From Haloferax sp. Q22 (GTDB lineage: Archaea > Halobacteriota > Halobacteria > Halobacteriales > Haloferacaceae): DNA of 62,853 nt. The translations under genes were made by a program, and so were the position numbers. The stretch's first letter is position 1. Every line of letters begins with the position of its first letter. The stretch is taken from the NCBI RefSeq assembly GCF_001482285.1, contig NZ_LOEP01000004.1:1-62853 (forward strand). Direction: 5' to 3'. The notes below the pieces were generated by a model. It was not told where the DNA came from and did no database searches. It was given only the letters and a program-made list of their open reading frames with translations. Below are positions 1 through 62,853 of this stretch, in pieces.

Positions 1-92
1 CACACTCGTTGCCTCCTCATTCCTTCCGAAAAGTAACACCGATAAGCCGCCGCAGTCATGCGGTTCTTCGCTTAGCTAAAGACGGATGACTC

Positions 93-836
93 GTGGCCTA
101 TGTCAGTTGGTCACTTCTCGGACAGGGCGTCTCACTCGTTGTTTGGTTGCTTGGGGGCAGCCTCGCGCTTCCATTTGGATACTTACTGATGGGTTCGTGC
201 TACCAACTTAGTCAGTTAGCACTCCTCGTTCGAGAGATTCGGACGCGGTGCGATAGACACCCTGATTTAGAGCCATACGCCATCCCGTTTGAACCCACCG
301 TTCCGGTGTGGGTCCTGCCGGAAGAGCGGTTCTATGCAGGTGCATATTGGGACCCATTTGACCATGCAATCGTCCTTTCGACAGGTGCGTTGGAACATCT
401 CGATGATCTCGAAATTGCCGCTCTCATCGCCCATGAAGAGAGCCACTTCGAGCATCGAGGCGCAAAACTACAGTTTATGTTTGCATTTCTACCTGCATTC
501 GCACTCATGGGGAAGAACGTCGTGTACAGCATTTATGACTTCCATGCCCGAGAGTTCACCGCGGATGAGTATGCTGTCCGACGCCTAAACGACGCCACGG
601 GCACCAACCGCGGGGCCGACGTGATGGTTGGACTCCTACAACGGTTTTTCAAAAATGAGACCACAGTATTGGAGGGGTCTGTTCTGACGTTCCTTCCAAC
701 ATTACAGACAACCGCGCTCACCGAAACGGCGCAGGGTGTGGCTGAACGTGCGTTCACCGTGTTTCACGGTCACTTCGCTGGTGCGGTCCATCCATCAAAC
801 CACGAACGGATCTGTGAAGTTCGTCGTCGTGACTAG
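93..836 (+). CDS. M48-family (HtpX-like) membrane metalloprotease
   Basis: Predicted 247 aa zinc metalloprotease. One hydrophobic N-terminal segment (about residues 8-35) is followed by a soluble domain with the zinc motif HEESH at 114-118. The downstream helix REFTADEYA supplies the third ligand Glu (about 154), as in M48/HtpX enzymes. The chosen start is a GTG at 93; no in-frame ATG precedes the hydrophobic segment. It is shorter than full HtpX (about 290 aa) and has a single membrane anchor. It converges tail to tail with a second, larger M48-like gene only 22 bases away. Substrate is unknown; membrane protein quality control or processing of element proteins are both possible. Confidence 0.75.
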   Translation: MAYVSWSLLGQGVSLVVWLLGGSLALPFGYLLMGSCYQLSQLALLVREIRTRCDRHPDLEPYAIPFEPTVPVWVLPEERFYAGAYWDPFDHAIVLSTGALEHLDDLEIAALIAHEESHFEHRGAKLQFMFAFLPAFALMGKNVVYSIYDFHAREFTADEYAVRRLNDATGTNRGADVMVGLLQRFFKNETTVLEGSVLTFLPTLQTTALTETAQGVAERAFTVFHGHFAGAVHPSNHERICEVRRRD

Positions 837-858
837 ACCGTTCTTGAGGAGTAGTCGT

Positions 859-2811
859 TCACTCCTCGAAGAGTGCAGCCAGTCGCTCGTCTTTGTCCAT
901 GTGTGCTGTGTCGACCAAGATAGATCCAAAGTACAGCTTGTACGGGGCTGCTACAAACATTTGGGCGTGTGCACGAAGCAATGCAACCCGACTGGCTGCA
1001 TCCGAAGTGAGACGTTGGTATCTCATCGAGAAACTCTCAGACCCGATGATTCCTGGATGTTGAAGTCCAATCGTATTCGGCGTCGTACGTGCCCGAAGGC
1101 TGTACATTCGTCGGATTGCATGCCGTACTGTTTTTGCGCCAACAACCGCTGCAGCTGCGGCATCCGCGTTTCGCTCGCTTTTTCGGTAGTCGAAGAACGC
1201 AGGTAACGCGTTCGCTCCACCGAGGAATGACGACAGCATCACCGTCGCGTAGCCAAGCCGTCGCTCTCGGATGTGATACAGTTCATGCTGCAACAATGCC
1301 TGTAACTCATCGCGAGAACATTCTGAAACCACGATATCGCTCACGATGATGTAGTTTCGCACACCGAATAGTAGCGACAACGGACGAATATCTGGATAGC
1401 CGTCACAGCTGATCCGACGAACTTGAACGTCGGGCGGAACCAACGACTGGCCAGCGTCGTCCGTAAGTGGTGTTGACCGCGCGAGTACGCGGAGCGCCCG
1501 ATACGGTCGCCCAAGAATCTCTGTAACTGTCCCAACCGCGACGAACACGAACGGCCAAAGCAATCCACTAAGGAATATGAGACTCCCGAGACGTGCTGAC
1601 CCAGGGAACGCCGCAAACGCGTGATCAAGCGTCTCGTACATGCTCGTGAGAAACCCGTGTACTGACGTCGTGAGTTCAGCCGGCAGTATCACAAGAAGTG
1701 GTTGGAGGGTTGACGACGGGAGATAGTACGTCCCCGTAATACCGAAAAGAAGAATCGAGATCGCAACAGCCGTTACTGCATAGATGACGCCCGAGAATAT
1801 AACAAACCCGACAAACGTCCCGAATCGCTGTGTGGCTGACTCAAATGGGGTGAGCCGGTAGTCGTGCAGGACGCTCGTAGTATATCTGCAGTCCCAAACC
1901 CAGAGTCCGAACATGACGAGTGCACACAGAAAAACGAGCGTGAATAGCGGGGTCGCAATCTGAAAGACTGCTTCTCGGACGACTGCTGGAGAGAGTGTCT
2001 CAGGTGCTGCTGTTTGTCCGCCCGTGAGGTCCGAAAGTATCGAGGCTGTCCCACGGCTGGTCTCACCGACTGCGTACGTACTCAGAACCGCCCCAAGCCG
2101 CGCGACATACGTTGCTGCAAGGACCGCTGGAAAAAACAGTAGCGTGGTTCCAAACGATGTTATTGCCATTGAGTACGGAATCGCCATTGGTCGTTTTGCG
2201 AGATCCGGACGAACAAACGGGAGCTCGTCACTCAAATAGAATAACATTAACTGGATACCGACTGCAACGGCACAGAATACGAGTACAGGCCAGTAGTCGG
2301 TAATACTGAGCAGGTGATTGATTACGGTTGCAAGCGCTAACAAGCCCATTACTGAGACGAACCCACTCTTATTTTCGAATACAATCTCGGTACAGACGCT
2401 GACTGGTGCGTCCGTATTATGTTTGCCTTCAAGAAGCACAAGTGCGGCGAGGTAGCCCGGAAGCGACCAAACAGTAGTCAGCAAAAAGGGAGCGAAGACG
2501 ACGAGCGCAACGAATAGCGACTGAATAGATCCGTGTAACCAACGCTCGACACGAACTTCATTCTCGTTAGTTATGGAGAATCGTTCGTTTGGGACGAACC
2601 GATTTTTTGCCACCCACTCTATACGTCCGCTCTCAGACACAACACGTTCATACGCATCGTCAAGTTGGTTCTCGAGTGCAGTTCGGGTGGGGGTCTGCGT
2701 TGCCCATCGTACTTCGTACGCACGGTGTGGCGATGTTACAGACGACCGAATCCACTTGACCCAGCGTGATGTGTCTATTGTGAGCACAAACTCCAACTCT
2801 CGTCCGAGCAA
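859..2811 (-). CDS. Large multi-pass membrane protein with M48-type peptidase domain
   Basis: 650 aa. Residues 90-440 hold about eight hydrophobic segments. A C-terminal peptidase-like domain carries HELYH (about residue 530) and, some 40 residues later, SERNADAAA, which fits the M48 E-x-x-x-D third-ligand helix. The N-terminal 85 residues are soluble and unassigned. The fusion of a long membrane region ahead of the protease is unlike HtpX, where the active site sits between TM pairs. It is convergent with the smaller M48 gene at 93-836 and divergent from the 2901 gene across a short A+T-rich spacer. Function is inferred only from the motif. Confidence 0.7.
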   Translation of the reverse strand: MLGRELEFVLTIDTSRWVKWIRSSVTSPHRAYEVRWATQTPTRTALENQLDDAYERVVSESGRIEWVAKNRFVPNERFSITNENEVRVERWLHGSIQSLFVALVVFAPFLLTTVWSLPGYLAALVLLEGKHNTDAPVSVCTEIVFENKSGFVSVMGLLALATVINHLLSITDYWPVLVFCAVAVGIQLMLFYLSDELPFVRPDLAKRPMAIPYSMAITSFGTTLLFFPAVLAATYVARLGAVLSTYAVGETSRGTASILSDLTGGQTAAPETLSPAVVREAVFQIATPLFTLVFLCALVMFGLWVWDCRYTTSVLHDYRLTPFESATQRFGTFVGFVIFSGVIYAVTAVAISILLFGITGTYYLPSSTLQPLLVILPAELTTSVHGFLTSMYETLDHAFAAFPGSARLGSLIFLSGLLWPFVFVAVGTVTEILGRPYRALRVLARSTPLTDDAGQSLVPPDVQVRRISCDGYPDIRPLSLLFGVRNYIIVSDIVVSECSRDELQALLQHELYHIRERRLGYATVMLSSFLGGANALPAFFDYRKSERNADAAAAAVVGAKTVRHAIRRMYSLRARTTPNTIGLQHPGIIGSESFSMRYQRLTSDAASRVALLRAHAQMFVAAPYKLYFGSILVDTAHMDKDERLAALFEE

Positions 2812-2900
2812 CTATTCTTGATGGGTTTCAAATCATTTGATTGATACGAAACTTGCTCCCAAAGCTATATTCTATTGTGGCGAACGTGTCGACTAGCTGA

Positions 2901-3401
2901 ATGACCGTGTCTCGAAAACAGAGCGCAGATGAATTTGATAAGCCGTGGCCCTTGCAGGAACCACGCGAAGTTCTGAGCAATCGGAAGCTCCGCTTTCCGT
3001 CGATGGCGCAAGAATATCTTGTCGGGTTCGAAGACGGTGTCGCAGTTCACTGGAATTACGATGTGGATTCTGGCTTTGTGTTCGTTTCTCAAGCACCAGC
3101 ATACAAGGAAGGGTATACGTACGCAGACCGGAACGTCGTCGAAGAGCCGATGAGTGAGTGGCCGAAGATTCGTGCACCTGCGGCACTTCCAGTACAAATC
3201 CGCGAGCGGTTCGAAATCGAAGGTACCTACATGGTGTACCTTGCCAGCCCAGAGATGCTTACTGACGAGAATCCGTCGGCATGGGTCCTGTCGTGGTCGC
3301 AGTTTACGTCACTTCTCCCTGGTGCAGGCGGTACTGGCCCTGATGACGTGGGTACAGCGATCTCGAAGAATCCGGGGTTCATGCCATCTTCGCCGTTCTA
3401 G
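2901..3401 (+). CDS. Hypothetical protein, no recognised domain
   Basis: 166 aa, soluble, rich in aromatic residues (Trp, Tyr), with no signal peptide or membrane segment and no cysteine pairs. I do not recognise the family. It lies between the divergent membrane protease gene and the tubulin-like GTPase operon and is transcribed in the direction of the latter, with a 176 nt gap. Codon use is consistent with a real gene and there is a clean ATG. It may belong to the GTPase module, but only position argues for that. Confidence 0.55.
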   Translation: MTVSRKQSADEFDKPWPLQEPREVLSNRKLRFPSMAQEYLVGFEDGVAVHWNYDVDSGFVFVSQAPAYKEGYTYADRNVVEEPMSEWPKIRAPAALPVQIRERFEIEGTYMVYLASPEMLTDENPSAWVLSWSQFTSLLPGAGGTGPDDVGTAISKNPGFMPSSPF

Positions 3402-3577
3402 CGGTCGTTGCTCTTCTCACGGCCTGTTTCTACGAGTAGAAACTGTTCCAGCAGTCGAGACTCATTCTACTGCATGAAAATTGCCAACTTATTGATACAT
3501 GTGCTGCGTTGTTGTGGGTGAGGATGGTGAAGACAGACGGATTGGGTCTGTTGGATCACATCGTCCACTAACCCACC

Positions 3578-6046
3578 ATGACCGAAACGAATGCAGTCAC
3601 GATGCCGGAGCACAACGATGATGCGGCACTTACTGAAACGCCGACGCTCATCGTGTGTGAAGGGGACGGCGGAATTGAAAAAGGAAAAGCAGTTCTCGCG
3701 CTCGCCAAGCGAGAAGGAATCGAAGACCGAGTGAAGATGGTTGCAATCAATTCGGGGTCCGGAAAGTTTGGCGACCTTCCCGATGATGCCGAAACGGTCA
3801 CCTTACGAACGCCAGAGCGGCGCTTCCACGAACATGATAAGAAACAGCGGCACTACCTCAAACCAACGGACATCATCTCAGGAGCCCATGGGAGTGGCCG
3901 CATTCGACGCATCGGACGGTACCACTTCGATAATCCAGAGCGGGTCGGGAGTTACCACGATCAGATTCGTCGGACGATTGTTGAGTTTGTCGAACAGTTC
4001 CAAAACGACCCCGACGTTGACGGGCCAAAAGGCGTGAACATCTTCCAGCTCGTTGGAGCAGGTGGTGGAACTGGTTCTGGCGTCATGCCGCTCATCACCG
4101 GGCTCCTCCATAACATTCTCAACGAACTCGAGAATACGCTCCAACCCGGGTTCGAACACTGGGCGGTCTGTAGCCTTGCGACGACGTCAGACTTCGACGG
4201 TGGGGGGGATGCACCCGACATCCATTGGCGGTTCCCAGCGAACTCACTCGCACTCCTTGACGAACTCCGGGCGATTACTGGGTACGATGACGTCGACTAC
4301 CCACTACGAATTCCGCTGCTGTCGTCTCAAGATCGAACGAACAACCGCCGGTCGGCATATTCCATCGATGAGAACCCCTTCTCTGGGGTGTTCTTGCTCC
4401 GCTACAATCAAGACGAAGCTGAAGACCGTACGTACCGCAAAGGAGTTGGCCGCACGACTGCCCGACTCGTCGTCGAGTGGATGCGGAAAAACCAAGACCC
4501 ATTCGAGGACCTCGAAAACGAGGTAAAGTACCTCACGAATACGTTCTACGAGGTTCGAGGTGCCAGCTTCGAGGTCCCCAACGAGCGTGTTCGAGAACTC
4601 TTGGAGGTGAAAAAGCAGTACCAAACTGCCACCCAAGACGTTGCACGGATTACTGACGAGCAACGTGACATCGAAGCGGCACTCGAACAGCTCGACATCG
4701 CGCTTGATGCGGAGTCACTCATTCGAAGTGGTGATCTTGTCGCTGCGGATCATGATGCTCGCGGGGCTGACGATGAGGGTCGTGTCGCGCCCGAAGTGAT
4801 GGTGACCGCATTCAAGCGTGCTGAGCAAGTCGCCAGTAACCTTTCACCGCGGGCGTCGCGAATCGACGGGATCAAAGACGAACTGAGCGAGTTCCAGGAC
4901 CGTCGGACGTACTCGTTCCATGCGTCGCTAGATGGAGATACTGTCCAACGCGCAATCTTCATGTCTGCCGTCCTTACAGAAGTGAAATCGTCACTTCGGA
5001 GCCACCGCTTCGACACGCTTGTACACGAGTTCGTCGAGCGCCACGATAGCCAGATCCAGAAGGCAGACCCGTCGTTCACGTCGACGGCAGATCCCAAAGC
5101 TCAGTTCCTGCAGACAATTGAGCCAATGCTCACGAACCGTATTCAGGCGCTCTCGTCTGAACTCGACAGTATGGGCCTTACTGGCCGGCTCACAGAGCGA
5201 GAGACGTACACCTCTACCAAAGAGACGATTGAGCAACTTCGGTCGACGCTCACGGAACTTCGGAATGCACTCGATGAGCGTGACCAGATCGCGCAACTCG
5301 CTGAATCGGTCGAGAATGAGCGAGACGCTGCAAATGAAGCACTCGAATCAACGCGAAGCGAACTCGTCGCTGCGAAAGAACACGCCGAAAGCAAACTCAA
5401 CACGAGCCAGCAGCGAAAGCGGGCATCGAAGCATTCTCTTGACCGTCACACGGAGGCCATCCAGAGTTCTCCGCTTGGACGGTTCGTTACCCTGCCAGTC
5501 GCATCAGGGGCTGAGCTGAGCGAATCACGATTCGAGAACAATCCGGGAATCACGGAACTCATCGAAGACGGTGTTCTCGACCGCGAGGTGGTTGTGAACC
5601 GTCTCCAGGAGACACTCTACGATTACGAGGACGGCGTCCTCGGGGCTTGTCTCGAAACGCGTGCGAAGTCACGTGCACCAAGCCAGAGCCGCCCAGTCGT
5701 GTTCTGTACGGAGCCCGCTCGGGAGTTGATCTGGGAGGATGCTCCGTCTGGGACGTCGCCCAAGACGATTGCAAGCGACGAATTCGACAAACAACCAGAG
5801 ACGGTTCTGTGTACTGACGACCACCGTATCGGTCTCCTCGCAGTTCATGGTGAACTTGCACTCGATAACTTCGACCATGGCCAACTCCGAGATTCGCTCC
5901 ACCGTGGCCGGCCCAGTCTCTGGGGAGAGCGCATCGACCTCGCGGACTGCTACGCGTATCCTGAACTGCTGCCAGAAGATCATCCGGTGTCGCTGCAGAG
6001 TCAGGTCGACAATGCCGACCTCCCCAAGTGGGGTGAAGACCGATGA
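3578..6046 (+). CDS. Tubulin/FtsZ-superfamily GTPase with coiled-coil tail (Tubulin_2-like)
   Basis: 822 aa. The N-terminal 320 residues read as a tubulin-fold GTPase. There is a first Gly-rich loop (CEGDGGIEKG, about 27-36), the tubulin signature GAGGGTGSG at 160-168, a loop with GAHGSGRIRRIGR resembling tubulin-like family members, and FPANSLALLDEL, comparable to the FtsZ region that reads the guanine base. About residues 335-400 and 500-630 are long charged helices predicted to be coiled coil, followed by a 190-residue C-terminal domain I do not recognise. FtsZ and CetZ are about 370-400 aa, so this is a different branch. It overlaps the next gene by ATGA and so is translationally coupled to a membrane protein, suggesting a membrane-tethered filament. 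Polymerisation and role are inferred. Confidence 0.75.
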   Translation: MTETNAVTMPEHNDDAALTETPTLIVCEGDGGIEKGKAVLALAKREGIEDRVKMVAINSGSGKFGDLPDDAETVTLRTPERRFHEHDKKQRHYLKPTDIISGAHGSGRIRRIGRYHFDNPERVGSYHDQIRRTIVEFVEQFQNDPDVDGPKGVNIFQLVGAGGGTGSGVMPLITGLLHNILNELENTLQPGFEHWAVCSLATTSDFDGGGDAPDIHWRFPANSLALLDELRAITGYDDVDYPLRIPLLSSQDRTNNRRSAYSIDENPFSGVFLLRYNQDEAEDRTYRKGVGRTTARLVVEWMRKNQDPFEDLENEVKYLTNTFYEVRGASFEVPNERVRELLEVKKQYQTATQDVARITDEQRDIEAALEQLDIALDAESLIRSGDLVAADHDARGADDEGRVAPEVMVTAFKRAEQVASNLSPRASRIDGIKDELSEFQDRRTYSFHASLDGDTVQRAIFMSAVLTEVKSSLRSHRFDTLVHEFVERHDSQIQKADPSFTSTADPKAQFLQTIEPMLTNRIQALSSELDSMGLTGRLTERETYTSTKETIEQLRSTLTELRNALDERDQIAQLAESVENERDAANEALESTRSELVAAKEHAESKLNTSQQRKRASKHSLDRHTEAIQSSPLGRFVTLPVASGAELSESRFENNPGITELIEDGVLDREVVVNRLQETLYDYEDGVLGACLETRAKSRAPSQSRPVVFCTEPARELIWEDAPSGTSPKTIASDEFDKQPETVLCTDDHRIGLLAVHGELALDNFDHGQLRDSLHRGRPSLWGERIDLADCYAYPELLPEDHPVSLQSQVDNADLPKWGEDR

Positions 6047-6843
6047 CTCGAACGCCTATTTGGGTCCTCTCCGTTGCGGCGCTTGTACTCGTTGCTGCAC
6101 TCACCGCACCCGTTGCGGCTGTTGGTTCGAGTAGTCCTGCCGTGCCACTGACTGTCGACACTACCTTCGTGGGAACGAGTGAGACGAGCGAACACGCTGT
6201 CGTCGTAACGGTTATCGTTTCACCGACCGACAAAACCGGTCCAATAAACAATACTGCCATCACGATCAACACCGAGGATACGTCGTTCATTGACCCATCG
6301 AGTATCTCGACGAACGAGACGACGGGAGGTGCACAGGTCCTGCGACAAAATCGGAGTCGACCTACTGCGTTCGAGTTGGACCGAATGGAGCCTGGGGAAC
6401 GTGTTACAATCTCGTTCCGTGTGTACCCGAAAGCAGTACTCCCTGCAGGAGAGACGCTCGCAACAGTCTCCGCACAAACCCAGTTTACCCAGACCCAGCG
6501 TGTCGCGTCTGAAACAACGCCTGTCGTACCCGTTGTGGATCGATCGGATGCGGGGTACGCTGTGACACCGCCAATCTCACCTGTTCAAGCTGGTGGGATC
6601 GGTGCGACAGTCGCTGCTGTCGGTACGTTGGGTATCGCTCTCGTCTACCGGCGACAACGGCGACAGACGCTCTGTGGCCTCCTCCGGTCCGCGCACGAAC
6701 AAGCAGCTAGTAGCGGCACAAAGCGAGCCATCGAAAAAACACTCGCCAAGCTTGGAGGAGATCCACCGTCGTCGACGGCTGACTTCGACACTACGACGCC
6801 CGAAACCTCGGATGAAGAGCCACTCTTCGATTTCGATGAGTGA
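6043..6843 (+). CDS. Exported protein with C-terminal membrane anchor, partner of the tubulin-like GTPase
   Basis: 266 aa. An N-terminal signal peptide (about 1-26, ending near APVAAVG) precedes a Thr/Ser/Val-rich extracellular beta-type domain of about 160 residues. One transmembrane helix (about 185-205) follows, ending in the stop-transfer cluster YRRQRRQ. The remaining 55 residues are a cytoplasmic acidic tail ending LFDFDE. The topology places the tail inside the cell, where it could contact the GTPase encoded immediately upstream with a 4 nt ATGA overlap. The acidic conserved-looking tail is reminiscent of peptides that bind tubulin-fold filaments, but that is speculation. No family name is assigned. 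Confidence 0.65.
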   Translation: MTRTPIWVLSVAALVLVAALTAPVAAVGSSSPAVPLTVDTTFVGTSETSEHAVVVTVIVSPTDKTGPINNTAITINTEDTSFIDPSSISTNETTGGAQVLRQNRSRPTAFELDRMEPGERVTISFRVYPKAVLPAGETLATVSAQTQFTQTQRVASETTPVVPVVDRSDAGYAVTPPISPVQAGGIGATVAAVGTLGIALVYRRQRRQTLCGLLRSAHEQAASSGTKRAIEKTLAKLGGDPPSSTADFDTTTPETSDEEPLFDFDE

Positions 6844-6906
6844 TTGTCTCTCGACGAGAGTTGCACAGCGCCAATGCACACCGTGGCGTCACCACCGGAG
6901 TAGCTA

Positions 6907-7533
6907 ATGCCAGGATACGAACGCCATCTCAGATATGGGTCCGTCGCTCACGTGGTGCTCGTCGTTGGAACGACACTCGCGTATCTGGTTGGGCTGTGGG
7001 ACCTTGGTGTGGTTGCGCTCACCGCCGCAGTATTTCCAGTAACCCTTGTTGGTGCGCTCTTTCCAGATCTTGACCATCCGTCTTCGATCCCATACCGGTG
7101 TGGAAAACGCTACCTACCGGTGTTCATAGCTGTTCTTGTAACGGTGATCGGCCTCCGCTACCGACACCCTATTGCAGTAGCGCTCGTCGACACTAATGCG
7201 CGTGGCGCTGGTGCCTTCGTGAGTGGGTTTTTTGTCGCTTCTGCTGCGTGGGGATCGTGGGAAGGGATACGGACATTGTTTCCGCTGCTTCGGCCACCAC
7301 ATCGGACGATCACGCACCGTCTTTCGACCGGTATTGTCGCCGCGATGTGTGTCGCGACAGCTGTGTGCTTACTCGTTGGCGGTGATGGCACGCTCACCGA
7401 GGGAGAGTTTGTCCTCATTGCAGTCTGTTCGCTTGGGTTCTTTCTTGGGGTTGTGAGTCACCTCGCAGCCGACGGACTACTGAGCGACCGTGGATTCTCA
7501 ATCGTGGCACGTATACAGACGAAGGAAGATTAG
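6907..7533 (+). CDS. DUF457/YdjM-type membrane-bound metal-dependent hydrolase-like protein
   Basis: 208 aa polytopic membrane protein with about five hydrophobic segments. The family motifs are visible: LFPDLDHPSS (about 57-66), a PPHRTITHRL His cluster (about 136-145) and SHLAADGL near the C terminus (about 182-189). These Asp/His residues probably bind metal. It follows the exported protein by 63 nt on the same strand and may be the last gene of the GTPase operon. In this family the biochemical activity is poorly known. Confidence 0.65.
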   Translation: MPGYERHLRYGSVAHVVLVVGTTLAYLVGLWDLGVVALTAAVFPVTLVGALFPDLDHPSSIPYRCGKRYLPVFIAVLVTVIGLRYRHPIAVALVDTNARGAGAFVSGFFVASAAWGSWEGIRTLFPLLRPPHRTITHRLSTGIVAAMCVATAVCLLVGGDGTLTEGEFVLIAVCSLGFFLGVVSHLAADGLLSDRGFSIVARIQTKED

Positions 7534-7592
7534 ATCTCCTCGGATATTTCGCCTGACCCACGTTCCACGCCTGTCTCGGCTAACTGTACTAT

Positions 7593-7618
7593 TTTATCGG
7601 CCCCCTTCGGGTGCGGGG
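7593..7618 (+). promoter_or_regulatory. Shared element promoter/operator, copy 1 (antirestriction gene)
   Basis: TTTAT at 7593-7597, 11 nt, then GGGTGC at 7609-7614 followed by GGGG. The C-run before and G-run after form a dyad (CCCCC-TTC-GGGTGCGGGG). The ATG follows 29 nt after GGGTGC. The TATA-like box is at a suitable distance for a short-leader transcript, so the dyad would sit between TATA box and start site like an operator. Four further copies exist in the window. Confidence 0.6.
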
Positions 7619-7643
7619 CGGCACCTCGCCCTGCTGATTCGAA

Positions 7644-8582
7644 ATGTCACAGCCAGACACAGCCATGCAGACAGCGACGTTCAGCGACGCACCCACCCGT
7701 GCCGACGAGATGCAACTTGCCGTCGAGGAATGGTTAGAAGACCTCCTTGCCGAGATGACCACCGCACACGCAAGCGAGGCGTTCCAGCGGTGGCTTGACG
7801 TCCAGAGCCGGTTTCACGACTACTCAGCGCGGAACAGCCTGCTCATTTCGTTGCAATGTCCGGACGCGACGCACGTCGCAGGCTACCGGACGTGGCAAAC
7901 CGAGTTCGACAGACAGGTCTCGGAAGGTGAGTCGGCGATTTGGATCTGGGCTCCGATCACGGCCAAAGTGTGTCCGGCTTGTGGCGAACCGAAGTCCACC
8001 CACGACGACGACTGCGAGAGCGACGGTGTGCCATACTCGGAGTGGTCGAGTCAACTGCGTTCGTTCAAGCCGGTTCCCGTGTTTGATGTGTCACAGACGA
8101 CGGGCGAGCCGCTGCCGTCGTTGGAGACCGCCACACACGGTGACGCGAGCGACCTCGTTCCCATGCTCTGTGCCGCGGCGGAGTCACTCGGGGTGGACGT
8201 GTCGCTCGTGTCTCCGAGTGAGTGGACCCACGGCGCTGCGCGCGGCGTGTGTGAGTTCCCGCAGGGACACCGACCGAGCGTCGCAGTCAGACAGCGGCCG
8301 AACGAGGCGGATATGGCGACGACGCTCGTCCACGAGTTCGCTCATGGGCTGTTGCATGCAGACCGGACGAGCCTGCCAGAGCGGTCGCTGCGCGAAGTCG
8401 AAGCAGAAGCAGTCGCGTATCTCGTCGGTCGACAGTTCGGGTTGGATGTCAGTAACTCAGCGTTCTACCTCGCTGCCTGGGCGGGCGAGGACGCCGCGTC
8501 GGTTCTCGAACGTCTCAACCGGATTCGGTCGGTGACGGTGTCGATACTTGGGGCGGTTGGTGACTCGGCTGGTCGTCCCTAG
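7644..8582 (+). CDS. ArdC-like antirestriction protein with ImmA/IrrE-type metallopeptidase domain
   Basis: 312 aa. Residues about 25-130 match the ArdC N-terminal ssDNA-binding type domain (WLDVQSRFHDYSARNSLLI, then GYRTWQ). A small zinc-knuckle insertion (CPACG, then C about 11 residues later) is followed by a C-terminal gluzincin domain with HEFAH at about 230-234 and a downstream EVEAEAVAYLV helix giving the third ligand. In plasmids and conjugative elements such proteins protect incoming DNA from host restriction. A first ATG at 7644 and an alternative at 7665 are both possible. It has its own copy of the shared element promoter. Confidence 0.75.
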   Translation: MSQPDTAMQTATFSDAPTRADEMQLAVEEWLEDLLAEMTTAHASEAFQRWLDVQSRFHDYSARNSLLISLQCPDATHVAGYRTWQTEFDRQVSEGESAIWIWAPITAKVCPACGEPKSTHDDDCESDGVPYSEWSSQLRSFKPVPVFDVSQTTGEPLPSLETATHGDASDLVPMLCAAAESLGVDVSLVSPSEWTHGAARGVCEFPQGHRPSVAVRQRPNEADMATTLVHEFAHGLLHADRTSLPERSLREVEAEAVAYLVGRQFGLDVSNSAFYLAAWAGEDAASVLERLNRIRSVTVSILGAVGDSAGRP

Positions 8583-8670
8583 CTCGCTTGCGATTGCGCG
8601 ACAGTCGCCTCTCGTTCAGCGACGACCGAGACGTCGCTGACTCGCTGCCTGTGAGCAATCGCCGAGAGAG

Positions 8671-8698
8671 TTTATCGCCCCCACACAGGGTGCGGGGG
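8671..8698 (+). promoter_or_regulatory. Shared element promoter/operator, copy 2 (SWIM gene)
   Basis: TTTAT at 8671-8675, 12 nt, GGGTGC at 8688-8693, then GGGGG. The flanking C-run pairs with the G-run. ATG at 8724, 30 nt beyond GGGTGC. The architecture is the same as at 7593, 9275, 9601 and 19765. Confidence 0.6.
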
Positions 8699-8723
8699 CT
8701 CACCACGAGCGTTCGCCGTTCCA

Positions 8724-9272
8724 ATGACTCCGAAACGACCACCCACCAGACGGTCCGTAGCGACATCGACCCACCGCGGTCACGACCTCGTCCGTGTGAC
8801 CGAGTGGCTGCCGGGAAGCGAGCCAACTGACTACGCTCTCGAACTCTCCGACGGCGACGGCTATCGAACGCGGTTTTGGCGCTGTCGGAACTGCGGTCAC
8901 GAGCGAAACCGGCGCGACGAGTTCCGCGAACCGTGTCGTTCGACACCCGGCCGCCCGCTCGTGAGCGACGGCGGCTACGCAGTCGAAGACTCGCGGACAT
9001 GGAAAGCACTCATCGAAGCGATGACGGTCCGGTTCGGGACCGTCGGCCCGCGCTACGACGTCGAGTCGTCGAGCGGGAACACCTACGAGGTCGATATCGC
9101 GGCAGGGACGTGTAGCTGCCCGGACCACCAGAAACGCGGTGTCGAGTGCAAGCACCTGAGACGGGTGTTGTTCGAACTCCGGACGCGCATCCTGCCTCAG
9201 CCGGACGGGCGCTTCGCACGGTGTGTGGCGGAGTCGCGACGAGAGACGAGTGCGTTCGAGCAATCGCGGTGA
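8724..9272 (+). CDS. SWIM zinc-finger protein
   Basis: 182 aa. A basic N terminus is followed by a first module containing GHDLVRVTEW and a zinc knuckle FWRCRNCGHERN with a third Cys about 12 residues on. The C-terminal half carries the SWIM signature C-x-C-P-D-H...C-K-H (about 130-145). SWIM domains bind DNA or proteins and are common on haloarchaeal plasmids. The next gene encodes a shortened paralogue of the first module. It is preceded by promoter copy 2, and the stop codon directly abuts promoter copy 3. Confidence 0.75.
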   Translation: MTPKRPPTRRSVATSTHRGHDLVRVTEWLPGSEPTDYALELSDGDGYRTRFWRCRNCGHERNRRDEFREPCRSTPGRPLVSDGGYAVEDSRTWKALIEAMTVRFGTVGPRYDVESSSGNTYEVDIAAGTCSCPDHQKRGVECKHLRRVLFELRTRILPQPDGRFARCVAESRRETSAFEQSR

Positions 9273-9274
9273 GT

Positions 9275-9301
9275 GTTATCTCCCCCTGAGGGGTGCGGGG
9301 G
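9275..9301 (+). promoter_or_regulatory. Shared element promoter/operator, copy 3 (small zinc-knuckle gene)
   Basis: GTTAT at 9275-9279 (one mismatch to TTTAT), 11 nt, GGGTGC at 9291-9296 and GGGGG. The dyad CCCCC-TGAG-GGG is nearly perfect. ATG at 9321. It begins 2 nt after the upstream SWIM gene stops. Confidence 0.6.
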
Positions 9302-9320
9302 AACTTCCCTCGTAGTTCCA

Positions 9321-9545
9321 ATGGCAACGAATCATACCAAACACGACAGCGGCATCGCTGAGCGCACACCGACCGGACACGAGATTCTCGTCGTCACCGA
9401 GTGGGACGACGACGGAACACCGTCGCTCGAAACACTCGCGCAGTTCGACCAGGGCCGGCGGCGCGTCTGGCGCTGTGTGAACTGCGGAGACGAACGGAAC
9501 GAGCCATCCGGGTTCGAGCAGGGCTGTCCGAACCAACCGGTGTAG
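9321..9545 (+). CDS. Small zinc-knuckle protein, paralogue of the SWIM protein N-terminal module
   Basis: 74 aa, ATG at 9321, immediately after the promoter dyad. It contains GHEILVVTEW, VWRCVNCGDERN and a following Cys, which align residue by residue with GHDLVRVTEW and FWRCRNCGHERN of the SWIM protein just upstream, but it stops before a SWIM domain. It therefore looks like a duplicated and truncated or free-standing version of that module. The reading frame is clean and separately promoted, so it is probably expressed rather than a remnant. Confidence 0.65.
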   Translation: MATNHTKHDSGIAERTPTGHEILVVTEWDDDGTPSLETLAQFDQGRRRVWRCVNCGDERNEPSGFEQGCPNQPV

Positions 9546-9600
9546 GTCGCGATCGCCGCGACGACGACACGCTACAATCCGAGGCGCACCGCCTGCCAAT

Positions 9601-9626
9601 TTTATTCCCCCCTGAGGGGTGCGGGG
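9601..9626 (+). promoter_or_regulatory. Shared element promoter/operator, copy 4 (TFB gene)
   Basis: TTTAT at 9601-9605, 11 nt, GGGTGC at 9617-9622 and GGGG; dyad CCCCCC-TGA-GGGG. ATG of the TFB gene at 9658. Confidence 0.6.
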
Positions 9627-9657
9627 TGGCGAAGCAGCCACCTCACGACCGACAACA

Positions 9658-10587
9658 ATGTCTCTGAGAGAAATCTACGACCGAACCTTCGACGAATCGT
9701 GCGGAAAATCCATCGACGCCAGCGAATGTCCCGAATGTGACGGGCGACTCACGACGGACAGCGGTGAAACAGCCTGCGAGGGGTGCGGCCTCATCGTCGA
9801 CCAGTACTATTTCGACCACACGCATGGGCCGCGTGTGTTCGACGAGGACCCCCACTCAGTTCCCCGAACGGGTGGCCAGATCACCCCGGCGCGACACGAC
9901 AGAGGCGTTTCAGCGGAAATCGGCTACAACCGTGATGCGAACGGGCGGACGGTGTCGAGTAAGAAACGACGGCAACTCTACCGGCTTCGGCGCGAGCATC
10001 GGCGGGCACGCTTCGAGTCGAAAGCGGAGCGGAACCTCGCGACGGCGCTCGGTGAGATTAGCCGAATGGGGAGCGCCCTCGATCTCCCGTGGAATCTCAT
10101 CGAAGAGGCGAGTCAGCTCTACCGGCGTGCCCAAGACGCGGACCTGATTCGAGGGCGCTCAGTCGAGATGATTGCCGCGGGGTGCCTGTATGCGACGTGT
10201 CGGCGGCGTGGCCTGCCGCGCCCACGTGATGAAATCGCGAGCGTCGCGCGCTGTTCGTGTGCCCAGGTGCAGACGGGCTATCGAGCACTCAACAGCGAGT
10301 TAGGAATCGATGCGCAGGTCGTCACCGCGCGGACGTACGTCACTCGGCTCGGGTCGGACAGCGGCCTCTCGACGCGGGTGCAGTCACGGGCGTACGAACT
10401 CGCGACAAGTGCCGACGAGGGCGGGATTACAAACGGGCGGAATCCGGCTGGCGTCGCCGCAGCGTGTCTCTATCTCGCGGGAACGGAACTCGATGTCGCC
10501 CCGACACAGACCGAACTCGCCGCACTCGCGGACGTGTCGGTCCCAACGCTCAGAGCGCGGTATGTCGAACTCACCGAACTGGCGTGA
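9658..10587 (+). CDS. tfb: Transcription initiation factor TFB (TFIIB), element-encoded
   Basis: 309 aa. The N-terminal zinc ribbon has Cys at 24, 27, 40 and 43. A B-finger/linker region (about 60-105) is followed by two cyclin-like repeats (about 115-205 and 215-305), the second including ARTYVTRLGSD and NPAGVAAACLYLAG. TFB recruits RNA polymerase to TATA/BRE promoters; haloarchaea carry many TFBs with specialised sets of promoters. This copy lies in the mobile element and is itself preceded by the shared promoter dyad, so it could serve the element's own promoters. The ATG at 9658 fits the zinc-ribbon start. Confidence 0.9.
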   Translation: MSLREIYDRTFDESCGKSIDASECPECDGRLTTDSGETACEGCGLIVDQYYFDHTHGPRVFDEDPHSVPRTGGQITPARHDRGVSAEIGYNRDANGRTVSSKKRRQLYRLRREHRRARFESKAERNLATALGEISRMGSALDLPWNLIEEASQLYRRAQDADLIRGRSVEMIAAGCLYATCRRRGLPRPRDEIASVARCSCAQVQTGYRALNSELGIDAQVVTARTYVTRLGSDSGLSTRVQSRAYELATSADEGGITNGRNPAGVAAACLYLAGTELDVAPTQTELAALADVSVPTLRARYVELTELA

Positions 10588-10618
10588 GAACCGGCGGCGA
10601 CAGTCGGCTCCGGTCTGC

Positions 10619-10915
10619 TCAGGTGTCGTCGTCCGAATCGGAAGCGGCCGGCGGGCGGCGCGAGAGTCGGTCGAAGCGTGACTGAGCGGCCTCGGTTCGC
10701 GCCTCGGTCTCGTCGGGTTCGTACTGGCCACCGTCGTATGCGCCGTCAGCGACGGTAATCGTCAAGACCGCGTTTTGGGTTCTCGCTCGCCACGGCAGTT
10801 CGTCGCGGTCGACGACGAGTTGGTCGATATCCCGACCGTCGGCTTCGACGAGCAACACCGCGTGGTCGTCCTCGAATCGGTCGACTGTCGCCGTGTATGT
10901 CCCGTCTGGAATCAT
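10619..10915 (-). CDS. DUF3006 family protein
   Basis: 98 aa. It begins MIPDGTYTATVDRFEDDHAVLL, typical of DUF3006, which pairs with secreted metallo-beta-lactamase proteins in haloarchaea and firmicutes. The C terminus is acidic and low-complexity. Its start overlaps the stop of the upstream MBL gene by 4 nt, indicating one transcription unit. It is a small predicted beta-rich domain of unknown activity. Confidence 0.75.
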   Translation of the reverse strand: MIPDGTYTATVDRFEDDHAVLLVEADGRDIDQLVVDRDELPWRARTQNAVLTITVADGAYDGGQYEPDETEARTEAAQSRFDRLSRRPPAASDSDDDT

Positions 10916-12357
10916 GCGTACGTCTCTTCGAGTACGACCGCACCGGTATTATCGGTCACGGTGATGGTGTCACCGCCGTTGTTCCAGATGGCCGAGCCGG
11001 AGCCCCAGTAGTAGTCTGTGGACGTATCGGTCCCCGTTCCGGTGTGGAGGGTGAGGGTCTCGCCTGCGGCGAGTGTCGTGTCCGACGGGAAGGTGTAGGT
11101 CCGGCCTGCGGCATCGGCAACTGTCCAGCCGGAGATATCGAGGGCGTCACTCCCGGTGTTCTCGAAGACGATGTACTCGTCGTTCAGGTTGTCCGTGTCG
11201 TCTCCCGCGGCGTCGGCGTGGACGTCCGCGACTGCGAGCGATGCGGCCGGGGTCTCGGTTTCGGTCCCGCCGTCAGTTGCGACCGGCGTGAGCGTCGCGG
11301 CCGTTCCGTTGGTCGTGATGGTCGTCCGGGCGGTCACCTCCCCGGTCGTCCCCGGTTCAATCGCCGTCCCCTCGCGGAGTTGTGTCGGGTCAGTCGGTGC
11401 ATCTCGTTGGGTGCCCACGGTGACGTGCTGGCCATCGCTTTCGAAGACAATCGTGCCGTGGGTTGCCGTCCAGTACGTCGGCACGGACTGCGCTGCCAGC
11501 CGGGACAGCGTCTCTTCGTTCGGGTGGCCGTATTGGGAGTCGTACGCGCTCGAGACGACGGCGACCTTCGGCTGGACCGCTTCGAGGAACGGGGCCGTCG
11601 TACTTCCGGCCGAGCCGTGGTGGCCCGTTTTGAGCACCGTCGCGTGCAGCTGTGAGCCGTACGTGTCCACGAGATACTCTTCGGCTTCGTGTTCGGCGTC
11701 CCCGGTAAACAGGAAGCGCGTCGACCCGAACTGGGTCATGAGGACGATACTGTTCTCGTTGCGGTCTTCGTTTGCCAGGTAGCCCTCGGGTGGCGACAGA
11801 ACTTGGGAGTTCACGTCTCCCAGCTGGATTTCGTCGCCGGCCTGCGTGCGGTACAGCGGCACGTCGTGTTGTTCGATGGCGTCGAGATACGCCTCGTACG
11901 TCTGGGAGGTGGAGGTGATGCCGGGGTCGTACACCGCACCGATGCCGTCAGCCTGCGTTTCGAAGTAGTTGATAATGGCCGCGTTCCCACCGATGTGGTC
12001 CGCATCAGAATGTGAGGTCACGAGATAGTCGATGCGGTCGATCTCGTGTGCTTGGAGGTACGAAAGCACGTGTTCACCATCGTCTCGGAAATCACCGGTG
12101 TCGATGAGCATCGTCTCTCCATTGGGGGCGACAAGGAGCGTACTGACAGACTGGCCGACGTTGATGAAATGGACTTCGAGCGTCCCGTTGACCGACGCGA
12201 CAGTTTGGGTCGACTGTGTCGTCGCCGTCGTCGTTGCCGTGGACGTTGCTGTCGGTGACGCCGTTGTTCCTGTGTCGGGGGCGGGGCCACCGGCACCGGT
12301 ACAGCCGGCGATGAAAACGAGGAGGACGACCGCAATCGTCCGTGCCTGGGGAGCCAT
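10912..12357 (-). CDS. Secreted ComEC/Rec2-like metallo-beta-lactamase lipoprotein with lamin-tail domain
   Basis: 481 aa. The N terminus ends in a lipobox (VFIAGCTG, Cys19) and a Thr-rich linker follows. Residues about 60-320 form an MBL fold with IDTGDF, the zinc motif SHSDADHIGG (about 110-119), FTGDAE and KTGHHGS, as in the exonuclease-like domain of ComEC. Residues about 375-480 form a lamin tail domain (EYIVFENTGSDALDISGWT). Extracellular nuclease or DNA-handling activity is the usual suggestion. It is coupled to DUF3006 by a 4 nt overlap. A role in taking up or processing DNA during conjugation is inference. Confidence 0.8.
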   Translation of the reverse strand: MAPQARTIAVVLLVFIAGCTGAGGPAPDTGTTASPTATSTATTTATTQSTQTVASVNGTLEVHFINVGQSVSTLLVAPNGETMLIDTGDFRDDGEHVLSYLQAHEIDRIDYLVTSHSDADHIGGNAAIINYFETQADGIGAVYDPGITSTSQTYEAYLDAIEQHDVPLYRTQAGDEIQLGDVNSQVLSPPEGYLANEDRNENSIVLMTQFGSTRFLFTGDAEHEAEEYLVDTYGSQLHATVLKTGHHGSAGSTTAPFLEAVQPKVAVVSSAYDSQYGHPNEETLSRLAAQSVPTYWTATHGTIVFESDGQHVTVGTQRDAPTDPTQLREGTAIEPGTTGEVTARTTITTNGTAATLTPVATDGGTETETPAASLAVADVHADAAGDDTDNLNDEYIVFENTGSDALDISGWTVADAAGRTYTFPSDTTLAAGETLTLHTGTGTDTSTDYYWGSGSAIWNNGGDTITVTDNTGAVVLEETYA

Positions 12358-12656
12358 ACGACGACATGGCCGGCAGGTGGTTTATGTTTTCGTGGCCCTG
12401 CGAAATCCGTGGCAGTAGATACACACGGCGTGCTGGATGTAGCGGGTGTATGCAGCATGGGAGTCTATTTACTTCTCCTGGATTTATCAGAACCACCGGT
12501 TAGAAGGGGGTGTTTTCAGTTCAATGGAGGGCTCAGAGGCCATTCACTAGAATACCTCCGATCAGATCTTGCTCCCAGGTTAGGGAAGTTAGTGACAATA
12601 GAAAATACAAATACAGTAACAAATAAGTGTCAACAAATATCATGGTCTAATGTACC

Positions 12657-12863
12657 ATGGGGCTGTTAAGATCAAGCTGTTACTACTGTGGGGATACAGG
12701 TGTTGAAGAGAAATGCAGTAACTGTGGAACAAAGTTCCACGTTGACTGTGCGAGAAATGGGGGGCATCTACAAATAAAAAAAGATAGTGGGCTGATTAGA
12801 TCGACGACCTACTATAAGTTCAACTGCCCTAACTGTCCGAATCGAACTCAAGGGAAAGTGTAG
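12657..12863 (+). CDS. Small A+T-rich cysteine-rich zinc-binding protein
   Basis: 68 aa. Cys pairs CYYCG, CSNCG, a His-x-x-x-Cys (HVDCA) and CPNCPN are spaced like a two-zinc RING/PHD-type or C2HC finger. Codon use is strikingly A+T rich (AAA, AAT, AGA) compared with every neighbour, and the 70 nt before it is nearly all A/T. It is probably a recent acquisition. It stands alone between the MBL gene (divergent) and the conjugation operon (convergent). Function is unknown. Confidence 0.6.
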   Translation: MGLLRSSCYYCGDTGVEEKCSNCGTKFHVDCARNGGHLQIKKDSGLIRSTTYYKFNCPNCPNRTQGKV

Positions 12864-13025
12864 ACGCTCTCGCTGATTACTTTTATTTACTGTGGTGTCT
12901 GATAGAATAATTGTGCGTTAAATGAAATTTCAAGCCAAGCAAGCGTCAATTCATTAACCTCTGTGTCTGGTGAGATCGAGTACGGAACTGGTAACCGACT
13001 TGCGCTCTGTATTCAGCGGGATTGC

Positions 13026-13053
13026 TGAAACCGATCACCGATTGAGGGTTTCA
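13026..13053. repeat. Short inverted repeat after the conjugation operon
   Basis: TGAAACC (13026-13032) and GGTTTCA (13047-13053) are complementary around a 14 nt loop. They lie about 20 nt downstream of the stop of the VirB4-like gene on the minus strand. A transcript-end hairpin is possible. Confidence 0.3.
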
Positions 13054-13073
13054 ACAAGACCAACAGAGCCGCG

Positions 13074-15122
13074 TTAGTCGTCCGCGAGGGGACGGTCCGA
13101 ACGGTCGTGTACGCTGGGGTCGTAATCGATGACCTCGGTCTCGTCGGGCATCGCCCGCACCTCAATCCCGCGCCACTCGCCATCGAGGCCGACGAGCGCC
13201 TGTGAGTACCCCAGTCGGTCAGACCCGGGGACGGCGTCTTGGACGAATCGCATCTGTGCGTAGTTGAGCCCGAACTCGTTCGCCCACGTCTCGTCCATCC
13301 CGTCGAGATGGTGGAACTGCTTGATAGCACATTGGTCGAGAATCGCTTCCGACTCCGGATGTTGGAAGAATTCGTCGACGGTCTGGGTGACGAGGCGAAT
13401 CGAGAGGTCGTGGTGACGATGGTGGCGGAACACCGTCTCGAGGAACGACAGGCTCTCTGTGTCCTGCATGATGTAGCGGGCTTCATCGATGACGAAGACG
13501 ACCTCGTTGTCGGTCTCTTTGGCCCGCTCGTAGACGGCGGCGATGAGCAACTGCATGAGCAGGCTCGTACTGCCGCCGACGGTGCCTTCCTGTTGGCCGA
13601 GGTCGAGATAGATGAGCTTCTCGTCGCGAATCTCGAACTCGGTCTCCCGGCCGAGATTCTCGTATCGCCCGCCGGCCGCGAAGGGCCGCAGCTGGTCGAT
13701 GAGCCACGCCGCGTCGGCTTCGAGCTTCGCCGTCTCGACAGAGCTGCGAATGACGAAGTCGTCGGGCGTCTCGGACATCGTCGTCAGCACGTCGAGAACG
13801 TCACGCATCGTCGGGCTCTCGTTGTCGTGGGTCGCCACGTCGTCTGTGATCCCCTGTTCGTGATACGCTTCGGTGATGGCCAGTTCGAGCGTCGTGCGGT
13901 GGTCACCGAGGTGGATGCCACGGAGCGAAAAGAAGTTGGTCAGGAAGCTCAGCACGCTATCGATTTTCTCGTTGAACGGACTGGCGTCGTCGCCGAGTGT
14001 TCGCTGGACGCGCGGCGGAGTCGGCTTGATTTCGAGTGGGTTGAGTCCCATCTTCCCACCAACCGTAATCCGGTGGGCGTTGAGGGCTTCGGCGACACCG
14101 GCCCAGTTGTTGAGCGGTTCGAGAATGATGCCGATGCGGTCTTTCGAGTTCGCAATCGAGCGGATGAAGTTCTGCTTTGCGCCGAACGACTTTCCGGAGC
14201 CGGGGTCGCCGACGGTGAACATCGCATACCCGTTTTCGCGGGCGAACGCATCGATAACGACCGGGCTGTCGTTGTGTCGGTGAATCCCGACTTCGACACC
14301 GTCGGGTTCGAGAATCGTTGGATTGTGTGGTGACGCAAGCAACGCCCCCACGGCCCCGCCGAGGGCAACCACGTCTTCGTCGAACGGGTTCGGACCGAGG
14401 GGAGCGGCTGCTTGGAGCCCGCGGTCCTGTGCACACGTCGCCGTCTTCGGCGTGAGATTTGCGGGGTGGTCGCGAAGGCGTCGCTTGACGGTTCGAACCG
14501 CCTCGCGGAGTTCGCTGCGGGTGTCACCACGAACGGTCAGAAACATCGCCTGCGAGAAGACGTGTTGGCCCTCTTCGACGGCGGTGTAGGTCGCCGTTGC
14601 TTCGTCAGCCCGCGTCTGGAGATACGAGCCACGGACGGTCTGTTCGAGCTTCGCGTCGACTTGGAGGTTATCGGCGAGCGTCTGCAGTTGGTCGCGAGCG
14701 CGAGCTTGGTTTTTCGGCTGTAAGCGAACCGTGCAGTCGAACTCGATATCGGTGAGATTGAACAGCTCGTTCAGATAGCCGTCTTTGGGATAGTCCGGGT
14801 AGGACGCCAGATACAGCGTCGTCGTCCATTGGTCGCCGACACGTGCGGCGCGGGTGTCCCACTCGATTGCAGCGGGCGCGGCCATCGATGCGTGTGCAGT
14901 ATCGATTGCCTCCAGAATCGAGCGGTCGGCGGCCGCCTGCTCCAACACCGACTCATCGAAGACGGCAGTCGGGTCGAACGCCTCGGTCGTGTGGGTCAGG
15001 CGTCGCCAGCCGACGGTGAGCGCGACGCCAGCGAGAAACGCAAGCCCACTCCCAAGGACGGCCCACAGAACTGGTTCCGGTGGTGACGCGAGCGCCGATT
15101 GGAGCAGCAGCTGCTCAACCAT
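13074..15122 (-). CDS. VirB4-like conjugation ATPase
   Basis: 682 aa from the ATG at 15122 (a second ATG two codons upstream is also possible; the open frame upstream of that overlaps the preceding gene and is not needed). One N-terminal hydrophobic segment (about 15-35) is followed by a VirB4/TrbE-type N domain. The P-loop GDPGSGKSF is at about 303-311, Walker B FVIDEA at about 540 and the VirB4 motif LVTQTVDEFF about 40 residues later. VirB4 ATPases power assembly of type IV secretion channels. The start overlaps the previous gene by 8 nt, so it is the last gene of the operon. Confidence 0.85.
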   Translation of the reverse strand: MVEQLLLQSALASPPEPVLWAVLGSGLAFLAGVALTVGWRRLTHTTEAFDPTAVFDESVLEQAAADRSILEAIDTAHASMAAPAAIEWDTRAARVGDQWTTTLYLASYPDYPKDGYLNELFNLTDIEFDCTVRLQPKNQARARDQLQTLADNLQVDAKLEQTVRGSYLQTRADEATATYTAVEEGQHVFSQAMFLTVRGDTRSELREAVRTVKRRLRDHPANLTPKTATCAQDRGLQAAAPLGPNPFDEDVVALGGAVGALLASPHNPTILEPDGVEVGIHRHNDSPVVIDAFARENGYAMFTVGDPGSGKSFGAKQNFIRSIANSKDRIGIILEPLNNWAGVAEALNAHRITVGGKMGLNPLEIKPTPPRVQRTLGDDASPFNEKIDSVLSFLTNFFSLRGIHLGDHRTTLELAITEAYHEQGITDDVATHDNESPTMRDVLDVLTTMSETPDDFVIRSSVETAKLEADAAWLIDQLRPFAAGGRYENLGRETEFEIRDEKLIYLDLGQQEGTVGGSTSLLMQLLIAAVYERAKETDNEVVFVIDEARYIMQDTESLSFLETVFRHHRHHDLSIRLVTQTVDEFFQHPESEAILDQCAIKQFHHLDGMDETWANEFGLNYAQMRFVQDAVPGSDRLGYSQALVGLDGEWRGIEVRAMPDETEVIDYDPSVHDRSDRPLADD

Positions 15123-16212
15123 CGGCATCCTCCCGTTGGCTGTGTCCGAGCGCTGGTGCCGTTCGGAGACTCGCCTCCGGGTCGCCGTACTCGTGGACGG
15201 CTCCGTTCCAGAATTCAACCGAAAGCAGGAACTGCTCGGTCGTCGAGAGCCGGCGGGCTGCCCAGCCGCGTTGTTTCCCGATGAGTTCCGTTTCGAGCGT
15301 CCGACAGCGTGTGTCGACGGCGTCGAACAGGCGAGCGCGGACCTCCGCCTCGGTGAGTTTCTCACGCCGCGTCACGAACGGCGTCAACAACACCCCCACG
15401 AGCGGCAGCGCGGTCAGTCGCTGCAGCGGTGTCTCCTCTTCGTTGAGATCGCTGTAGACCTCGAACGGGTCGACTTCGACGCCGAGGTAGTAGCAGATTT
15501 CCTGTGTCCCAGCCATCTCTTCGGGCCGCGTGTCGCGATACTCGGAGAGGAGTCGCTCGAACGCCGGGCTTTCGGCCACGTCTTCGTCGGTGAGTCGGTC
15601 ATCGATGCGGTCGATGAGTCGGTCGACGGGGAACGGTCGCGTCGTCGCGTGGAGGACGAGCGGAAAGTCGAGTTCGTTGTTCGCGAACGTCTCGGCGACG
15701 TGCTGTCGTTGGGCCCAGTCACCGGACATCGCGAAATCCATGTTCGACGGGTTGAGTTCGACCATCCCGACCATCGTCCCATCACTCCGTTCGAGTGCGC
15801 CTGCACCAGGCCACGCCGCGGCGATGTTGGTGAGGTCTTGTGTCTCCTCGGCGGGGACGAAGGGGTTGTAATCGCCAAGCGTCTGTGCGTCACGCCCGGT
15901 CGCGTCGGTGTCGGCGTACGCCGTCGTGAGTGACGGCCGGCCGAGATAGTAGTGGACGAGGTCGCCGAGCCAGGCGGTCGTCGTTCGGTGTGACGGCGTC
16001 GCGTAGACGGTAAGGAGGCCGCAACACAGTCCCCCAAGGCCGAGCGGCCAGAGGAGTGAATCGATACCGGTCAGTCCAGCGATGAAGACCCCCACGATTG
16101 GGAAGCCAACGAGCGGGTAGAGGTCGCCTTCCTCGATGTTCAGAATCGGGATGCGAACCGCTTCACCGAGCGTTTTCAACAGTCGTCGTTCAGCAGGTGT
16201 CTCTTGTGACAT
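15115..16212 (-). CDS. VirB3/PrgI-like membrane component of the conjugation apparatus
   Basis: 365 aa. Two hydrophobic helices at about 30-75 (VGFPIVGVFIAGLTGI and LGLGGLCCGLLTVYA) resemble the PrgI/VirB3 two-helix unit. They are followed by a cytoplasmic domain of about 250 residues comparable with VirB4 N-terminal regions (LPLVGVLLTPFVTRREKLTEAEVRARL, EQFLLSVEFWNG). The gene directly precedes and overlaps the VirB4-like ATPase gene and abuts the upstream VirB6-like gene without a gap. Assignment rests on topology and context more than on residue motifs. Confidence 0.6.
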   Translation of the reverse strand: MSQETPAERRLLKTLGEAVRIPILNIEEGDLYPLVGFPIVGVFIAGLTGIDSLLWPLGLGGLCCGLLTVYATPSHRTTTAWLGDLVHYYLGRPSLTTAYADTDATGRDAQTLGDYNPFVPAEETQDLTNIAAAWPGAGALERSDGTMVGMVELNPSNMDFAMSGDWAQRQHVAETFANNELDFPLVLHATTRPFPVDRLIDRIDDRLTDEDVAESPAFERLLSEYRDTRPEEMAGTQEICYYLGVEVDPFEVYSDLNEEETPLQRLTALPLVGVLLTPFVTRREKLTEAEVRARLFDAVDTRCRTLETELIGKQRGWAARRLSTTEQFLLSVEFWNGAVHEYGDPEASLRTAPALGHSQREDADG

Positions 16213-17325
16213 TCAGTAGTAGCCAGGGTCGTTCTCAGTTCGGCGATACGTGGGGACGCCGCGCTGGCCGTTCGCATCGGCGGCGACGTGGTCGTGTTGC
16301 GTTGCCGTTTCTGGGGGAGCGGAGGGTTCGAGTGTGGTTTCAACCGCGTTGACCGCCGCAGACCGCGCACCGAGTTTCGCGACCGAGGCGGCACCAGCAG
16401 GCCCGCTGACGGCACCCGCAGCGACAACCGTGCCAGCGGTGGCTGTGAGTCGCCCGGTCCGCTGGACTGCCCGCGTCGTTCGTGGGATGACGTCACGAAA
16501 GAGTCGCCATGCGATGTAGACCGACACGAGCGGGAGCGAGGTCGCAAGGAGGTAGCGGGCGAACGCACTCCCTGGCACGAGGTCGAACGTAACGAGCGGC
16601 GCGAGCACGAGGTCGTATGCACCAAACAGCAGGGCAATCGGAAGTGGGACAATCAAAAGCGGGATGAACCGCCGGCACAGCGACGCCGTGAGTCGCGAGA
16701 CGACAGGGAGATTGGCGTACGTGACTGCGAGTCCGAACGGCATCGCGAAAATGTAGCCAAACAACAGCAGGTCGCGAACGACAAAGAGCGCTTGGAGGCC
16801 CCACATGCCGAGCGCCCCGAGCGCCCCGAGTCCGAACGCGAGAATCGGGTTCGTAATCGTCACGACCAGCAGGTCGGACAGGAGCGTGCCGACACTCGTC
16901 ACCGGCGGCAACAACAGAAGCGTGACCGCATCGACGAGCGTGAGCGACGCTGCGGCAATCCAATACCAGCAGACGATGAGGACACCGCCCGTCCAAGCAG
17001 ACCGCGATGTCGCTCTCGCAATCAACGGATTTCCGAGATTGAAGACGCGAATCGTGTTCCTCGCTTGGACGGCCATCACGAGCAGCAACAGTGCAAGGAA
17101 GGTGGTTTCACCAGCGACGAGCGTCTCGTGGAGTGACTGCCACGGTTCGTTCGTCGGGACGCCGATGCCGAGGACGCTCCCCGTCTCTGGGGTTGGCGTT
17201 CCGAAGGCGGCCGCGCTCAACTGCTCGTAGCCGTCGGTGATACCGCGCTGAAACCAGCCGGTGATGGCGGCGAGGATGTCGGCGAACCACTTACTACCGA
17301 GTTCGGACAGCGTCGAGTCAGCCAT
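16213..17325 (-). CDS. VirB6/TrbL-like polytopic membrane protein
   Basis: 370 aa with six to eight hydrophobic segments (about 65-85, 100-125, 140-165, 180-205, 230-260, 275-295), then an Ala/Gly-rich stretch and a polar tail ending NDPGYY. The layout fits the VirB6/TrbL inner-membrane channel component. The start codon region is 60 nt from the upstream exported-protein gene and the stop abuts the next gene, consistent with one operon. No enzymatic motif is visible. Confidence 0.6.
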   Translation of the reverse strand: MADSTLSELGSKWFADILAAITGWFQRGITDGYEQLSAAAFGTPTPETGSVLGIGVPTNEPWQSLHETLVAGETTFLALLLLVMAVQARNTIRVFNLGNPLIARATSRSAWTGGVLIVCWYWIAAASLTLVDAVTLLLLPPVTSVGTLLSDLLVVTITNPILAFGLGALGALGMWGLQALFVVRDLLLFGYIFAMPFGLAVTYANLPVVSRLTASLCRRFIPLLIVPLPIALLFGAYDLVLAPLVTFDLVPGSAFARYLLATSLPLVSVYIAWRLFRDVIPRTTRAVQRTGRLTATAGTVVAAGAVSGPAGAASVAKLGARSAAVNAVETTLEPSAPPETATQHDHVAADANGQRGVPTYRRTENDPGYY

Positions 17326-17388
17326 GTCGCCTCCGGGTTCGAGGTCGTGGTCGATGCAACTGTGAAACGGATCGTGTACTGCGTCGTA

Positions 17389-19074
17389 TCATGGGTTTGG
17401 AGTACTGAGTCGGCCAAGTTGGTGTAGTGCGTACACCACGGCCCCAACGGCGAGCAGGAGTTTGAGAAGTTCCCAGAACGCGTCGGTCAGGCCGTGGGTC
17501 GTCGTGAGCGGGTGCCAGGTGGCAGTCGCTTCGGTCGCGACGTAGGCAGGCTGTCCCGGTCGCCACGTCGCCGGCCGGTACGTCGCCCGGTAGCTGCCGG
17601 GTTCAGAAACGACGACCGTCGCTTGGCCGGTTTCGTTGAGTGACACCGGCGTCCCAGCGACGGTGACCACGCCACCGGTGTGGTTCGTTCCGGGTGCCCC
17701 GGTCGACAGCGGTGCGCCCGTCGTGTCGTCGGTGAGGGTGACGCGAAGCGTCGCGTCCGTCAGCGAGCGCGACACGGTCGTGAGTGTGAGCGTTGCGTTC
17801 CGAGCGCGTTGTGGCGTTGCTGGGAGCGAACGTGTCGTCGGTGGTCCGGCAACGAGCCCGGTGAGCGTAATCGACGAGGCCGCCGGCTGTCGGAGGCGGA
17901 GCCTGTCGACGTGCTGGTACGCCGTCGGTGTACTCGTGAGATTCGAGTCGTCGAACTGGGGGCGCGCGTGCTGGGTTCCCGTTCGGTCTTCGATCTGTAG
18001 CGGCCCCCACGGCCGGTCCGGCTCCGGACGCGGGCGCGTTGGAACGGCATGGACGACGAGCGGTCGTGCTGTCGGTCGAACCACCGCAGTTGTCGTCGCA
18101 GTTGCCTTGTCGAGCGTCTGCCACGCTGGCTCTGCGGCGGTATAGAACCGCCAGATGTTCTGGACTGCATGGTCGGGTGTCCCTGCGAGTGCATAGCGAC
18201 TCCATGGCGTCAGATTCGAGAGGATGACTTGGCGGGTGTCGTCGTGGTGCGCGAGGACAGCCGTGTCTGCACTTGGCCGTGTGACGACGACAGCCTGCGT
18301 CTGGCTGACGGTGACGTTCGCCGTGACGAGTTCGGTCGTCGTCTCGCGCGTGCCGTTTGCGGTGACTGTGACCGTCCGTTCGAACGCGGCGGTGACGGTT
18401 GCCGTGAGTCGGAACTGCGTTCGCCCCGTCGGGACCTGCTGATAGGTGAACGTCGGCTGTTGTGTGTTCGAGTCGGTTGCGATGACACCTCGGTCGGTGG
18501 CAAACGAGACTGATTCGACACGGTGTGAACGCAGTCGCCACGAGACGGTCGTGTTGCCGGTCGTGACCGGTGTGGTGTCGACTCGATAATCGACATAGCC
18601 ATGGACGGTCCCTGTCGGTCGAACGAATCGCGTCGTCGTCGCGGTCTCGTGGACGAGCGTCGACGGCGACACCGTCAGCAGCGACACTCGAACGTCTCGA
18701 AGTTGGCCATCGGAGCCAACCGTGGCCGACGATGGGCCGAGCGACGTGGTTTCGTCACCCGGCGTCATCGACTGCCGAAGACGGTCGTTCGCCGCCGTCA
18801 CGTTGGGCGGTGTCTCGTACGTGAAGTCCGTACACGTTGCCAGCAATTCGGCTGGTTGCGGGTCGCGTCCGTACTGCTCGCGGTAGCCGTCTGCTGTGAG
18901 ACAGGCGTCCGCGTCGTCCGACCAGCGCGTCGCATTTGTGTGGGGGGCCGGTTGCGACGCGTTTCCGGGTGCTGCTGCTCCAACGCCAACCAGAGCGACG
19001 AGCGCCACGGCGGCGAGGACGCAGGTCACACGGCGGAGCGAAGCTGTAGAACCGCTCGGAGTGTGAGACCTCAC
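17389..19074 (-). CDS. Large exported Thr-rich surface protein of the conjugation operon
   Basis: 561 aa from the GTG at 19074, which places a signal peptide at the N terminus (CVLAAVALVALVGVGAAA). The preceding open frame is Ser/Arg-rich shadow of the upstream gene. The mature part is beta-rich with many N-x-T/S sequons (surface glycosylation is common in haloarchaea) and two Ig-like repeats in the last third (TGAPLSTGAPGTNHTGG, then ATVVVSEPGSYRATY). A C-terminal transmembrane helix (LLKLLLAVGAVVYALHQLG) anchors it. It may act as an adhesin or mating-pair factor. It lies 7 nt after the VirB2-like gene. Confidence 0.6.
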   Translation of the reverse strand: MRSHTPSGSTASLRRVTCVLAAVALVALVGVGAAAPGNASQPAPHTNATRWSDDADACLTADGYREQYGRDPQPAELLATCTDFTYETPPNVTAANDRLRQSMTPGDETTSLGPSSATVGSDGQLRDVRVSLLTVSPSTLVHETATTTRFVRPTGTVHGYVDYRVDTTPVTTGNTTVSWRLRSHRVESVSFATDRGVIATDSNTQQPTFTYQQVPTGRTQFRLTATVTAAFERTVTVTANGTRETTTELVTANVTVSQTQAVVVTRPSADTAVLAHHDDTRQVILSNLTPWSRYALAGTPDHAVQNIWRFYTAAEPAWQTLDKATATTTAVVRPTARPLVVHAVPTRPRPEPDRPWGPLQIEDRTGTQHARPQFDDSNLTSTPTAYQHVDRLRLRQPAASSITLTGLVAGPPTTRSLPATPQRARNATLTLTTVSRSLTDATLRVTLTDDTTGAPLSTGAPGTNHTGGVVTVAGTPVSLNETGQATVVVSEPGSYRATYRPATWRPGQPAYVATEATATWHPLTTTHGLTDAFWELLKLLLAVGAVVYALHQLGRLSTPNP

Positions 19075-19081
19075 GCGACCG

Positions 19082-19519
19082 CTAGATGGGGACGAGGTCG
19101 ATACACGTCGCAAGCGGGAGGCCCATCGTACTTCCAGCGACGGTGTAGAGCGGGCCGAGTAAGACGAGCGTGAGCGTCGATTTGAGTGCGGTTCGCTTGT
19201 GTCGCTTGATCTTCTCTCGTTGGTCTGGGCTGAGCGTGAAAATCTCAGACAGCGAGTTCCCCTGCCAGACGACGACGAGGCCGATGAGTCCAACCGTCGT
19301 CGTGAGTTGGAAGAATCCAGAGATCATCGTCGGGATTCGGTCTGTTTGACAGATGACACTCTCTTGGGCGAGTGCCGGTTCGACAGCAATGAGACTGAGC
19401 AAGACGACTCCAATCAGTCCATGTCGAGCGAGATGTCTAACCGTCGGTACAGCGTGCGTATGGCCAGAAGAGCGAGCGTGTGCTGCTGCTCTTCGGACCC
19501 GAGCGAATGGGCGAGTCAT
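19082..19519 (-). CDS. VirB2/TrbC-like pilin-type small membrane protein
   Basis: 145 aa. A long basic N-terminal region leads to a signal peptide with a classical cleavage site (AVEPALAQES, about 46-54). Two hydrophobic helices follow (about 67-88 and 112-130), separated by a charged cytoplasmic loop rich in Lys/Arg. This matches VirB2/TrbC conjugative pilins, which are small, signal-bearing and bitopic. It is the first gene of the minus-strand operon leading to the VirB6-, VirB3- and VirB4-like genes. The start could also be further in, at Val/Met codons before the signal peptide. Confidence 0.55.
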   Translation of the reverse strand: MTRPFARVRRAAAHARSSGHTHAVPTVRHLARHGLIGVVLLSLIAVEPALAQESVICQTDRIPTMISGFFQLTTTVGLIGLVVVWQGNSLSEIFTLSPDQREKIKRHKRTALKSTLTLVLLGPLYTVAGSTMGLPLATCIDLVPI

Positions 19520-19764
19520 ACTTCTTGGGTAGACGGGCTTTCACCGCGTTCGAGTGGTGGCTGCCATCGAACTGTCACCGATTGGGTAGGAGTCGGAGAC
19601 TATCGCTTGTTTTTCTCGATAGCTAGCTATAAATTTGGCGCAGAGATATCATCTATGATACTGACGGCCCACATTTCAACGGAACCGATGTATTCTACTA
19701 CTTACAGGCCTAATTGAAAGACTTAGAATTGATATTTATAATCAACGGAGCATCGTACTGTAAT

Positions 19765-19794
19765 TTTATAACAGCCGACAAGGGTGCCGGCTGT
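19765..19794 (+). promoter_or_regulatory. Shared element promoter/operator, copy 5 (integrase operon)
   Basis: TTTAT at 19765-19769, 12 nt, GGGTGC at 19782-19787. Here the palindromic arms are ACAGCCG (19771-19777) and CGGCTGT (19788-19794). Spacing of TTTAT to GGGTGC equals that in front of the antirestriction, SWIM, zinc-knuckle and TFB genes, though the arm sequences differ. The recombinase ATG follows at 19814. Confidence 0.5.
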
Positions 19795-19813
19795 ATTCGG
19801 CCGGCGATTACGT

Positions 19814-20311
19814 ATGAGACGAACGAAATCAAGAGAAGCGATAGATCGCGTTGGGATATACGCTCGTATTGGCGACGTTCCTGAGATTCACCGGCTGTCA
19901 CGGCATCAGCCGACGTACCAGGGTCAAGATACGTGGTCCGAATTCTGTGAGGAATACGAGTACGGACGTGGCTCTGGTTCACGGTACAACGAGGCAGTCG
20001 ATCGGGCTGGATCACATTGGCTCGAACATATGGACGAATTGCAGCGTCATCATGCTCTTGCGACGCCAACACATGTTGAGCGTTGGTGTCGACGTCTTTT
20101 GGATGATAAGTCAGCTGCAACCGCGTACAATTACTGGGTTCGTATCAAGCGCTTCTACGATTGGTTGTTGTGGCATACCAACCACCCACATCGGTATTCT
20201 CCAGTAATGCTTGCTGTTGTCGCCGGTGGCGCAGCTGGTGACATTTGGGATGTGAAAATTAAGAAATGGGAGACTGTTCGCCCACGGAACGAGGGAGGCG
20301 ATTCCGCGTGA
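19814..20311 (+). CDS. Recombinase accessory protein: free-standing SAM-like core-binding domain
   Basis: 165 aa from ATG 19814 (a GTG at 19784 is in frame but lies inside the promoter dyad). The second half (VERWCRRLLDDKSAATAYNY, then IKRFYDWLLWH) matches the N-terminal SAM-like DNA-binding domain of tyrosine recombinases. There is no catalytic domain. It is coupled to the complete recombinase by a GTGA overlap at 20308-20311. It may help the integrase bind its arm or core sites, or be an excision factor. Confidence 0.65.
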   Translation: MRRTKSREAIDRVGIYARIGDVPEIHRLSRHQPTYQGQDTWSEFCEEYEYGRGSGSRYNEAVDRAGSHWLEHMDELQRHHALATPTHVERWCRRLLDDKSAATAYNYWVRIKRFYDWLLWHTNHPHRYSPVMLAVVAGGAAGDIWDVKIKKWETVRPRNEGGDSA

Positions 20312-21429
20312 CTGAACAGCCGCAAACCCCCCGTGAGATGTTAGCAGAGGAATTCGGTCAGTCTACCGACCCACTTGCCGCGCTTGAACCAACGTTCAAC
20401 AAGACGACTGTCGACCCATTCGAGGTGTTCTTTGAGGAAGTGCTAAACGCACGGGATCTCTCATCAGCAACTCGAGGACACTTTGCGTATGTCTTCGACG
20501 AGTGGCGCTCACATATGTGTGAGATGGGACGACACCCAGCTTGTCCTGCGCTCGAACACGTCGAGGCCTACATTGAGATACAGCGTACACCAAAAAAAGA
20601 GGGTGGCCGCGGAAACACGGCACGAACGGTTAAAGAAAAACTGCGCAAGCTCAACCGGGCATATCAGTACTGGCAGGACGACCCCGTATTCCCACATAAA
20701 GACGGCTACAACCCATTCGAGCTAGCCAAGAAACGGGTTTCGTTGCGTGTCAAGAAGACTAAGGAGCATCGAAAGGTCACGATTGCAGAGCTCCGGGATA
20801 TGGTTGCCTCGGTAACCAATCTCCGGGCGAGGGCACTCATCATGCTTCAGTTGAAGCTTGGCCTGCGCGCTGGTGAAGTTTCGAACCTCCGTCTCGAAGA
20901 CATCAGCCTAACAGCGTCGCTTACAAATGAAGCATATCCAACGCTGGGGTCGCATGAAGCATTAGGCACGAGGACAAATCTCGTGTACATCCCGTCGCGG
21001 GATGAGCGGGACGGGAATAAATCGGTTAGACCGCGTCTCCTCCCGTTAGATACAGAAATACGGTCGCTTCTGGACCGCTATCTATACGCACGGCCCAAGA
21101 ACGGTGAGCCGTGGTTGTTTCTGTCGAAAAAGAGCCACACCCAGATGACTGTAAAAGGTGTGAACAAGGTCTGGAAGAAAAACTTCCATCCGAAGTATGC
21201 AGAAACGGACGCGCATCGGCCGATTACAAGTCATTTCGGTCGGCACCGGTTCACCACATATTGGCGTGTCGAACAAAACCTGAACCGGCAACTCGTGAAA
21301 TATCTCCGAGGCGACCGGACTGGTAGCTTTACGAACAGTAGTGGGATCGATGCATATCTTCACGCGTACTACGAAGATATCGAAGCAACATACCGAGCGG
21401 ATATCTACAAATTAATCGAGGAGGCGTAG
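20308..21429 (+). CDS. Tyrosine recombinase (integrase, XerC/D family)
   Basis: 373 aa from the GTG at 20308, which overlaps the upstream stop. Residues about 40-145 form its own SAM-like core-binding domain and about 165-370 the catalytic domain. Catalytic residues visible are Arg in LKLGLRAGEVSNL, the His/Arg cluster SHFGRHRFTTYW and a Tyr in IDAYLHAYYEDI near the C terminus. It is expected to integrate and excise the element. It is the last gene before the change to chromosomal composition. Confidence 0.85.
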   Translation: MTEQPQTPREMLAEEFGQSTDPLAALEPTFNKTTVDPFEVFFEEVLNARDLSSATRGHFAYVFDEWRSHMCEMGRHPACPALEHVEAYIEIQRTPKKEGGRGNTARTVKEKLRKLNRAYQYWQDDPVFPHKDGYNPFELAKKRVSLRVKKTKEHRKVTIAELRDMVASVTNLRARALIMLQLKLGLRAGEVSNLRLEDISLTASLTNEAYPTLGSHEALGTRTNLVYIPSRDERDGNKSVRPRLLPLDTEIRSLLDRYLYARPKNGEPWLFLSKKSHTQMTVKGVNKVWKKNFHPKYAETDAHRPITSHFGRHRFTTYWRVEQNLNRQLVKYLRGDRTGSFTNSSGIDAYLHAYYEDIEATYRADIYKLIEEA

Positions 21430-21492
21430 TACTGTACTTTTTAGAAATTATTGTCGATCCTCCCTACTATCTCACCGGATAGCTGAATCCCT

Positions 21493-23283
21493 CTACTCCT
21501 CCCGCAACGCCGGAAGCCGAAGCACCACTTCGGTCCCGCCCTCCTCGCGGGGATGGAAGGCGACGGTACCGCCGAGTTGGTCGACGCCCCACTTGACCAG
21601 CCAGAGACCGAGGCCGCTGGCGTGTCTGAGTTGCGTCTCGCCGTGGGCGTCGATGGCGGCGAGTTCGCTCGCGTTGATGCCGGGGCCGTCGTCTTCGACG
21701 CGAATCACGAGTTCGTCGGTCTCGTGGCTCGCGGTCACCGTGACGACCGGCGTCGCCGCTGGGTTGTGTTGGACGCCGTTTTCGACGAGTTCGCGGACGA
21801 TGGGTTCGAGCGTGGGCGCACAGACGAAGTCGTGGGCGGGAAGCTCGTGGAGTCGGATATTCCCACAGGGGAACTCGGTGCGGACGGTGTCCGCGGCGGC
21901 CCGTATCTGAACGGCTACGGGGAGGAGACGGATGTCGTCGTCGCCCTCGCGGGTCGCGCCGAGTTTGCGCGCCTTTTGGCTGATGTTGACGAGCGTCGAC
22001 GCGTGGTCGTGGAGGGTCTGGGCGTGGTCCCGCGCGTCGTCGAGTTCGCCGGCGTCGATGTCGTCCAAGACGAGGTTCGCGTAGCCTTCGAGGAGGTTCG
22101 CCTCGGTCCGGAGGTTGTGTCGAAGGACGCGGTTCATCACCTCGAGTTGCTGGAGGTTCAGCCGGCGGTCGGTCACGTCGCGGAAGACGAGCGCGTGGCC
22201 GATATCGCGGCCGTGGTGGTCAGTAAAGGCGCTCGTCCGGAGTTCGAAGTAGCGCTGTCCCGACCCGAGTCTGACCGTGAGGTGGTCCGTGTCCCGCTGG
22301 TCGGGCGAGAACGCCTCGATAACGTCGCTGACGGGGTTGCCTTTGAGCTCGGCGGCGGTGTCGCCGAGAATCCGCGCGGCCGCTTGGTTCACGTCGGTGA
22401 CGCGCCACTTCGTGTCGGTGACGATGACCGCGTCGGTCATCGTCTCGACCACGCGTTCGCGGGCGACCCACCGAGGGATCGGTCGGGCTTCGAGGAGTTC
22501 GAACCGACTGACGGCGACGGTACACGCGAGGCCGGCGAACGCGAACGCCGCGGGAGTCATGTCGATGGCCGGGCCGTACAGTTCGAGCAGCGTCGTCGCG
22601 GCGTTTCCGAGCACGGGCATCAGCGCCCCGACGATGAGGATCGCGGCCTGGAGGCGGTAGATCGTCGGCATGTCCAGCGCCGTCCGGAAGACGACGATCG
22701 CCCCGGCGAGCCACAGCAGGTAGCTGTATCCCAACAGGACCCAGTACAGCGGTCCCCACTCGGTCTGGAGGACGGTAATCGTCCGACCGATGGCGGGGAC
22801 GACGGTGACCGAACTCCACATCAGGTGGTGTGCGGGGTTGGTCCAGACGGCGACGAAGCCGACCACGGGGAGAAACGAGAGGACGAGAAGCGACCCCGAC
22901 GCGGTGAATCGGTCCCGACCGGCGTAGGCGAACGCGAAGAGGAACCAAGCGATGGGGGCCACGAGGACGCCGGCCCACTGGAGGTTCGCAAGGACGAGTT
23001 TGAGCGTCAGGTCCGCGACGAGGAGTTCCAACAGGTAGCCCGCCGACCACCAGCCGCTGGCGAGGCCGAACACGATGAGCCCGGTCGCGCCGGGCGTCGA
23101 GCGCCGTCGCCACGCGAACAGGGCGACGTAGCCGCTTACGACGCCGGTGATAACCATCAGGCCGACGACGACGACGATGAGTGAGACCGGCTGTATCAGC
23201 AGGCGTGCGCTGACGTCGCTTCCGAACACCAACTGTTCGAAGGGGACCCACTCGATGCTCGGGAACACTAACTGAATAGTCAT
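21493..23283 (-). CDS. Membrane histidine kinase (7TM sensor, PAS, HATPase)
   Basis: 596 aa. Seven hydrophobic helices in residues 30-245 form a HisKA_7TM sensor. A PAS domain (about 270-385; AVIVTDTKWRVTDVNQAAARILG) follows, then an H-box RVLRHNLRTEANLLEG (phosphoacceptor His) and an HATPase domain with ELVENGVQHN and RVEDDGPGI. The signal is unknown. There is no adjacent response regulator, as is common for haloarchaeal orphan kinases. First gene of the chromosome after the mobile element. Confidence 0.85.
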   Translation of the reverse strand: MTIQLVFPSIEWVPFEQLVFGSDVSARLLIQPVSLIVVVVGLMVITGVVSGYVALFAWRRRSTPGATGLIVFGLASGWWSAGYLLELLVADLTLKLVLANLQWAGVLVAPIAWFLFAFAYAGRDRFTASGSLLVLSFLPVVGFVAVWTNPAHHLMWSSVTVVPAIGRTITVLQTEWGPLYWVLLGYSYLLWLAGAIVVFRTALDMPTIYRLQAAILIVGALMPVLGNAATTLLELYGPAIDMTPAAFAFAGLACTVAVSRFELLEARPIPRWVARERVVETMTDAVIVTDTKWRVTDVNQAAARILGDTAAELKGNPVSDVIEAFSPDQRDTDHLTVRLGSGQRYFELRTSAFTDHHGRDIGHALVFRDVTDRRLNLQQLEVMNRVLRHNLRTEANLLEGYANLVLDDIDAGELDDARDHAQTLHDHASTLVNISQKARKLGATREGDDDIRLLPVAVQIRAAADTVRTEFPCGNIRLHELPAHDFVCAPTLEPIVRELVENGVQHNPAATPVVTVTASHETDELVIRVEDDGPGINASELAAIDAHGETQLRHASGLGLWLVKWGVDQLGGTVAFHPREEGGTEVVLRLPALREE

Positions 23284-23384
23284 TCACCAGGTGACAAAAA
23301 CGTATTCGAGAATCTGAGCGGGGAGTTTCACCCCGATGCCGCCTCCGAACTCGTCTCAGCGGCGTTGTATCAGCGGTTGACGCG

Positions 23385-24278
23385 TCACGCGAGCGCCCCG
23401 CCGGTTCCGACAGCCGCGGCGACGACCGCGACGCCGACGGCCATCAGCACGCCCTCGCCGTCGCGGAGCGTACAGAGTCGCTCGACCGACCGGGAGGACC
23501 CGGTGAGCGCGTGGGTAATCCACGTCGAATAGGCGACCGAAGGAAGGAGCGCGACCGGAGCCCACGCGGGGACGACGCCGACCCACGCCGCACCCGAGAC
23601 GAGTCCGAGCGAGACGAGTTCTAACCCGTAGAGGCTCAGTTGCGTGCGGCGGACGCCGACGACCGTCGGCAGGGTCTCGACGCCGTTCCGGGCGTCGCCC
23701 GTCACGTCGCGGACGTTGTGGACTTCGACCGAGATGGCCGAGCGGAGGAAGAACCAGCCCGCCGCGACGGCCGCGCCGGCGGCGTAGTCGGGTGCGGTCG
23801 CGGCGACCGAGAGCGGGATGAACGCCACGGGCACCGCCCACGCGAGCGACACCGTCGCGGTGTTGACGAGGAACACGTCTTTGAGCCGGTCGACAGACGA
23901 GAACGGGACGAGCGGGACGGTGTAGAACGCGGCGACGACGCCCGGAAACAGCGTCAGCCCGAGGGCGTAGACGCCGCCGTACCGGACGGCGAGCCAGAGC
24001 GCGACGGCGACGACGGCCACCGAGCAGGCGGCGTACAGCCGCGGGTGAGACGCCACGAAGGCGGTCCGTTCCGCGTAGTTCTCCGCGTCGGCGTCGAGGT
24101 CGGCGAGCTTGTCGAAGTTGTAGATGCCGATGGTGATGAGGAAGCCGACGACGAGGGCGGCGTTCGGCGTGATTCCGGCGAGCGCGGACGCGACGAACAC
24201 CTCGGCGATGGTCGACGCGCCGAGGAACACCGAGCTGTGGACGACCGCACCGTACAGGCGAGTTGGAACGATTCGCAT
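23385..24278 (-). CDS. UbiA-family prenyltransferase
   Basis: 297 aa from the ATG at 24278 (the open frame upstream is spurious). It is a multi-pass membrane protein with the two Asp-rich prenyl-diphosphate motifs, NFDKLADLDAD (about 52-62) and HNVRDVTGDARNGVETLP (about 190-207). The family transfers isoprenoid chains to aromatic or lipid acceptors; which acceptor is used here cannot be told. The gene diverges from the 24402 gene across about 120 nt. Confidence 0.8.
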   Translation of the reverse strand: MRIVPTRLYGAVVHSSVFLGASTIAEVFVASALAGITPNAALVVGFLITIGIYNFDKLADLDADAENYAERTAFVASHPRLYAACSVAVVAVALWLAVRYGGVYALGLTLFPGVVAAFYTVPLVPFSSVDRLKDVFLVNTATVSLAWAVPVAFIPLSVAATAPDYAAGAAVAAGWFFLRSAISVEVHNVRDVTGDARNGVETLPTVVGVRRTQLSLYGLELVSLGLVSGAAWVGVVPAWAPVALLPSVAYSTWITHALTGSSRSVERLCTLRDGEGVLMAVGVAVVAAAVGTGGALA

Positions 24279-24401
24279 GGCACCTTCGTGTCGTGGCGCG
24301 AGCAGATTAGTTGTGAGCCAGGCAACAGTTTTCCCCGGGAATCCGGTTTTCGCTTGCGGTCGAACGTGTTCGGGACCTCGCTCATTCGGATTCGGCGCGT
24401 A

Positions 24402-24869
24402 ATGGGACGTATGGAGACAGGGACAGCCGAGCGGAAAGCGCCGGACGCGACGGGTGCGGCGGATGCGACAGAGGACGCGACAGACGCGGCGTCGGAGACG
24501 GCGGACTCGCCAGAGACGACAGTCGAGGTCAAACTGACCGGACATGTCAGGACGGCCGCGGGCACCCATCAGATGGAGTTCACCTTCGAGGGTGAGACGC
24601 TCCGGGCGTTCCTCGACGCGTTCTTCGAAGCCTACAACGTGCGCGACCTCGTCATCGCAGAGCGCGAGGCGGACGCGACGACGCGGGGGTGGGCGCGGGT
24701 GGAGCGACCGCCGGGCACGTGGCGGAAGAACCCCGAAGGAGAGCAGACGCAGCCCTACGCCCGCGTCCTCGTCAACGGCGTGTTCAACGAGAACCTCGAC
24801 GGCTTCGACACGCGACTCGACGACGGCGACCGCGTCGCGCTCATGAAGCCGTTTCTGTACTGTGTGTGA
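24402..24869 (+). CDS. MoaD/ThiS-like beta-grasp protein lacking a C-terminal Gly-Gly
   Basis: 155 aa (ATG 24402; ATG 24411 is an alternative). A 45-residue acidic Ala/Thr-rich leader precedes a beta-grasp domain of about 105 residues (VEVKLTGHVRTAAG, FEGETLRAFLDAFFEAY, RVLVNGVFNENLDGFDTRLDDGDRVALM). MoaD, ThiS and archaeal SAMP modifiers end in Gly-Gly for adenylation; this one ends KPFLYCV, so it should not be conjugatable in the normal way. A structural or sulfur-binding role through the penultimate Cys is conceivable. Confidence 0.6.
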   Translation: MGRMETGTAERKAPDATGAADATEDATDAASETADSPETTVEVKLTGHVRTAAGTHQMEFTFEGETLRAFLDAFFEAYNVRDLVIAEREADATTRGWARVERPPGTWRKNPEGEQTQPYARVLVNGVFNENLDGFDTRLDDGDRVALMKPFLYCV

Positions 24870-24966
24870 GCGGTGGTCTCCGTAAGGGACCCTCCCGACG
24901 TGACGGCGGGTCGTCCTGACGCCCGACCGCCGCAGGACTAACGTCCTCGGCCGACAGAAGACAGGT

Positions 24967-25440
24967 ATGTCATCGCCCTCTACGGACGACTCGACTCGTG
25001 AGCGCGGCCCGGACGAGGCGTTCTGCCGCGACTGCGGCGCGGTCATTAACGCGCGCGCAGAAATCTGCCCCGAATGCGGGGTCCGCCAGCGCGACCCGCC
25101 GAAGTCGTCGGTCGACTCGGCGCTCGACGACCTGTTCGAAGGTGGCAACCCCTTCGTCGCGGCGGTGCTGTCCGCGATTTTCCCCGGTCTCGGACAGCTG
25201 TACAACCGCGAGCTCGAACGCGGCCTCGTCTTCGCGGTCGGCTTCATCGTCGCCTCCGTCTCGGTGATGGTCTTCATCGGCTTCCTCCTCGCGCCCGCCG
25301 TGTGGCTCTACGCGGTGTACGACGCCTACACGCGTGCCGAACTCCGGGCCGAGGAGCTACGGCGGGAGGCCGAGCGGGGACAGGAGACGGAGATTTCGGT
25401 CAGCGAGGCGGACGGCGAGCACGAGGAACGCGAGGAATAG
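24967..25440 (+). CDS. Zinc-ribbon plus two-helix (TM2-like) membrane protein
   Basis: 157 aa. An N-terminal zinc ribbon with CRDCG and CPECG (about 20-38) is followed by a TM2-like unit. Helix one follows the motif FPGLGQLYNRELERG and helix two is FIGFLLAPAVWLYAVYDAY. The C terminus is Glu-rich. The family is widespread in archaea with unknown role, often thought to regulate membrane processes. It stands alone. Confidence 0.7.
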   Translation: MSSPSTDDSTRERGPDEAFCRDCGAVINARAEICPECGVRQRDPPKSSVDSALDDLFEGGNPFVAAVLSAIFPGLGQLYNRELERGLVFAVGFIVASVSVMVFIGFLLAPAVWLYAVYDAYTRAELRAEELRREAERGQETEISVSEADGEHEEREE

Positions 25441-25619
25441 ACGCGAAAAGTCGAGTGTCCGTTGGGAAGGTTTTGTTCTGGGCGTCGTGCGGCGTCGAGA
25501 GTGTGGGTGTAACTGATGTGGTCCTCCCTGAAATTGACGGACTTAGCAGCCTTGAACTCGGAGTTCGTAGTCCATCGAGACCAAGGTCCTCAAACTACTT
25601 CCGATTGCATACGCAATGT

Positions 25620-25826
25620 ATGCGCATGAGCACGTCAATTCGCGTCTCTGACGAGACAAAAGAGAAACTGGCGAGGCTGAAGCGTGAAGATGAGAGTTGG
25701 GATGAGTTTCTCGACCGATTGGCGAACGAAGGGTCGGGGATGAAGGCTGGTGCGTGGAAGGGAACTGACAAAGCCGAACAGGCGCGCGAGGCGATCAAGC
25801 GTTCTCGAGAGAGCTACGAGAAGTGA
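25620..25826 (+). CDS. vapB: VapB-type antitoxin (ribbon-helix-helix-like)
   Basis: 68 aa from ATG 25620 or 66 aa from ATG 25626. The N-terminal STSIRVSDETKEKLARLKR is the RHH beta-strand and helix that binds DNA, and the basic, flexible C-terminal tail would wrap the toxin. It overlaps the PIN-domain gene by 4 nt (GTGA), the classical type II toxin-antitoxin layout. It probably autorepresses the pair. Confidence 0.75.
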   Translation: MRMSTSIRVSDETKEKLARLKREDESWDEFLDRLANEGSGMKAGAWKGTDKAEQAREAIKRSRESYEK

Positions 25827-26218
25827 CCTTTCTCGATTCATCGGTTATCATCGATTACCTCGATGGTATCGGGGAAGTCGTCGAGTTCGTCGATGAACAA
25901 CCGGTCATAGTCACCTCCAGTATTTGCGTCTACGAAGTGCTCGCTGGAGAGGTGTTTACCGCAGGTGAGACAGATCTCGTCGGAGCGCGTGAGAACTTCG
26001 GACGAGTCACCGCGCTCGACTTCTCCGAAGAGGTCGCATTTGAAGCAGCCCGGATGCAGAACCGCCTTCTCGAATCAGGCGACCCGATGTCACCACGTGA
26101 CCTCATGATTGCGGCGACAGCTAGATCGGAAGGCAAAGAACTGGTGGTCTCGGACGCTGACTTCGATACAGAAGGACTTCGTGAACTACTCTCTGTCCGG
26201 AAACTCGGACCGTATTGA
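25823..26218 (+). CDS. vapC: VapC-type PIN-domain ribonuclease toxin
   Basis: 131 aa. Conserved acidic residues of the PIN active site are visible: Asp5 (FLDSSVIIDYL), Glu in YEVLAGE (about 39), Asp in SPRDLMIAA (about 93) and Asp in VSDADFD (about 112). VapC toxins cut tRNA or rRNA when freed from VapB. The start is a GTG inside the antitoxin stop. Length and motif spacing are normal, so it should be active. Confidence 0.85.
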   Translation: MTFLDSSVIIDYLDGIGEVVEFVDEQPVIVTSSICVYEVLAGEVFTAGETDLVGARENFGRVTALDFSEEVAFEAARMQNRLLESGDPMSPRDLMIAATARSEGKELVVSDADFDTEGLRELLSVRKLGPY

Positions 26219-26387
26219 GTTTGGTGTTTGATTCGGACGGCTTCGACACGACAACGCGCACCGAGAACTCCGCTTCGCGAGTACACGAGAGCTATTCGAA
26301 CCGACGGCAGCCACGGTGGATTCGAGTTCGGTGGGCGGGTGGGCTCGCAACGCCACTTTCTGTGTTGAGTCGCCTCTCACAGTCGAG

Positions 26388-26699
26388 TCACGCGGGGTCT
26401 GGCAGCCCGTCGGCCTCGCGGAGTGGGAACAGGAGGTGGGCTTTTGTGACCGCTGGCTCGCCCGTCACCGCGTAGGCCGCTCCGACGCCGGCGCTGAGGT
26501 CCGATTCGAAGTACGCGTCGCGGGACTGCGCCGAATCGAAGATGAAACACGCGCCGTACCGGTCGTTCTCTCGGTCGTGCACGAAGTACTTCTGTACGAG
26601 TCCGGGCACCTCCCGGAACTTTTGTGCCCGCTGGCGCATGGTCTCCTCGATTGCGTCGTGGTCGAGTTCGGATTCGAACGTGGCGAAGACGATTTCCAT
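26388..26699 (-). CDS. YdhR/ABM-like monooxygenase-fold protein
   Basis: 103 aa ferredoxin-like fold protein: MEIVFATFES, then MRQRAQKFREVPGLVQKYFVHDRENDRYGACFIFDSAQSRDAYF, typical of the dimeric alpha-beta barrel family that includes YdhR and antibiotic biosynthesis monooxygenases. Catalytic activity cannot be judged from sequence; many members merely bind small molecules. It is monocistronic. Confidence 0.6.
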   Translation of the reverse strand: MEIVFATFESELDHDAIEETMRQRAQKFREVPGLVQKYFVHDRENDRYGACFIFDSAQSRDAYFESDLSAGVGAAYAVTGEPAVTKAHLLFPLREADGLPDPA

Positions 26700-26837
26700 G
26701 GTGCTTCGACCGGTCTATTCGGTGCGAACAGTTGTCATGATTCCTGCTGAGCGGTGCTCACTAGGTGAAATCCTCGACTGTGACTCGCGATTCGCTGCGG
26801 GACAGCCGAGACCGCTGGTCGCGAGCGGTCGGTGCGC

Positions 26838-27662
26838 TCAGCCGCAGACTTGGGCGAGCACGTCTTCTAGCGGTGCCGTGAGGTATTCAGCGGTCAACAG
26901 GGTCGCGTCGGCCCGATAGCTCTCGAACACGTCCGTCACCCACTCGAGGAACACGTCGTCGTCCGTCTCGATCATGCCAATCGAGACGTCGACGTCGTTC
27001 CGCACGACGAGACACCCGACCCCGTCGTGGACCATCACGGGATGGGAAATCTCGCCGTCGTACACGTAGACGTCAGTCCGGTCCGAGGCGACGATTGCCT
27101 CGAACTCGTCCGCGAAGTCCGAGGCCAGCGCGGACTCGAAGACGACCGGGGCGAACACCGCTTCGAACGTCTGTGTGCCGTGGACGATGGATTTGTATCG
27201 GCCCTCGATGCAGGGGTCGGGAAAGAAGTCGGTGAGGCTGCGCGCCTCCTCGGAGATTCGTTCGAGTTCCCGCACGCGAGAGACCACGGCGAACGGGTTG
27301 TACTGTGTTGCGCGGGTGACGGTCGCGTCGGCCAGTTGCTCGACGCCGATACCGATCTCGTCGAGCGGCACGTACGGGAGGAGTTCGTTCAGTTCGTGTG
27401 CGACCGCCATGTCGCCGTGGAATCGCGAGAACGACGCTGCGACGAACCTCCCGAGCGCCGTCAGCGAGTAGTGAGACCCGTCTCGTACGAGCCAGCCACG
27501 CTCCTCGAACGCCCGTACGATTCGGCCGATAGTGGCCGACGAGGCACCGGTCGCATCCCGAAGCGCCGCTCTGGAGCACCGGCCATCGGCGAGCATCCGA
27601 ATCACCACCGGACGGTGCTGCGAGTCCGCGAGGTACCTGATATCGTCGAGCGCCCCACCCAT
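26838..27662 (-). CDS. HTH transcriptional regulator with FilR1 domain
   Basis: 274 aa from the ATG at 27662 (the upstream open frame is spurious). A winged helix (about 5-75: VVIRMLADGRCSRAALRDATGASSATIGRIVRAFEERGWL) is followed by a FilR1-type sensor domain (about 110-270). This is a large haloarchaeal regulator family with mostly unknown ligands. It is read away from the 27866 gene, so the intervening 200 nt contains divergent promoters. Confidence 0.75.
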   Translation of the reverse strand: MGGALDDIRYLADSQHRPVVIRMLADGRCSRAALRDATGASSATIGRIVRAFEERGWLVRDGSHYSLTALGRFVAASFSRFHGDMAVAHELNELLPYVPLDEIGIGVEQLADATVTRATQYNPFAVVSRVRELERISEEARSLTDFFPDPCIEGRYKSIVHGTQTFEAVFAPVVFESALASDFADEFEAIVASDRTDVYVYDGEISHPVMVHDGVGCLVVRNDVDVSIGMIETDDDVFLEWVTDVFESYRADATLLTAEYLTAPLEDVLAQVCG

Positions 27663-27865
27663 GGTACACAGTAGCACGCTATATCCATAGCTGTTCGCGT
27701 TGTGACGGGAGCGCGGGCACGGCGCTAGCAGGCGTCGGACTCCTCGTGACGCGGGATTACGTCGGAGCGCAGATGCGCCGTGCTCACGAGGTGAAAGCCA
27801 CACAGCCCCTGTAGATTCTGCAGGAAGCATCATGACGTGGTCCGAGCGCCTCTGTGAACGTGCAC

Positions 27866-28087
27866 ATGGGAGACAGAAACCACCTGCACGTGTGCCAGCA
27901 CTGCGGCGTCGTCCACGCGACCGCGTCGCCGACGGCCCCCGAGGCGTGTATCGTCTGCGAGGCGCTCACGTTCAGCCCGTCCGAACTGAACGCGCTCCTC
28001 CGAGAGCACAGCGGCACTGAACCCGAACTGACCGAGACCGAGGGCGAGCGGGCGACGCGGACCTCACCACTTGTCAGCACGTCTTGA
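27866..28087 (+). CDS. Small zinc-binding protein
   Basis: 73 aa from the ATG at 27866 (GTG 27854 also possible). Two Cys pairs, CQHCG and CIVCE, are 18 residues apart and make a compact zinc ribbon; the tail is acidic. Such micro-proteins are abundant in haloarchaea. Function is unknown. Confidence 0.5.
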   Translation: MGDRNHLHVCQHCGVVHATASPTAPEACIVCEALTFSPSELNALLREHSGTEPELTETEGERATRTSPLVSTS

Positions 28088-28157
28088 ACCAACTCCCGTT
28101 TCTCTGAGGAACGCATATTCCCACGGACAACGTCTGTAAACACGGTATGGACCGAGT

Positions 28158-28330
28158 TGACATCCTCCCCGCCCTGAAGGGCGAGGATTCCCGAGCGTTG
28201 GGATATTAGGGTTTGCAACCAACCTGTTCGCTCGGTGCGAAACGCCCCGAGGTTTGGTTGAACAGGTGGACTGCTGGCCGTGCCAAACGACCGTTACTCA
28301 TATCCCCCGTAGGAGGACTCTGAGTTATCT
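28158..28330 (-). ncRNA. Predicted omegaRNA/reRNA at the tnpB 3' end (element 1)
   Basis: In IS605 elements the guide RNA overlaps the 3' end of tnpB and runs to the right end. Here the right-end hairpin (28165-28188) and the terminal GAGGATGTCA, read on the minus strand, would be the scaffold. The guide would then be copied from flanking DNA just below 28158. This is positional inference. Confidence 0.35.
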
Positions 28331-29474
28331 TTCTGCGAATATTCACCGCACCATTCACGTCTGCGTTCATCGCCGCACCGCACGACCCACAGACGTACAA
28401 CCCACGCTCCACACGGTTCGCATCACGCTTCCGACCACAGCACGAACACGTCTTCGACGTGTCTCGTTCGCTCGTTCGGTCAACGAGGATGCCGTGTTCC
28501 TCTGCCTTGTATTCGAGCAAGGTCGTGAAGCGGTCGAACTCCCATCCGTGGAGTTTCTTGTTTCCACGCTTGCCCCAGTTTCGAGCATCACCATTTTCGT
28601 CTTCACGAATCTTGCTCAAGTCACCGATGGCGATGCGACCAACCTCGTGGTCGATGCACTGCTCAACGGTGTGCTTGGCGAGGGCGTGCAGGAAGTGGTC
28701 TTTCCGACGCGAGAGTTTCTGCCGGGAACGAAGCCCACGGCGCGACGGGCCGTTCTCGCCCTCAGTATCGTACTCGTCACGGGTGAAGTAGTGCTTGTCC
28801 TGTTTGAGAACGTTCCCCGGATACAACTCAGCGTCACCGTCGTCGTAGGCGATAGCGAGGTAGTTCTTGATGCCGAGGTCGATTCCAGCGGTGTTGTCGC
28901 CGGGTGCGTCCTCGACAGGAATCTCGACTTTGCAGACGAGGTGAAGTTCCCAACAGTCGCCGTTCCACACGGCCCGCACTTGCTGGATGTTCTCCACGGT
29001 CACGTCGGGGCGTGTCTCGTACTCTGCGAGGATGAAGTCCGAGCGATGGTTCTTCAGGTTGAAGCCTTTGCTCAGACGGAGTTGGTTGTGCTTGGAATCG
29101 TGCTTGATGCCGTTCTGCTTCCACGTCACGGTTGAGCGCGGATGCTTGTCGCCTCGCTTTCGGTAGCCGGGTGGATTCGCGTCAGTGTCGCCGTTCTTGT
29201 GCTTTTTGAACCAACCGTTGAACGACTCAGCGAGTTCTTCAAGAACGCGCTGACTTGACTGAGAATGGAGGTCACTGTATCGTTCGTGGTCTTTTAATTC
29301 GCGCTTGAGGTCGGCTTCGGACGGAATCTCGCCAGTGTTATCCCATTCTTGTTGGGCGTGGTAGCGGGCGACGTTCCACAGTTTGGATGCTGAGTGTCCG
29401 CAGTCATCGAGGTCGTCACTCACCTGTGAGTGGTTGACGATTTTCGCTCGATAGGTGCGGGTTGTTTCCAGCAT
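28206..29474 (-). CDS. tnpB: TnpB-type RNA-guided nuclease homologue with altered RuvC-II residue
   Basis: 422 aa, normal length. An N-terminal OrfB helix-turn-helix region is followed by a RuvC-like nuclease. RuvC-I Asp is in AGIDLGIKN, a zinc finger CSCCG...CGSCG near the C terminus and RuvC-III Asp in NADVNGAVNI. The RuvC-II motif usually reads E-D-L; here it is IGDLSKIRE, with Gly in place of Glu. Without compensation this should abolish cutting. The other TnpB in the window keeps Glu. The C-terminal tail after RuvC-III is long and polar. Confidence 0.85.
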   Translation of the reverse strand: MLETTRTYRAKIVNHSQVSDDLDDCGHSASKLWNVARYHAQQEWDNTGEIPSEADLKRELKDHERYSDLHSQSSQRVLEELAESFNGWFKKHKNGDTDANPPGYRKRGDKHPRSTVTWKQNGIKHDSKHNQLRLSKGFNLKNHRSDFILAEYETRPDVTVENIQQVRAVWNGDCWELHLVCKVEIPVEDAPGDNTAGIDLGIKNYLAIAYDDGDAELYPGNVLKQDKHYFTRDEYDTEGENGPSRRGLRSRQKLSRRKDHFLHALAKHTVEQCIDHEVGRIAIGDLSKIREDENGDARNWGKRGNKKLHGWEFDRFTTLLEYKAEEHGILVDRTSERDTSKTCSCCGRKRDANRVERGLYVCGSCGAAMNADVNGAVNIRRKITQSPPTGDMSNGRLARPAVHLFNQTSGRFAPSEQVGCKP

Positions 29475-29637
29475 CGGACTGTCTTCATAAGTACTTATGA
29501 AAAATAGAGTTTTAAAAGTAACGACTGAGGCGTGGAATATCTGGTTGTGCCATCGAGGGTGGATTGTGTAGGAGTTGTCGGCTGTATCCCCGCCCTGAAG
29601 GGCGGGGTTTTAGCCTTGTAACTTCCATAACCCAACG

Positions 29638-31023
29638 GTGGACGACACCACCATCCGCGACCTCGACGCTCGTCTCCACGGCGATGCACTCGGTCCAGCA
29701 GACGGCGACTACCGAGCGGCGCGTACGGTCTGGAACGCGATGGTCGACCGCTACCCCGCAGTCGTCGTCCGGCCGGCGGACACGAACGACGTCGTCGTCG
29801 CCGTCGAGTTCGCCCGTCGGCACGGACTGCCACTCGCGGTGCAGGGCGGCGGCCACAACGTCGCCGGGAACGGCGTCTGTGACGACGGACTACTGATTGA
29901 CTGCTCGTTGCTGACGGCGGTCGAGGTGGATGTGGAGACCAAGACTGCTCGAGTCGAACCCGGCGTCACCGTCGGGGAGTTCGACCGCGCGACCCAGGCC
30001 CACGGTCTCGCCACGCCGAGTGGCATCGTTTCGACGACGGGGGTCGCCGGGTTGACCCTCGGCGGCGGGTGGGGATGGCTCAGCCGTTCGTACGGGCTCG
30101 CCATCGACAACCTCCGGGCGGTCGAAGTCGTCACGGCCGACGGCGAGGTCCGTCACGCGAGCGACGACGAACACGCGGACCTCTTCTGGGGACTCCGTGG
30201 TGGTGGCGGTAACTTCGGAGTCGTGACCGCCTTCGAGTTCGCCCTTCACGTGGTCGGGCCGATGGTCCTCGCGGGGGTGCTGGTCTATCCGTTCGAGGCC
30301 GCCGGCGACCTCTTGCGATTCCACCGGGAGTTCACGGCCTCGGCCCCCGAAGAACTCTGCTGTTACGCCTCGGTCAGGACCGCGCCGTCCGCGTCGTTCG
30401 TCCCGGCGGACATCCGCGGCGAGCGAATCGTCACCGCCTACCTGTGCTACGCGGGCCCCACCGAGGACGGCGAACCGGCGATTCGGCCGCTCCGGGAGTT
30501 TCGGGAGCCGCTTGTCGACCTCGTCGAGCCGCGCCGGTACACGGCGTTTCAGGGACTCTTCGACGACGTGTACCCGCCGGGGTACCGGAACTATTGGAAG
30601 TCACAGTTCGTCGGCGAGGCCGGGCTCTCCGACGAGGCCATCGAGACGCTCGTCGAGTACGCGAACGCGGTGACGTCGCCGTACACGTCCATCGTCATCG
30701 AGCATCTGGGAGGCGCGATTTCGCGCCCCGACTCGGACGCGTCCGCGTACCCCCACCGCGACGCAAGCTACTCGTTCAACATCTTCACGCGGTGGGCGGA
30801 CGCCGACGAGGACGACGAACACATCGCGTGGACGCGGGCGTTCTTCGCGGCGATAGCGCCCCACCTCACCGACGGCGTCTACGTGAACTTCCTCAGCCGC
30901 GAGGGGAACGAGCGCGTTCGCGCCGCCTTCGGAGACAACTACGACCGGTTGGTCGAACTGAAACGCCGGTACGACCCGGAGAACCTGTTCCGGGTGAATC
31001 AGAATATCGCGCCACAGGCCTGA
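29638..31023 (+). CDS. FAD-linked oxidoreductase (berberine-bridge-enzyme type)
   Basis: 461 aa. The FAD_binding_4 domain (about 35-205) contains the flavin-attachment region GGGHNVAGNG (about 65-74) and GGGWGWLSRSYGLAIDNL. The BBE C-terminal motif ENLFRVNQNI closes the protein. These enzymes oxidise sugars or secondary metabolites with oxygen. The only good start is the GTG at 29638, about 20 nt from the edge of the upstream IS element, so the native promoter may have been displaced. Confidence 0.85.
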   Translation: MDDTTIRDLDARLHGDALGPADGDYRAARTVWNAMVDRYPAVVVRPADTNDVVVAVEFARRHGLPLAVQGGGHNVAGNGVCDDGLLIDCSLLTAVEVDVETKTARVEPGVTVGEFDRATQAHGLATPSGIVSTTGVAGLTLGGGWGWLSRSYGLAIDNLRAVEVVTADGEVRHASDDEHADLFWGLRGGGGNFGVVTAFEFALHVVGPMVLAGVLVYPFEAAGDLLRFHREFTASAPEELCCYASVRTAPSASFVPADIRGERIVTAYLCYAGPTEDGEPAIRPLREFREPLVDLVEPRRYTAFQGLFDDVYPPGYRNYWKSQFVGEAGLSDEAIETLVEYANAVTSPYTSIVIEHLGGAISRPDSDASAYPHRDASYSFNIFTRWADADEDDEHIAWTRAFFAAIAPHLTDGVYVNFLSREGNERVRAAFGDNYDRLVELKRRYDPENLFRVNQNIAPQA

Positions 31024-31078
31024 CAGCGCCGAATTCCAGTGCGCCAAAAAGCGTCTTCGACCGTCGGCGACGCGACGA

Positions 31079-31588
31079 TTACGCGAACTCGTCCGAGAGG
31101 TCGGCGTCCCAGTCCGGCGGCAGCAGCGGGTCGGGGTCCTCGTGGACGAACTCGACGCCCTTGTCGGGGTCGAGCGGGTGGACCTTCGTGCGCATCGTCT
31201 CGCCGGCGTCGAGCAGCGAGAACATGCGTTCGGACTCCGCGAGACGGTAGTACAAGGGGAGACAGACAGCGACTTCGTCGTCGGTGGCGCGGACGACGAG
31301 CGCGAGGTAGACGAGGCCGCCGGTGACCGCGCGGAACGCCTCGTACTCGTCGAACGTCGCGCCCTCGACGGCGGCTTCGAGGTCGGGGTACACGTCGTCG
31401 CCGACGACCACGTCGAGGCCGACGTGTTCGACCACTTCGTCGCCCGTCCCGGGGACCGGGACCACGTCACCCGGGAGGGCGACGACGACGGTCCAGTCTC
31501 GCTCCCGATAGTCGTCGGCGAGCGCCTCGCACTCTTCGACCACCGTCTCCCACGTGCCCGACTCGTCCGAGAGCGGATGTTCTTCCAT
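31079..31588 (-). CDS. Conserved haloarchaeal hypothetical protein
   Basis: 169 aa, acidic and soluble. It begins with MEEHPLSDESGTWETVVEEC and contains GGLVYLALVVRATDDEVAVCLPLYYR, an alpha-beta domain I recognise as a conserved haloarchaeal family but cannot assign a function to. It is convergent with the FAD oxidase gene and divergent from the peptide ABC operon. Confidence 0.65.
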   Translation of the reverse strand: MEEHPLSDESGTWETVVEECEALADDYRERDWTVVVALPGDVVPVPGTGDEVVEHVGLDVVVGDDVYPDLEAAVEGATFDEYEAFRAVTGGLVYLALVVRATDDEVAVCLPLYYRLAESERMFSLLDAGETMRTKVHPLDPDKGVEFVHEDPDPLLPPDWDADLSDEFA

Positions 31589-31755
31589 GCGGCATGGTGT
31601 CGGAGTCCGCTACCTAAACTTTGGCTTCTCCCGCCGCCGTCGCCCGCTTTCGCGCGTCACGCGGGCGACCGCAGGCCAATGACCATTATGACCGTTATCT
31701 ATCAATTGGCAAAAATTGAAAAGGTATTTCACTCCATGCTGGTCTTTCTCATTCA

Positions 31756-34458
31756 ATGAGGAATCTACTCTCTCTTTCGGACCTTCGAACCCAGTTCTCG
31801 ACCGGCCGGGGTCGCGTCAAGGCCGTCGACGGCCTCGACCTCACGGTCGGCGAGGGCGAGACGGTCGGGCTGGTCGGTGAGTCCGGGTCCGGAAAGAGTG
31901 TGACGGCGCTCTCGGCGATGGGCCTCGTCGACGACCCGGGGGAAATCGTCTCGGGGTCGGTCGAACTCGAAAGCGCCCGGCTCGCAGACGAGTTCCGCGA
32001 GGAGTACAACAACCCCGCCTTCGTCGACGGCGACGTGGTCAATCTGGTCGACGCCCCCGAGGAGGCGCTGCGGGCCGTCCGCGGGCGCGAACTCGGGATG
32101 ATTTTCCAGGACCCGATGACCTCGCTGAACCCCTCGCTGACGGTGGGCGAGCAGGTCGCAGAGAGCCTGCGACTCCACCAGTACGGCGGCCGCCGCAAGG
32201 ACTCGTGGTTCAACGCGGTCCGCGAACTGCTCCCCCGCATCAGCCGCGACATCGACGACGAAATCGTCGAGCGGACCATCGAGGTGCTCGAATCGGTCGG
32301 CATCCCCGAACCCGGCGCGCGGGTCGACGAGTACCCCCACGAGTTCTCCGGCGGGATGCGCCAGCGCGTCCTCATCGCTATCGCGCTCGCCTGCCAGCCA
32401 CGCGTGCTCGTCGCCGACGAGCCGACGACCGCGCTCGACGTGACCATTCAGGCGCAGATTCTCGACCTCATCGACGACCTGCAGGCGGACCTCGGCATGT
32501 CGGTGCTCATGATCACCCACGACCTCGGCGTCGTCGCCGAGACGTGCGACCGGGTCGCGGTCATGTACGCCGGCGAAATCGTCGAGGAGGGGCCGGTCGA
32601 GGAGATCTTCCACAACCCCTCACACCCCTACACGTACACGCTCCTCGAATCGCTCCCGAGCGAGGAAAAAGAGCGCCTGACGCCCATCGAGGGCAACGTG
32701 CCGGACCTCATCGACATGCCCGAAGGGTGCCACTTCGCGCCCCGATGTCCGTGGGCCCAACCGGAGTGTACCGCGGGCGAGATACCGTACAAGCAACACG
32801 GCGGCGACGCGGTGGACCACCGCTCGAAGTGCGTCCTCGACGACTTCGACACCGACGAGTACGGCGGCGACGCCATCGAGGCCTCGGCGGGCACCGAGCC
32901 CTCCGACACGCCGCTGCTCGAAGTCGAGGGCATGCAGAAGTACTACGAGCAGGCCGACGGCCTCCTCGACCGCTTCCTCGGGGCGGACGACCGGAGCGTG
33001 AAGGCGGTCGACGGCATCGACTTCACCGTCTACGAGGGCGAGACGCTCGGACTGGTCGGCGAGTCGGGCTGTGGGAAGTCCACGGCCGGGCGGAGCCTCT
33101 TGCATCTGACGCCGCCGACCGGTGGACGCGTCGTCTTCTCGGGGACGGACCTCTCGGGGCTCGACAGCGACGAACTCCGCGCGATGCGCCGCGACATGCA
33201 GATGATCTTCCAGGACCCGCTGTCGTCGCTCGACCCGCGGATGACGGTCGGCCAGACCATCCGCGAGCCGCTCGACGTGCACGACCTGCCCGTGTCCGAC
33301 CCCGACGTGCGCGGCGAGGCCGACGTCACCGTGACCGGCATCGACGCCGAGCGCGTCTCGGTCACCGCGAGCGACGAAATCGACGCCATCGTCGGCTCCT
33401 CGAACGGCGTCGCCACCGCCACCGTGTCGGTCACGGTCGCCGACGGCGAGGTCGACGTGGCCGTCGAAGAGCGCCTCCGCGCCGAGGTCGAAGTCGAGCG
33501 CGAGGGTGACGTCGTCTCGGGCGTCACGGTCCGCGTCACGCCGGGCGACTCCACCAGCGAGCGCCGCCGTCGCCGCGTCCACCAACTGCTCGACGCGGTC
33601 GGCCTCGAAGTCGGCCAGTACGACCGCTACCCGCACGAACTCTCGGGCGGCCAGCGCCAGCGCGTCGGCATCGCCCGCGCGCTCGCGGTCGACCCGGACT
33701 TCATCGTCGCCGACGAACCCGTTTCGGCGCTCGACGTGTCCGTGCAGGCGCAGATTCTCAATCTGCTCGAAGACCTCCAGGAGCGCTTCGGGCTGACGTA
33801 CCTCTTTATCGCCCACGACCTCTCCGTGGTTCGCCACATCTCCGATCGCGTCGCCGTGATGTACCTCGGCGAAATCGTGGAGGTCGCAGCGACCGACGAG
33901 CTGTTCGACGACCCGAGACACCCCTACACGCAGGCGTTGCTGTCGGCGATTCCGGAGCCCGACCCGGCCGCCGAGACCGACGACCGCATCATCCTCGAAG
34001 GCGACGTGCCGAGCCCCATCAACCCGCCGTCGGGCTGTCACTTCCGGACGCGGTGTCCGCAGGTCATCCCCCCGGACGATCTCGACATCGAGCAGGCGGC
34101 CTACCGCGAGGTGATGGACCTCCGCCAGCGCGTCGAACGCGAGTCGCTGGACGTCGAGACCGCCCGCGACGCGGCGCTGGACGCGGGCGACCCGAGCGCC
34201 GAAGCGACGGTGAGCACCGACGGCGGCACCGCCGATGCAAACGCCGTCGTGGACGAACTCCGCGAATCCCACCTGTCGCACACGCTGTCGCCCGAACTCC
34301 GGGGCGTCGTCGACCGCGCGCTCGAACGCGTCGTCGCCGACGACTGGGACGCCGCGGACGAGCTACTCCGCGAGCGGTTCGAGAGCGTCTGCGAGCGCGA
34401 CGCCCCCAAGCTGGGCGAGCAGACGCACCCCGCAGCGTGTCATCTCATCGACGAATAG
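31756..34458 (+). CDS. Peptide ABC transporter, two ATPase domains fused (DppD-DppF type)
   Basis: 900 aa. NBD1 has Walker [10 protein letters not shown]-loop [10 protein letters not shown] and signature EFSGGMRQR with [13 protein letters not shown]2 has [27 protein letters not shown] and [10 protein letters not shown]. Each NBD is followed by the oligopeptide-transporter Cys motif ([24 protein letters not shown]). NBD2 contains an extra segment of about 85 residues (about 515-598) between Q-loop and signature. The second Cys-motif domain is split by about 100 residues before its final ACHLID. It energises uptake of peptides by the permeases downstream. First gene of the operon. Confidence 0.9.
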
Positions 34459-34570
34459 GCGGCTCGTCAGGGGCTATAGGGCCTCTCGTCACCGATCCGA
34501 CGTTTTTTGATTGTCTCGTATTTTTACCGGGATAGGTCGACGGCGTCTCTCGTTCCTGCGCTCAGCGCTT

Positions 34571-34590
34571 CGTTATTTTTATAGGGGGCG
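34571..34590 (+). promoter_or_regulatory. TATA-box promoter of the binding-protein gene
   Basis: The A/T run TTATTTTTATAG (34573-34584) is centred about 28 nt before the ATG at 34607, as expected for a leaderless haloarchaeal transcript. The 148 nt gap after the ATPase gene suggests this internal promoter gives extra binding protein. Confidence 0.45.
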
Positions 34591-34606
34591 ATTGATAGGT
34601 ACACGT

Positions 34607-36331
34607 ATGTCACAAGATGGCAATGGACTTTCGCGGCGTCGGTTCCTGACGGCCGCAGGGACCGCTGCGGCGACGGCCGGACTCGCAGGTTGTTCCGGCG
34701 GTGGCGGCGAAGACACGACCACCACGTCGGGCGAGACGACCGGTGACGGCGAGACTGACCAGACCCAGACGGAGACCGAAGACGACGGTTCGACGTCGAC
34801 CCTCCGCTACGGTCGCGGCAGCCACTCGCCGACGCTCGACTTCCAGAACAGCACGAGCGGCGAGGTCGCGAAGGTGACCGAACAGATCTACGACACGCTC
34901 ATCAACTTCGAGCCGGGCCAGTCCACGCTGACGCAGGGACTCGCCACCGAGTACTCCCTTGAGGGCCAGTCGGCCTCCATCACGCTCCGCGAGGGCGTGA
35001 TGTTCCACAACGGCGAGGAGTTCACGGCGGAGGACTTCGTGGCGACGTATCGCCGCTTCGTCGACAGCGACTACGAGTACTACGCCGGCGACGACTACGT
35101 CTCGGCGTACGGGCCGTTCACCCTCGGCTCGTGGATCGACGAGATTCAGGTCGACGGCGACTACTCGATGACGATTCAGCTGACCCAGTCGTACGCGCCG
35201 TTCCTGCGTAACCTGGCGATGTTCGCGGCGTCGGTGCACTCCCTCGCCGCAATCGAGGAGTACGGCACGGAACTCAGTTCGAACCCCGTCGGTACGGGCC
35301 CGTTCCAACTGAGCAACCTCGACGACGCGAACGAGCTCATCCGCCTCGAAGCCAACTCCGAATACTGGGGCGAGGGGCCGAACGTGGACGAGGTCGTCTT
35401 CGTCACCATCGGCCAGAACTCGACGCGCGCCCAGTCGCTCGCGTCGGGCGAACTCGACATCATCGACGGACTCGGCGCGCAGTCGTCCGTCCAGGTCGAA
35501 AACGCCAGCAACGCGAACCTCGTCCGCACCGAGGGTATCAACATCGGCTACATGGCGTTCAACATGGCGAGCCGCGAGGAGTTCCGCGACCGCCGCGTCC
35601 GGCAGGCCGTCAGCCACGCCATCAACACCGAAGCCATCGTCAACGAGATCTACTCGGGCTTCGCGACGCAGGCGAGCCAGCCGCTTCCGCCGAACGTCCT
35701 CGGTCACAACGACGACATCGACCCGTACCCGTACGACCCCGAGGAGGCCCAGCGCCTCCTCGAAGAGGCCGGTTACGGTGACGGCTTCTCGTTCGAACTG
35801 GCGACGTTCCAGAACCCCCGCGGCTACAACCCGTCGCCGATTCAGACCGCCGAGACCGTCGCGTCCAACCTCGGCGAGGTCGGCATCGAAGTCGACATCA
35901 ACCAGCAGTCGTTCGGGCCGTTCCTCGAATACACCGCCCAGGGCCGCCACGACGCGTGTTTCCTCGGCTGGTACACCGACAACGCCGACCCGGACAACTT
36001 CATGTACGTCCTCCTGCACCCGCAGGTAGAGGAAGGCGAACTCACGGAGGGACAGGACTGGGTCAGCTTCGACGCCGAAGGCTACAACACCAGTAACCGC
36101 TCGGCGTGGGCGAACCGCGACTACATGGACCTCGTCGAACAGGGCCAGAGCACCTACGACGAGGCCGAGCGCGAGTCGCTGTACAACGAGGCGAACCAGA
36201 TCGCACACGACGAGGCCCCGTGGGTCTATCTCGACTACGCGGACGAGCTTCGCGGCGTCTCCAACCGCGTCAGCGGGTTCCAGATCGCCGCCATCAGCGG
36301 TCCGTACCTCAACCTGGTCAGCCTGAACTGA
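34607..36331 (+). CDS. dppA: Peptide ABC transporter substrate-binding lipoprotein
   Basis: 574 aa from ATG 34607. A Tat signal (SRRRFLTAAG) with lipobox LAGC and a Gly/Thr-rich linker lead into an SBP_bac_5 domain (from about residue 65: TLRYGRGSHSPTLDFQ, FHNGEEFTAEDFVATYRRFVD, GTGPFQL). It is exported folded and lipid-anchored, where it captures dipeptides or oligopeptides. The open frame upstream to 34511 lacks a signal and is not used. Confidence 0.9.
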   Translation: MSQDGNGLSRRRFLTAAGTAAATAGLAGCSGGGGEDTTTTSGETTGDGETDQTQTETEDDGSTSTLRYGRGSHSPTLDFQNSTSGEVAKVTEQIYDTLINFEPGQSTLTQGLATEYSLEGQSASITLREGVMFHNGEEFTAEDFVATYRRFVDSDYEYYAGDDYVSAYGPFTLGSWIDEIQVDGDYSMTIQLTQSYAPFLRNLAMFAASVHSLAAIEEYGTELSSNPVGTGPFQLSNLDDANELIRLEANSEYWGEGPNVDEVVFVTIGQNSTRAQSLASGELDIIDGLGAQSSVQVENASNANLVRTEGINIGYMAFNMASREEFRDRRVRQAVSHAINTEAIVNEIYSGFATQASQPLPPNVLGHNDDIDPYPYDPEEAQRLLEEAGYGDGFSFELATFQNPRGYNPSPIQTAETVASNLGEVGIEVDINQQSFGPFLEYTAQGRHDACFLGWYTDNADPDNFMYVLLHPQVEEGELTEGQDWVSFDAEGYNTSNRSAWANRDYMDLVEQGQSTYDEAERESLYNEANQIAHDEAPWVYLDYADELRGVSNRVSGFQIAAISGPYLNLVSLN

Positions 36332-36355
36332 GGCACTGACCGCGTTTTCGATTTC

Positions 36356-37375
36356 ATGATTTCCACACGATTCGTACTCAAGCGGCTGCTGTTGCTCGTC
36401 CCCGTGTTGGTGGGAGTGGCGTCGCTCGTCTTCTCCATCCTGCACCTCTCGCCGGGCGACCCGGCGCTCACCATCGCGGGCGAGCGCGCCAGCGAGGAGT
36501 TCGTCCGACAGGTCGAAGAGAGTCTCGGCCTGAACGACCCCATATGGGTGCAGTACGGGCGGTTCCTCCTCGACGCCGCGCAGTTCCAGTTCGGTGAGTC
36601 CTTCATCATCCAGCGGAACACCGCGGTCCGCGAGGTGCTCGCCAACAAGCTGCCGGTCACGCTCGAACTCGCCATCTACGGCCAGCTCATCGGTATCTCG
36701 CTGGGCATCCCGCTCGGCATCCTGAGCGCCGTCAAGCAGGACAGCATCACGGACCACCTGACCCGCATCGGCGCGCTAGCCGGCATCAGCGTGCCCATCT
36801 TCTGGAGCGGCCCGCTTCTCATCTTGCTGTTCGCGCAGGTGCTCGGGTGGCTCCCGACGAGCGGCCGCATCTCGGTGCTGTACAACGTCGAGGCTATCCG
36901 GGTGACGGGGCTCGTCACGGTCGACGCCCTCATCGCGGGCAACTGGGAGATGTTCGTCTCCGCGGTTCGACACATGATTCTCCCGGCGTCGGTCATCGGC
37001 GTCTACTCGATGGCGCTTATCTCTCGGATGATGCGCTCGTCGATGCTGGAGGTCATCCGGCAGGACTACATGCGAACCGCCCGCGCGAAGGGCCAAGGCT
37101 CGAAGATTACGGTCCTGAAACACGGCTTCCGCAACGCGATGATTCCCGTCATCACGGTCATCGGCATCCAGTTCGGTGGCCTGCTCGGCGGCGCAGTACT
37201 CACGGAGACGGTGTTCGCCATCGGCGGCATCGGGACGCTTCTGGTCGAGGCCATCAAGGTCGGCGACTACCCCATCGTCCAGGGGACGGTCCTGACCTTC
37301 GCGTTCCTGTTCACGCTTGTCAACCTCGGCGTCGACATCACCTACTCCATCCTTGACCCGAGGATCGAACAGTGA
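36356..37375 (+). CDS. dppB: Peptide ABC transporter permease (DppB type)
   Basis: 339 aa, six transmembrane helices. The family N-terminal FVLKRLLLLVPVLVGV, LSPGDPA and the cytoplasmic EAA-type loop DYMRTARAKGQGSKITVLKHGFRNAMIPVIT contact the ATPase. It ends DPRIEQ, a natural DppB ending. The stop TGA (37373-37375) is followed directly by CATCC, and TGACATCC is also the terminal sequence of the TnpB element beginning here, so the stop may be donated by the IS. Confidence 0.9.
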   Translation: MISTRFVLKRLLLLVPVLVGVASLVFSILHLSPGDPALTIAGERASEEFVRQVEESLGLNDPIWVQYGRFLLDAAQFQFGESFIIQRNTAVREVLANKLPVTLELAIYGQLIGISLGIPLGILSAVKQDSITDHLTRIGALAGISVPIFWSGPLLILLFAQVLGWLPTSGRISVLYNVEAIRVTGLVTVDALIAGNWEMFVSAVRHMILPASVIGVYSMALISRMMRSSMLEVIRQDYMRTARAKGQGSKITVLKHGFRNAMIPVITVIGIQFGGLLGGAVLTETVFAIGGIGTLLVEAIKVGDYPIVQGTVLTFAFLFTLVNLGVDITYSILDPRIEQ

Positions 37376-37600
37376 CATCCTCTCCCGCCCCAGAGGCCGT
37401 TCACAAGACGCAGAACGTCTTGTGTAGTCGACCTTTCCGTTTTGAGGGCGGGACTCCCTACAAGGGAAATCTCACGTTGAGAGAGGTTTCAGGACTGAAA
37501 CGTCGCGAGCGTCGTCTGCCGGAGTTTCCGACTCTGCTCGTGGTGTCCTGTGGTGCTGTCACAAGCACTCCCATCCCGTGGCGAGTCATCGGCGTGCGGT
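37376..37600 (-). ncRNA. Predicted omegaRNA/reRNA at the tnpB 3' end (element 2)
   Basis: By analogy with IS605 TnpB systems, the RNA would overlap the tnpB 3' end, fold through the structured right end and continue into flanking DNA. Here the flank is the antisense of the dppB 3' end, so the guide would recognise the empty dppB-dppC site. Inferred from position. Confidence 0.35.
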
Positions 37601-38721
37601 TTCAGTGTACACCTCTCTCCCCACGGGTTGAGGCGGCTAGCAATGTTAGCCGCCGCGTTGATGTCTGCTTGGTACTCCGTCACCCAGCACTCTGGATTCT
37701 GGCACTGGAATGCAGCCTGCGAACTTCGCGAGCCGATGTGGCCACAAGCGTGACATGTCTTGGACGTAAACGCCGGGTTCACGAATCGGACCGGAATTCC
37801 GGCGTCGAGGGCCTTGTCCTCGATACGTCCACTGAGACGCGCGAACGCCCAGTTATGGAGGCGGCGATTTATCCACTTGCCGTAGTTCAGATGCTCGCGA
37901 ATATACGAGAGATCTTCGAGAACAATAACTGGATTCTCGAATCCTTGAGCGTACTCGACAGCTTGTCGAGACGCTTTCTCGACGATATCCGTGAGCGAGT
38001 TCTGGTAGTGGTCAAACCGCTCTTGAATGCGCCACTCGGCATCTCGCTTTTGCAGACGGCGGAGGGTTGTGAACATCTCTTTGCGGAGCTGTCGAGCCCG
38101 CCCGCCATCGTAAATATACGGTTGAGTTGGAGTACCATTCTGACAGGCACAGCCCGTCAAGAGTTTGGACTCTCCGATGTCGAAGCCGACCGGCGTCGAT
38201 TCGTCCGATACCTCTGGCTCTATAACCTCGTACTTAACGGCGACATGAAGTACCCAGTTGGAACGGTGTTCTTGCAGACGGAACTCCCCGACGGACACTT
38301 GGCCATCAAGCAAGTCAGCCCAGAGCGATTCCTGAGCAGGGTTGATACGAAGCGGGATCCAGAAGGCATTGTTACGTCCAGCCTGGGGGACACGCCAGCA
38401 AAACTCGTGTTTACGATCTTCAGAGTGGTCGATCCGGAACCCCCGGTTTGTGAATCGAACAGGGTGATCATCACCCAACTCCGAAGCGTTGTACGTCCGG
38501 CGGAGTTTTGGGACGTAGCTCTTGAGCGCGTCTTTCGCATAGGAGGTGAGCGTGTACGGTGTGACTACATCATTGACTGCCGTCTGCGTGTTTGCACCAC
38601 TCTCGAATGCTTCGGAGAGGGCACAGCGATACGTCGCCACGGTACGCTGAAGCCGCTGCTCTTTGTGTCCTGTCGGGGGTGCGAGCGAGGCTTGCAGTGT
38701 TTTTGTGACCGTGGAAGACAC
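37489..38721 (-). CDS. tnpB: TnpB-type RNA-guided nuclease
   Basis: 410 aa from the GTG at 38721, giving the typical start before STVTKTLQASLAPPT; an in-frame ATG at 38769 would add 16 hydrophobic residues and seems unlikely. RuvC-I Asp is in VGFDIGESKLL, RuvC-II Glu in VIVLEDLSYIREH, a zinc finger CHACG...CQNPEC and RuvC-III Asp in YQADINAAANIA. All catalytic residues are present, so it is probably an active RNA-guided DNase that maintains the element. It is transcribed opposite to the dpp operon. Confidence 0.85.
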   Translation of the reverse strand: MSSTVTKTLQASLAPPTGHKEQRLQRTVATYRCALSEAFESGANTQTAVNDVVTPYTLTSYAKDALKSYVPKLRRTYNASELGDDHPVRFTNRGFRIDHSEDRKHEFCWRVPQAGRNNAFWIPLRINPAQESLWADLLDGQVSVGEFRLQEHRSNWVLHVAVKYEVIEPEVSDESTPVGFDIGESKLLTGCACQNGTPTQPYIYDGGRARQLRKEMFTTLRRLQKRDAEWRIQERFDHYQNSLTDIVEKASRQAVEYAQGFENPVIVLEDLSYIREHLNYGKWINRRLHNWAFARLSGRIEDKALDAGIPVRFVNPAFTSKTCHACGHIGSRSSQAAFQCQNPECWVTEYQADINAAANIASRLNPWGERCTLKPHADDSPRDGSACDSTTGHHEQSRKLRQTTLATFQS

Positions 38722-38775
38722 AGTTATTCTTACAAAAACAAAGCACATAAAGTGCACGAAAATCAACAAAGATGT

Positions 38776-38910
38776 ATGCCAAAAGATGTGCGTCTACAAG
38801 TAAGCGAAGAACAGCACGAATGGCTAACAGAATTAAAGGACGAGAGGGGGTTCACATGGAAGGGACTACTGCTGGAAGGTGCCAAGTGTCTAGACACCAA
38901 CGATACGTAA
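38776..38910 (+). CDS. Small DNA-binding-like protein encoded divergently from tnpB
   Basis: 44 aa. It starts MPKDVRLQVSEEQHEWLTEL and ends AKCLDTNDT; a beta-strand plus two-helix pattern (VRLQVSEEQHEWLTELKDE, then GFTWKGLLLEGAKCL) is like a minimal ribbon-helix-helix protein. It lies inside the IS, divergent from tnpB, with the start codons about 55 nt apart. It could be the element's own repressor. Too short for ordinary gene finders. Confidence 0.5.
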   Translation: MPKDVRLQVSEEQHEWLTELKDERGFTWKGLLLEGAKCLDTNDT

Positions 38911-38974
38911 TAGTTAGACAGGAACCTAAGTTCCGAACATGCCCCTTTGAGCGGGTTATGTCAATTACAAAAAG

Positions 38975-39910
38975 ATGAGCACGGAAACCACGACCACGAA
39001 CGAGACGGCGGCGGACGTCGACCAGCGCGGGCTCATCGACCGCCTCACTGCGTCGCCGTTCGTCTCCCGACTGCTGTCGAACCGCCTCGCGCTCGCCGGT
39101 ATCGCCATCATCGTCGCGATGGTGGTCATCGCGCTGTACGCGCGGCTGTTCTTGGACCTCGAGGTCATCACGCAGTCGCAACTCGGGACGAACCCGAACC
39201 GCGCCGCGCCGAGTCTCGACTTCCCGTTCGGCACCGACGGACAGGCCCGGAGTCTCCTGCCGCGGGTGGCCTACGGCGCGTGGTACGCGATGCTGTTCGG
39301 CACCGTCACGGTGGCCGCCTCGACCGTCCTCGGCGTCGGCCTCGGCATCGTCGCGGCCTACTACGGCGACGTGACCGACAACGTCATCATGCGGACGATG
39401 GACGTACTGCTCGCGTTCCCGTCGCTCCTGCTCGCGCTGGCGCTCGTCGCAATCTTCCCCGACGACCTCGGGCTGTGGCGGGCGGTCGCCGCGCTGACGC
39501 TCGTCTACACGCCGCGGTTCGCCCGCGTCGTCCGCGGGGCCGCGCTGACCGTGCTCGAAAACGAGTACATCGACGCGACGGTCGCGCTCGGCGCGGCCGA
39601 CCCGCGCGTGCTGATTCGGCACGTCCTGCCGAACTGCCTCGCGCCTATCACGGTCCAGAGCACGCTCAACTTCGGGCTGGCGATCATCGACCTCGCGGCG
39701 CTGTCGTTCCTCGGCTTCGGTGCCGAGGCCGGCACGCCCTCGTGGGGGCTCATGCTCTCGAACGGTGTGAGTCAGGGCCTGCTCACGGGCGTCTGGTGGT
39801 GGTCGTTCTTCCCCGGGTTCTTCCTCGCGCTCACCGTGCTGGGGTTCAACCTCCTCGGGGACGGCATGCGCGACGCGCTCGACCCGCGGATGCGCGAAGC
39901 GGTCGATTAA
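38975..39910 (+). CDS. dppC: Peptide ABC transporter permease (DppC type)
   Basis: 311 aa, six transmembrane helices. N-terminal DppC region (LIDRLTASPFVSRLLSNRLALAGIAIIV), FGTDGQARSLLPRVAYGAWYAM, EAA loop EYIDATVALGAADPRVLIRHVLPN and the closing LGDGMRDALDPRMRE are all typical. It is separated from its partner permease by the TnpB element, so its expression now depends on read-through or a new promoter. Confidence 0.9.
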   Translation: MSTETTTTNETAADVDQRGLIDRLTASPFVSRLLSNRLALAGIAIIVAMVVIALYARLFLDLEVITQSQLGTNPNRAAPSLDFPFGTDGQARSLLPRVAYGAWYAMLFGTVTVAASTVLGVGLGIVAAYYGDVTDNVIMRTMDVLLAFPSLLLALALVAIFPDDLGLWRAVAALTLVYTPRFARVVRGAALTVLENEYIDATVALGAADPRVLIRHVLPNCLAPITVQSTLNFGLAIIDLAALSFLGFGAEAGTPSWGLMLSNGVSQGLLTGVWWWSFFPGFFLALTVLGFNLLGDGMRDALDPRMREAVD

Positions 39911-39916
39911 TCGACC

Positions 39917-40330
39917 GTGTCAGCGCCACCGGAGCCGACGGACGCGGACGCAGACGCAGACGCGCCCCCCATACGCGAACGGGCGGCGGTTCGCGTTCGC
40001 CTCGTCGGCACCGCGGCCCTCGCGGGCGCGTTCGTCGCCGCCGTCTGGCTGGCCGCCACGCTGGTCGTCGGTGACTTCGCGGGGAGCGTCGAAACGACGT
40101 TCGCGCTCGGCTCGCTCGCGTTCGGGTTCGGCCTCCTCGGCTGGTCCGGGGCGGTCGCGCTCGGCCGCGGTATCGAATCGATGCAGACCCACCTCGACAC
40201 CGGCACGGGGTGGACAGAACGTGACGCTCGCCGGGCGATGGCCCGGATTCTCGGGTTCGGACTCGGCGTGATGCTCGGGGCGACGGCGGTCGGGTCGTCC
40301 GTCTCCGTGTTCGGCGCCGCCGTCATCTGA
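39917..40330 (+). CDS. Small four-helix membrane protein after dppC
   Basis: 137 aa, GTG start 6 nt after dppC. The N terminus is a DADADADA repeat; then hydrophobic segments at about 33-53, 62-82 and 112-135. No family function is known to me. The close spacing places it in the peptide transporter operon. Confidence 0.55.
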   Translation: MSAPPEPTDADADADAPPIRERAAVRVRLVGTAALAGAFVAAVWLAATLVVGDFAGSVETTFALGSLAFGFGLLGWSGAVALGRGIESMQTHLDTGTGWTERDARRAMARILGFGLGVMLGATAVGSSVSVFGAAVI

Positions 40331-40353
40331 GCCGGCCGCGCGGAGCCGCCGAC

Positions 40354-42963
40354 TCAGACGTTCGGCAATCGCAGCTCGATGACCGTCCCGCTTGGTTCGT
40401 TGTCAATGATATCCATCGAGCCGTTGCTGTTCGTCACCGCCCAGCGGACGAACCAGAGTCCGAGGCCGTTCGTGTGTTGGAGGGGCGATTCTCGTCCCGT
40501 CATGATGGATTTGCGTTCGAGCCGGGGAATTCCCGGCCCGTTGTCCGTGACGCGGAGGACGACCTGGTCTGCGGCGTCGTCCTCGAAGACCGAGAGCTCG
40601 ACTTCGACGCCGTCGCCGCCGTAGACGACGGCGTTGTCGACGAGTTCGTTCACCGCGAGTTCGAACGTCGTGTGGGCTTGCGCGTTCGCGACGTCCGGCG
40701 CGTCGACGGTGATAGCCGCCTCGGGGTAGCTGAGGCGCGCGCCCTCGACGACGTTGCGAACGCAGTCGGCGATGTTCTGGGGTTGCACCCGCTCTGTCAC
40801 ATCGGGGTCGAGCGCGGAGCTGAACTTCCGGGCCGTCTCGGCGAGCGAGAGCAGTTCGCTCGTCGCCCGTTCGATGGCCGCCGCCGACTCGCGCACGCCG
40901 TCGTCGTCGGTGCGTTCGAGCACCATCGTCGCATGCGCCTGCGCGATGTTCATCTTGTTCCGGAGGTTGTGTCGGACGACGCGGTCGAGGACGGACAGCC
41001 GCCGTTCGCGCTCTTGGAGCTCGGTCACGTCGCGGCCGACACAGACGATACCGTCGAACTCGTCTTCGGAGGACTTCGCCGCGATAGTCGTCTGAAACTG
41101 CCGCTCGGTACCGTTTCGGTCGGTGACGACCGTCTCGATGGTCTCTTCGGCGCTATCGCCCGCGAGAAGCGACGCGATGGCCTCCAAGAGCGCTTGCGAG
41201 TGGCGTTCGCCGAACACAGTCGAGACGTGTTCGCCGACGAGATCGTCGGGGTCGCGGCCCAGCAGGTCGGCGGTCGCGCTGTTCGCGAGGACGAACCGGA
41301 GGTTGTCGTCCAGCGTGTAAATCGGGTCCGAGGTCGTCTCAACGATTCGCTCGTAGCGTTCCAGCTCTCTCGACCGGGCCTTTCGCTCGGTGATGTCTTG
41401 GACGGTCCCCCGGTAGATGGGTTCGCTCTCCTGCGTCGCGACGCCGCGAACGTTCACCCAGCGCATCTCGCCGCCCATCGTCTCCAGGCGGCACTCGACG
41501 GACTGCTCTTCGCCGGTCGTGACGAGGCGCTCGAACGCCGCGCGGACCGTGGGCTCGTCGTCCGGATGGTAGAACGAAAACGCTTCCGCGAGTTCGAACG
41601 TCGCCCCCGAGTCGACGCCGAGAAGCTCCGCGAGCCCGCTCGTGAACAGCACCGAATTGGTGTGGGTGTCGACCTCCCACGCGCCGACTGAGGCGATCTT
41701 CTGGCTTTGGTCGAACAGGTCGAGCAGTCGCTCGCGCTCGCGCTCCTGTTGCTTCTGTGCTGTCACGTCCTCGATGGCGGCAATCGAACCGACGCGCTCT
41801 CCATCACTGCCGTCCAGGGGGGCGACGTTGACGACGAGCCACCGCCGTTCCTCGGGGACGCCGATACCGTGTTCGAAGTTCGTGACCGTCTCGCCGGTCT
41901 CTCTCACGCGGTCGAAGGGGAGGTCATCGCGGTCGAGCGGCTCTCCACGTCCGTCGACGAGGTCCCACTCGGGTGCGTCGTACGGCTGTCCGAGCACGAC
42001 CGACCGTTGGAGACCGAGTACCTCCTGGGCCGCCTCGTTGGCGCGCACGATAACCCCGTCCTCGTTGAGGACCGCGATGCCAACCGGACTCGTCTCGAAG
42101 AGCTGTTTGAGCGTTTGGGTCTCGTGGACGAGTTGGTTCTTGAGCGCGTGGCGGACGGTCGCGTCGGTCTGGAACCCGACGAAGTGGGTGAGGTCGCCGT
42201 CCTCGTACACCGGCGATATCTTCAGTTCGTTCCAGAACGGCGTCCCGTCCTTCCGGTAGTTGGTGAGGCTGACGGCGGCGTTCTCCCCTGCTTCGATCGC
42301 CTCGTGGAGTAGCTCGACCGGCTCCGAGTCGGTCTCTTCGCCCTGCAGGAACCGGCAGTTCCGACCGAGTGCCTCCGAGCGGTCGTAGCCGGTCATCTCC
42401 TCGAAGGCATCGTTGACGTAGGTGAGCGGTTGGTCGCCGTCGGCCTCGGTGATGGTGATGCCGACGGTCGCGCTGTCCATCGCGCTGCGGTACAGCGCGA
42501 GTTGGAGCGACTGCCGCCGGGTCTGGAGGAGCGATTCGACCCGCGACCGGATGACCGCCTTCGGCGCGGGCACCGCGAGCACGTCGTCCGGAACGTCTTC
42601 GAGTCGTCGCGCGGCGACGGCCTGTTCGTCTTGGGCGACCGTCAACAACACCGGTACGAACCGGTCGTCGGCGTCGGCTTTGCGCTCGGCGAGCGCGTCG
42701 GCGACGACCGAGTACGTCGCCATGTCGACGATACAGAGGTCGAACTCCGGGAGCGGGCCTTCGCCTGCACCTTCGTCTCCGTCTCCGCCTTCGCCTCCGC
42801 TTTCGCGGCCGCGTTCCCAGACGATGACCTCGTACGCGTCGAGGAGTTCAGCCAGTAGCTCGCGGTCGCGAGCGCCGCGGACCGCGAGGAGTATCCGTTC
42901 GTCCCCGGACGCGTCTCCGGCGGAACGTGTGTCGTTCCGCGACGCGTCTTCGCTCACGGTCAC
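40354..42963 (-). CDS. LOV/PAS histidine kinase paired with a KaiC-like ATPase
   Basis: 869 aa, soluble. Residues about 22-150 look like a receiver-type domain. Residues about 160-268 are a LOV domain: GRNCRFLQG with the adduct Cys203 and Gln207, Asn235 in NYRKDG, Asn245 in FWN and Gln265 in VGFQTD, the full flavin-binding set. Three further PAS domains follow (about 275-395, 405-530, 540-660). The H-box is RVVRHNLRNKMN (about 676-687) and the HATPase has ELVDNAVVYGG and RVTDNGPGI. Its start overlaps the KaiC-like stop by 4 nt. Blue-light or redox input through FMN is the expected signal. Confidence 0.85.
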   Translation of the reverse strand: MTVSEDASRNDTRSAGDASGDERILLAVRGARDRELLAELLDAYEVIVWERGRESGGEGGDGDEGAGEGPLPEFDLCIVDMATYSVVADALAERKADADDRFVPVLLTVAQDEQAVAARRLEDVPDDVLAVPAPKAVIRSRVESLLQTRRQSLQLALYRSAMDSATVGITITEADGDQPLTYVNDAFEEMTGYDRSEALGRNCRFLQGEETDSEPVELLHEAIEAGENAAVSLTNYRKDGTPFWNELKISPVYEDGDLTHFVGFQTDATVRHALKNQLVHETQTLKQLFETSPVGIAVLNEDGVIVRANEAAQEVLGLQRSVVLGQPYDAPEWDLVDGRGEPLDRDDLPFDRVRETGETVTNFEHGIGVPEERRWLVVNVAPLDGSDGERVGSIAAIEDVTAQKQQERERERLLDLFDQSQKIASVGAWEVDTHTNSVLFTSGLAELLGVDSGATFELAEAFSFYHPDDEPTVRAAFERLVTTGEEQSVECRLETMGGEMRWVNVRGVATQESEPIYRGTVQDITERKARSRELERYERIVETTSDPIYTLDDNLRFVLANSATADLLGRDPDDLVGEHVSTVFGERHSQALLEAIASLLAGDSAEETIETVVTDRNGTERQFQTTIAAKSSEDEFDGIVCVGRDVTELQERERRLSVLDRVVRHNLRNKMNIAQAHATMVLERTDDDGVRESAAAIERATSELLSLAETARKFSSALDPDVTERVQPQNIADCVRNVVEGARLSYPEAAITVDAPDVANAQAHTTFELAVNELVDNAVVYGGDGVEVELSVFEDDAADQVVLRVTDNGPGIPRLERKSIMTGRESPLQHTNGLGLWFVRWAVTNSNGSMDIIDNEPSGTVIELRLPNV

Positions 42964-44414
42964 TCATCCTCGTTCCACGTCGGCGTCCCCGTGAGGATGC
43001 CTCGGAGTTCGTCCAGCGGTTCGCCGACGACGATGCCGTCGCTCCCGATTTTGAACGACCGGAGCGTCGGCTCGAAGGAGCCGAACCGCTTTTTCAGGAC
43101 GCCGATGGCCTTGCGAATCTCGCCGCGCACCTCGATGTACCGGATGAACAGGATGTTGTCCGCGAGGTAGCTCACGTGGTTGTCGGAGGCGTGGAACGCA
43201 CCGGTGACCTGCTGTACCTCCTCGGTCAGCACGACGGTAACGCCCATGTTCTTGAGGTACCGCGCCAGCGCGTGGAGTTCGCGGCGGATGTCGCTTCGCT
43301 CGTCGGTGAGGCTGAGTTGGTAGCCGGCCGTGCCGTCTATCATCACGAACTCCGTGCCGTTCGCCTCGACCTCGGCGCGGACTCGGTGGGCGAATTCGTC
43401 GGTCGAAAGCGAGAGTGGTTCCACCTCGTCGAGTCGGAGGTTCCCCGACTCGACGAGGTCGTCTATCGGGATGCCGATGGACTTGGAGCGGTGCCGGAAG
43501 CTCGATTTGCTCTCTTCGAAGAGGTAGACCGCGGCGCGCTCGCCGCGGTCGGCGGTCGCCCGCGCGAACGCGGCTCCGGTGGTCGATTTCCCGACGCCGC
43601 TCGGGCCGCTGATGAGCGTGATGCTCCCGCGCTCGATGCCGCCGCCGAGCAGGGTGTCGAGGTCGTCGATGCCGGACGAGAGCGGTTCGATGGCGAACTC
43701 GCGGTGGTGCGACCCGGGAACGAGGCGCGGGAAGACGCGTATGCCGTGGTCGCCGTCGATTCGCATGGCGTGCGGCCCCGTCTGGGAGTCCGACCCGCGG
43801 AACTTCTCGACGCGAACCGACCGTCCCTCCTCGGACCGCAGGAGCGACAGCGACCCGTCACAGAGGTACGCGAGCGTCTCGTCGGTGTCGTCGCTCGACG
43901 GCTGGCTCGTAACCACCGTCGTCGCCCCCGACTGCTTGAGGTAGCTCAGGAGCGACGAGACGAGCCGACGGAACTGGTATCTGTCCGACGAGAGCCGACC
44001 GAGTTGGCTCAGCGGGTCGATGACGATTCTGTCGGGGTCGTGTTCCTCGATTGCGGTCCGCAGCTCGGTCGCCATCGACTGCCCCTCGACCTCGCTGGGC
44101 GACAGCATCGTGTAGGCCCCGTCGTCGAAGAACGCCTCGGGCGACGGGCTCATGTCGAGAGTCGGCACCGCGGAGAGATCGAACCCGAGCGTCTCGGCGT
44201 TCGCCCGGAGGTCAGCGGCCGACTCCTCGAACGAGACGAACAGCACGTTCTCATCGTTTTCCATTCCCACGGTCAGGAAGTGGTAGCCGACGATAGTTTT
44301 CCCCGCACCTGAGACTCCACGGACCATGTAGGTCCGATTCGGGACCAGCCCACCGTCCAGCACTGCATCGAGCCCGGAGATTCCCGTAGAGAGTCGTGGC
44401 GAGAAATTCGTCAT
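42960..44414 (-). CDS. KaiC-like ATPase with two RecA domains
   Basis: 484 aa from the ATG at 44414. Domain one begins with LSTGISGLDAVLDGGLV and has P-loop GVSGAGKT (33-40) and the catalytic-type Glu pair FVSFEES. Domain two starts LSSGIDDLDTLLGGGIE, with P-loop GPSGVGKST (about 269-277) and YLFEES. The double-domain layout and length are like KaiC (about 520 aa) but without the KaiC C-terminal tail. It is translationally coupled to the LOV histidine kinase, as cyanobacterial KaiC works with the kinase SasA. It lies directly downstream of orc1 on the same strand. Confidence 0.85.
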   Translation of the reverse strand: MTNFSPRLSTGISGLDAVLDGGLVPNRTYMVRGVSGAGKTIVGYHFLTVGMENDENVLFVSFEESAADLRANAETLGFDLSAVPTLDMSPSPEAFFDDGAYTMLSPSEVEGQSMATELRTAIEEHDPDRIVIDPLSQLGRLSSDRYQFRRLVSSLLSYLKQSGATTVVTSQPSSDDTDETLAYLCDGSLSLLRSEEGRSVRVEKFRGSDSQTGPHAMRIDGDHGIRVFPRLVPGSHHREFAIEPLSSGIDDLDTLLGGGIERGSITLISGPSGVGKSTTGAAFARATADRGERAAVYLFEESKSSFRHRSKSIGIPIDDLVESGNLRLDEVEPLSLSTDEFAHRVRAEVEANGTEFVMIDGTAGYQLSLTDERSDIRRELHALARYLKNMGVTVVLTEEVQQVTGAFHASDNHVSYLADNILFIRYIEVRGEIRKAIGVLKKRFGSFEPTLRSFKIGSDGIVVGEPLDELRGILTGTPTWNEDE

Positions 44415-44530
44415 GGTGTCCACATCTCTCTGCCACACCAAGAAACCACCTCAGGCTCAGGGAACCACGCCGCAGAACAGCACGTCGCAGAAAGCGGACG
44501 CGGGCGAAAGGCCGTGGCGTGCGGTAGGCG

Positions 44531-45757
44531 TCAGGCCGCTTCGGCCTGCGTCGCGGTCTTTCGAATCTCGTCGAGGACGGAGTCGAGCGAGAGCACGTCC
44601 GAGAGCGCTTCCATCGCGCTGGCGAAGGGGACGTCGAGCGCGTAGCTGTAGTAGTTCCCGCGCGAGCCGGTGCGGTTCTCTTCCGCCGACAGGATGCCGA
44701 GCATCCGGAGGTCCGAGAGGTGGTTGTGGACCGACCGCTGGGCGAGCGGGTCGATACCGGCGGAGTTGCACAGCCGGAGGTACTCCTGATAGAGGTCGCG
44801 CATCCGACACGGCGTCTCGTCGTGGGCGGCCTTCGAGACGACCGCGAGGAGCGCGAAATGACCGTTCTCTGTGAGTTCGCGCATCCCCTCGACGACGCGC
44901 TCCTGTTCGAGTTTCTGCCGGGCGATGTCGACGTGGTCGAGCGTGATTCGCTCGTCGTCTTTGTTCTCGGCGTGTTCGCCGGCCAGTCGGAGGAGGTCGA
45001 GCGCCTGTCTCGCGCTCCCGCTGTCGCGAGCGGCGAGCGCCGCACAGAGGTTGAGCACGCCCTCCTCGCAGGCGTCCTCTGCGATGGCGACCTCAGCGCG
45101 CGATTCGAGGATGTTCTGCAGTTCGGGCGCTTGGTACGGCGGGAAGTGGAGTTCGCGCTCGCAGAGTGTGTCTTGTACGCGCGGGTCGAGTTGGTCGTGG
45201 AACTTGAAGTCGTTCGAGATGCCGATGAGGCCGACCTTGGCGTCTTCGAGTTTGCCGTTCGAGCGCGCCCGCGGGAGTTCGTAGAGGAGTTCGTCGCGGT
45301 CGCCGATGGAGTCCACCTCGTCGAGGACGATGAGAACCGTCCCACCCACGTCGTCCAACTCCTGAAACAGTTTTTTGAAGACGGTCTGTTGGGGGTAGCC
45401 GGTCGAGCTAATCTCCGCACCCGGCGGCCGAAGCTCGTTGACGAGTTCGACCGCAACTTGGTACGAGGAGTTGAGCGTCTTGCAGTTGATAGAGATGACG
45501 CTGAGGTCCACGTCGTCGTACTGCGAGACGTCTTCGAGGAGCATCTCGAGGAGGAACTCGGTGACCGCGGTCTTCCCCACGCCGGTGTTTCCGTACAGGA
45601 AGACGTTGTTCGGTTCCCAGCCGTCGACGACCGGTTGGAGCGCGTCCATGTACTCCGAAATCTCGTCGTCGCGCTCCTCGATGCGCTCGGGCTTGTAGGA
45701 CTCCCCGAGGGCGTCCTTGTTGGTGAAGACGTTTTGTTTTCGCTCGAACCGGCGCAT
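44531..45757 (-). CDS. orc1: Orc1/Cdc6 replication initiator
   Basis: 408 aa. AAA+ domain with Walker A GNTGVGKT (56-63), Walker B VLIVLDEVD (about 147-155), sensor region IGISND and arginine-finger region DPRVQDTL. The C-terminal winged helix (about 310-400; LAQRSVHNHLSDLRMLGILS) binds origin repeats. It lies next to the repeat cluster, as archaeal initiator genes usually do. Start ATG at 45757 with a TATA box 26-36 nt upstream, so the message is probably leaderless. Confidence 0.95.
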   Translation of the reverse strand: MRRFERKQNVFTNKDALGESYKPERIEERDDEISEYMDALQPVVDGWEPNNVFLYGNTGVGKTAVTEFLLEMLLEDVSQYDDVDLSVISINCKTLNSSYQVAVELVNELRPPGAEISSTGYPQQTVFKKLFQELDDVGGTVLIVLDEVDSIGDRDELLYELPRARSNGKLEDAKVGLIGISNDFKFHDQLDPRVQDTLCERELHFPPYQAPELQNILESRAEVAIAEDACEEGVLNLCAALAARDSGSARQALDLLRLAGEHAENKDDERITLDHVDIARQKLEQERVVEGMRELTENGHFALLAVVSKAAHDETPCRMRDLYQEYLRLCNSAGIDPLAQRSVHNHLSDLRMLGILSAEENRTGSRGNYYSYALDVPFASAMEALSDVLSLDSVLDEIRKTATQAEAA

Positions 45758-45782
45758 TAGCGTCGGTCCGTTGTAGCGTCCC

Positions 45783-45793
45783 CTTATTTAAAA
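45783..45793 (-). promoter_or_regulatory. orc1 TATA box
   Basis: TTTTAAATAAG on the minus strand, 26-36 nt before the orc1 ATG, is the expected spacing for a leaderless archaeal promoter. It borders the origin repeats, so Orc1 bound there could regulate its own gene. Confidence 0.55.
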
Positions 45794-45932
45794 CCCCGAT
45801 TTCATCTGATTCATGTGAATTGCGGCGGTGGTGTCGTCGGGGAATGAGCGGCGTGTTCGGGTCGGAATCGTCGCCTTCTAATCAAGTCACGGTACCACAT
45901 ATCATGGTTCGTGTGAACTAGTTTGAACAGAC

Positions 45933-45955
45933 ACACACCACTTTTGCAAGTGAAT
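45933..45955 (-). repeat. Origin recognition box-like repeat, inverted copy
   Basis: Reads ATTCACTTGCAAAAGTGGTG on the minus strand. It faces the five plus-strand copies across the A+T-rich segment. A weaker, degenerate relative lies at 45816-45834 close to the orc1 promoter. Confidence 0.7.
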
Positions 45956-46091
45956 AGGAGGATACGAGAGTAGCTAGTAGAACAACAGAGCGCGAGTTCA
46001 ACTAAACCGTTGACATGTCTCGGTGCCCGCGGTGCAGTTTGTAGTCAAACGTTTCTGTCGTGAACGGCCCGTAAACGGTCCAGCTCGGGAG

Positions 46092-46343
46092 AAATCACCT
46101 GCAACGGTGGTGGGTGACGACGTTCGAGTCGCGACCGAGGTTCACTTGCACCCGTGCTCTCTCCGAGTGCCCGCCGATGGCACCCCCTCTCGGCGTCACC
46201 ACGCTTCACGTGCAACGGTGGTGTCTGTGTGTCTCCCCCGCCTCTCCTTCCCACCACCAATTCACTTGCAAGTGTGGTGTGTGGGTGTGACCCCCGGCGT
46301 TCGTCCGCCGTACCCGCGGCTGGTTCACTTGCACGGGTGGTCT
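46092..46343 (+). repeat. Cluster of five origin recognition box-like repeats
   Basis: Copies at 46095-46116 (TCACCTGCAACGGTGGTG), 46141-46160 (TTCACTTGCACCCGTG), 46205-46225 (TTCACGTGCAACGGTGGTG), 46261-46281 (TTCACTTGCAAGTGTGGTG) and 46324-46342 (TTCACTTGCACGGGTGGT). All have the same orientation and are followed by T/G-rich tails. Spacing of about 45-65 nt is too irregular and the copies too divergent for CRISPR. Confidence 0.75.
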
Positions 46344-46487
46344 GTTCTGATGGCCTGTCTGACCGCGTCATCTTCGGGGCAGCCAGCAGGAATCTCGCTT
46401 GGTCCGGTCGGTCGAACGTCGTTCGCCCCACCGACGACCGCTTCGTCCCTCGAAATGTCTTTACCCCGGATACTGTTACCTACCATC

Positions 46488-47447
46488 GTGGACCGTTCCG
46501 CCCTCCGCGCACTCGCACTCGCCCTCCTCGCGGTCGTCGCCCTCTCGGTCGTCGCCGCCACCATCGATTCGACCGTCGTCAGTAGCGGAGGTCCAGTCGG
46601 TTTCGGTGGCGGTGAGACCGGCGGCGCAGTTGCTGGTGACACAGACGAGACCGGCGTCCGACCGATCGGTGATTCGTCCGGCAGTCTCAGTATTCCGACG
46701 CCGTGTCTCCCGTGGTTACTCTCACCCGGAATCCTCGCCGGGGTCGCCCTCGTCTTCGTCCTCCTCGGCGCGTACGCCTACCGAGAGACCGGATCGCTGC
46801 TCCCGCCGCTCGCCATTTTCGTGGCGGTCGGCCCGCCGGTCGTCCTCCTGTTCGCGCTCCTCACCGCCTGTCGCCGCGAGTTCTCGTTTTCGTCTCGCGC
46901 CGCGGCTGCCGCGCGCAACGTGTCGTTTCTTCCCGCCGGCGGCGGCGGCAGCCTTGGCGACGGCGGTGCGGCACAGGCCGTCTCGCCGCCGACGCTCCTG
47001 TTCGGCCTCCTGTTGGGGGTCGCGCTCGTCGTCGCGGTCTTCCTGCTCGTCACCGGGACCGGCGACTCGCCCGCGGCCGACGACGAAATCGACCCGGCTG
47101 CCGAGGAGGAGGGACCGAACGTCGCCGCCGTCGGCCGGGCCGCCGGGGCCGCGGCCCAGCGCATCGAAGACGGTGACGCCGACGTGGAAAACGAAGTGTT
47201 CCGCGCGTGGGGAGAGATGACGGCGCTCCTCGACGTGCCGAACCGTCGCGCCGCGACGCCCGCCGAGTTCGCGGATTCGGCCGTCGATGCGGGCATGGAC
47301 CGCGACGACGTGGGCGACCTGACGACGCTGTTCGAGGAAGTCCGCTACGGCGGCTTCGAGGCGACGCCGGAACGCGAGCGCCGGGCAGTCGACGCGCTCA
47401 GGAACATCGAAGCCACCTACGCCGACGCACCGGAGGACGACCGATGA
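46488..47447 (+). CDS. DUF4129 domain membrane protein
   Basis: 319 aa from the GTG at 46488 (ATG 46455 would add 11 residues). A signal-like helix at the N terminus is followed by two central helices (LSPGILAGVALVFVLLGAYAY; LPPLAIFVAVGPPVVLLFALL), another at about 200, and a cytoplasmic C-terminal DUF4129 domain (VFRAWGEMTALLDVPNRRAATPAEFADSAV...LTTLFEEVRYGG). It is coupled by ATGA to the next gene. Members cluster with DUF58 and MoxR in many prokaryotes, thought to act in envelope protein maturation. Confidence 0.75.
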   Translation: MDRSALRALALALLAVVALSVVAATIDSTVVSSGGPVGFGGGETGGAVAGDTDETGVRPIGDSSGSLSIPTPCLPWLLSPGILAGVALVFVLLGAYAYRETGSLLPPLAIFVAVGPPVVLLFALLTACRREFSFSSRAAAAARNVSFLPAGGGGSLGDGGAAQAVSPPTLLFGLLLGVALVVAVFLLVTGTGDSPAADDEIDPAAEEEGPNVAAVGRAAGAAAQRIEDGDADVENEVFRAWGEMTALLDVPNRRAATPAEFADSAVDAGMDRDDVGDLTTLFEEVRYGGFEATPERERRAVDALRNIEATYADAPEDDR

Positions 47448-48016
47448 CGCTCGCGCGTCGGCTGTTCTTGCTCGTCGGCGTCGTCGCCACGGCCGCGGGC
47501 TTCGCGGTCGTCGCCGGCGTCTCGCTCGGCCTCGAACTGACGGATATCTTCCTCGGTCTCGTCGCGGCACTCGCGGCGCTCCAGGGGCTTCGGTACGTCC
47601 AGCACCGCCGCGAAACCCCGATGAACACCACGGTCACCGGCGACCCGGAGGCGAGAGTCGCGGTCCCGATACCCGGCTCCGACTTCGACGACGACCTCGT
47701 GTCGGCGGCGGGTCGGCGCACTCGCTGGGCCGCCCGCAAGCGGGTTGTCGACCGACTCGAAGCGCGGGCGACACAGGCACTCGTCGCCCGCGACGGTCGC
47801 GACCCCGAGGAAGCGGCCGCGCTCCTCGACACCGGCGGCTGGACCGACGACCCGGTCGCCGCGCGCTTTCTCGGCGCGTCCGTCTCGCTTCCGCTCCGCC
47901 AGCGCGTCCGACTCTTCCTGTCGGGACAGTCGTCGCTCACCGACCGCGCCGAGCGAACCGTCACCGCGATAGAGCGAATCGGCACCGGCGACGGTCCCGC
48001 GGGTGAGCGCCGATGA
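47444..48016 (+). CDS. Membrane protein of the DUF58 cluster
   Basis: 190 aa from ATG 47444, overlapping the DUF4129 stop by 4 nt. Two hydrophobic helices (about 8-28 and 32-50) precede a soluble Arg/Ala-rich domain of about 135 residues. I recognise it only as a conserved haloarchaeal companion of DUF58 proteins. Its stop overlaps the DUF58 start, so the three genes are translationally coupled. Confidence 0.65.
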   Translation: MTLARRLFLLVGVVATAAGFAVVAGVSLGLELTDIFLGLVAALAALQGLRYVQHRRETPMNTTVTGDPEARVAVPIPGSDFDDDLVSAAGRRTRWAARKRVVDRLEARATQALVARDGRDPEEAAALLDTGGWTDDPVAARFLGASVSLPLRQRVRLFLSGQSSLTDRAERTVTAIERIGTGDGPAGERR

Positions 48017-49281
48017 GCCGCGGGTTCGACACCGAACGCTGGACCGGCCTCGACGGCCTCGTCCTCGTCGCGGCCGGCGCGGGCGTGTTCACCCGCGAGC
48101 CGTCGCTGCTCCTCGCGGCCGGCCTCGGCGTCGTCGTGCTCGGCTACGTCCGGGTCGCGTCGATTCCCGAGGTGTCGCTTCGCGTCGAGCGCGACCTCTC
48201 GGACGCGACCCCCGACCCCGACGACGAGGTCGAAGTCACGCTTCGGGTCACAAACGAGGGGTCGCGGACGCTGTTCGACCTCCGGATCGTCGACGGCGTC
48301 CCGCCGGCACTCGGCGTCGCCGACGGCCCCGCCCGACTGGGGACGGCGCTCCGACCGGGGGCGACCGCGACCGCGACCTACACCGTCACCGCCGTCCGCG
48401 GCGAGCACGCGTGGGACGAGACGGTCGTCGTCGTCCGCGACCCGAGCGGGGCCGTCGAGTCCCGCGAGACGGTCAGCGCCGAGACGACGCTCCGGTGTGA
48501 ACCCGAACTCGCCGCGACCGCCGACCTGCCGCTTCGGGGCCTCACCTCGAAGTACGCCGGCCGCGTCGAGACCGACGTGCCGGGGTCGGGACTGGAGTTC
48601 GCCTCCATCCGCGAGTACCGCCACGGCGACCCGATTCGACGCATCGACTGGAACCGTCGCGCCCGAACGGGCGAACTCGCCACCGTGGAGTTCAGAGAAG
48701 AGCGCGCGGCGTCCGTCGTCCTCGTCGTCGACACCCGCCCGGAGGCGCACGTCGCCCCCGACGTCGAGGCGGAGACCGCGGTCGAGCGCTCCGTGGACGC
48801 CGCGAGCGTCGCCTTCTCGGCGCTCCTCGACAGCGGCGACAGCGTCGGCGTCGCGGCGTTCGGCCCCGACGAGTGCTGGCTCGCCCCCTCGTCGGGCGCC
48901 GACCACCGCGCCCGCGCCCGACGACTGTTCGCGACCCACCCGGCGTTCGCGCCGACGCCGCCAGACGGGGCCTTCTTCCCCTCCGTGGCCGTCCGCCGAC
49001 TCCGGCGTCGGCTCGCCAGCGACGCGCAGGTCATCTTCTGCTCGCCGCTCGTAGACGATTACGGCGTCTCGGTCGCTCGCCGGTTGGAGGCCTACGGCCA
49101 TGCCGTGACGGTCGTCTCCCCGGACCCGACGACGACATCGACCGTCGGGGCGCGACTCGCGCGCATCGAGCGCGACCTGCGGCTCCGCGAACTCCGGCGG
49201 AGCGGTGTCCGCGTCCTCGACTGGGGTGACGAACCGCTCGGCGTCGCGCTCGCGCGGGCCGAAGCGGGGTGGTCGCGGTGA
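48013..49281 (+). CDS. DUF58 family protein
   Basis: 422 aa. Two short N-terminal helices, a beta-rich domain (about 55-170), then the DUF58 core LEFASIREYRHGDPIRRIDWNRRARTGEL followed by a von Willebrand A-like region (VVLVVDTRPEAH, with loss of a perfect MIDAS). DUF58 proteins work with MoxR ATPases as chaperone-like systems. Coupled at both ends by 4 nt overlaps. Confidence 0.85.
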   Translation: MSRGFDTERWTGLDGLVLVAAGAGVFTREPSLLLAAGLGVVVLGYVRVASIPEVSLRVERDLSDATPDPDDEVEVTLRVTNEGSRTLFDLRIVDGVPPALGVADGPARLGTALRPGATATATYTVTAVRGEHAWDETVVVVRDPSGAVESRETVSAETTLRCEPELAATADLPLRGLTSKYAGRVETDVPGSGLEFASIREYRHGDPIRRIDWNRRARTGELATVEFREERAASVVLVVDTRPEAHVAPDVEAETAVERSVDAASVAFSALLDSGDSVGVAAFGPDECWLAPSSGADHRARARRLFATHPAFAPTPPDGAFFPSVAVRRLRRRLASDAQVIFCSPLVDDYGVSVARRLEAYGHAVTVVSPDPTTTSTVGARLARIERDLRLRELRRSGVRVLDWGDEPLGVALARAEAGWSR

Positions 49282-49775
49282 GCGAAATCACCCGCAAGCC
49301 GACCCGGACGGGGACCGCGATGGCGCTGTCGGTCGCCGGGCTCACGACGTTCACGCTCGGGTTCACCACGTCGACCGCGGCGGTCGGCGGTCTCGTCGCG
49401 ACGGTCGCGCTCGCCGCCGGACTGTTCCGGGGCTCGCGTCGCATCGTCGACGCCGCGGGCGGGCTGTTCTTCCTCTCGCTCCTCTTCGCGGGCGCGAGCG
49501 GGGCTGGAACGGAGGCGCTCCTCCTCACCGCGCTCGGGTCGATACTCGCGTGGGACCTCGCGGAGAACGCGCGGTCAGTCGGCGAACACCTCGGCCGCGA
49601 GACCGACACGCTCCGGCTCGAACTCGTCCACGCGGCGGCGACGCTCGTCGTGCTCGCGGTCGGCGCGGCCGTCGTCTACGGCGCGGACCGGGCGGCCGCC
49701 GGCGGCCAACCCATTACGGCCGTCGTCTTACTGTTGGTCGGGGTGGTCGCGCTCGTGACGGTCGTCACGCGCTGA
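49278..49775 (+). CDS. Polytopic membrane protein ending the DUF58 operon
   Basis: 165 aa from the GTG at 49278, which overlaps the DUF58 stop (GTGA). About five hydrophobic segments; the C terminus is a membrane helix. No catalytic motif. It belongs with the DUF4129-DUF58 operon by overlap. Confidence 0.65.
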   Translation: MSEITRKPTRTGTAMALSVAGLTTFTLGFTTSTAAVGGLVATVALAAGLFRGSRRIVDAAGGLFFLSLLFAGASGAGTEALLLTALGSILAWDLAENARSVGEHLGRETDTLRLELVHAAATLVVLAVGAAVVYGADRAAAGGQPITAVVLLLVGVVALVTVVTR

Positions 49776-49823
49776 GCGGCGCGCCCGCCTCGCATCTCCC
49801 GTCTCCCACCTCACGGCTCCCGA

Positions 49824-50774
49824 CTACTCCAGCGTCGGCACGGTCACCCGGCCGAGCACGTCGTCGACGACGTCCGATTTCCGCACGTCTTCGACCCGCG
49901 CGTCCGGCGTCAAGACGAGGCGGTGGGCGAGCACGGACTGCGAGACGCGTTTCACGTCGTCGGGCGTGACGAACTCGCGGCCCTCGATGACGGCGCGGGC
50001 GCGGGTCGCCTCGAACAGCCGCTGGGTTCCGCGGGGCGAGACGCCGATTCGGACCCGGCGGTCAGTGCGCGTCTCTCGCGCGAGCTTCGCCATGTATTCG
50101 AGCAGGTCGTCCTCGACGCGGACCGACTCGGGCGCGCGGCGGATGGCGGCGACCGTGTCGCGGTCGAGGACGCGCTCGACGCTCGGGCTCTGTTCGCTCC
50201 GGCCGGCGCGCCGGTGGAGGAGTTCGACCTCGCCGTCGAGGTCGGGGTAGCCGATGGCCGACTTCACGACGAATCGGTCGACCTGCGCCTCGGGGAGAGT
50301 GAACGTCCCCTCCTGCTCGACGGGGTTCTGCGTGGCGATGACGAAGAACGGTTTCGGAAGCTGGTGGGTCTCGCCGTCGACGGTCACCTGCCCCTCTTCC
50401 ATCGCTTCGAGGAGGGCGGCCTGCGTCTTCGGCGGCGCGCGGTTGATTTCGTCGGCGAGGACGACGTTCGCGAAGATGGGCCCCGGAGAGAATTCGAAGG
50501 TCCGCTCGCGTTCGTCGTAGATGTTCGTCCCGGTCACGTCGGCGGGAAGCAGGTCCGGGGTGAACTGCACGCGGGAAAACGACAGCCCGAGCGCGGTGGC
50601 GACGCTCCGCGCGGTGAGGGTCTTTCCGGTTCCCGGGACGTCTTCGAGGAGGACGTGACCGCGGGCGAGGACGCCCGTCAGGACGGTTTCGAGGAAGGCT
50701 CGGTCGGCGATGACGGCCTCCGAGATGGCGTCGAGCACCTCGGTGCACGTCTCGCTGGCCGTGTCGATGTCCAT
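49824..50774 (-). CDS. MoxR-type AAA+ ATPase
   Basis: 316 aa. Walker A EDVPGTGKT (44-52), MoxR motif RVQFTPDLLPADVTGTNIYD, Walker B VVLADEINRAPPKTQAALLEAMEE, sensor 1 FFVIATQNPVEQEGTF, and the C-terminal lid. MoxR ATPases partner DUF58/VWA proteins. It is encoded tail-to-tail with that operon, not at its head as is more usual, so the two halves have separate promoters. Confidence 0.9.
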   Translation of the reverse strand: MDIDTASETCTEVLDAISEAVIADRAFLETVLTGVLARGHVLLEDVPGTGKTLTARSVATALGLSFSRVQFTPDLLPADVTGTNIYDERERTFEFSPGPIFANVVLADEINRAPPKTQAALLEAMEEGQVTVDGETHQLPKPFFVIATQNPVEQEGTFTLPEAQVDRFVVKSAIGYPDLDGEVELLHRRAGRSEQSPSVERVLDRDTVAAIRRAPESVRVEDDLLEYMAKLARETRTDRRVRIGVSPRGTQRLFEATRARAVIEGREFVTPDDVKRVSQSVLAHRLVLTPDARVEDVRKSDVVDDVLGRVTVPTLE

Positions 50775-50972
50775 ACACCTCCCGGGTCTGCGTGCGACTT
50801 ATTCCCATTGGTCGGTGGCGCTCTAGTCGGTCGCTCGCCGGTCGTCGACTCCGCCCGTCCCGCCCGGACGCAGTTGGGCCACAGACTCGCCGACTGCGTC
50901 CGTGTGACTCCTCGCCGCGGCCCTCGGAAATCGAAACGGATTAAACTATCCGCGAGAGAGACAACGATGGAA

Positions 50973-51057
50973 GCCGAGGTAGCCTAGCCCGGCCAAGGCG
51001 GTAGATTCGAAATCTACTGTCCATTCGGACACGTGAGTTCAAATCTCACCCTCGGCG
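50973..51057 (+). tRNA. tRNA-Ser (anticodon CGA)
   Basis: 85 nt class II tRNA. Acceptor GCCGAGG pairs with CCTCGGC; discriminator G as for archaeal serine. Anticodon stem GTAGA/TCTAC encloses TTCGAAA with CGA at 51008-51010; long variable arm (TGTCCATTCGGACA); T-loop GTTCAAATC. It reads UCG codons. No integrase lies beside it. Confidence 0.95.
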
Positions 51058-51212
51058 CTTCTCGCGGCCACAACACTTTGAGCGGCGCGTCTCGTCGCGC
51101 CGCGACTCCGTGGCTGTGCCTGCGACGGCCTAGGGTTACATTTCGTCACCCAACCCCACTCTGCCAGATTTCTGACCGGTAGAATTGTTAGAGTTCCACC
51201 ACGAACCCGGGC

Positions 51213-51395
51213 ATGGAACACTCACTCGAACAGCGGCTCAACGCACTCGGCGTGGTACTATTCGGTGTCGTCGCCCTCCAAGGCTTTTCGCTCGGGGGGC
51301 CGGCTGGCGCAGTCGTGGCGCTGCTCGTCGGAGGAGTCGTCGGCTATACCGTGCTATTGTTCTCTGCACCGTCTCGGAGCGATTTTCGTCGATAG
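51213..51395 (+). CDS. Small two-helix membrane protein
   Basis: 60 aa. Two hydrophobic helices (LGVVLFGVVALQGFSLG and AGAVVALLVGGVVGYTVLLF), Arg-rich end. Many haloarchaeal genomes carry such micro-membrane proteins. Function is unknown. Confidence 0.5.
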   Translation: MEHSLEQRLNALGVVLFGVVALQGFSLGGPAGAVVALLVGGVVGYTVLLFSAPSRSDFRR

Positions 51396-51459
51396 CTGAC
51401 GATGCCCGTGGGGTTCGGAGGCGCGGGACGAACGCCTTCCCGAGTTCAAACGTTGTTCT

Positions 51460-52116
51460 TCAAACCGACCCTGACTCCCACCGTCCCCAGTGAACGAGTT
51501 CGCTCGTGTCGATGCGCTCGCGCCACCCGTCTCGCTGTAGCACCGGCTCCTCAGGGAAGCCGTCTTCGGGATAGCCGACGCAGAGATACGCAATCGGCTC
51601 GACATGGTGCGGAATGCCCAGCACCTCGCGGACCTCGTGCGGGTAGAGAAACGACACCCAGCCGACGCCGATCCCCTCGGCCCGCGCGGCCAGCCAGAGG
51701 TTCTGCACGGCGAGACACGTCGAGTAGGCGTCCATCGCCTGCATCGTGTTGCGTCCGAGGACGTGCGGCGCGTCCCGCGTTGGGTCGCACGTGACGCAGA
51801 TGTTCACCGGCGCGTCGGTGATTCCCTCCAACTTCAACCGACCGAACTCCGATTTTCGGGGCTCCCGGTAGCCCTCACGGGCCGCCGCAATCGCTCGCTC
51901 CGCGATTGACGCGACGGCCGTCTTCGTCTCGTCGTCCTCGACGACCACGAAGTCCCACGGTTGCGAGAAGCCGACGCTCGGGGCGTGATGCGCGGCGTCG
52001 AGCAGTCGTGTCAGCGTCTCCTCGGACACCGGGTCGTCGCCGAACCGTCGGATGTCCCGCCGCGCGTATATCGACTTGTACACACCCGCCCGCTCGCGCT
52101 CCGTGAATGCAACCAT
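51460..52116 (-). CDS. bluB: 5,6-dimethylbenzimidazole synthase-like flavoenzyme (BluB/nitroreductase family)
   Basis: 218 aa from the ATG at 52116. BluB-type features include YARRDIRRFGDDPVSEETL, AAHHAPSVGFSQPWDFVVV and GIGVGWVSFLYPHEVREVLGIP followed by IAYLCVGYP, which separates BluB from ordinary nitroreductases. BluB cleaves FMNH2 with oxygen to make the lower ligand of B12. Cobamide synthesis genes are not adjacent. A generic nitroreductase is the alternative. Confidence 0.75.
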   Translation of the reverse strand: MVAFTERERAGVYKSIYARRDIRRFGDDPVSEETLTRLLDAAHHAPSVGFSQPWDFVVVEDDETKTAVASIAERAIAAAREGYREPRKSEFGRLKLEGITDAPVNICVTCDPTRDAPHVLGRNTMQAMDAYSTCLAVQNLWLAARAEGIGVGWVSFLYPHEVREVLGIPHHVEPIAYLCVGYPEDGFPEEPVLQRDGWRERIDTSELVHWGRWESGSV

Positions 52117-52219
52117 CGTTTCGATAGTCCAGACTGGCTTGTAAATCGGTTCTGATACGCCCGACGGCTCACACTTTGCCAACCAAAATAGTTACTAATC
52201 AGACACGAATGGGGGCCGT

Positions 52220-52369
52220 ATGGACTCCACACACAAATACAAACTCGACGTCATCATCTCCCTCCTGTTTTTGCTCTTGCTCATCGAGAGTTACCGGGTT
52301 GCCGGCTACTTCGGCGCAGCGTTCGTCGTGGTCGTCACCATCGTTCTCGTCCTCCCCGGTCCCGACTAA
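52220..52369 (+). CDS. Small two-helix membrane protein (49 aa)
   Basis: ATG at 52220, stop at 52367-52369. Starts MDSTHKYKLDVIISLL, then LIESYRVAGYFGAAFVVVVT and ends LPGPD. Two hydrophobic stretches and a clean haloarchaeal codon pattern support it. It is divergent from the bluB gene. No known family. Confidence 0.5.
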   Translation: MDSTHKYKLDVIISLLFLLLLIESYRVAGYFGAAFVVVVTIVLVLPGPD

Positions 52370-52504
52370 CCGAGTTGACGGGTGAAGTGAGTGCCGCCGT
52401 CACAGGTGATACGTGAGGACTTCGCACGGGGTCGTGCTGTCCCTCGATTTCACTTTCACTCTCCTAGGATTCGATACATATCCCCTGCCCGCGTCAGCGC
52501 AAGT

Positions 52505-52684
52505 ATGAGTGCGAACGTAGCAAGCGCGGACACGAGCGAACGGGACGGGACGCGACGCATCGACGTGACGACGGTCCGGACCGGTCGCGTCGCCGACTTC
52601 GCGGAGACGGAACTCGGCGACGCCGCTATCGGGTTCGAGCGCCGGGGCGGCTGGACCTACCTCGTCGCCAAAGACACGCAGTAA
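52505..52684 (+). CDS. Small soluble haloarchaeal protein
   Basis: 59 aa, starting MSANVASADTSERDGTRRID, with a compact C-terminal part (ETELGDAAIGFERRGGWTYL). Acidic, no membrane segment or metal motif. Conserved-looking but of unknown function. It is convergent with the downstream synthase gene. Confidence 0.5.
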   Translation: MSANVASADTSERDGTRRIDVTTVRTGRVADFAETELGDAAIGFERRGGWTYLVAKDTQ

Positions 52685-52764
52685 CTCGGAGAGACTGCGG
52701 TCTCAGAGCGAAATCGGCCGTCCGCGAGAAAGGGAGCGAACGCGGACGCGACAGGGTCGTTTTC

Positions 52765-54360
<1,596 letters not shown>

Positions 54361-54555
54361 GACGACTTACTCTATCCTCCGTCGGTGTGGTAGGTCCCGA
54401 CATAGTAGTTGAACACATATGTCGTCGAGTGTATAAAAGAGATGGTTCCGACAGAAATTGGTGTCTCGGCGGGGCCGTCGTTGGAAGCGCGTTCACTTGG
54501 CGGCGCGGGGATCGTCAGCGGTGTCGGCGTCGCAGCCGGTCGGTTTCGCTGACCC

Positions 54556-54903
54556 TCACTGCGAGAGTTCGACCAAGTCGCCGGGGTCTACGTCGTCTGC
54601 CGCGCCCGCGGGGAGTTCGATGATGGTGTCGGCCATGCCGAAGCCGATGCCCGTCCACGCCGACAGCCGCTTTTTCTTCGTCACCTCGTCGCCGACGAGC
54701 CAGAGCGCGTCGATGTCGAACGGGACGAACACCATGTGGAGGCTGTGGCGGTCGGCGTCGTCGAACCGGAACACGAGGGCGTAGTCGTCCGGCACGGAGC
54801 CGCGGAACATCAGCCCGCGCGCCTGCGAGAGAAACGAATCGGCCGTCTCGACGTTCGACGCGAGCGTCGATTGGGCTCCGTTCTGTCGGTGAACGAGTCT
54901 CAC
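54556..54903 (-). CDS. DUF192 family protein
   Basis: 115 aa from the GTG at 54903, in frame just before RLVHRQNGAQSTLASNVETA. Family core LSQARGLMFRG, then HSLHMVFVPFDIDALWLVGDEV and IIELPAGAADDVDPGDLVEL. DUF192 proteins are small beta-rich proteins of unknown role. Divergent from the next gene. Confidence 0.8.
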   Translation of the reverse strand: MRLVHRQNGAQSTLASNVETADSFLSQARGLMFRGSVPDDYALVFRFDDADRHSLHMVFVPFDIDALWLVGDEVTKKKRLSAWTGIGFGMADTIIELPAGAADDVDPGDLVELSQ

Positions 54904-55004
54904 GCCCCGGCTTCGACGGCGGGCGTGATGAATCCACCGCCGAGTGAGCGGGCCGTCTCCCGTCGAGAGCAACGTTTAGGCCCGCCCCGCCCCGAACGCG
55001 CTCC

Positions 55005-55547
55005 ATGGAGCGGACGCCGACAGGCACGCCCGTGGGAGTCGACGACCCTTACGACCACGCCGGTCGCTGCGACCACCTCACGAGCGACGGCGCGTGTCGC
55101 CTCGCCCGCGAGTACGCCGACCGCGACCCGGCGTTCGCCCGCGAGCGCGCCCGAGCGGACTACGAGTGCGTCGCGGCCGCGGAGGGCTGTGACTTCCGCG
55201 ACTGCCCGCACTACGCGTCGACGACGAACGGCCGCGAGTGCATCCGCTGCGGCCTCGAAGAGGTCCGCATGGCCCACGATTCGACCGCTCGCCCACTGCT
55301 CGAAGAACACCATCTCTCGTACGGCGGCCGCGGCGGTGATGGTGACGGCGACGGCGACGAACCCTCCCACGAAATCACGGTCGCGCTGTGCCGGTGGTGT
55401 CACACGAAGGTCCACAAGTCGTTCGCCCGCATCGACGACGACGCCTCGCCTGACGTCGAGGCCATCGCCGAGCGGGAGGGTCGCCGGACGAAGGAACTCG
55501 ACGAACTCGGGTTTCAGACGGCGCGGGACCGCGCCGGCGACGAGTGA
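55005..55547 (+). CDS. Cys-rich HNH-endonuclease-like protein
   Basis: 180 aa. N-terminal Cys/His cluster (RCDHL, CRLA, ECVAAAEGCDFRDCPH) and CIRCG suggest one or two zinc sites. The second half has LLEEHHLSYGG, an acidic GDGDGDGDE run, then HEITVALCRWCHTKVH, matching the beta-beta-alpha metal layout of HNH nucleases. Whether it cleaves nucleic acid is uncertain; the low-complexity insertion lies inside the putative active region. Confidence 0.65.
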   Translation: MERTPTGTPVGVDDPYDHAGRCDHLTSDGACRLAREYADRDPAFARERARADYECVAAAEGCDFRDCPHYASTTNGRECIRCGLEEVRMAHDSTARPLLEEHHLSYGGRGGDGDGDGDEPSHEITVALCRWCHTKVHKSFARIDDDASPDVEAIAEREGRRTKELDELGFQTARDRAGDE

Positions 55548-55708
55548 GTCGTGGGAGCGGACGAGGTGACAAGCGGCGACGAACCCACCCAACCACCGAA
55601 GCGACCGCCCGCGGCCCAACCGTCCCCGACGTGCCAATATGATGCACGGATACGCGTATCTCGACCACTCTTCGATTGACTTTTAGGCACGGTGGTCCAA
55701 TCCGGGAC

Positions 55709-56260
55709 ATGACCCGCATCGTCGTCATCGACAACCACGGGCAGTTCACCCACCTCGAACGGCGCGCGCTCCGCGACCTCGGCGTCGACACCGAACTCGT
55801 CGACAACGACACCGACCCCGCGGACATCGACGCGGACGGCATCGTCCTCTCCGGCGGCCCCGACATGGAACGCATCGGCCGCAGTCCCGACTACCTCGAC
55901 CTCGACGTGCCCGTCTTGGGCATCTGTCTCGGCATGCAGATTCTCGCCGAAGAACTCGACGGTCGCGTCGGCTCCGGCGACTACGGCGGCTACGCCGACG
56001 TGGACGTGGAAATCCTCGACGAGAACGACCCGCTCATCGGCTCGCTCGCCCCCGAGTCCCGCGTCTGGGCCAGCCACGCCGACGAGGTCAAGGAGGTCCC
56101 CGAGGGCTTCACCCACACCGCCACGAGCGACGTGTGTACCATCGAGGCCATGAGCGACGCCGACCGCGACCTCTACGGCGTCCAGTGGCACCCCGAGGTC
56201 GCCCACACCGCCGAGGGCGAGGAAGTCTTCGAGAACTTCATCGACATCTGCGAGCGGTAA
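55709..56260 (+). CDS. guaAA: GMP synthase glutaminase subunit A
   Basis: 183 aa from ATG 55709. Class I amidotransferase with nucleophile Cys73 in GICLGMQ and His/Glu of the triad in QWHPEVAH (about 164-171). Archaea use split GMP synthases; this subunit supplies ammonia to the PP-ATPase subunit (GuaAB), which is not in the window. Last step of GMP synthesis. Confidence 0.9.
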   Translation: MTRIVVIDNHGQFTHLERRALRDLGVDTELVDNDTDPADIDADGIVLSGGPDMERIGRSPDYLDLDVPVLGICLGMQILAEELDGRVGSGDYGGYADVDVEILDENDPLIGSLAPESRVWASHADEVKEVPEGFTHTATSDVCTIEAMSDADRDLYGVQWHPEVAHTAEGEEVFENFIDICER

Positions 56261-56466
56261 TCGACGACTACGAGCGGTACTCGACAACTGCGAGCAGTCG
56301 GTCGCCTTCGACCGCAACCGCGACCGCGTTCGCCACGGCGACACCCCTTTTTCTCTCCGTCGCCGCGGCGGAAAATCGCATCCCGGCGACACGACGCGGT
56401 CTCTCACGGTCGTTCCTCGGAAGCAAGCCGAGACATTTACCGGCCTCCGTTCTGTCTGTTCGGGAA

Positions 56467-58380
56467 ATGACCTCCACCCAGAGCGACCTCGCTGGGCTCT
56501 CGCGGTTCATCTTCCGCGCGCCCAGCTGGTACACGAGTCTCGGGTTCGCCCTGCTCGTCGCCGCGATGGCGGGTATCGGGGCGTTCGACTCCGGGGACCT
56601 CGCCGGCTCGTGGCGGGGCATCTTCTTCCTCGGCAGAGACGCTTGGGAAGGCATCTTCTTCATCGGGATTCCAACTGTCGTCGCGGCGTTCGGGACCACC
56701 GGCGTCGACCGGTTCGTCGGCGGGAAGCTGACGCACAACCGCTCGTCGCTCCTCGCACTCGCCGGCGAGGTGATTATCGTCACGTTCCTCACCGGAGCCG
56801 CCATCGTCTCCGTCTTCACGGGCCTCGGCCAGACGTTCATCTTCGACGCGCTCGTGGTCGCCCTCGCGTCGGTGTTCGCCTTCCGCCTGCTCATCGTGAT
56901 GGCCGTCTCACGGTCGTCGCTGCTCATCGCGGCGGTCCCGGCGAGCATCCAGACGCTCACGTCCGCCGTGCTCCTGTTTGTCTACAGCGGGACGCTCAGA
57001 TTCTTCGAGGTAGGTGGCCCCATCCTCGACGCCTATCTGATGCCCTATCTCGCCCGCCCCGACCGGGCCCCGCCGGAGCTGTCGGCCATCGCGCTGAGTC
57101 ACTTCCAACTCCTCGCTATCACCTGCGTGATGTACGCGCTCGGCGTCTACGTCTTCCTCCGCATCGTCGACCGCCCGTGGCGGCGGAGCCTCGGCGTGTC
57201 CGTCCTCGACTTCATCCGCGGCTTCATCGGCCACATCGCCGAGGGGACCCGCGAGCTGGAGGACTTCTTCGAACAGCTCGGCCAGGAGGCCATCGTCCCC
57301 GTCACCGTGCTCTCGTTCGAGCGCGAGGACGGCACCGAGAAAGCCCGGTTCGTCCTGCCGATGATTCATCCCGGGCCGATGGGCGAAATCGGCGGCGGCA
57401 ACTTCCCCGAACGCGTCGCCCGACGCGCCGAGGGCCTTGCGTTCCCGCCACACGCGACCGCCGGCCACGACTTCAACCTCGTGACCGAGCGCGAGGTCGA
57501 CGTGGTCCTCGACGCGGCCGACGACGCCTACGAGCGCATCGAGTACAGCCCGGACGTGACAGAAAGCGTTCGCGTGCAGTCCGGCGACGCGAAGATGCTC
57601 GGCCAGCGCTTCGGCGACGACGCGCTCCTCGTGTCGACGTACGCCCCGCAGTTCGCCGACGACGTGGAGTACGCGGTCGGCCTCTCGGCGTCCGCCGAGG
57701 CCCGAACCACGGGCCTGCGGGATGTACTCCTCGTCGACGCCCACAACTGCAACAACGGGCTCCAAGGGGCCGACCTCGGCCACGTCACCCCGGGGAGCAA
57801 GCGGTCGTTCGACATGATTACCGCCGCCGGACTCGCGGGCGAGGAACTCTCGGCGTCGTCGCACGACTCGCTCTCGCTGGGGACGGCGTTCGACCCGACC
57901 GACTGGACGCCCCGGGAGGGCATCGGGCCGCTGGGCATCCGCGTGGCCGCGACGAGCGTCGGCGACCAGACGACCGCGTACGTCCTCATCGACGGGAACA
58001 ACATGGAACCGGGGCTGCGCGACCGCATCGTCGAGGGACTCACGACCGGGCCGAACGCGAAAGCCGACGTCGCCGAGGTGATGACGACCGACACGCACAT
58101 CGTCAACACCGTCGAGGCGGAAAACCAGGTCGGCGCGGCCATCGACCCCGACGAACTCCACGAGACCATCGACCGCCTCGTCGACGAGGCGCTCGCGGAC
58201 GCCGAACCCGTCGTCGCCGGCATGGCGACCGAGCGCGCCGAGGTGACGATTTTCGGCAACGACCGCACCGAGACGCTCGCCAGCCACGCCAACGTCGTCG
58301 TCTCGATGGGCGGGGCGCTCGCGCTCGCGCTCATCCTCGCGGCGATGGCCGTCAGTCTGCTCGTGTTCTTCCTCCCGTAG
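56467..58380 (+). CDS. DUF2070 membrane protein
   Basis: 637 aa from ATG 56467. Six to seven N-terminal helices (about 25-235), then a cytoplasmic domain of about 350 residues containing FVLPMIHPGPMGEIGGGNFPERVA, VDAHNCNNG and DGNNMEPGLR, and a C-terminal helix. DUF2070 is restricted to archaea; the His/Asp/Asn motifs suggest a metal-dependent hydrolase-like domain. Role unknown. Confidence 0.85.
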   Translation: MTSTQSDLAGLSRFIFRAPSWYTSLGFALLVAAMAGIGAFDSGDLAGSWRGIFFLGRDAWEGIFFIGIPTVVAAFGTTGVDRFVGGKLTHNRSSLLALAGEVIIVTFLTGAAIVSVFTGLGQTFIFDALVVALASVFAFRLLIVMAVSRSSLLIAAVPASIQTLTSAVLLFVYSGTLRFFEVGGPILDAYLMPYLARPDRAPPELSAIALSHFQLLAITCVMYALGVYVFLRIVDRPWRRSLGVSVLDFIRGFIGHIAEGTRELEDFFEQLGQEAIVPVTVLSFEREDGTEKARFVLPMIHPGPMGEIGGGNFPERVARRAEGLAFPPHATAGHDFNLVTEREVDVVLDAADDAYERIEYSPDVTESVRVQSGDAKMLGQRFGDDALLVSTYAPQFADDVEYAVGLSASAEARTTGLRDVLLVDAHNCNNGLQGADLGHVTPGSKRSFDMITAAGLAGEELSASSHDSLSLGTAFDPTDWTPREGIGPLGIRVAATSVGDQTTAYVLIDGNNMEPGLRDRIVEGLTTGPNAKADVAEVMTTDTHIVNTVEAENQVGAAIDPDELHETIDRLVDEALADAEPVVAGMATERAEVTIFGNDRTETLASHANVVVSMGGALALALILAAMAVSLLVFFLP

Positions 58381-58495
58381 GTGACGCTGGCGACACGTCG
58401 CCCGCACCACCCTCGTCTCCCGCACCCCGTTTACCGACGGGTCCGGCGTCGCCACTCACGATTCGATTCGAGCGACGAGCAACCTTCCCGTCGCA

Positions 58496-58702
58496 CTACT
58501 TCAGCGAGAGCGTTCGCGTCTCGATAGCGCCGCAACTCGGACAGACCCGCCGGTAGAACACGCTCGACCCGGTTGTCTTGGCGGACCACTCACCGTCGCT
58601 GTCGGTGAAGCCACACTTCGAACAGGTGAGGTCGGCCTCGCTGTATCGCTCTCGCAACCGGTCCAGTGCGGTCGTCCCTCTTGGCGTCCTTCTGATTGAC
58701 AT
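58496..58702 (-). CDS. Small zinc-finger protein (HVO_0649-type)
   Basis: 68 aa from ATG 58702. Two Cys pairs (CSKCG, CPSCG) with the pattern TDSDGEWSAKTTGSSVFYRRVCPSCG, typical of a haloarchaeal micro-protein family with a single zinc ribbon. It lacks any other domain. Likely a DNA/RNA or protein binder; function not known. Confidence 0.65.
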   Translation of the reverse strand: MSIRRTPRGTTALDRLRERYSEADLTCSKCGFTDSDGEWSAKTTGSSVFYRRVCPSCGAIETRTLSLK

Positions 58703-58884
58703 GAGGTAACATACACCACTGTCCTGTTTAATTGTGTCGTATGGCACAATCCCTAGGCGCAGTGATACTTGCGGAATCCAAAAATCACCGCCCGAATCAC
58801 TCACATTCGGCCCGCCTTCGACCGGTACAGCGCCGCCGCTCACCGGGAGAAACCGAGTGCGGGGGGTGCCCGCGAGAACGTCCC

Positions 58885-59139
58885 TTACTCTTCGTCGGCG
58901 GCCGCGAACAGTTCGTCCACGGCCTCCTGCGCCGTCAGCGCCGCCTCCTCGGCGACGGCTTCCGCGTCGTCGGCATCGTCGGGCGCGTTGACGTACACGT
59001 CAACGTCGAGGACGCCGTCTTCGAACGTCACGGTGACGTCGAAGTCCTTGACGCGAGACTGCTTGAAGCGGGCGAAGATGAGGCCCTCAGCCGCTTCCGC
59101 GGCGGTCTGGACCACTTCTTCGTCCGTCGGCTGTGGCAT
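58885..59139 (-). CDS. DUF3194 family protein
   Basis: 84 aa acidic protein starting MPQPTDEEVVQTAAEAAEG with a small alpha-beta core (VKDFDVTVTFEDGVLDVDVYVN). Encoded immediately after prefoldin beta with no gap, a conserved archaeal neighbourhood. Last gene of the operon. Function unknown. Confidence 0.8.
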   Translation of the reverse strand: MPQPTDEEVVQTAAEAAEGLIFARFKQSRVKDFDVTVTFEDGVLDVDVYVNAPDDADDAEAVAEEAALTAQEAVDELFAAADEE

Positions 59140-59523
59140 TTACGCGCCGCCGGGGCCCATCGGACCCGCGCCGCCCGCGCCGCCCTGGAGCATCTGCTGG
59201 AGCTCTTCCTGCAGGCTCTCGAACTTCTCCTGCACGCGCGTCTCCTGCTTCGTGAGCTGTTCGACGCGCACTTCGAGGCTCTCGACCTTCTCTTCGAGGT
59301 CGTCCTTGGCCGCTTCGTAGTCGGTCTCGATGAGGAGTTCGCCGACCTCGCGGTACATCTTGGAGTCAGCGTCGATTTCCTCGAGCGTGGTGAGCGCCGT
59401 CTGTGCTTCGTTGAGCGCGGTCTCGGAGGACTGCTTCTGCTCGGAGACGTTCTGGGCGGTCTCCTGAAGGTTCTGCAGTTCTTCGAGCTTCTCTTGGGCT
59501 TCCGGCGGCAGACTTCCCTGCAT
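59140..59523 (-). CDS. pfdB: Prefoldin beta subunit
   Basis: 127 aa. Two long coiled-coil helices (about 5-45 and 72-110) joined by a beta hairpin region, then a Gly/Ala-rich tail. The starting [20 protein letters not shown] is typical. With the alpha subunit it forms the hexameric chaperone that hands unfolded protein to the thermosome. Stop and next start are adjacent. Confidence 0.9.
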
Positions 59524-59566
59524 ACCCGAACCGACGGGACGCCGGCCCTAAAACACCCGCGGTCTC

Positions 59567-59836
59567 CTACGCGGATCCGGACAGTGGCTCGCCGGCGTCC
59601 GCGACGCGCTCTGCGGTCTCGACGAGGCGTATCCACGAGTTCACGCCCGCGCGGAGCGCGACGAGGTCGTCGGCCTCGACGGTGACGACGACGGTCCGCC
59701 CCTCGCGGCCGACGCGGGCACCGGACCGGGCGTCGTCTATCTCGCCTTCCTCGACGGCGACGCTCCGCTCGACGACGCGTGCGCGTCGCTCGTCAGAATA
59801 GTCGAATTCGAGCGAAGCGCTGTGCGCTGGACGCAC
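59567..59836 (-). CDS. pcc1: KEOPS complex subunit Pcc1
   Basis: 89 aa from the GTG at 59836, one base after the rpoP stop. Small alpha-beta protein with VEADDLVALRAGVNSWIRLVETA, characteristic of Pcc1, the dimerising subunit of KEOPS that makes t6A37 on tRNA. Members in archaea sit in this ribosomal/polymerase operon. Confidence 0.85.
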   Translation of the reverse strand: MRPAHSASLEFDYSDERRARVVERSVAVEEGEIDDARSGARVGREGRTVVVTVEADDLVALRAGVNSWIRLVETAERVADAGEPLSGSA

Positions 59837-59837
59837 G

Positions 59838-59972
59838 CTACTCGACGGCGACTTCTTTGACGTTGGGGGACCGCTCCTTCAGCAGGACGCGGTGCCCGCA
59901 GTACGGACAGCGGACGCCACCGAACTCGTCCAGTTCGACATCGCGCTTGCACCGGGAACACTTGTAGCTCAT
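59838..59972 (-). CDS. rpoP: RNA polymerase subunit P (Rpo12)
   Basis: 44 aa. [19 protein letters not shown], then [15 protein letters not shown]. Two CxxC pairs bind one zinc; the length is typical for archaeal Rpo12. Lies between rpl37ae and pcc1. Confidence 0.95.
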
Positions 59973-60005
59973 TGTGAGATGTGAAGAGTCGAGGCTACTT
60001 GGGAG

Positions 60006-60275
60006 TTATTCGTCCTCGCCGGTGAGCGCGGCGCGGATGGAGCGGCGGACCTGCTTGCCTGCGGGGGTCTGCGGGCGGTAGGTACCGCCGGTGAAGACCT
60101 CACCGGTCTCTTCGTTCTTCCAGATGCCGGTTCCGACGCGGGTGACGTCGTCGCCGTCGACTTTGGAGTTGCGCATCTCTGCTTCGATTTCCTTGACACG
60201 GCGTCGAGCGACGCGGCCGTACCGCGCGCCGAAGCGCCCGGAACTACCGACGGATCGAGCCTTCTTGTCGGCCAT
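60006..60275 (-). CDS. rpl37ae: Ribosomal protein L37Ae (cysteine-less)
   Basis: 89 aa from ATG 60275. It starts [20 protein letters not shown] and has [27 protein letters not shown], matching L37Ae. The four zinc-ligand cysteines of other L37Ae proteins are replaced ([10 protein letters not shown] and KNEETGEV), so it should fold without zinc. First gene of the rpoP-pcc1-pfdB operon. Confidence 0.9.
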
Positions 60276-60377
60276 AGTACCGCGAACTACCTCGCCGGTA
60301 TGGATAAACCCTACGAGTCGTCTCGGCATGTGACGGGCCTAGACACCGCTTTGTCGCCGGCGTGCGTACGGGAGGCC

Positions 60378-61388
60378 ATGACACAACACGTGGTGGTCGG
60401 TGCCGGCCCGGTCGGACTCGCGGTGATGGAACAGCTCAGGGAACGCGGGGCGGACGTGGCCGCGGTGACGCGCCACGAACCAGACTTCCTCCCTGAGGGC
60501 GTCGAGAGCCGCCTCGCCGACGTGCTCTACCCCGACCGCGCCGTCGCGGCGCTCGCGGATGCGGATGTCGTCTACCACTGCGCGCAACCGCCGTACGACG
60601 AGTGGCCCGAACTGTTCCCCGACCTCACCCGCGGCATCGTCGCGGGCGTCGAAGCCGCCGGCGCGCGCCTCGTCGTCGCCGAGAACCTCTACATGTACGG
60701 CCCGGTGCAGGTCCGCCTCACCGAGGACCTCCCGTACGCCGCCACCGGCCCGAAGGGACAGACCAGAGCCGAGTGCGCCGACATCGTCCTCGACGCCCAC
60801 GAGGCGGGCCGCATCGAGGCCACCATCGGCCGCGCCAGCGACTTCTTCGGCCCGCGCGTCCGCGAATCGGCCGTCGGCGAGCAGGTGTTCGGAGCCGCCG
60901 TCGCCGGCAAGCGCGCGAAGGTGTTCGGCGACCCGCGACTCGCCCACACCTACACCTACGTCCCCGACTTCGCGCGGGCGCTCGTCCTCCTCGGCGAGCG
61001 CGACGAGGCCCTCGGCGAGGTCTGGCACGTCCCGAACTCCGAGACGGTCTCGACGCGCCGCTTCGTCGACCTCGTCTACGAGGCCGCCGACATCGACCCG
61101 GGCTTTCCGCACATCATCGCCGCGACGGGGCTCGCGCTGACCATCGGCGGCTACCTGAGTGCGCCGCTGAAGGAGCTCTCCGAGATGCGCTACGCCTTCG
61201 AGGAACCGTACGTCGTTCGCGACGCGAAGTTCCGCGAGACGTTCGGGGACGCCGTCGAACCGACGCCGCTGCGAGACGCCATCGCCGAGACGGTCGCGTG
61301 GTACGAAACGCAACGGGAAGACGCAGCGGCCGAGGCCGAGCCGATTCACATCGAGACGGTTTCGGAGGGGACCGCCGAGTCGGCCTGA
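60378..61388 (+). CDS. NAD-dependent epimerase/dehydratase-like protein
   Basis: 336 aa from ATG 60378. Rossmann fold with HVVVGAGPVGLAV, DADVVYHCAQPPYDEW, and an extended SDR pattern VAENLYMYGPV where the usual Y-x-x-x-K is not obvious (GPKGQTRAECAD follows). NAD-binding is therefore clear, catalysis less so. C-terminal acidic tail. It diverges from rpl37ae. Confidence 0.75.
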   Translation: MTQHVVVGAGPVGLAVMEQLRERGADVAAVTRHEPDFLPEGVESRLADVLYPDRAVAALADADVVYHCAQPPYDEWPELFPDLTRGIVAGVEAAGARLVVAENLYMYGPVQVRLTEDLPYAATGPKGQTRAECADIVLDAHEAGRIEATIGRASDFFGPRVRESAVGEQVFGAAVAGKRAKVFGDPRLAHTYTYVPDFARALVLLGERDEALGEVWHVPNSETVSTRRFVDLVYEAADIDPGFPHIIAATGLALTIGGYLSAPLKELSEMRYAFEEPYVVRDAKFRETFGDAVEPTPLRDAIAETVAWYETQREDAAAEAEPIHIETVSEGTAESA

Positions 61389-61395
61389 GTCAGCC

Positions 61396-61426
61396 ATTCG
61401 ATTCCGATTCCGATTCCGATTCCGAC
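61396..61426. repeat. Short tandem repeat of GATTCC
   Basis: About five consecutive copies of ATTCCG/GATTCC between two convergent genes. A simple-sequence tract without coding role. Confidence 0.6.
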
Positions 61427-61444
61427 TCGGCGTGTTTTCCGCCG

Positions 61445-62170
61445 CTACGTGTCTTGTAACTCGTCTTCTCGCAGCGCCTCGTTCAGGTCGTCGCGGACGC
61501 GCTCGCCCGTCTCACGGTTCATCGCCGTCGTGACGATTCGGTTCTCTTGGACGCTCGACCCGTCTCGTAGGAGGAGTCTGACGTTGCCGTTGTCGTCGGC
61601 GCGGGTGACCTTCGCCCGGAGCCCCGTCCGCGACCCGGTCCCCCCGGCGTCGATGGGACCGGGAATGACCTTCTTGACGTGCGGGTGGCCGGCGACGACG
61701 CCGATTGCTCGGCGGCCCCGTCGCCCCCCGATGAGCGTGCTGTGGCTCCCGCCCAACTTCTCGGCGGGCGGGATGTCGACGACCTCCAGCGTCCGCTCGC
61801 CGCGGGTGTCGAGGACGCGCTGGACCGGATTGTCGTCGGAGACGCGGTAGAACTCGTGGTGGAGTTGGGCGCGCGTCTCGCGGAGCGGGCCGCGCTCGCC
61901 CGCGGCGTACACGGTCTCGGGGCGCTTGCGCCGAATCTCGTCGGCGACGAGGCCGGCGAAGTTGCGGAGTTGGACGACCTTCGTCTCGTCGTCCGACTCG
62001 GGAATCGTCGTGACCGTCGTCTCGCCGAGCACGTCCTCCTCGTCGAGGAACGTCAGCGTCGCGCGGTCGGCCTCGAAGACGGCCACGACGGCGTCGCAGT
62101 TGGCGGTGTTGCAGGTGAGACAGTAGTCTCCCGGCTTCTCTAACGGGTTTCCACACCGCCGACAGTGCAT
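61445..62170 (-). CDS. DUF2103 metal-binding protein
   Basis: 241 aa from ATG 62170 (the open frame upstream is spurious). N-terminal zinc ribbon MHCRRCGNPLEK...CLTCN, then an archaeal DUF2103 core (GGSHSTLIGGRRGRRAIGVVAGHPHVKKVIPGPI), which resembles a small nucleic-acid-binding domain. Convergent with the epimerase. Confidence 0.75.
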   Translation of the reverse strand: MHCRRCGNPLEKPGDYCLTCNTANCDAVVAVFEADRATLTFLDEEDVLGETTVTTIPESDDETKVVQLRNFAGLVADEIRRKRPETVYAAGERGPLRETRAQLHHEFYRVSDDNPVQRVLDTRGERTLEVVDIPPAEKLGGSHSTLIGGRRGRRAIGVVAGHPHVKKVIPGPIDAGGTGSRTGLRAKVTRADDNGNVRLLLRDGSSVQENRIVTTAMNRETGERVRDDLNEALREDELQDT

Positions 62171-62294
62171 ATCGACGTGTCGGGCGTGCGCGTACAAAAG
62201 GCCGTTTATGCCGGCCGGCGCAGACGCGCCGCGACTCCCGGCGCGCGTCGCCCGGCGAAACATATTCGTCCCCGTGTCCGAGAGTCCACTTCGT

Positions 62295-62853
62295 ATGCGC
62301 CGCCGCGCCCTTCTCGCGTCGCTGTCGCCGCTCGCGCTCGCCGGTTTCGTCGGACTGGTCGCGCTCGCGCTCGACCCCGAGACGACCGTCCGCCTCGCCA
62401 CGCAACTGGGTCAGTCGGCGCTCGACACGGGCCGGGCAATCGCCTCGTACCTCCGTCGGGCCGCGCCTCTCTCGACGGCGCTGTTCGCCGCGTTCGCGTG
62501 GGTCGCCGCCGGGAGCTTCCGCGCGTTCGTCGCCCACCGCGACCCCTCGGACACGCGGACGACCGCCGAACTCGCGTTCGCGCTCGTCGCCTCGGCGACC
62601 GTCCCACTCGTCGTCGTCTTCGCCCGCGACAGACCCGTCGTCGTCGCCGGCGCGGGCGTCGCGCTCCTCGCCGCCGCCGGAGCCGTCTTCGCCGGCCGCT
62701 CGAACGCCAGCGGCGTCGTCACCGGGTCGCTGTACGCGATGGCACCGGTCGCCCTCGGCGGCGTCGTCGCGTCGCTCGTCGCCGGTCCCTCGGTCGCCCG
62801 GACCGCGACGCTGGCGCTCCCGCTGGCCGTCGGCTACGCGCTCGGCGTCGCCA
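62295..62853 (+). CDS. Membrane protein, truncated by window edge
   Basis: ATG at 62295, open to the last base (at least 186 aa, C terminus missing). N-terminal helix (LLASLSPLALAGFVGLVALAL) and three or four further hydrophobic segments with Ala/Val-rich composition. Divergent from the DUF2103 gene across 124 nt. No assignable family. Confidence 0.6.
   Translation, partial: MRRRALLASLSPLALAGFVGLVALALDPETTVRLATQLGQSALDTGRAIASYLRRAAPLSTALFAAFAWVAAGSFRAFVAHRDPSDTRTTAELAFALVASATVPLVVVFARDRPVVVAGAGVALLAAAGAVFAGRSNASGVVTGSLYAMAPVALGGVVASLVAGPSVARTATLALPLAVGYALGVA

Follow-up and report, generated by a model that had tools for sequence, protein, structure and literature searches.

Bacterial leading-region antidefence genes all lie on the T-strand and are equipped with single-stranded DNA (ssDNA) promoters (PMC11541004, PMC9849209). 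In these Frpo/ssi promoters, found on F, ColIb-P9 and other bacterial plasmids, inverted repeats precede antirestriction and establishment genes, several copies occur per plasmid, and the genes are all on one strand; the haloarchaeal element described here shares these traits (PMC9849209, PMC11541004). In the Bacillus plasmid pLS20 it is the non-template strand that is transferred, so that ssDNA promoters are excluded there; in the pLS20 family, one regulatory sequence (EGeRS1 or EGeRS2) stands before ardC and other establishment operons, and the establishment genes are variable and spread over several units, both of which also apply here, while Reg of p576 acts with its operators on the establishment genes (PMC8708921). 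Sulfolobales virus early promoters provide an archaeal case where a conserved sequence marks an early counter-defence regulon, as it may do here (PMC11065993). The establishment of conjugative DNA in archaea is almost unexplored.

We analysed a 62,853-nucleotide stretch of Haloferax sp. Q22 (contig NZ_LOEP01000004.1, referred to as the window), in which five genes or gene modules are preceded by copies of a short element. In general it has an AT-rich box, either TTTAT or a T-run, and then, after a short spacer, a left arm, four to six free bases, the hexamer GGGTGC and a complementary right arm. The exact pattern TTTAT-N{11,12}-GGGTGC occurs four times in the window (sites 1, 2, 4 and 5 in Table 1), always on the plus strand, against an average of 0.02 matches, and never more than 1, in 100 dinucleotide shuffles; a search of the minus strand of the window found no site. 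A sequence-only reading of this DNA had assigned TTTAT and an 11- or 12-nt spacing to all five copies, which is correct except that site 3 reads GTTAT-N11-GGGTGC, so that TTTAT is present in four of the five; the genes it named downstream are as stated, the integrase by way of the small overlapping SAM-like ORF. All five sites have complementary arms of 4-7 contiguous base pairs, enclosing a common loop NNNN(N)GGGTGC of 10-11 nt, and among the 37 occurrences of GGGTGC in the window none besides these combines an AT-rich box with arms. Site 2 is kept in four relatives, with changed loop bases.

Table 1. Genes and copies of the element in the window.
Feature	Position	Strand	Match or layout	Remark
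ArdC-like antirestriction protein with IrrE/M78 domain, 312 aa	7644..8582	+	Pfam PF06114, E 1.2e-4; ArdcN PF08401, E 0.0018	plasmid homologues annotated ArdC-like
SWIM zinc-finger protein, 182 aa	8724..9272	+	Pfam PF04434, E 2.6e-4	
Zinc-knuckle-like protein, 74 aa	9321..9545	+	weak DUF7130 match only, E 0.011	under cut-off
Transcription factor B (TFB) paralogue, 309 aa	9658..10587	+	Pfam TFIIB, E 7e-37	
Conjugation (T4SS) block	13074..19293	-	Pfam and T4SS ATPase search	without the element
VirB4/TraG-like ATPase	13074-15365	-	Pfam AAA_10/TraG	
TrbL/VirB6-like	16213-17325	-	Pfam TrbL_3, E 8e-117	
Stand-alone Phage_int_SAM-like ORF, 165 aa	19814..20311	+	Pfam PF02899, E 0.019	under cut-off; kept in relatives
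Tyrosine integrase, 387 aa	20266..21429	+	Pfam PF00589, E 3.7e-10	overlaps SAM-like ORF in another frame
Site 1	7593..7619	+	TTTAT 7593-7597, arm GCCCC 7600-7604, CTTC, GGGTGC 7609-7614, arm GGGGC 7615-7619	5' of ArdC-like gene
Site 2	8671..8699	+	TTTAT, arm GCCCCC 8677-8682, ACACA, GGGTGC 8688-8693, arm GGGGGC 8694-8699	5' of SWIM gene
Site 3	9275..9302	+	GTTAT, arm TCCCCC 9281-9286, TGAG, GGGTGC 9291-9296, arm GGGGGA 9297-9302	5' of zinc-knuckle-like ORF
Site 4	9601..9626	+	TTTAT, arm CCCC 9609-9612, TGAG, GGGTGC 9617-9622, arm GGGG 9623-9626	5' of TFB gene
Site 5	19765..19794	+	TTTATA, arm ACAGCCG 19771-19777, ACAA, GGGTGC 19782-19787, arm CGGCTGT 19788-19794	5' of SAM-like ORF/integrase

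An equal frequency of the motif before unrelated chromosomal genes would speak against a dedicated element. In the rest of the Q22 genome this was not found, because arm-paired sites are limited to contigs C13 (five), C24 (one) and C29 (one), and the chromosomal TTAT-N-GGGTGC matches all lack arms. One chromosomal sequence, TTTATGTCCCAACACCGGGTGC, lies 5' of a genus-conserved gene and was rejected as a site, having no arms and being conserved vertically. The element occurs throughout the class Halobacteria, its commonest form being present in 47 of 155 haloarchaeal genomes compared to none for the reversed pattern, and it was not found outside haloarchaea; likewise, 89 sites with arms of at least 5 bp were counted in 1.0 Mb, and none on the reversed sequence. 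GGGTGC is in place upstream of 71 of 79 ArdC-like genes. Among 128 pattern matches in IMG/VR, five have arms of 4-5 bp and none is convincing, a soft negative since haloarchaeal viruses are few in that database; in a phage collection, no halovirus had ArdC-like homologues. No earlier description of the element was found in the freely accessible literature that was searched.

The genes under the element include those for ArdC-like, TFB, SWIM, DUF6735, DUF6610, DUF6166 and HTH-HNH proteins, and in total about 40 downstream ORF clusters have it in common. An antirestriction gene and several operons at unlinked places share one regulatory sequence, as in an establishment regulon, and this content suggests genes of the establishment type, as needed at once in a new cell. 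In line with this, the element is located on conjugative elements: T4SS ATPase genes turned up in 22 of 24 searched genomes or records, in most cases on the replicon that bears the sites. The data support a mobile element with a regulon of several genes, marked by a shared cis-element whose place in the promoter is fixed. A single-stranded DNA-binding protein (RPA) gene was dropped as a regular member of this regulon, as among about 21 plasmid-type cases a site precedes it in just 2, which are close relatives.

The proposal that the sites control transfer and integration together finds no support as regards transfer and little as regards integration. The T4SS genes of the window have no site, and the genes that do are establishment-type. 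For integration the case is weak: site 5 lies 5' of the small SAM-like ORF, its counterparts in three close relatives read GGGTGT (with 9-bp arms), and 26 other integrase homologues have no site; homologues of the integrase are present in 27 of 146 genomes. The copy 5' of the integrase module is specific to its lineage, and the integrase was rejected as a general member of the regulon.

The placement of the sites is strictly one-stranded. All 113 pairs of neighbours separated by less than 60 kb share a strand, although these pairs are not independent, gene order being common to many elements; all 23 multi-site loci keep to a single strand, and the complete plasmid pNATPE02 (276 kb) has 11 sites on the minus strand and none on the plus strand. 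Among non-motif genes in the pNATPE02 spans, a count by eye puts only about 65% in the same orientation. The one-strand arrangement of the controlled genes is the one known from Frpo-type systems, where turning the cassette round on the plasmid abolishes expression. In about 32 of 36 elements, sites and T4SS ATPase genes share a strand (binomial, 1e-6); the window is the opposite case, with sites on the plus strand and T4SS genes on the minus strand.

The arms differ between gene families and yet stay complementary, beyond what permutation yields. Of the 91 clusters whose right arm is not GGGG, 24 keep at least four pairs, compared to a permutation mean of 4.2 and a maximum of 11 (2000 runs), and where the right arm is fixed as GGCGC, nearly all matches in the 155 genomes have a CGCC partner. 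The earlier suggestion that arms vary while pairing is kept is borne out, at all five window sites and by covariation across elements. The predicted DNA fold beats shuffles on at least one strand at sites 2, 3 and 5, and is average at sites 1 and 4. A comparison of G.T with A.C pairs in the arms, which might have distinguished the strands, is blurred by the slipping of C-run arms.

We suggest, with a probability of roughly one half, that the sites are the promoter element of an establishment regulon on haloarchaeal conjugative plasmids and integrated elements, whose arms pair as a DNA hairpin in one strand and provide early expression after entry. Judged by spacing alone, the AT-rich box would be a TATA box, with the whole dyad between it and the transcription start. 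The paired arms would form a short DNA hairpin exposing GGGTGC. As the copies on any one element all point in the same direction, this presumably happens in a single strand. Such a hairpin would arise during entry, while that strand is single, and would mark these promoters for early expression; once the DNA is duplex, the GC-rich box would take the place of the WW -10 element of other haloarchaeal promoters, leaving the site-bearing ones weak. More tentatively, these could be archaeal single-strand-specific promoters, in which a short hairpin with a GGGTGC loop turns on antirestriction and establishment genes while the incoming DNA is single-stranded.

A serious rival, though a less probable one, is an operator in double-stranded DNA: a repressor from the element or the host would bind GGGTGC and the dyad, located between TATA box and start, and keep these genes silent in the resident element. 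A fresh recipient would lack the repressor, and the genes would therefore burst on after transfer (zygotic induction). Archaeal repressor sites typically lie over the start region and have dyad symmetry. An RHH repressor runs the establishment regulon of p576, ardC among its genes (PMC8708921), and the conserved promoters common to antidefence genes of Sulfolobales viruses have likely repressor sites (PMC11065993). An operator should have a constant half-site; here the dyad is present but the arm sequence varies between gene families, and even between genes of plasmid C13 (GCGCC, CCCCC, GCGCCG and CCCC), all remaining complementary. The gap between arms varies from 10 to 13 nt, a scan of ten further window ORFs identified no DNA-binding repressor that could be shared, and the one-strand placement is left unexplained. 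The sequence-only reading of one shared operator stands as to the common cis-element, its fixed promoter place and the multi-gene regulon; the double-stranded operator itself is unproven, since a single repressor operator would not predict arms that differ within a plasmid or strict one-strand placement.

We consider it unlikely that the sites form a dedicated promoter class in which the element's TFB reads the T-run or TTTAT together with GGGTGC, like an alternative sigma factor. Each of the 15 complete plasmids cross-checked encodes a TFB on its site-bearing strand, and TFB genes are often under a site themselves, including those at seven loci on other elements; archaeal TFB specificity, however, is known 5' of the TATA box (BRE) and not in a variable downstream dyad, and the variable complementary arms would go unexplained. 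Such a promoter class may coexist with the hairpin explanation. Still less probable is a transcribed hairpin acting in the 5' leader of the RNA. A conserved loop with variable arms is typical of RNA, and the right arm often pairs with a third, downstream segment as well (mean stem 4.06, against 3.53 in shuffles), but several genes begin 18-20 nt after the start of GGGTGC, leaving little or no leader; the AT-rich box is 11-14 nt upstream of GGGTGC, so that a normal start would fall past the right arm, and Rfam gave no match for the element. We also dismissed an intrinsic terminator, because the T-run comes before the hairpin and not 3' of it. That short GC palindromes without function have spread with genes or arisen by chance is hardly credible: orthologous genes do share arms, and part of the similarity is therefore ancestry, but control matches are zero, some 40 ORF clusters carry the element and covariation exceeds permutation.

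If the sites do belong to an establishment regulon, the element would offer a sequence handle on it across the class Halobacteria, making each gene under it a candidate antidefence or settling-in gene; most lack a known function (DUF6735, DUF6610, DUF6166, DUF7389). Uniform strand placement would directly predict the transferred strand, so that DNA processing during conjugation in archaea could be put to the test in the tractable genus Haloferax.

The ssoA single-strand origins of rolling-circle plasmids resemble the haloarchaeal element in being orientation-specific, variable-arm hairpins with a conserved loop hexamer (CS-6); ssoA, however, occurs once per plasmid and primes replication, whereas the haloarchaeal element lies 20-60 nt before many start codons. 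EGeRS1 differs in its length of 400-600 bp and many inverted repeats, and EGeRS2 in having direct repeats (the TTATCCC dual motif) to which an RHH repressor binds; the architecture of TATA box, dyad and GGGTGC is absent from both (PMC8708921). The Sulfolobales early promoters belong to viruses of Crenarchaeota, with a strong BRE/TATA core, conserved flanks, a known or likely wHTH repressor and no GGGTGC hairpin (PMC11065993). Frpo is much longer and has its -35 and -10 boxes rebuilt inside the folded stem, whereas the haloarchaeal stem is 4-8 bp and, at every site inspected, the arms leave out the TATA-like TTTAT or T-run; a conserved hexamer in the loop and archaeal TBP/TFB transcription further set it apart. 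By analogy, we suggest a parallel between the haloarchaeal regulon and the start-up programme of the bacterial leading region.

A mobile element makes up the first 21.4 kb of the window and carries genes for ArdC-like, SWIM, zinc-knuckle-like and TFB proteins, a T4SS and an integrase. The ArdC-like protein shares 82-91% identity with proteins from H. massiliensis, H. denitrificans, H. sulfurifontis and H. gibbonsii. The sequence-only reading had claimed five promoter sites here sharing TTTAT, GGGTGC and palindromic arms; all five are present, except that the box at 9275 reads GTTAT, and exact pattern matches in the window number 4 versus 0.02 expected. The T4SS genes in the window have no site. 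Since the overlap of a SAM-like ORF with the integrase is conserved in three close Haloferax relatives, these appear to be two separate genes, not one broken by a frameshift; upstream of that ORF, the relatives' loci L360, L361 and L362 carry ACAGCCGACGAGGGTGTCGGCTGT, with GGGTGT replacing GGGTGC and arms lengthened to 9 bp.

Positions of sites and other features (in the window unless another contig is named; C13, C24 and C29 belong to the same genome, G:C denotes other genome:contig)
Feature	Position (strand)	Remarks
Site	7593 (+)	5 arm pairs
Site	8671 (+)	6 arm pairs
Site	9275 (+)	6 arm pairs
Site	9601 (+)	4 arm pairs
Site	19765 (+)	7 arm pairs
SAM-like ORF, stand-alone, 165 aa	from 19814	precedes integrase, overlapping its start in another frame
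Integrase	20266-21429	
Tubulin/FtsZ-superfamily protein, 822 aa	3578-6046	Tubulin_2, E 8e-14; adjoins ArdC/TFB module
Metallo-beta-lactamase + lamin-tail-domain protein	10912-12357	between TFB and T4SS block
Five arm-paired sites	C13	before ArdC-like, DUF6166, TFB, two unknown families
Arm-paired site	C24	before ArdC-like
Arm-paired site	C29	before 90-aa protein
TTTTGTCCTGATCGCGGGTGCCAGTCCCGCGAGTAAGC	NC_019963.1:17926 (+)	
TTTTGTCCTGATCGCGGGTGCCAGTCCCGCGAGTAAGC	G109:C2:256839 (-)	
TTTTGTCCTGATCGCGGGTGCCAGTCCCGCGAGTAAGC	G035:C1:1915683 (+)	
TTTTGTCCTGATCGCGGGTGCCAGTCCCGCGAGTAAGC	G112:C1:264220 (+)	

Three further contigs of the same genome carry arm-paired sites, chromosomal matches to the bare pattern in that genome lack arms, and the family (148 genomes) holds many more arm-paired sites. 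When only the T-run, GGGTGC and a right arm GGCGC were fixed, 47/155 genomes across the class matched (reversed control 0), and nearly all matches had the left arm CGCC, which had been left free; other orders of the phylum gave none in ~164 genomes. When the search began with the ArdC-like gene and not with the motif, GGGTGC was found at the same place in 71 of 79 upstream regions, most others differing by one base, while the AT-rich box is changed to GTTTTTT in most of these regions. In a mechanical scan of 1.0 Mb, arms of 5 bp or longer were found at 89 sites, against none in reversed sequence.

ArdC-like is by far the commonest family downstream; the others are TFB, SWIM, DUF6735, DUF6610, DUF6166, DUF7389, HTH-HNH, homing-endonuclease repeat proteins, TnpB, a 166-aa MHMVIYALVEA family and small zinc proteins. 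The gene for RPA (ssDNA-binding) has a site in two close relatives only; long RPA/SSB paralogues, ~47-54% identical to the protein of locus L110, occur without the element upstream on several haloarchaeal plasmids (G005, G059, G085, G094, G117 and others).

Haloarchaeal promoters combine a TATA box 'TTWT', a BRE 'CGAAA' and a 'WW' -10 element (PMC4983044). GGGTGC begins a median of 41 nt before the start codon; judged by spacing, it would occupy the expected WW position, with the dyad ending at or before the start. Two readings are compatible with such a shared dyad on establishment genes: a single-strand hairpin, as in promoters of the F/ColIb type (PMC9849209, PMC11541004), or a repressor operator. 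We prefer a strand-specific hairpin element serving an establishment regulon (probability roughly 0.5), because the arms covary without a constant half-site and the sites of each element lie on one strand only. The same two observations speak against the operator, which we retain as a tentative second choice, zygotic induction by a repressor having been shown for p576 (PMC8708921).

The arms change with gene family (GCCCC/GGGGC, GCGCC/GGCGC, GCGCCG/CGGCGC, GCTCC/GGAGC, CCTC/GAGG, GTGCC/GGCAC, CGCGCCT/AGGCGCG, ACAGCCG/CGGCTGT and others), and their pairing exceeds permutation, also after G-run arms are taken out. The inter-arm interval varies (10-13 nt), and the spacing between AT-rich box and GGGTGC is steady near 11-14. 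A further downstream partner of the right arm is weakly over-represented. The right arm often pairs with a third segment just 3' (window 7615-7640, 9623-9640, 19788-19808 and many other sites; at 9625, GGTGGC GAAGCA GCCACC), and these alternative partners allow two mutually exclusive hairpins.

Neighbouring sites less than 60 kb apart share a strand in 113/113 pairs; three discordant pairs are on chromosomes, >100 kb apart and between separate islands. As the pair list was assembled by hand, with visibly arm-less matches dropped, the 1.0-Mb scan was run uncurated, and it agrees on one-strand placement. The complete plasmid pNATPE02 (NC_019963.1) has 11 sites on the minus strand and 0 on the plus strand, and other genes within its site spans are mixed (~34/52 co-oriented, counted by eye). 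It seems to be a fusion of two related conjugative modules (Orc1/Cdc6, ArdC, DUFs, TFB, T4SS, integrase) that point the same way. TFB genes are co-oriented with sites in 15/15 plasmids. T4SS ATPase genes share the site strand in ~32 elements; the window and three more elements (one in G024:C1, two in G030:C1) show the opposite arrangement, a G053:C1 pair being left out as too distant to judge. Common ancestry of the modules lowers the number of independent strand observations, but cannot by itself hold every copy aligned over such mosaic replicons. A second recurring sequence, TTTTGTCCTGATCGCGGGTGCCAGTCCCGCGAGTAAGC, has its own dyad (CGCGGG/CCCGCG) and lies on the strand opposite to neighbouring regulon sites, where those are known.

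In the literature searched, we found no description of the haloarchaeal element, which could possibly be an archaeal ssDNA promoter of a categorically new kind. A literal copy of Frpo, the bacterial single-stranded DNA promoter, is less likely given the modest folding energies and the TATA-like box, which, unlike in Frpo, lies outside the stem. We do not class the element as Frpo since one defining Frpo feature is missing. In its regulation, the haloarchaeal element would nonetheless work like the leading-region and establishment systems of bacteria.
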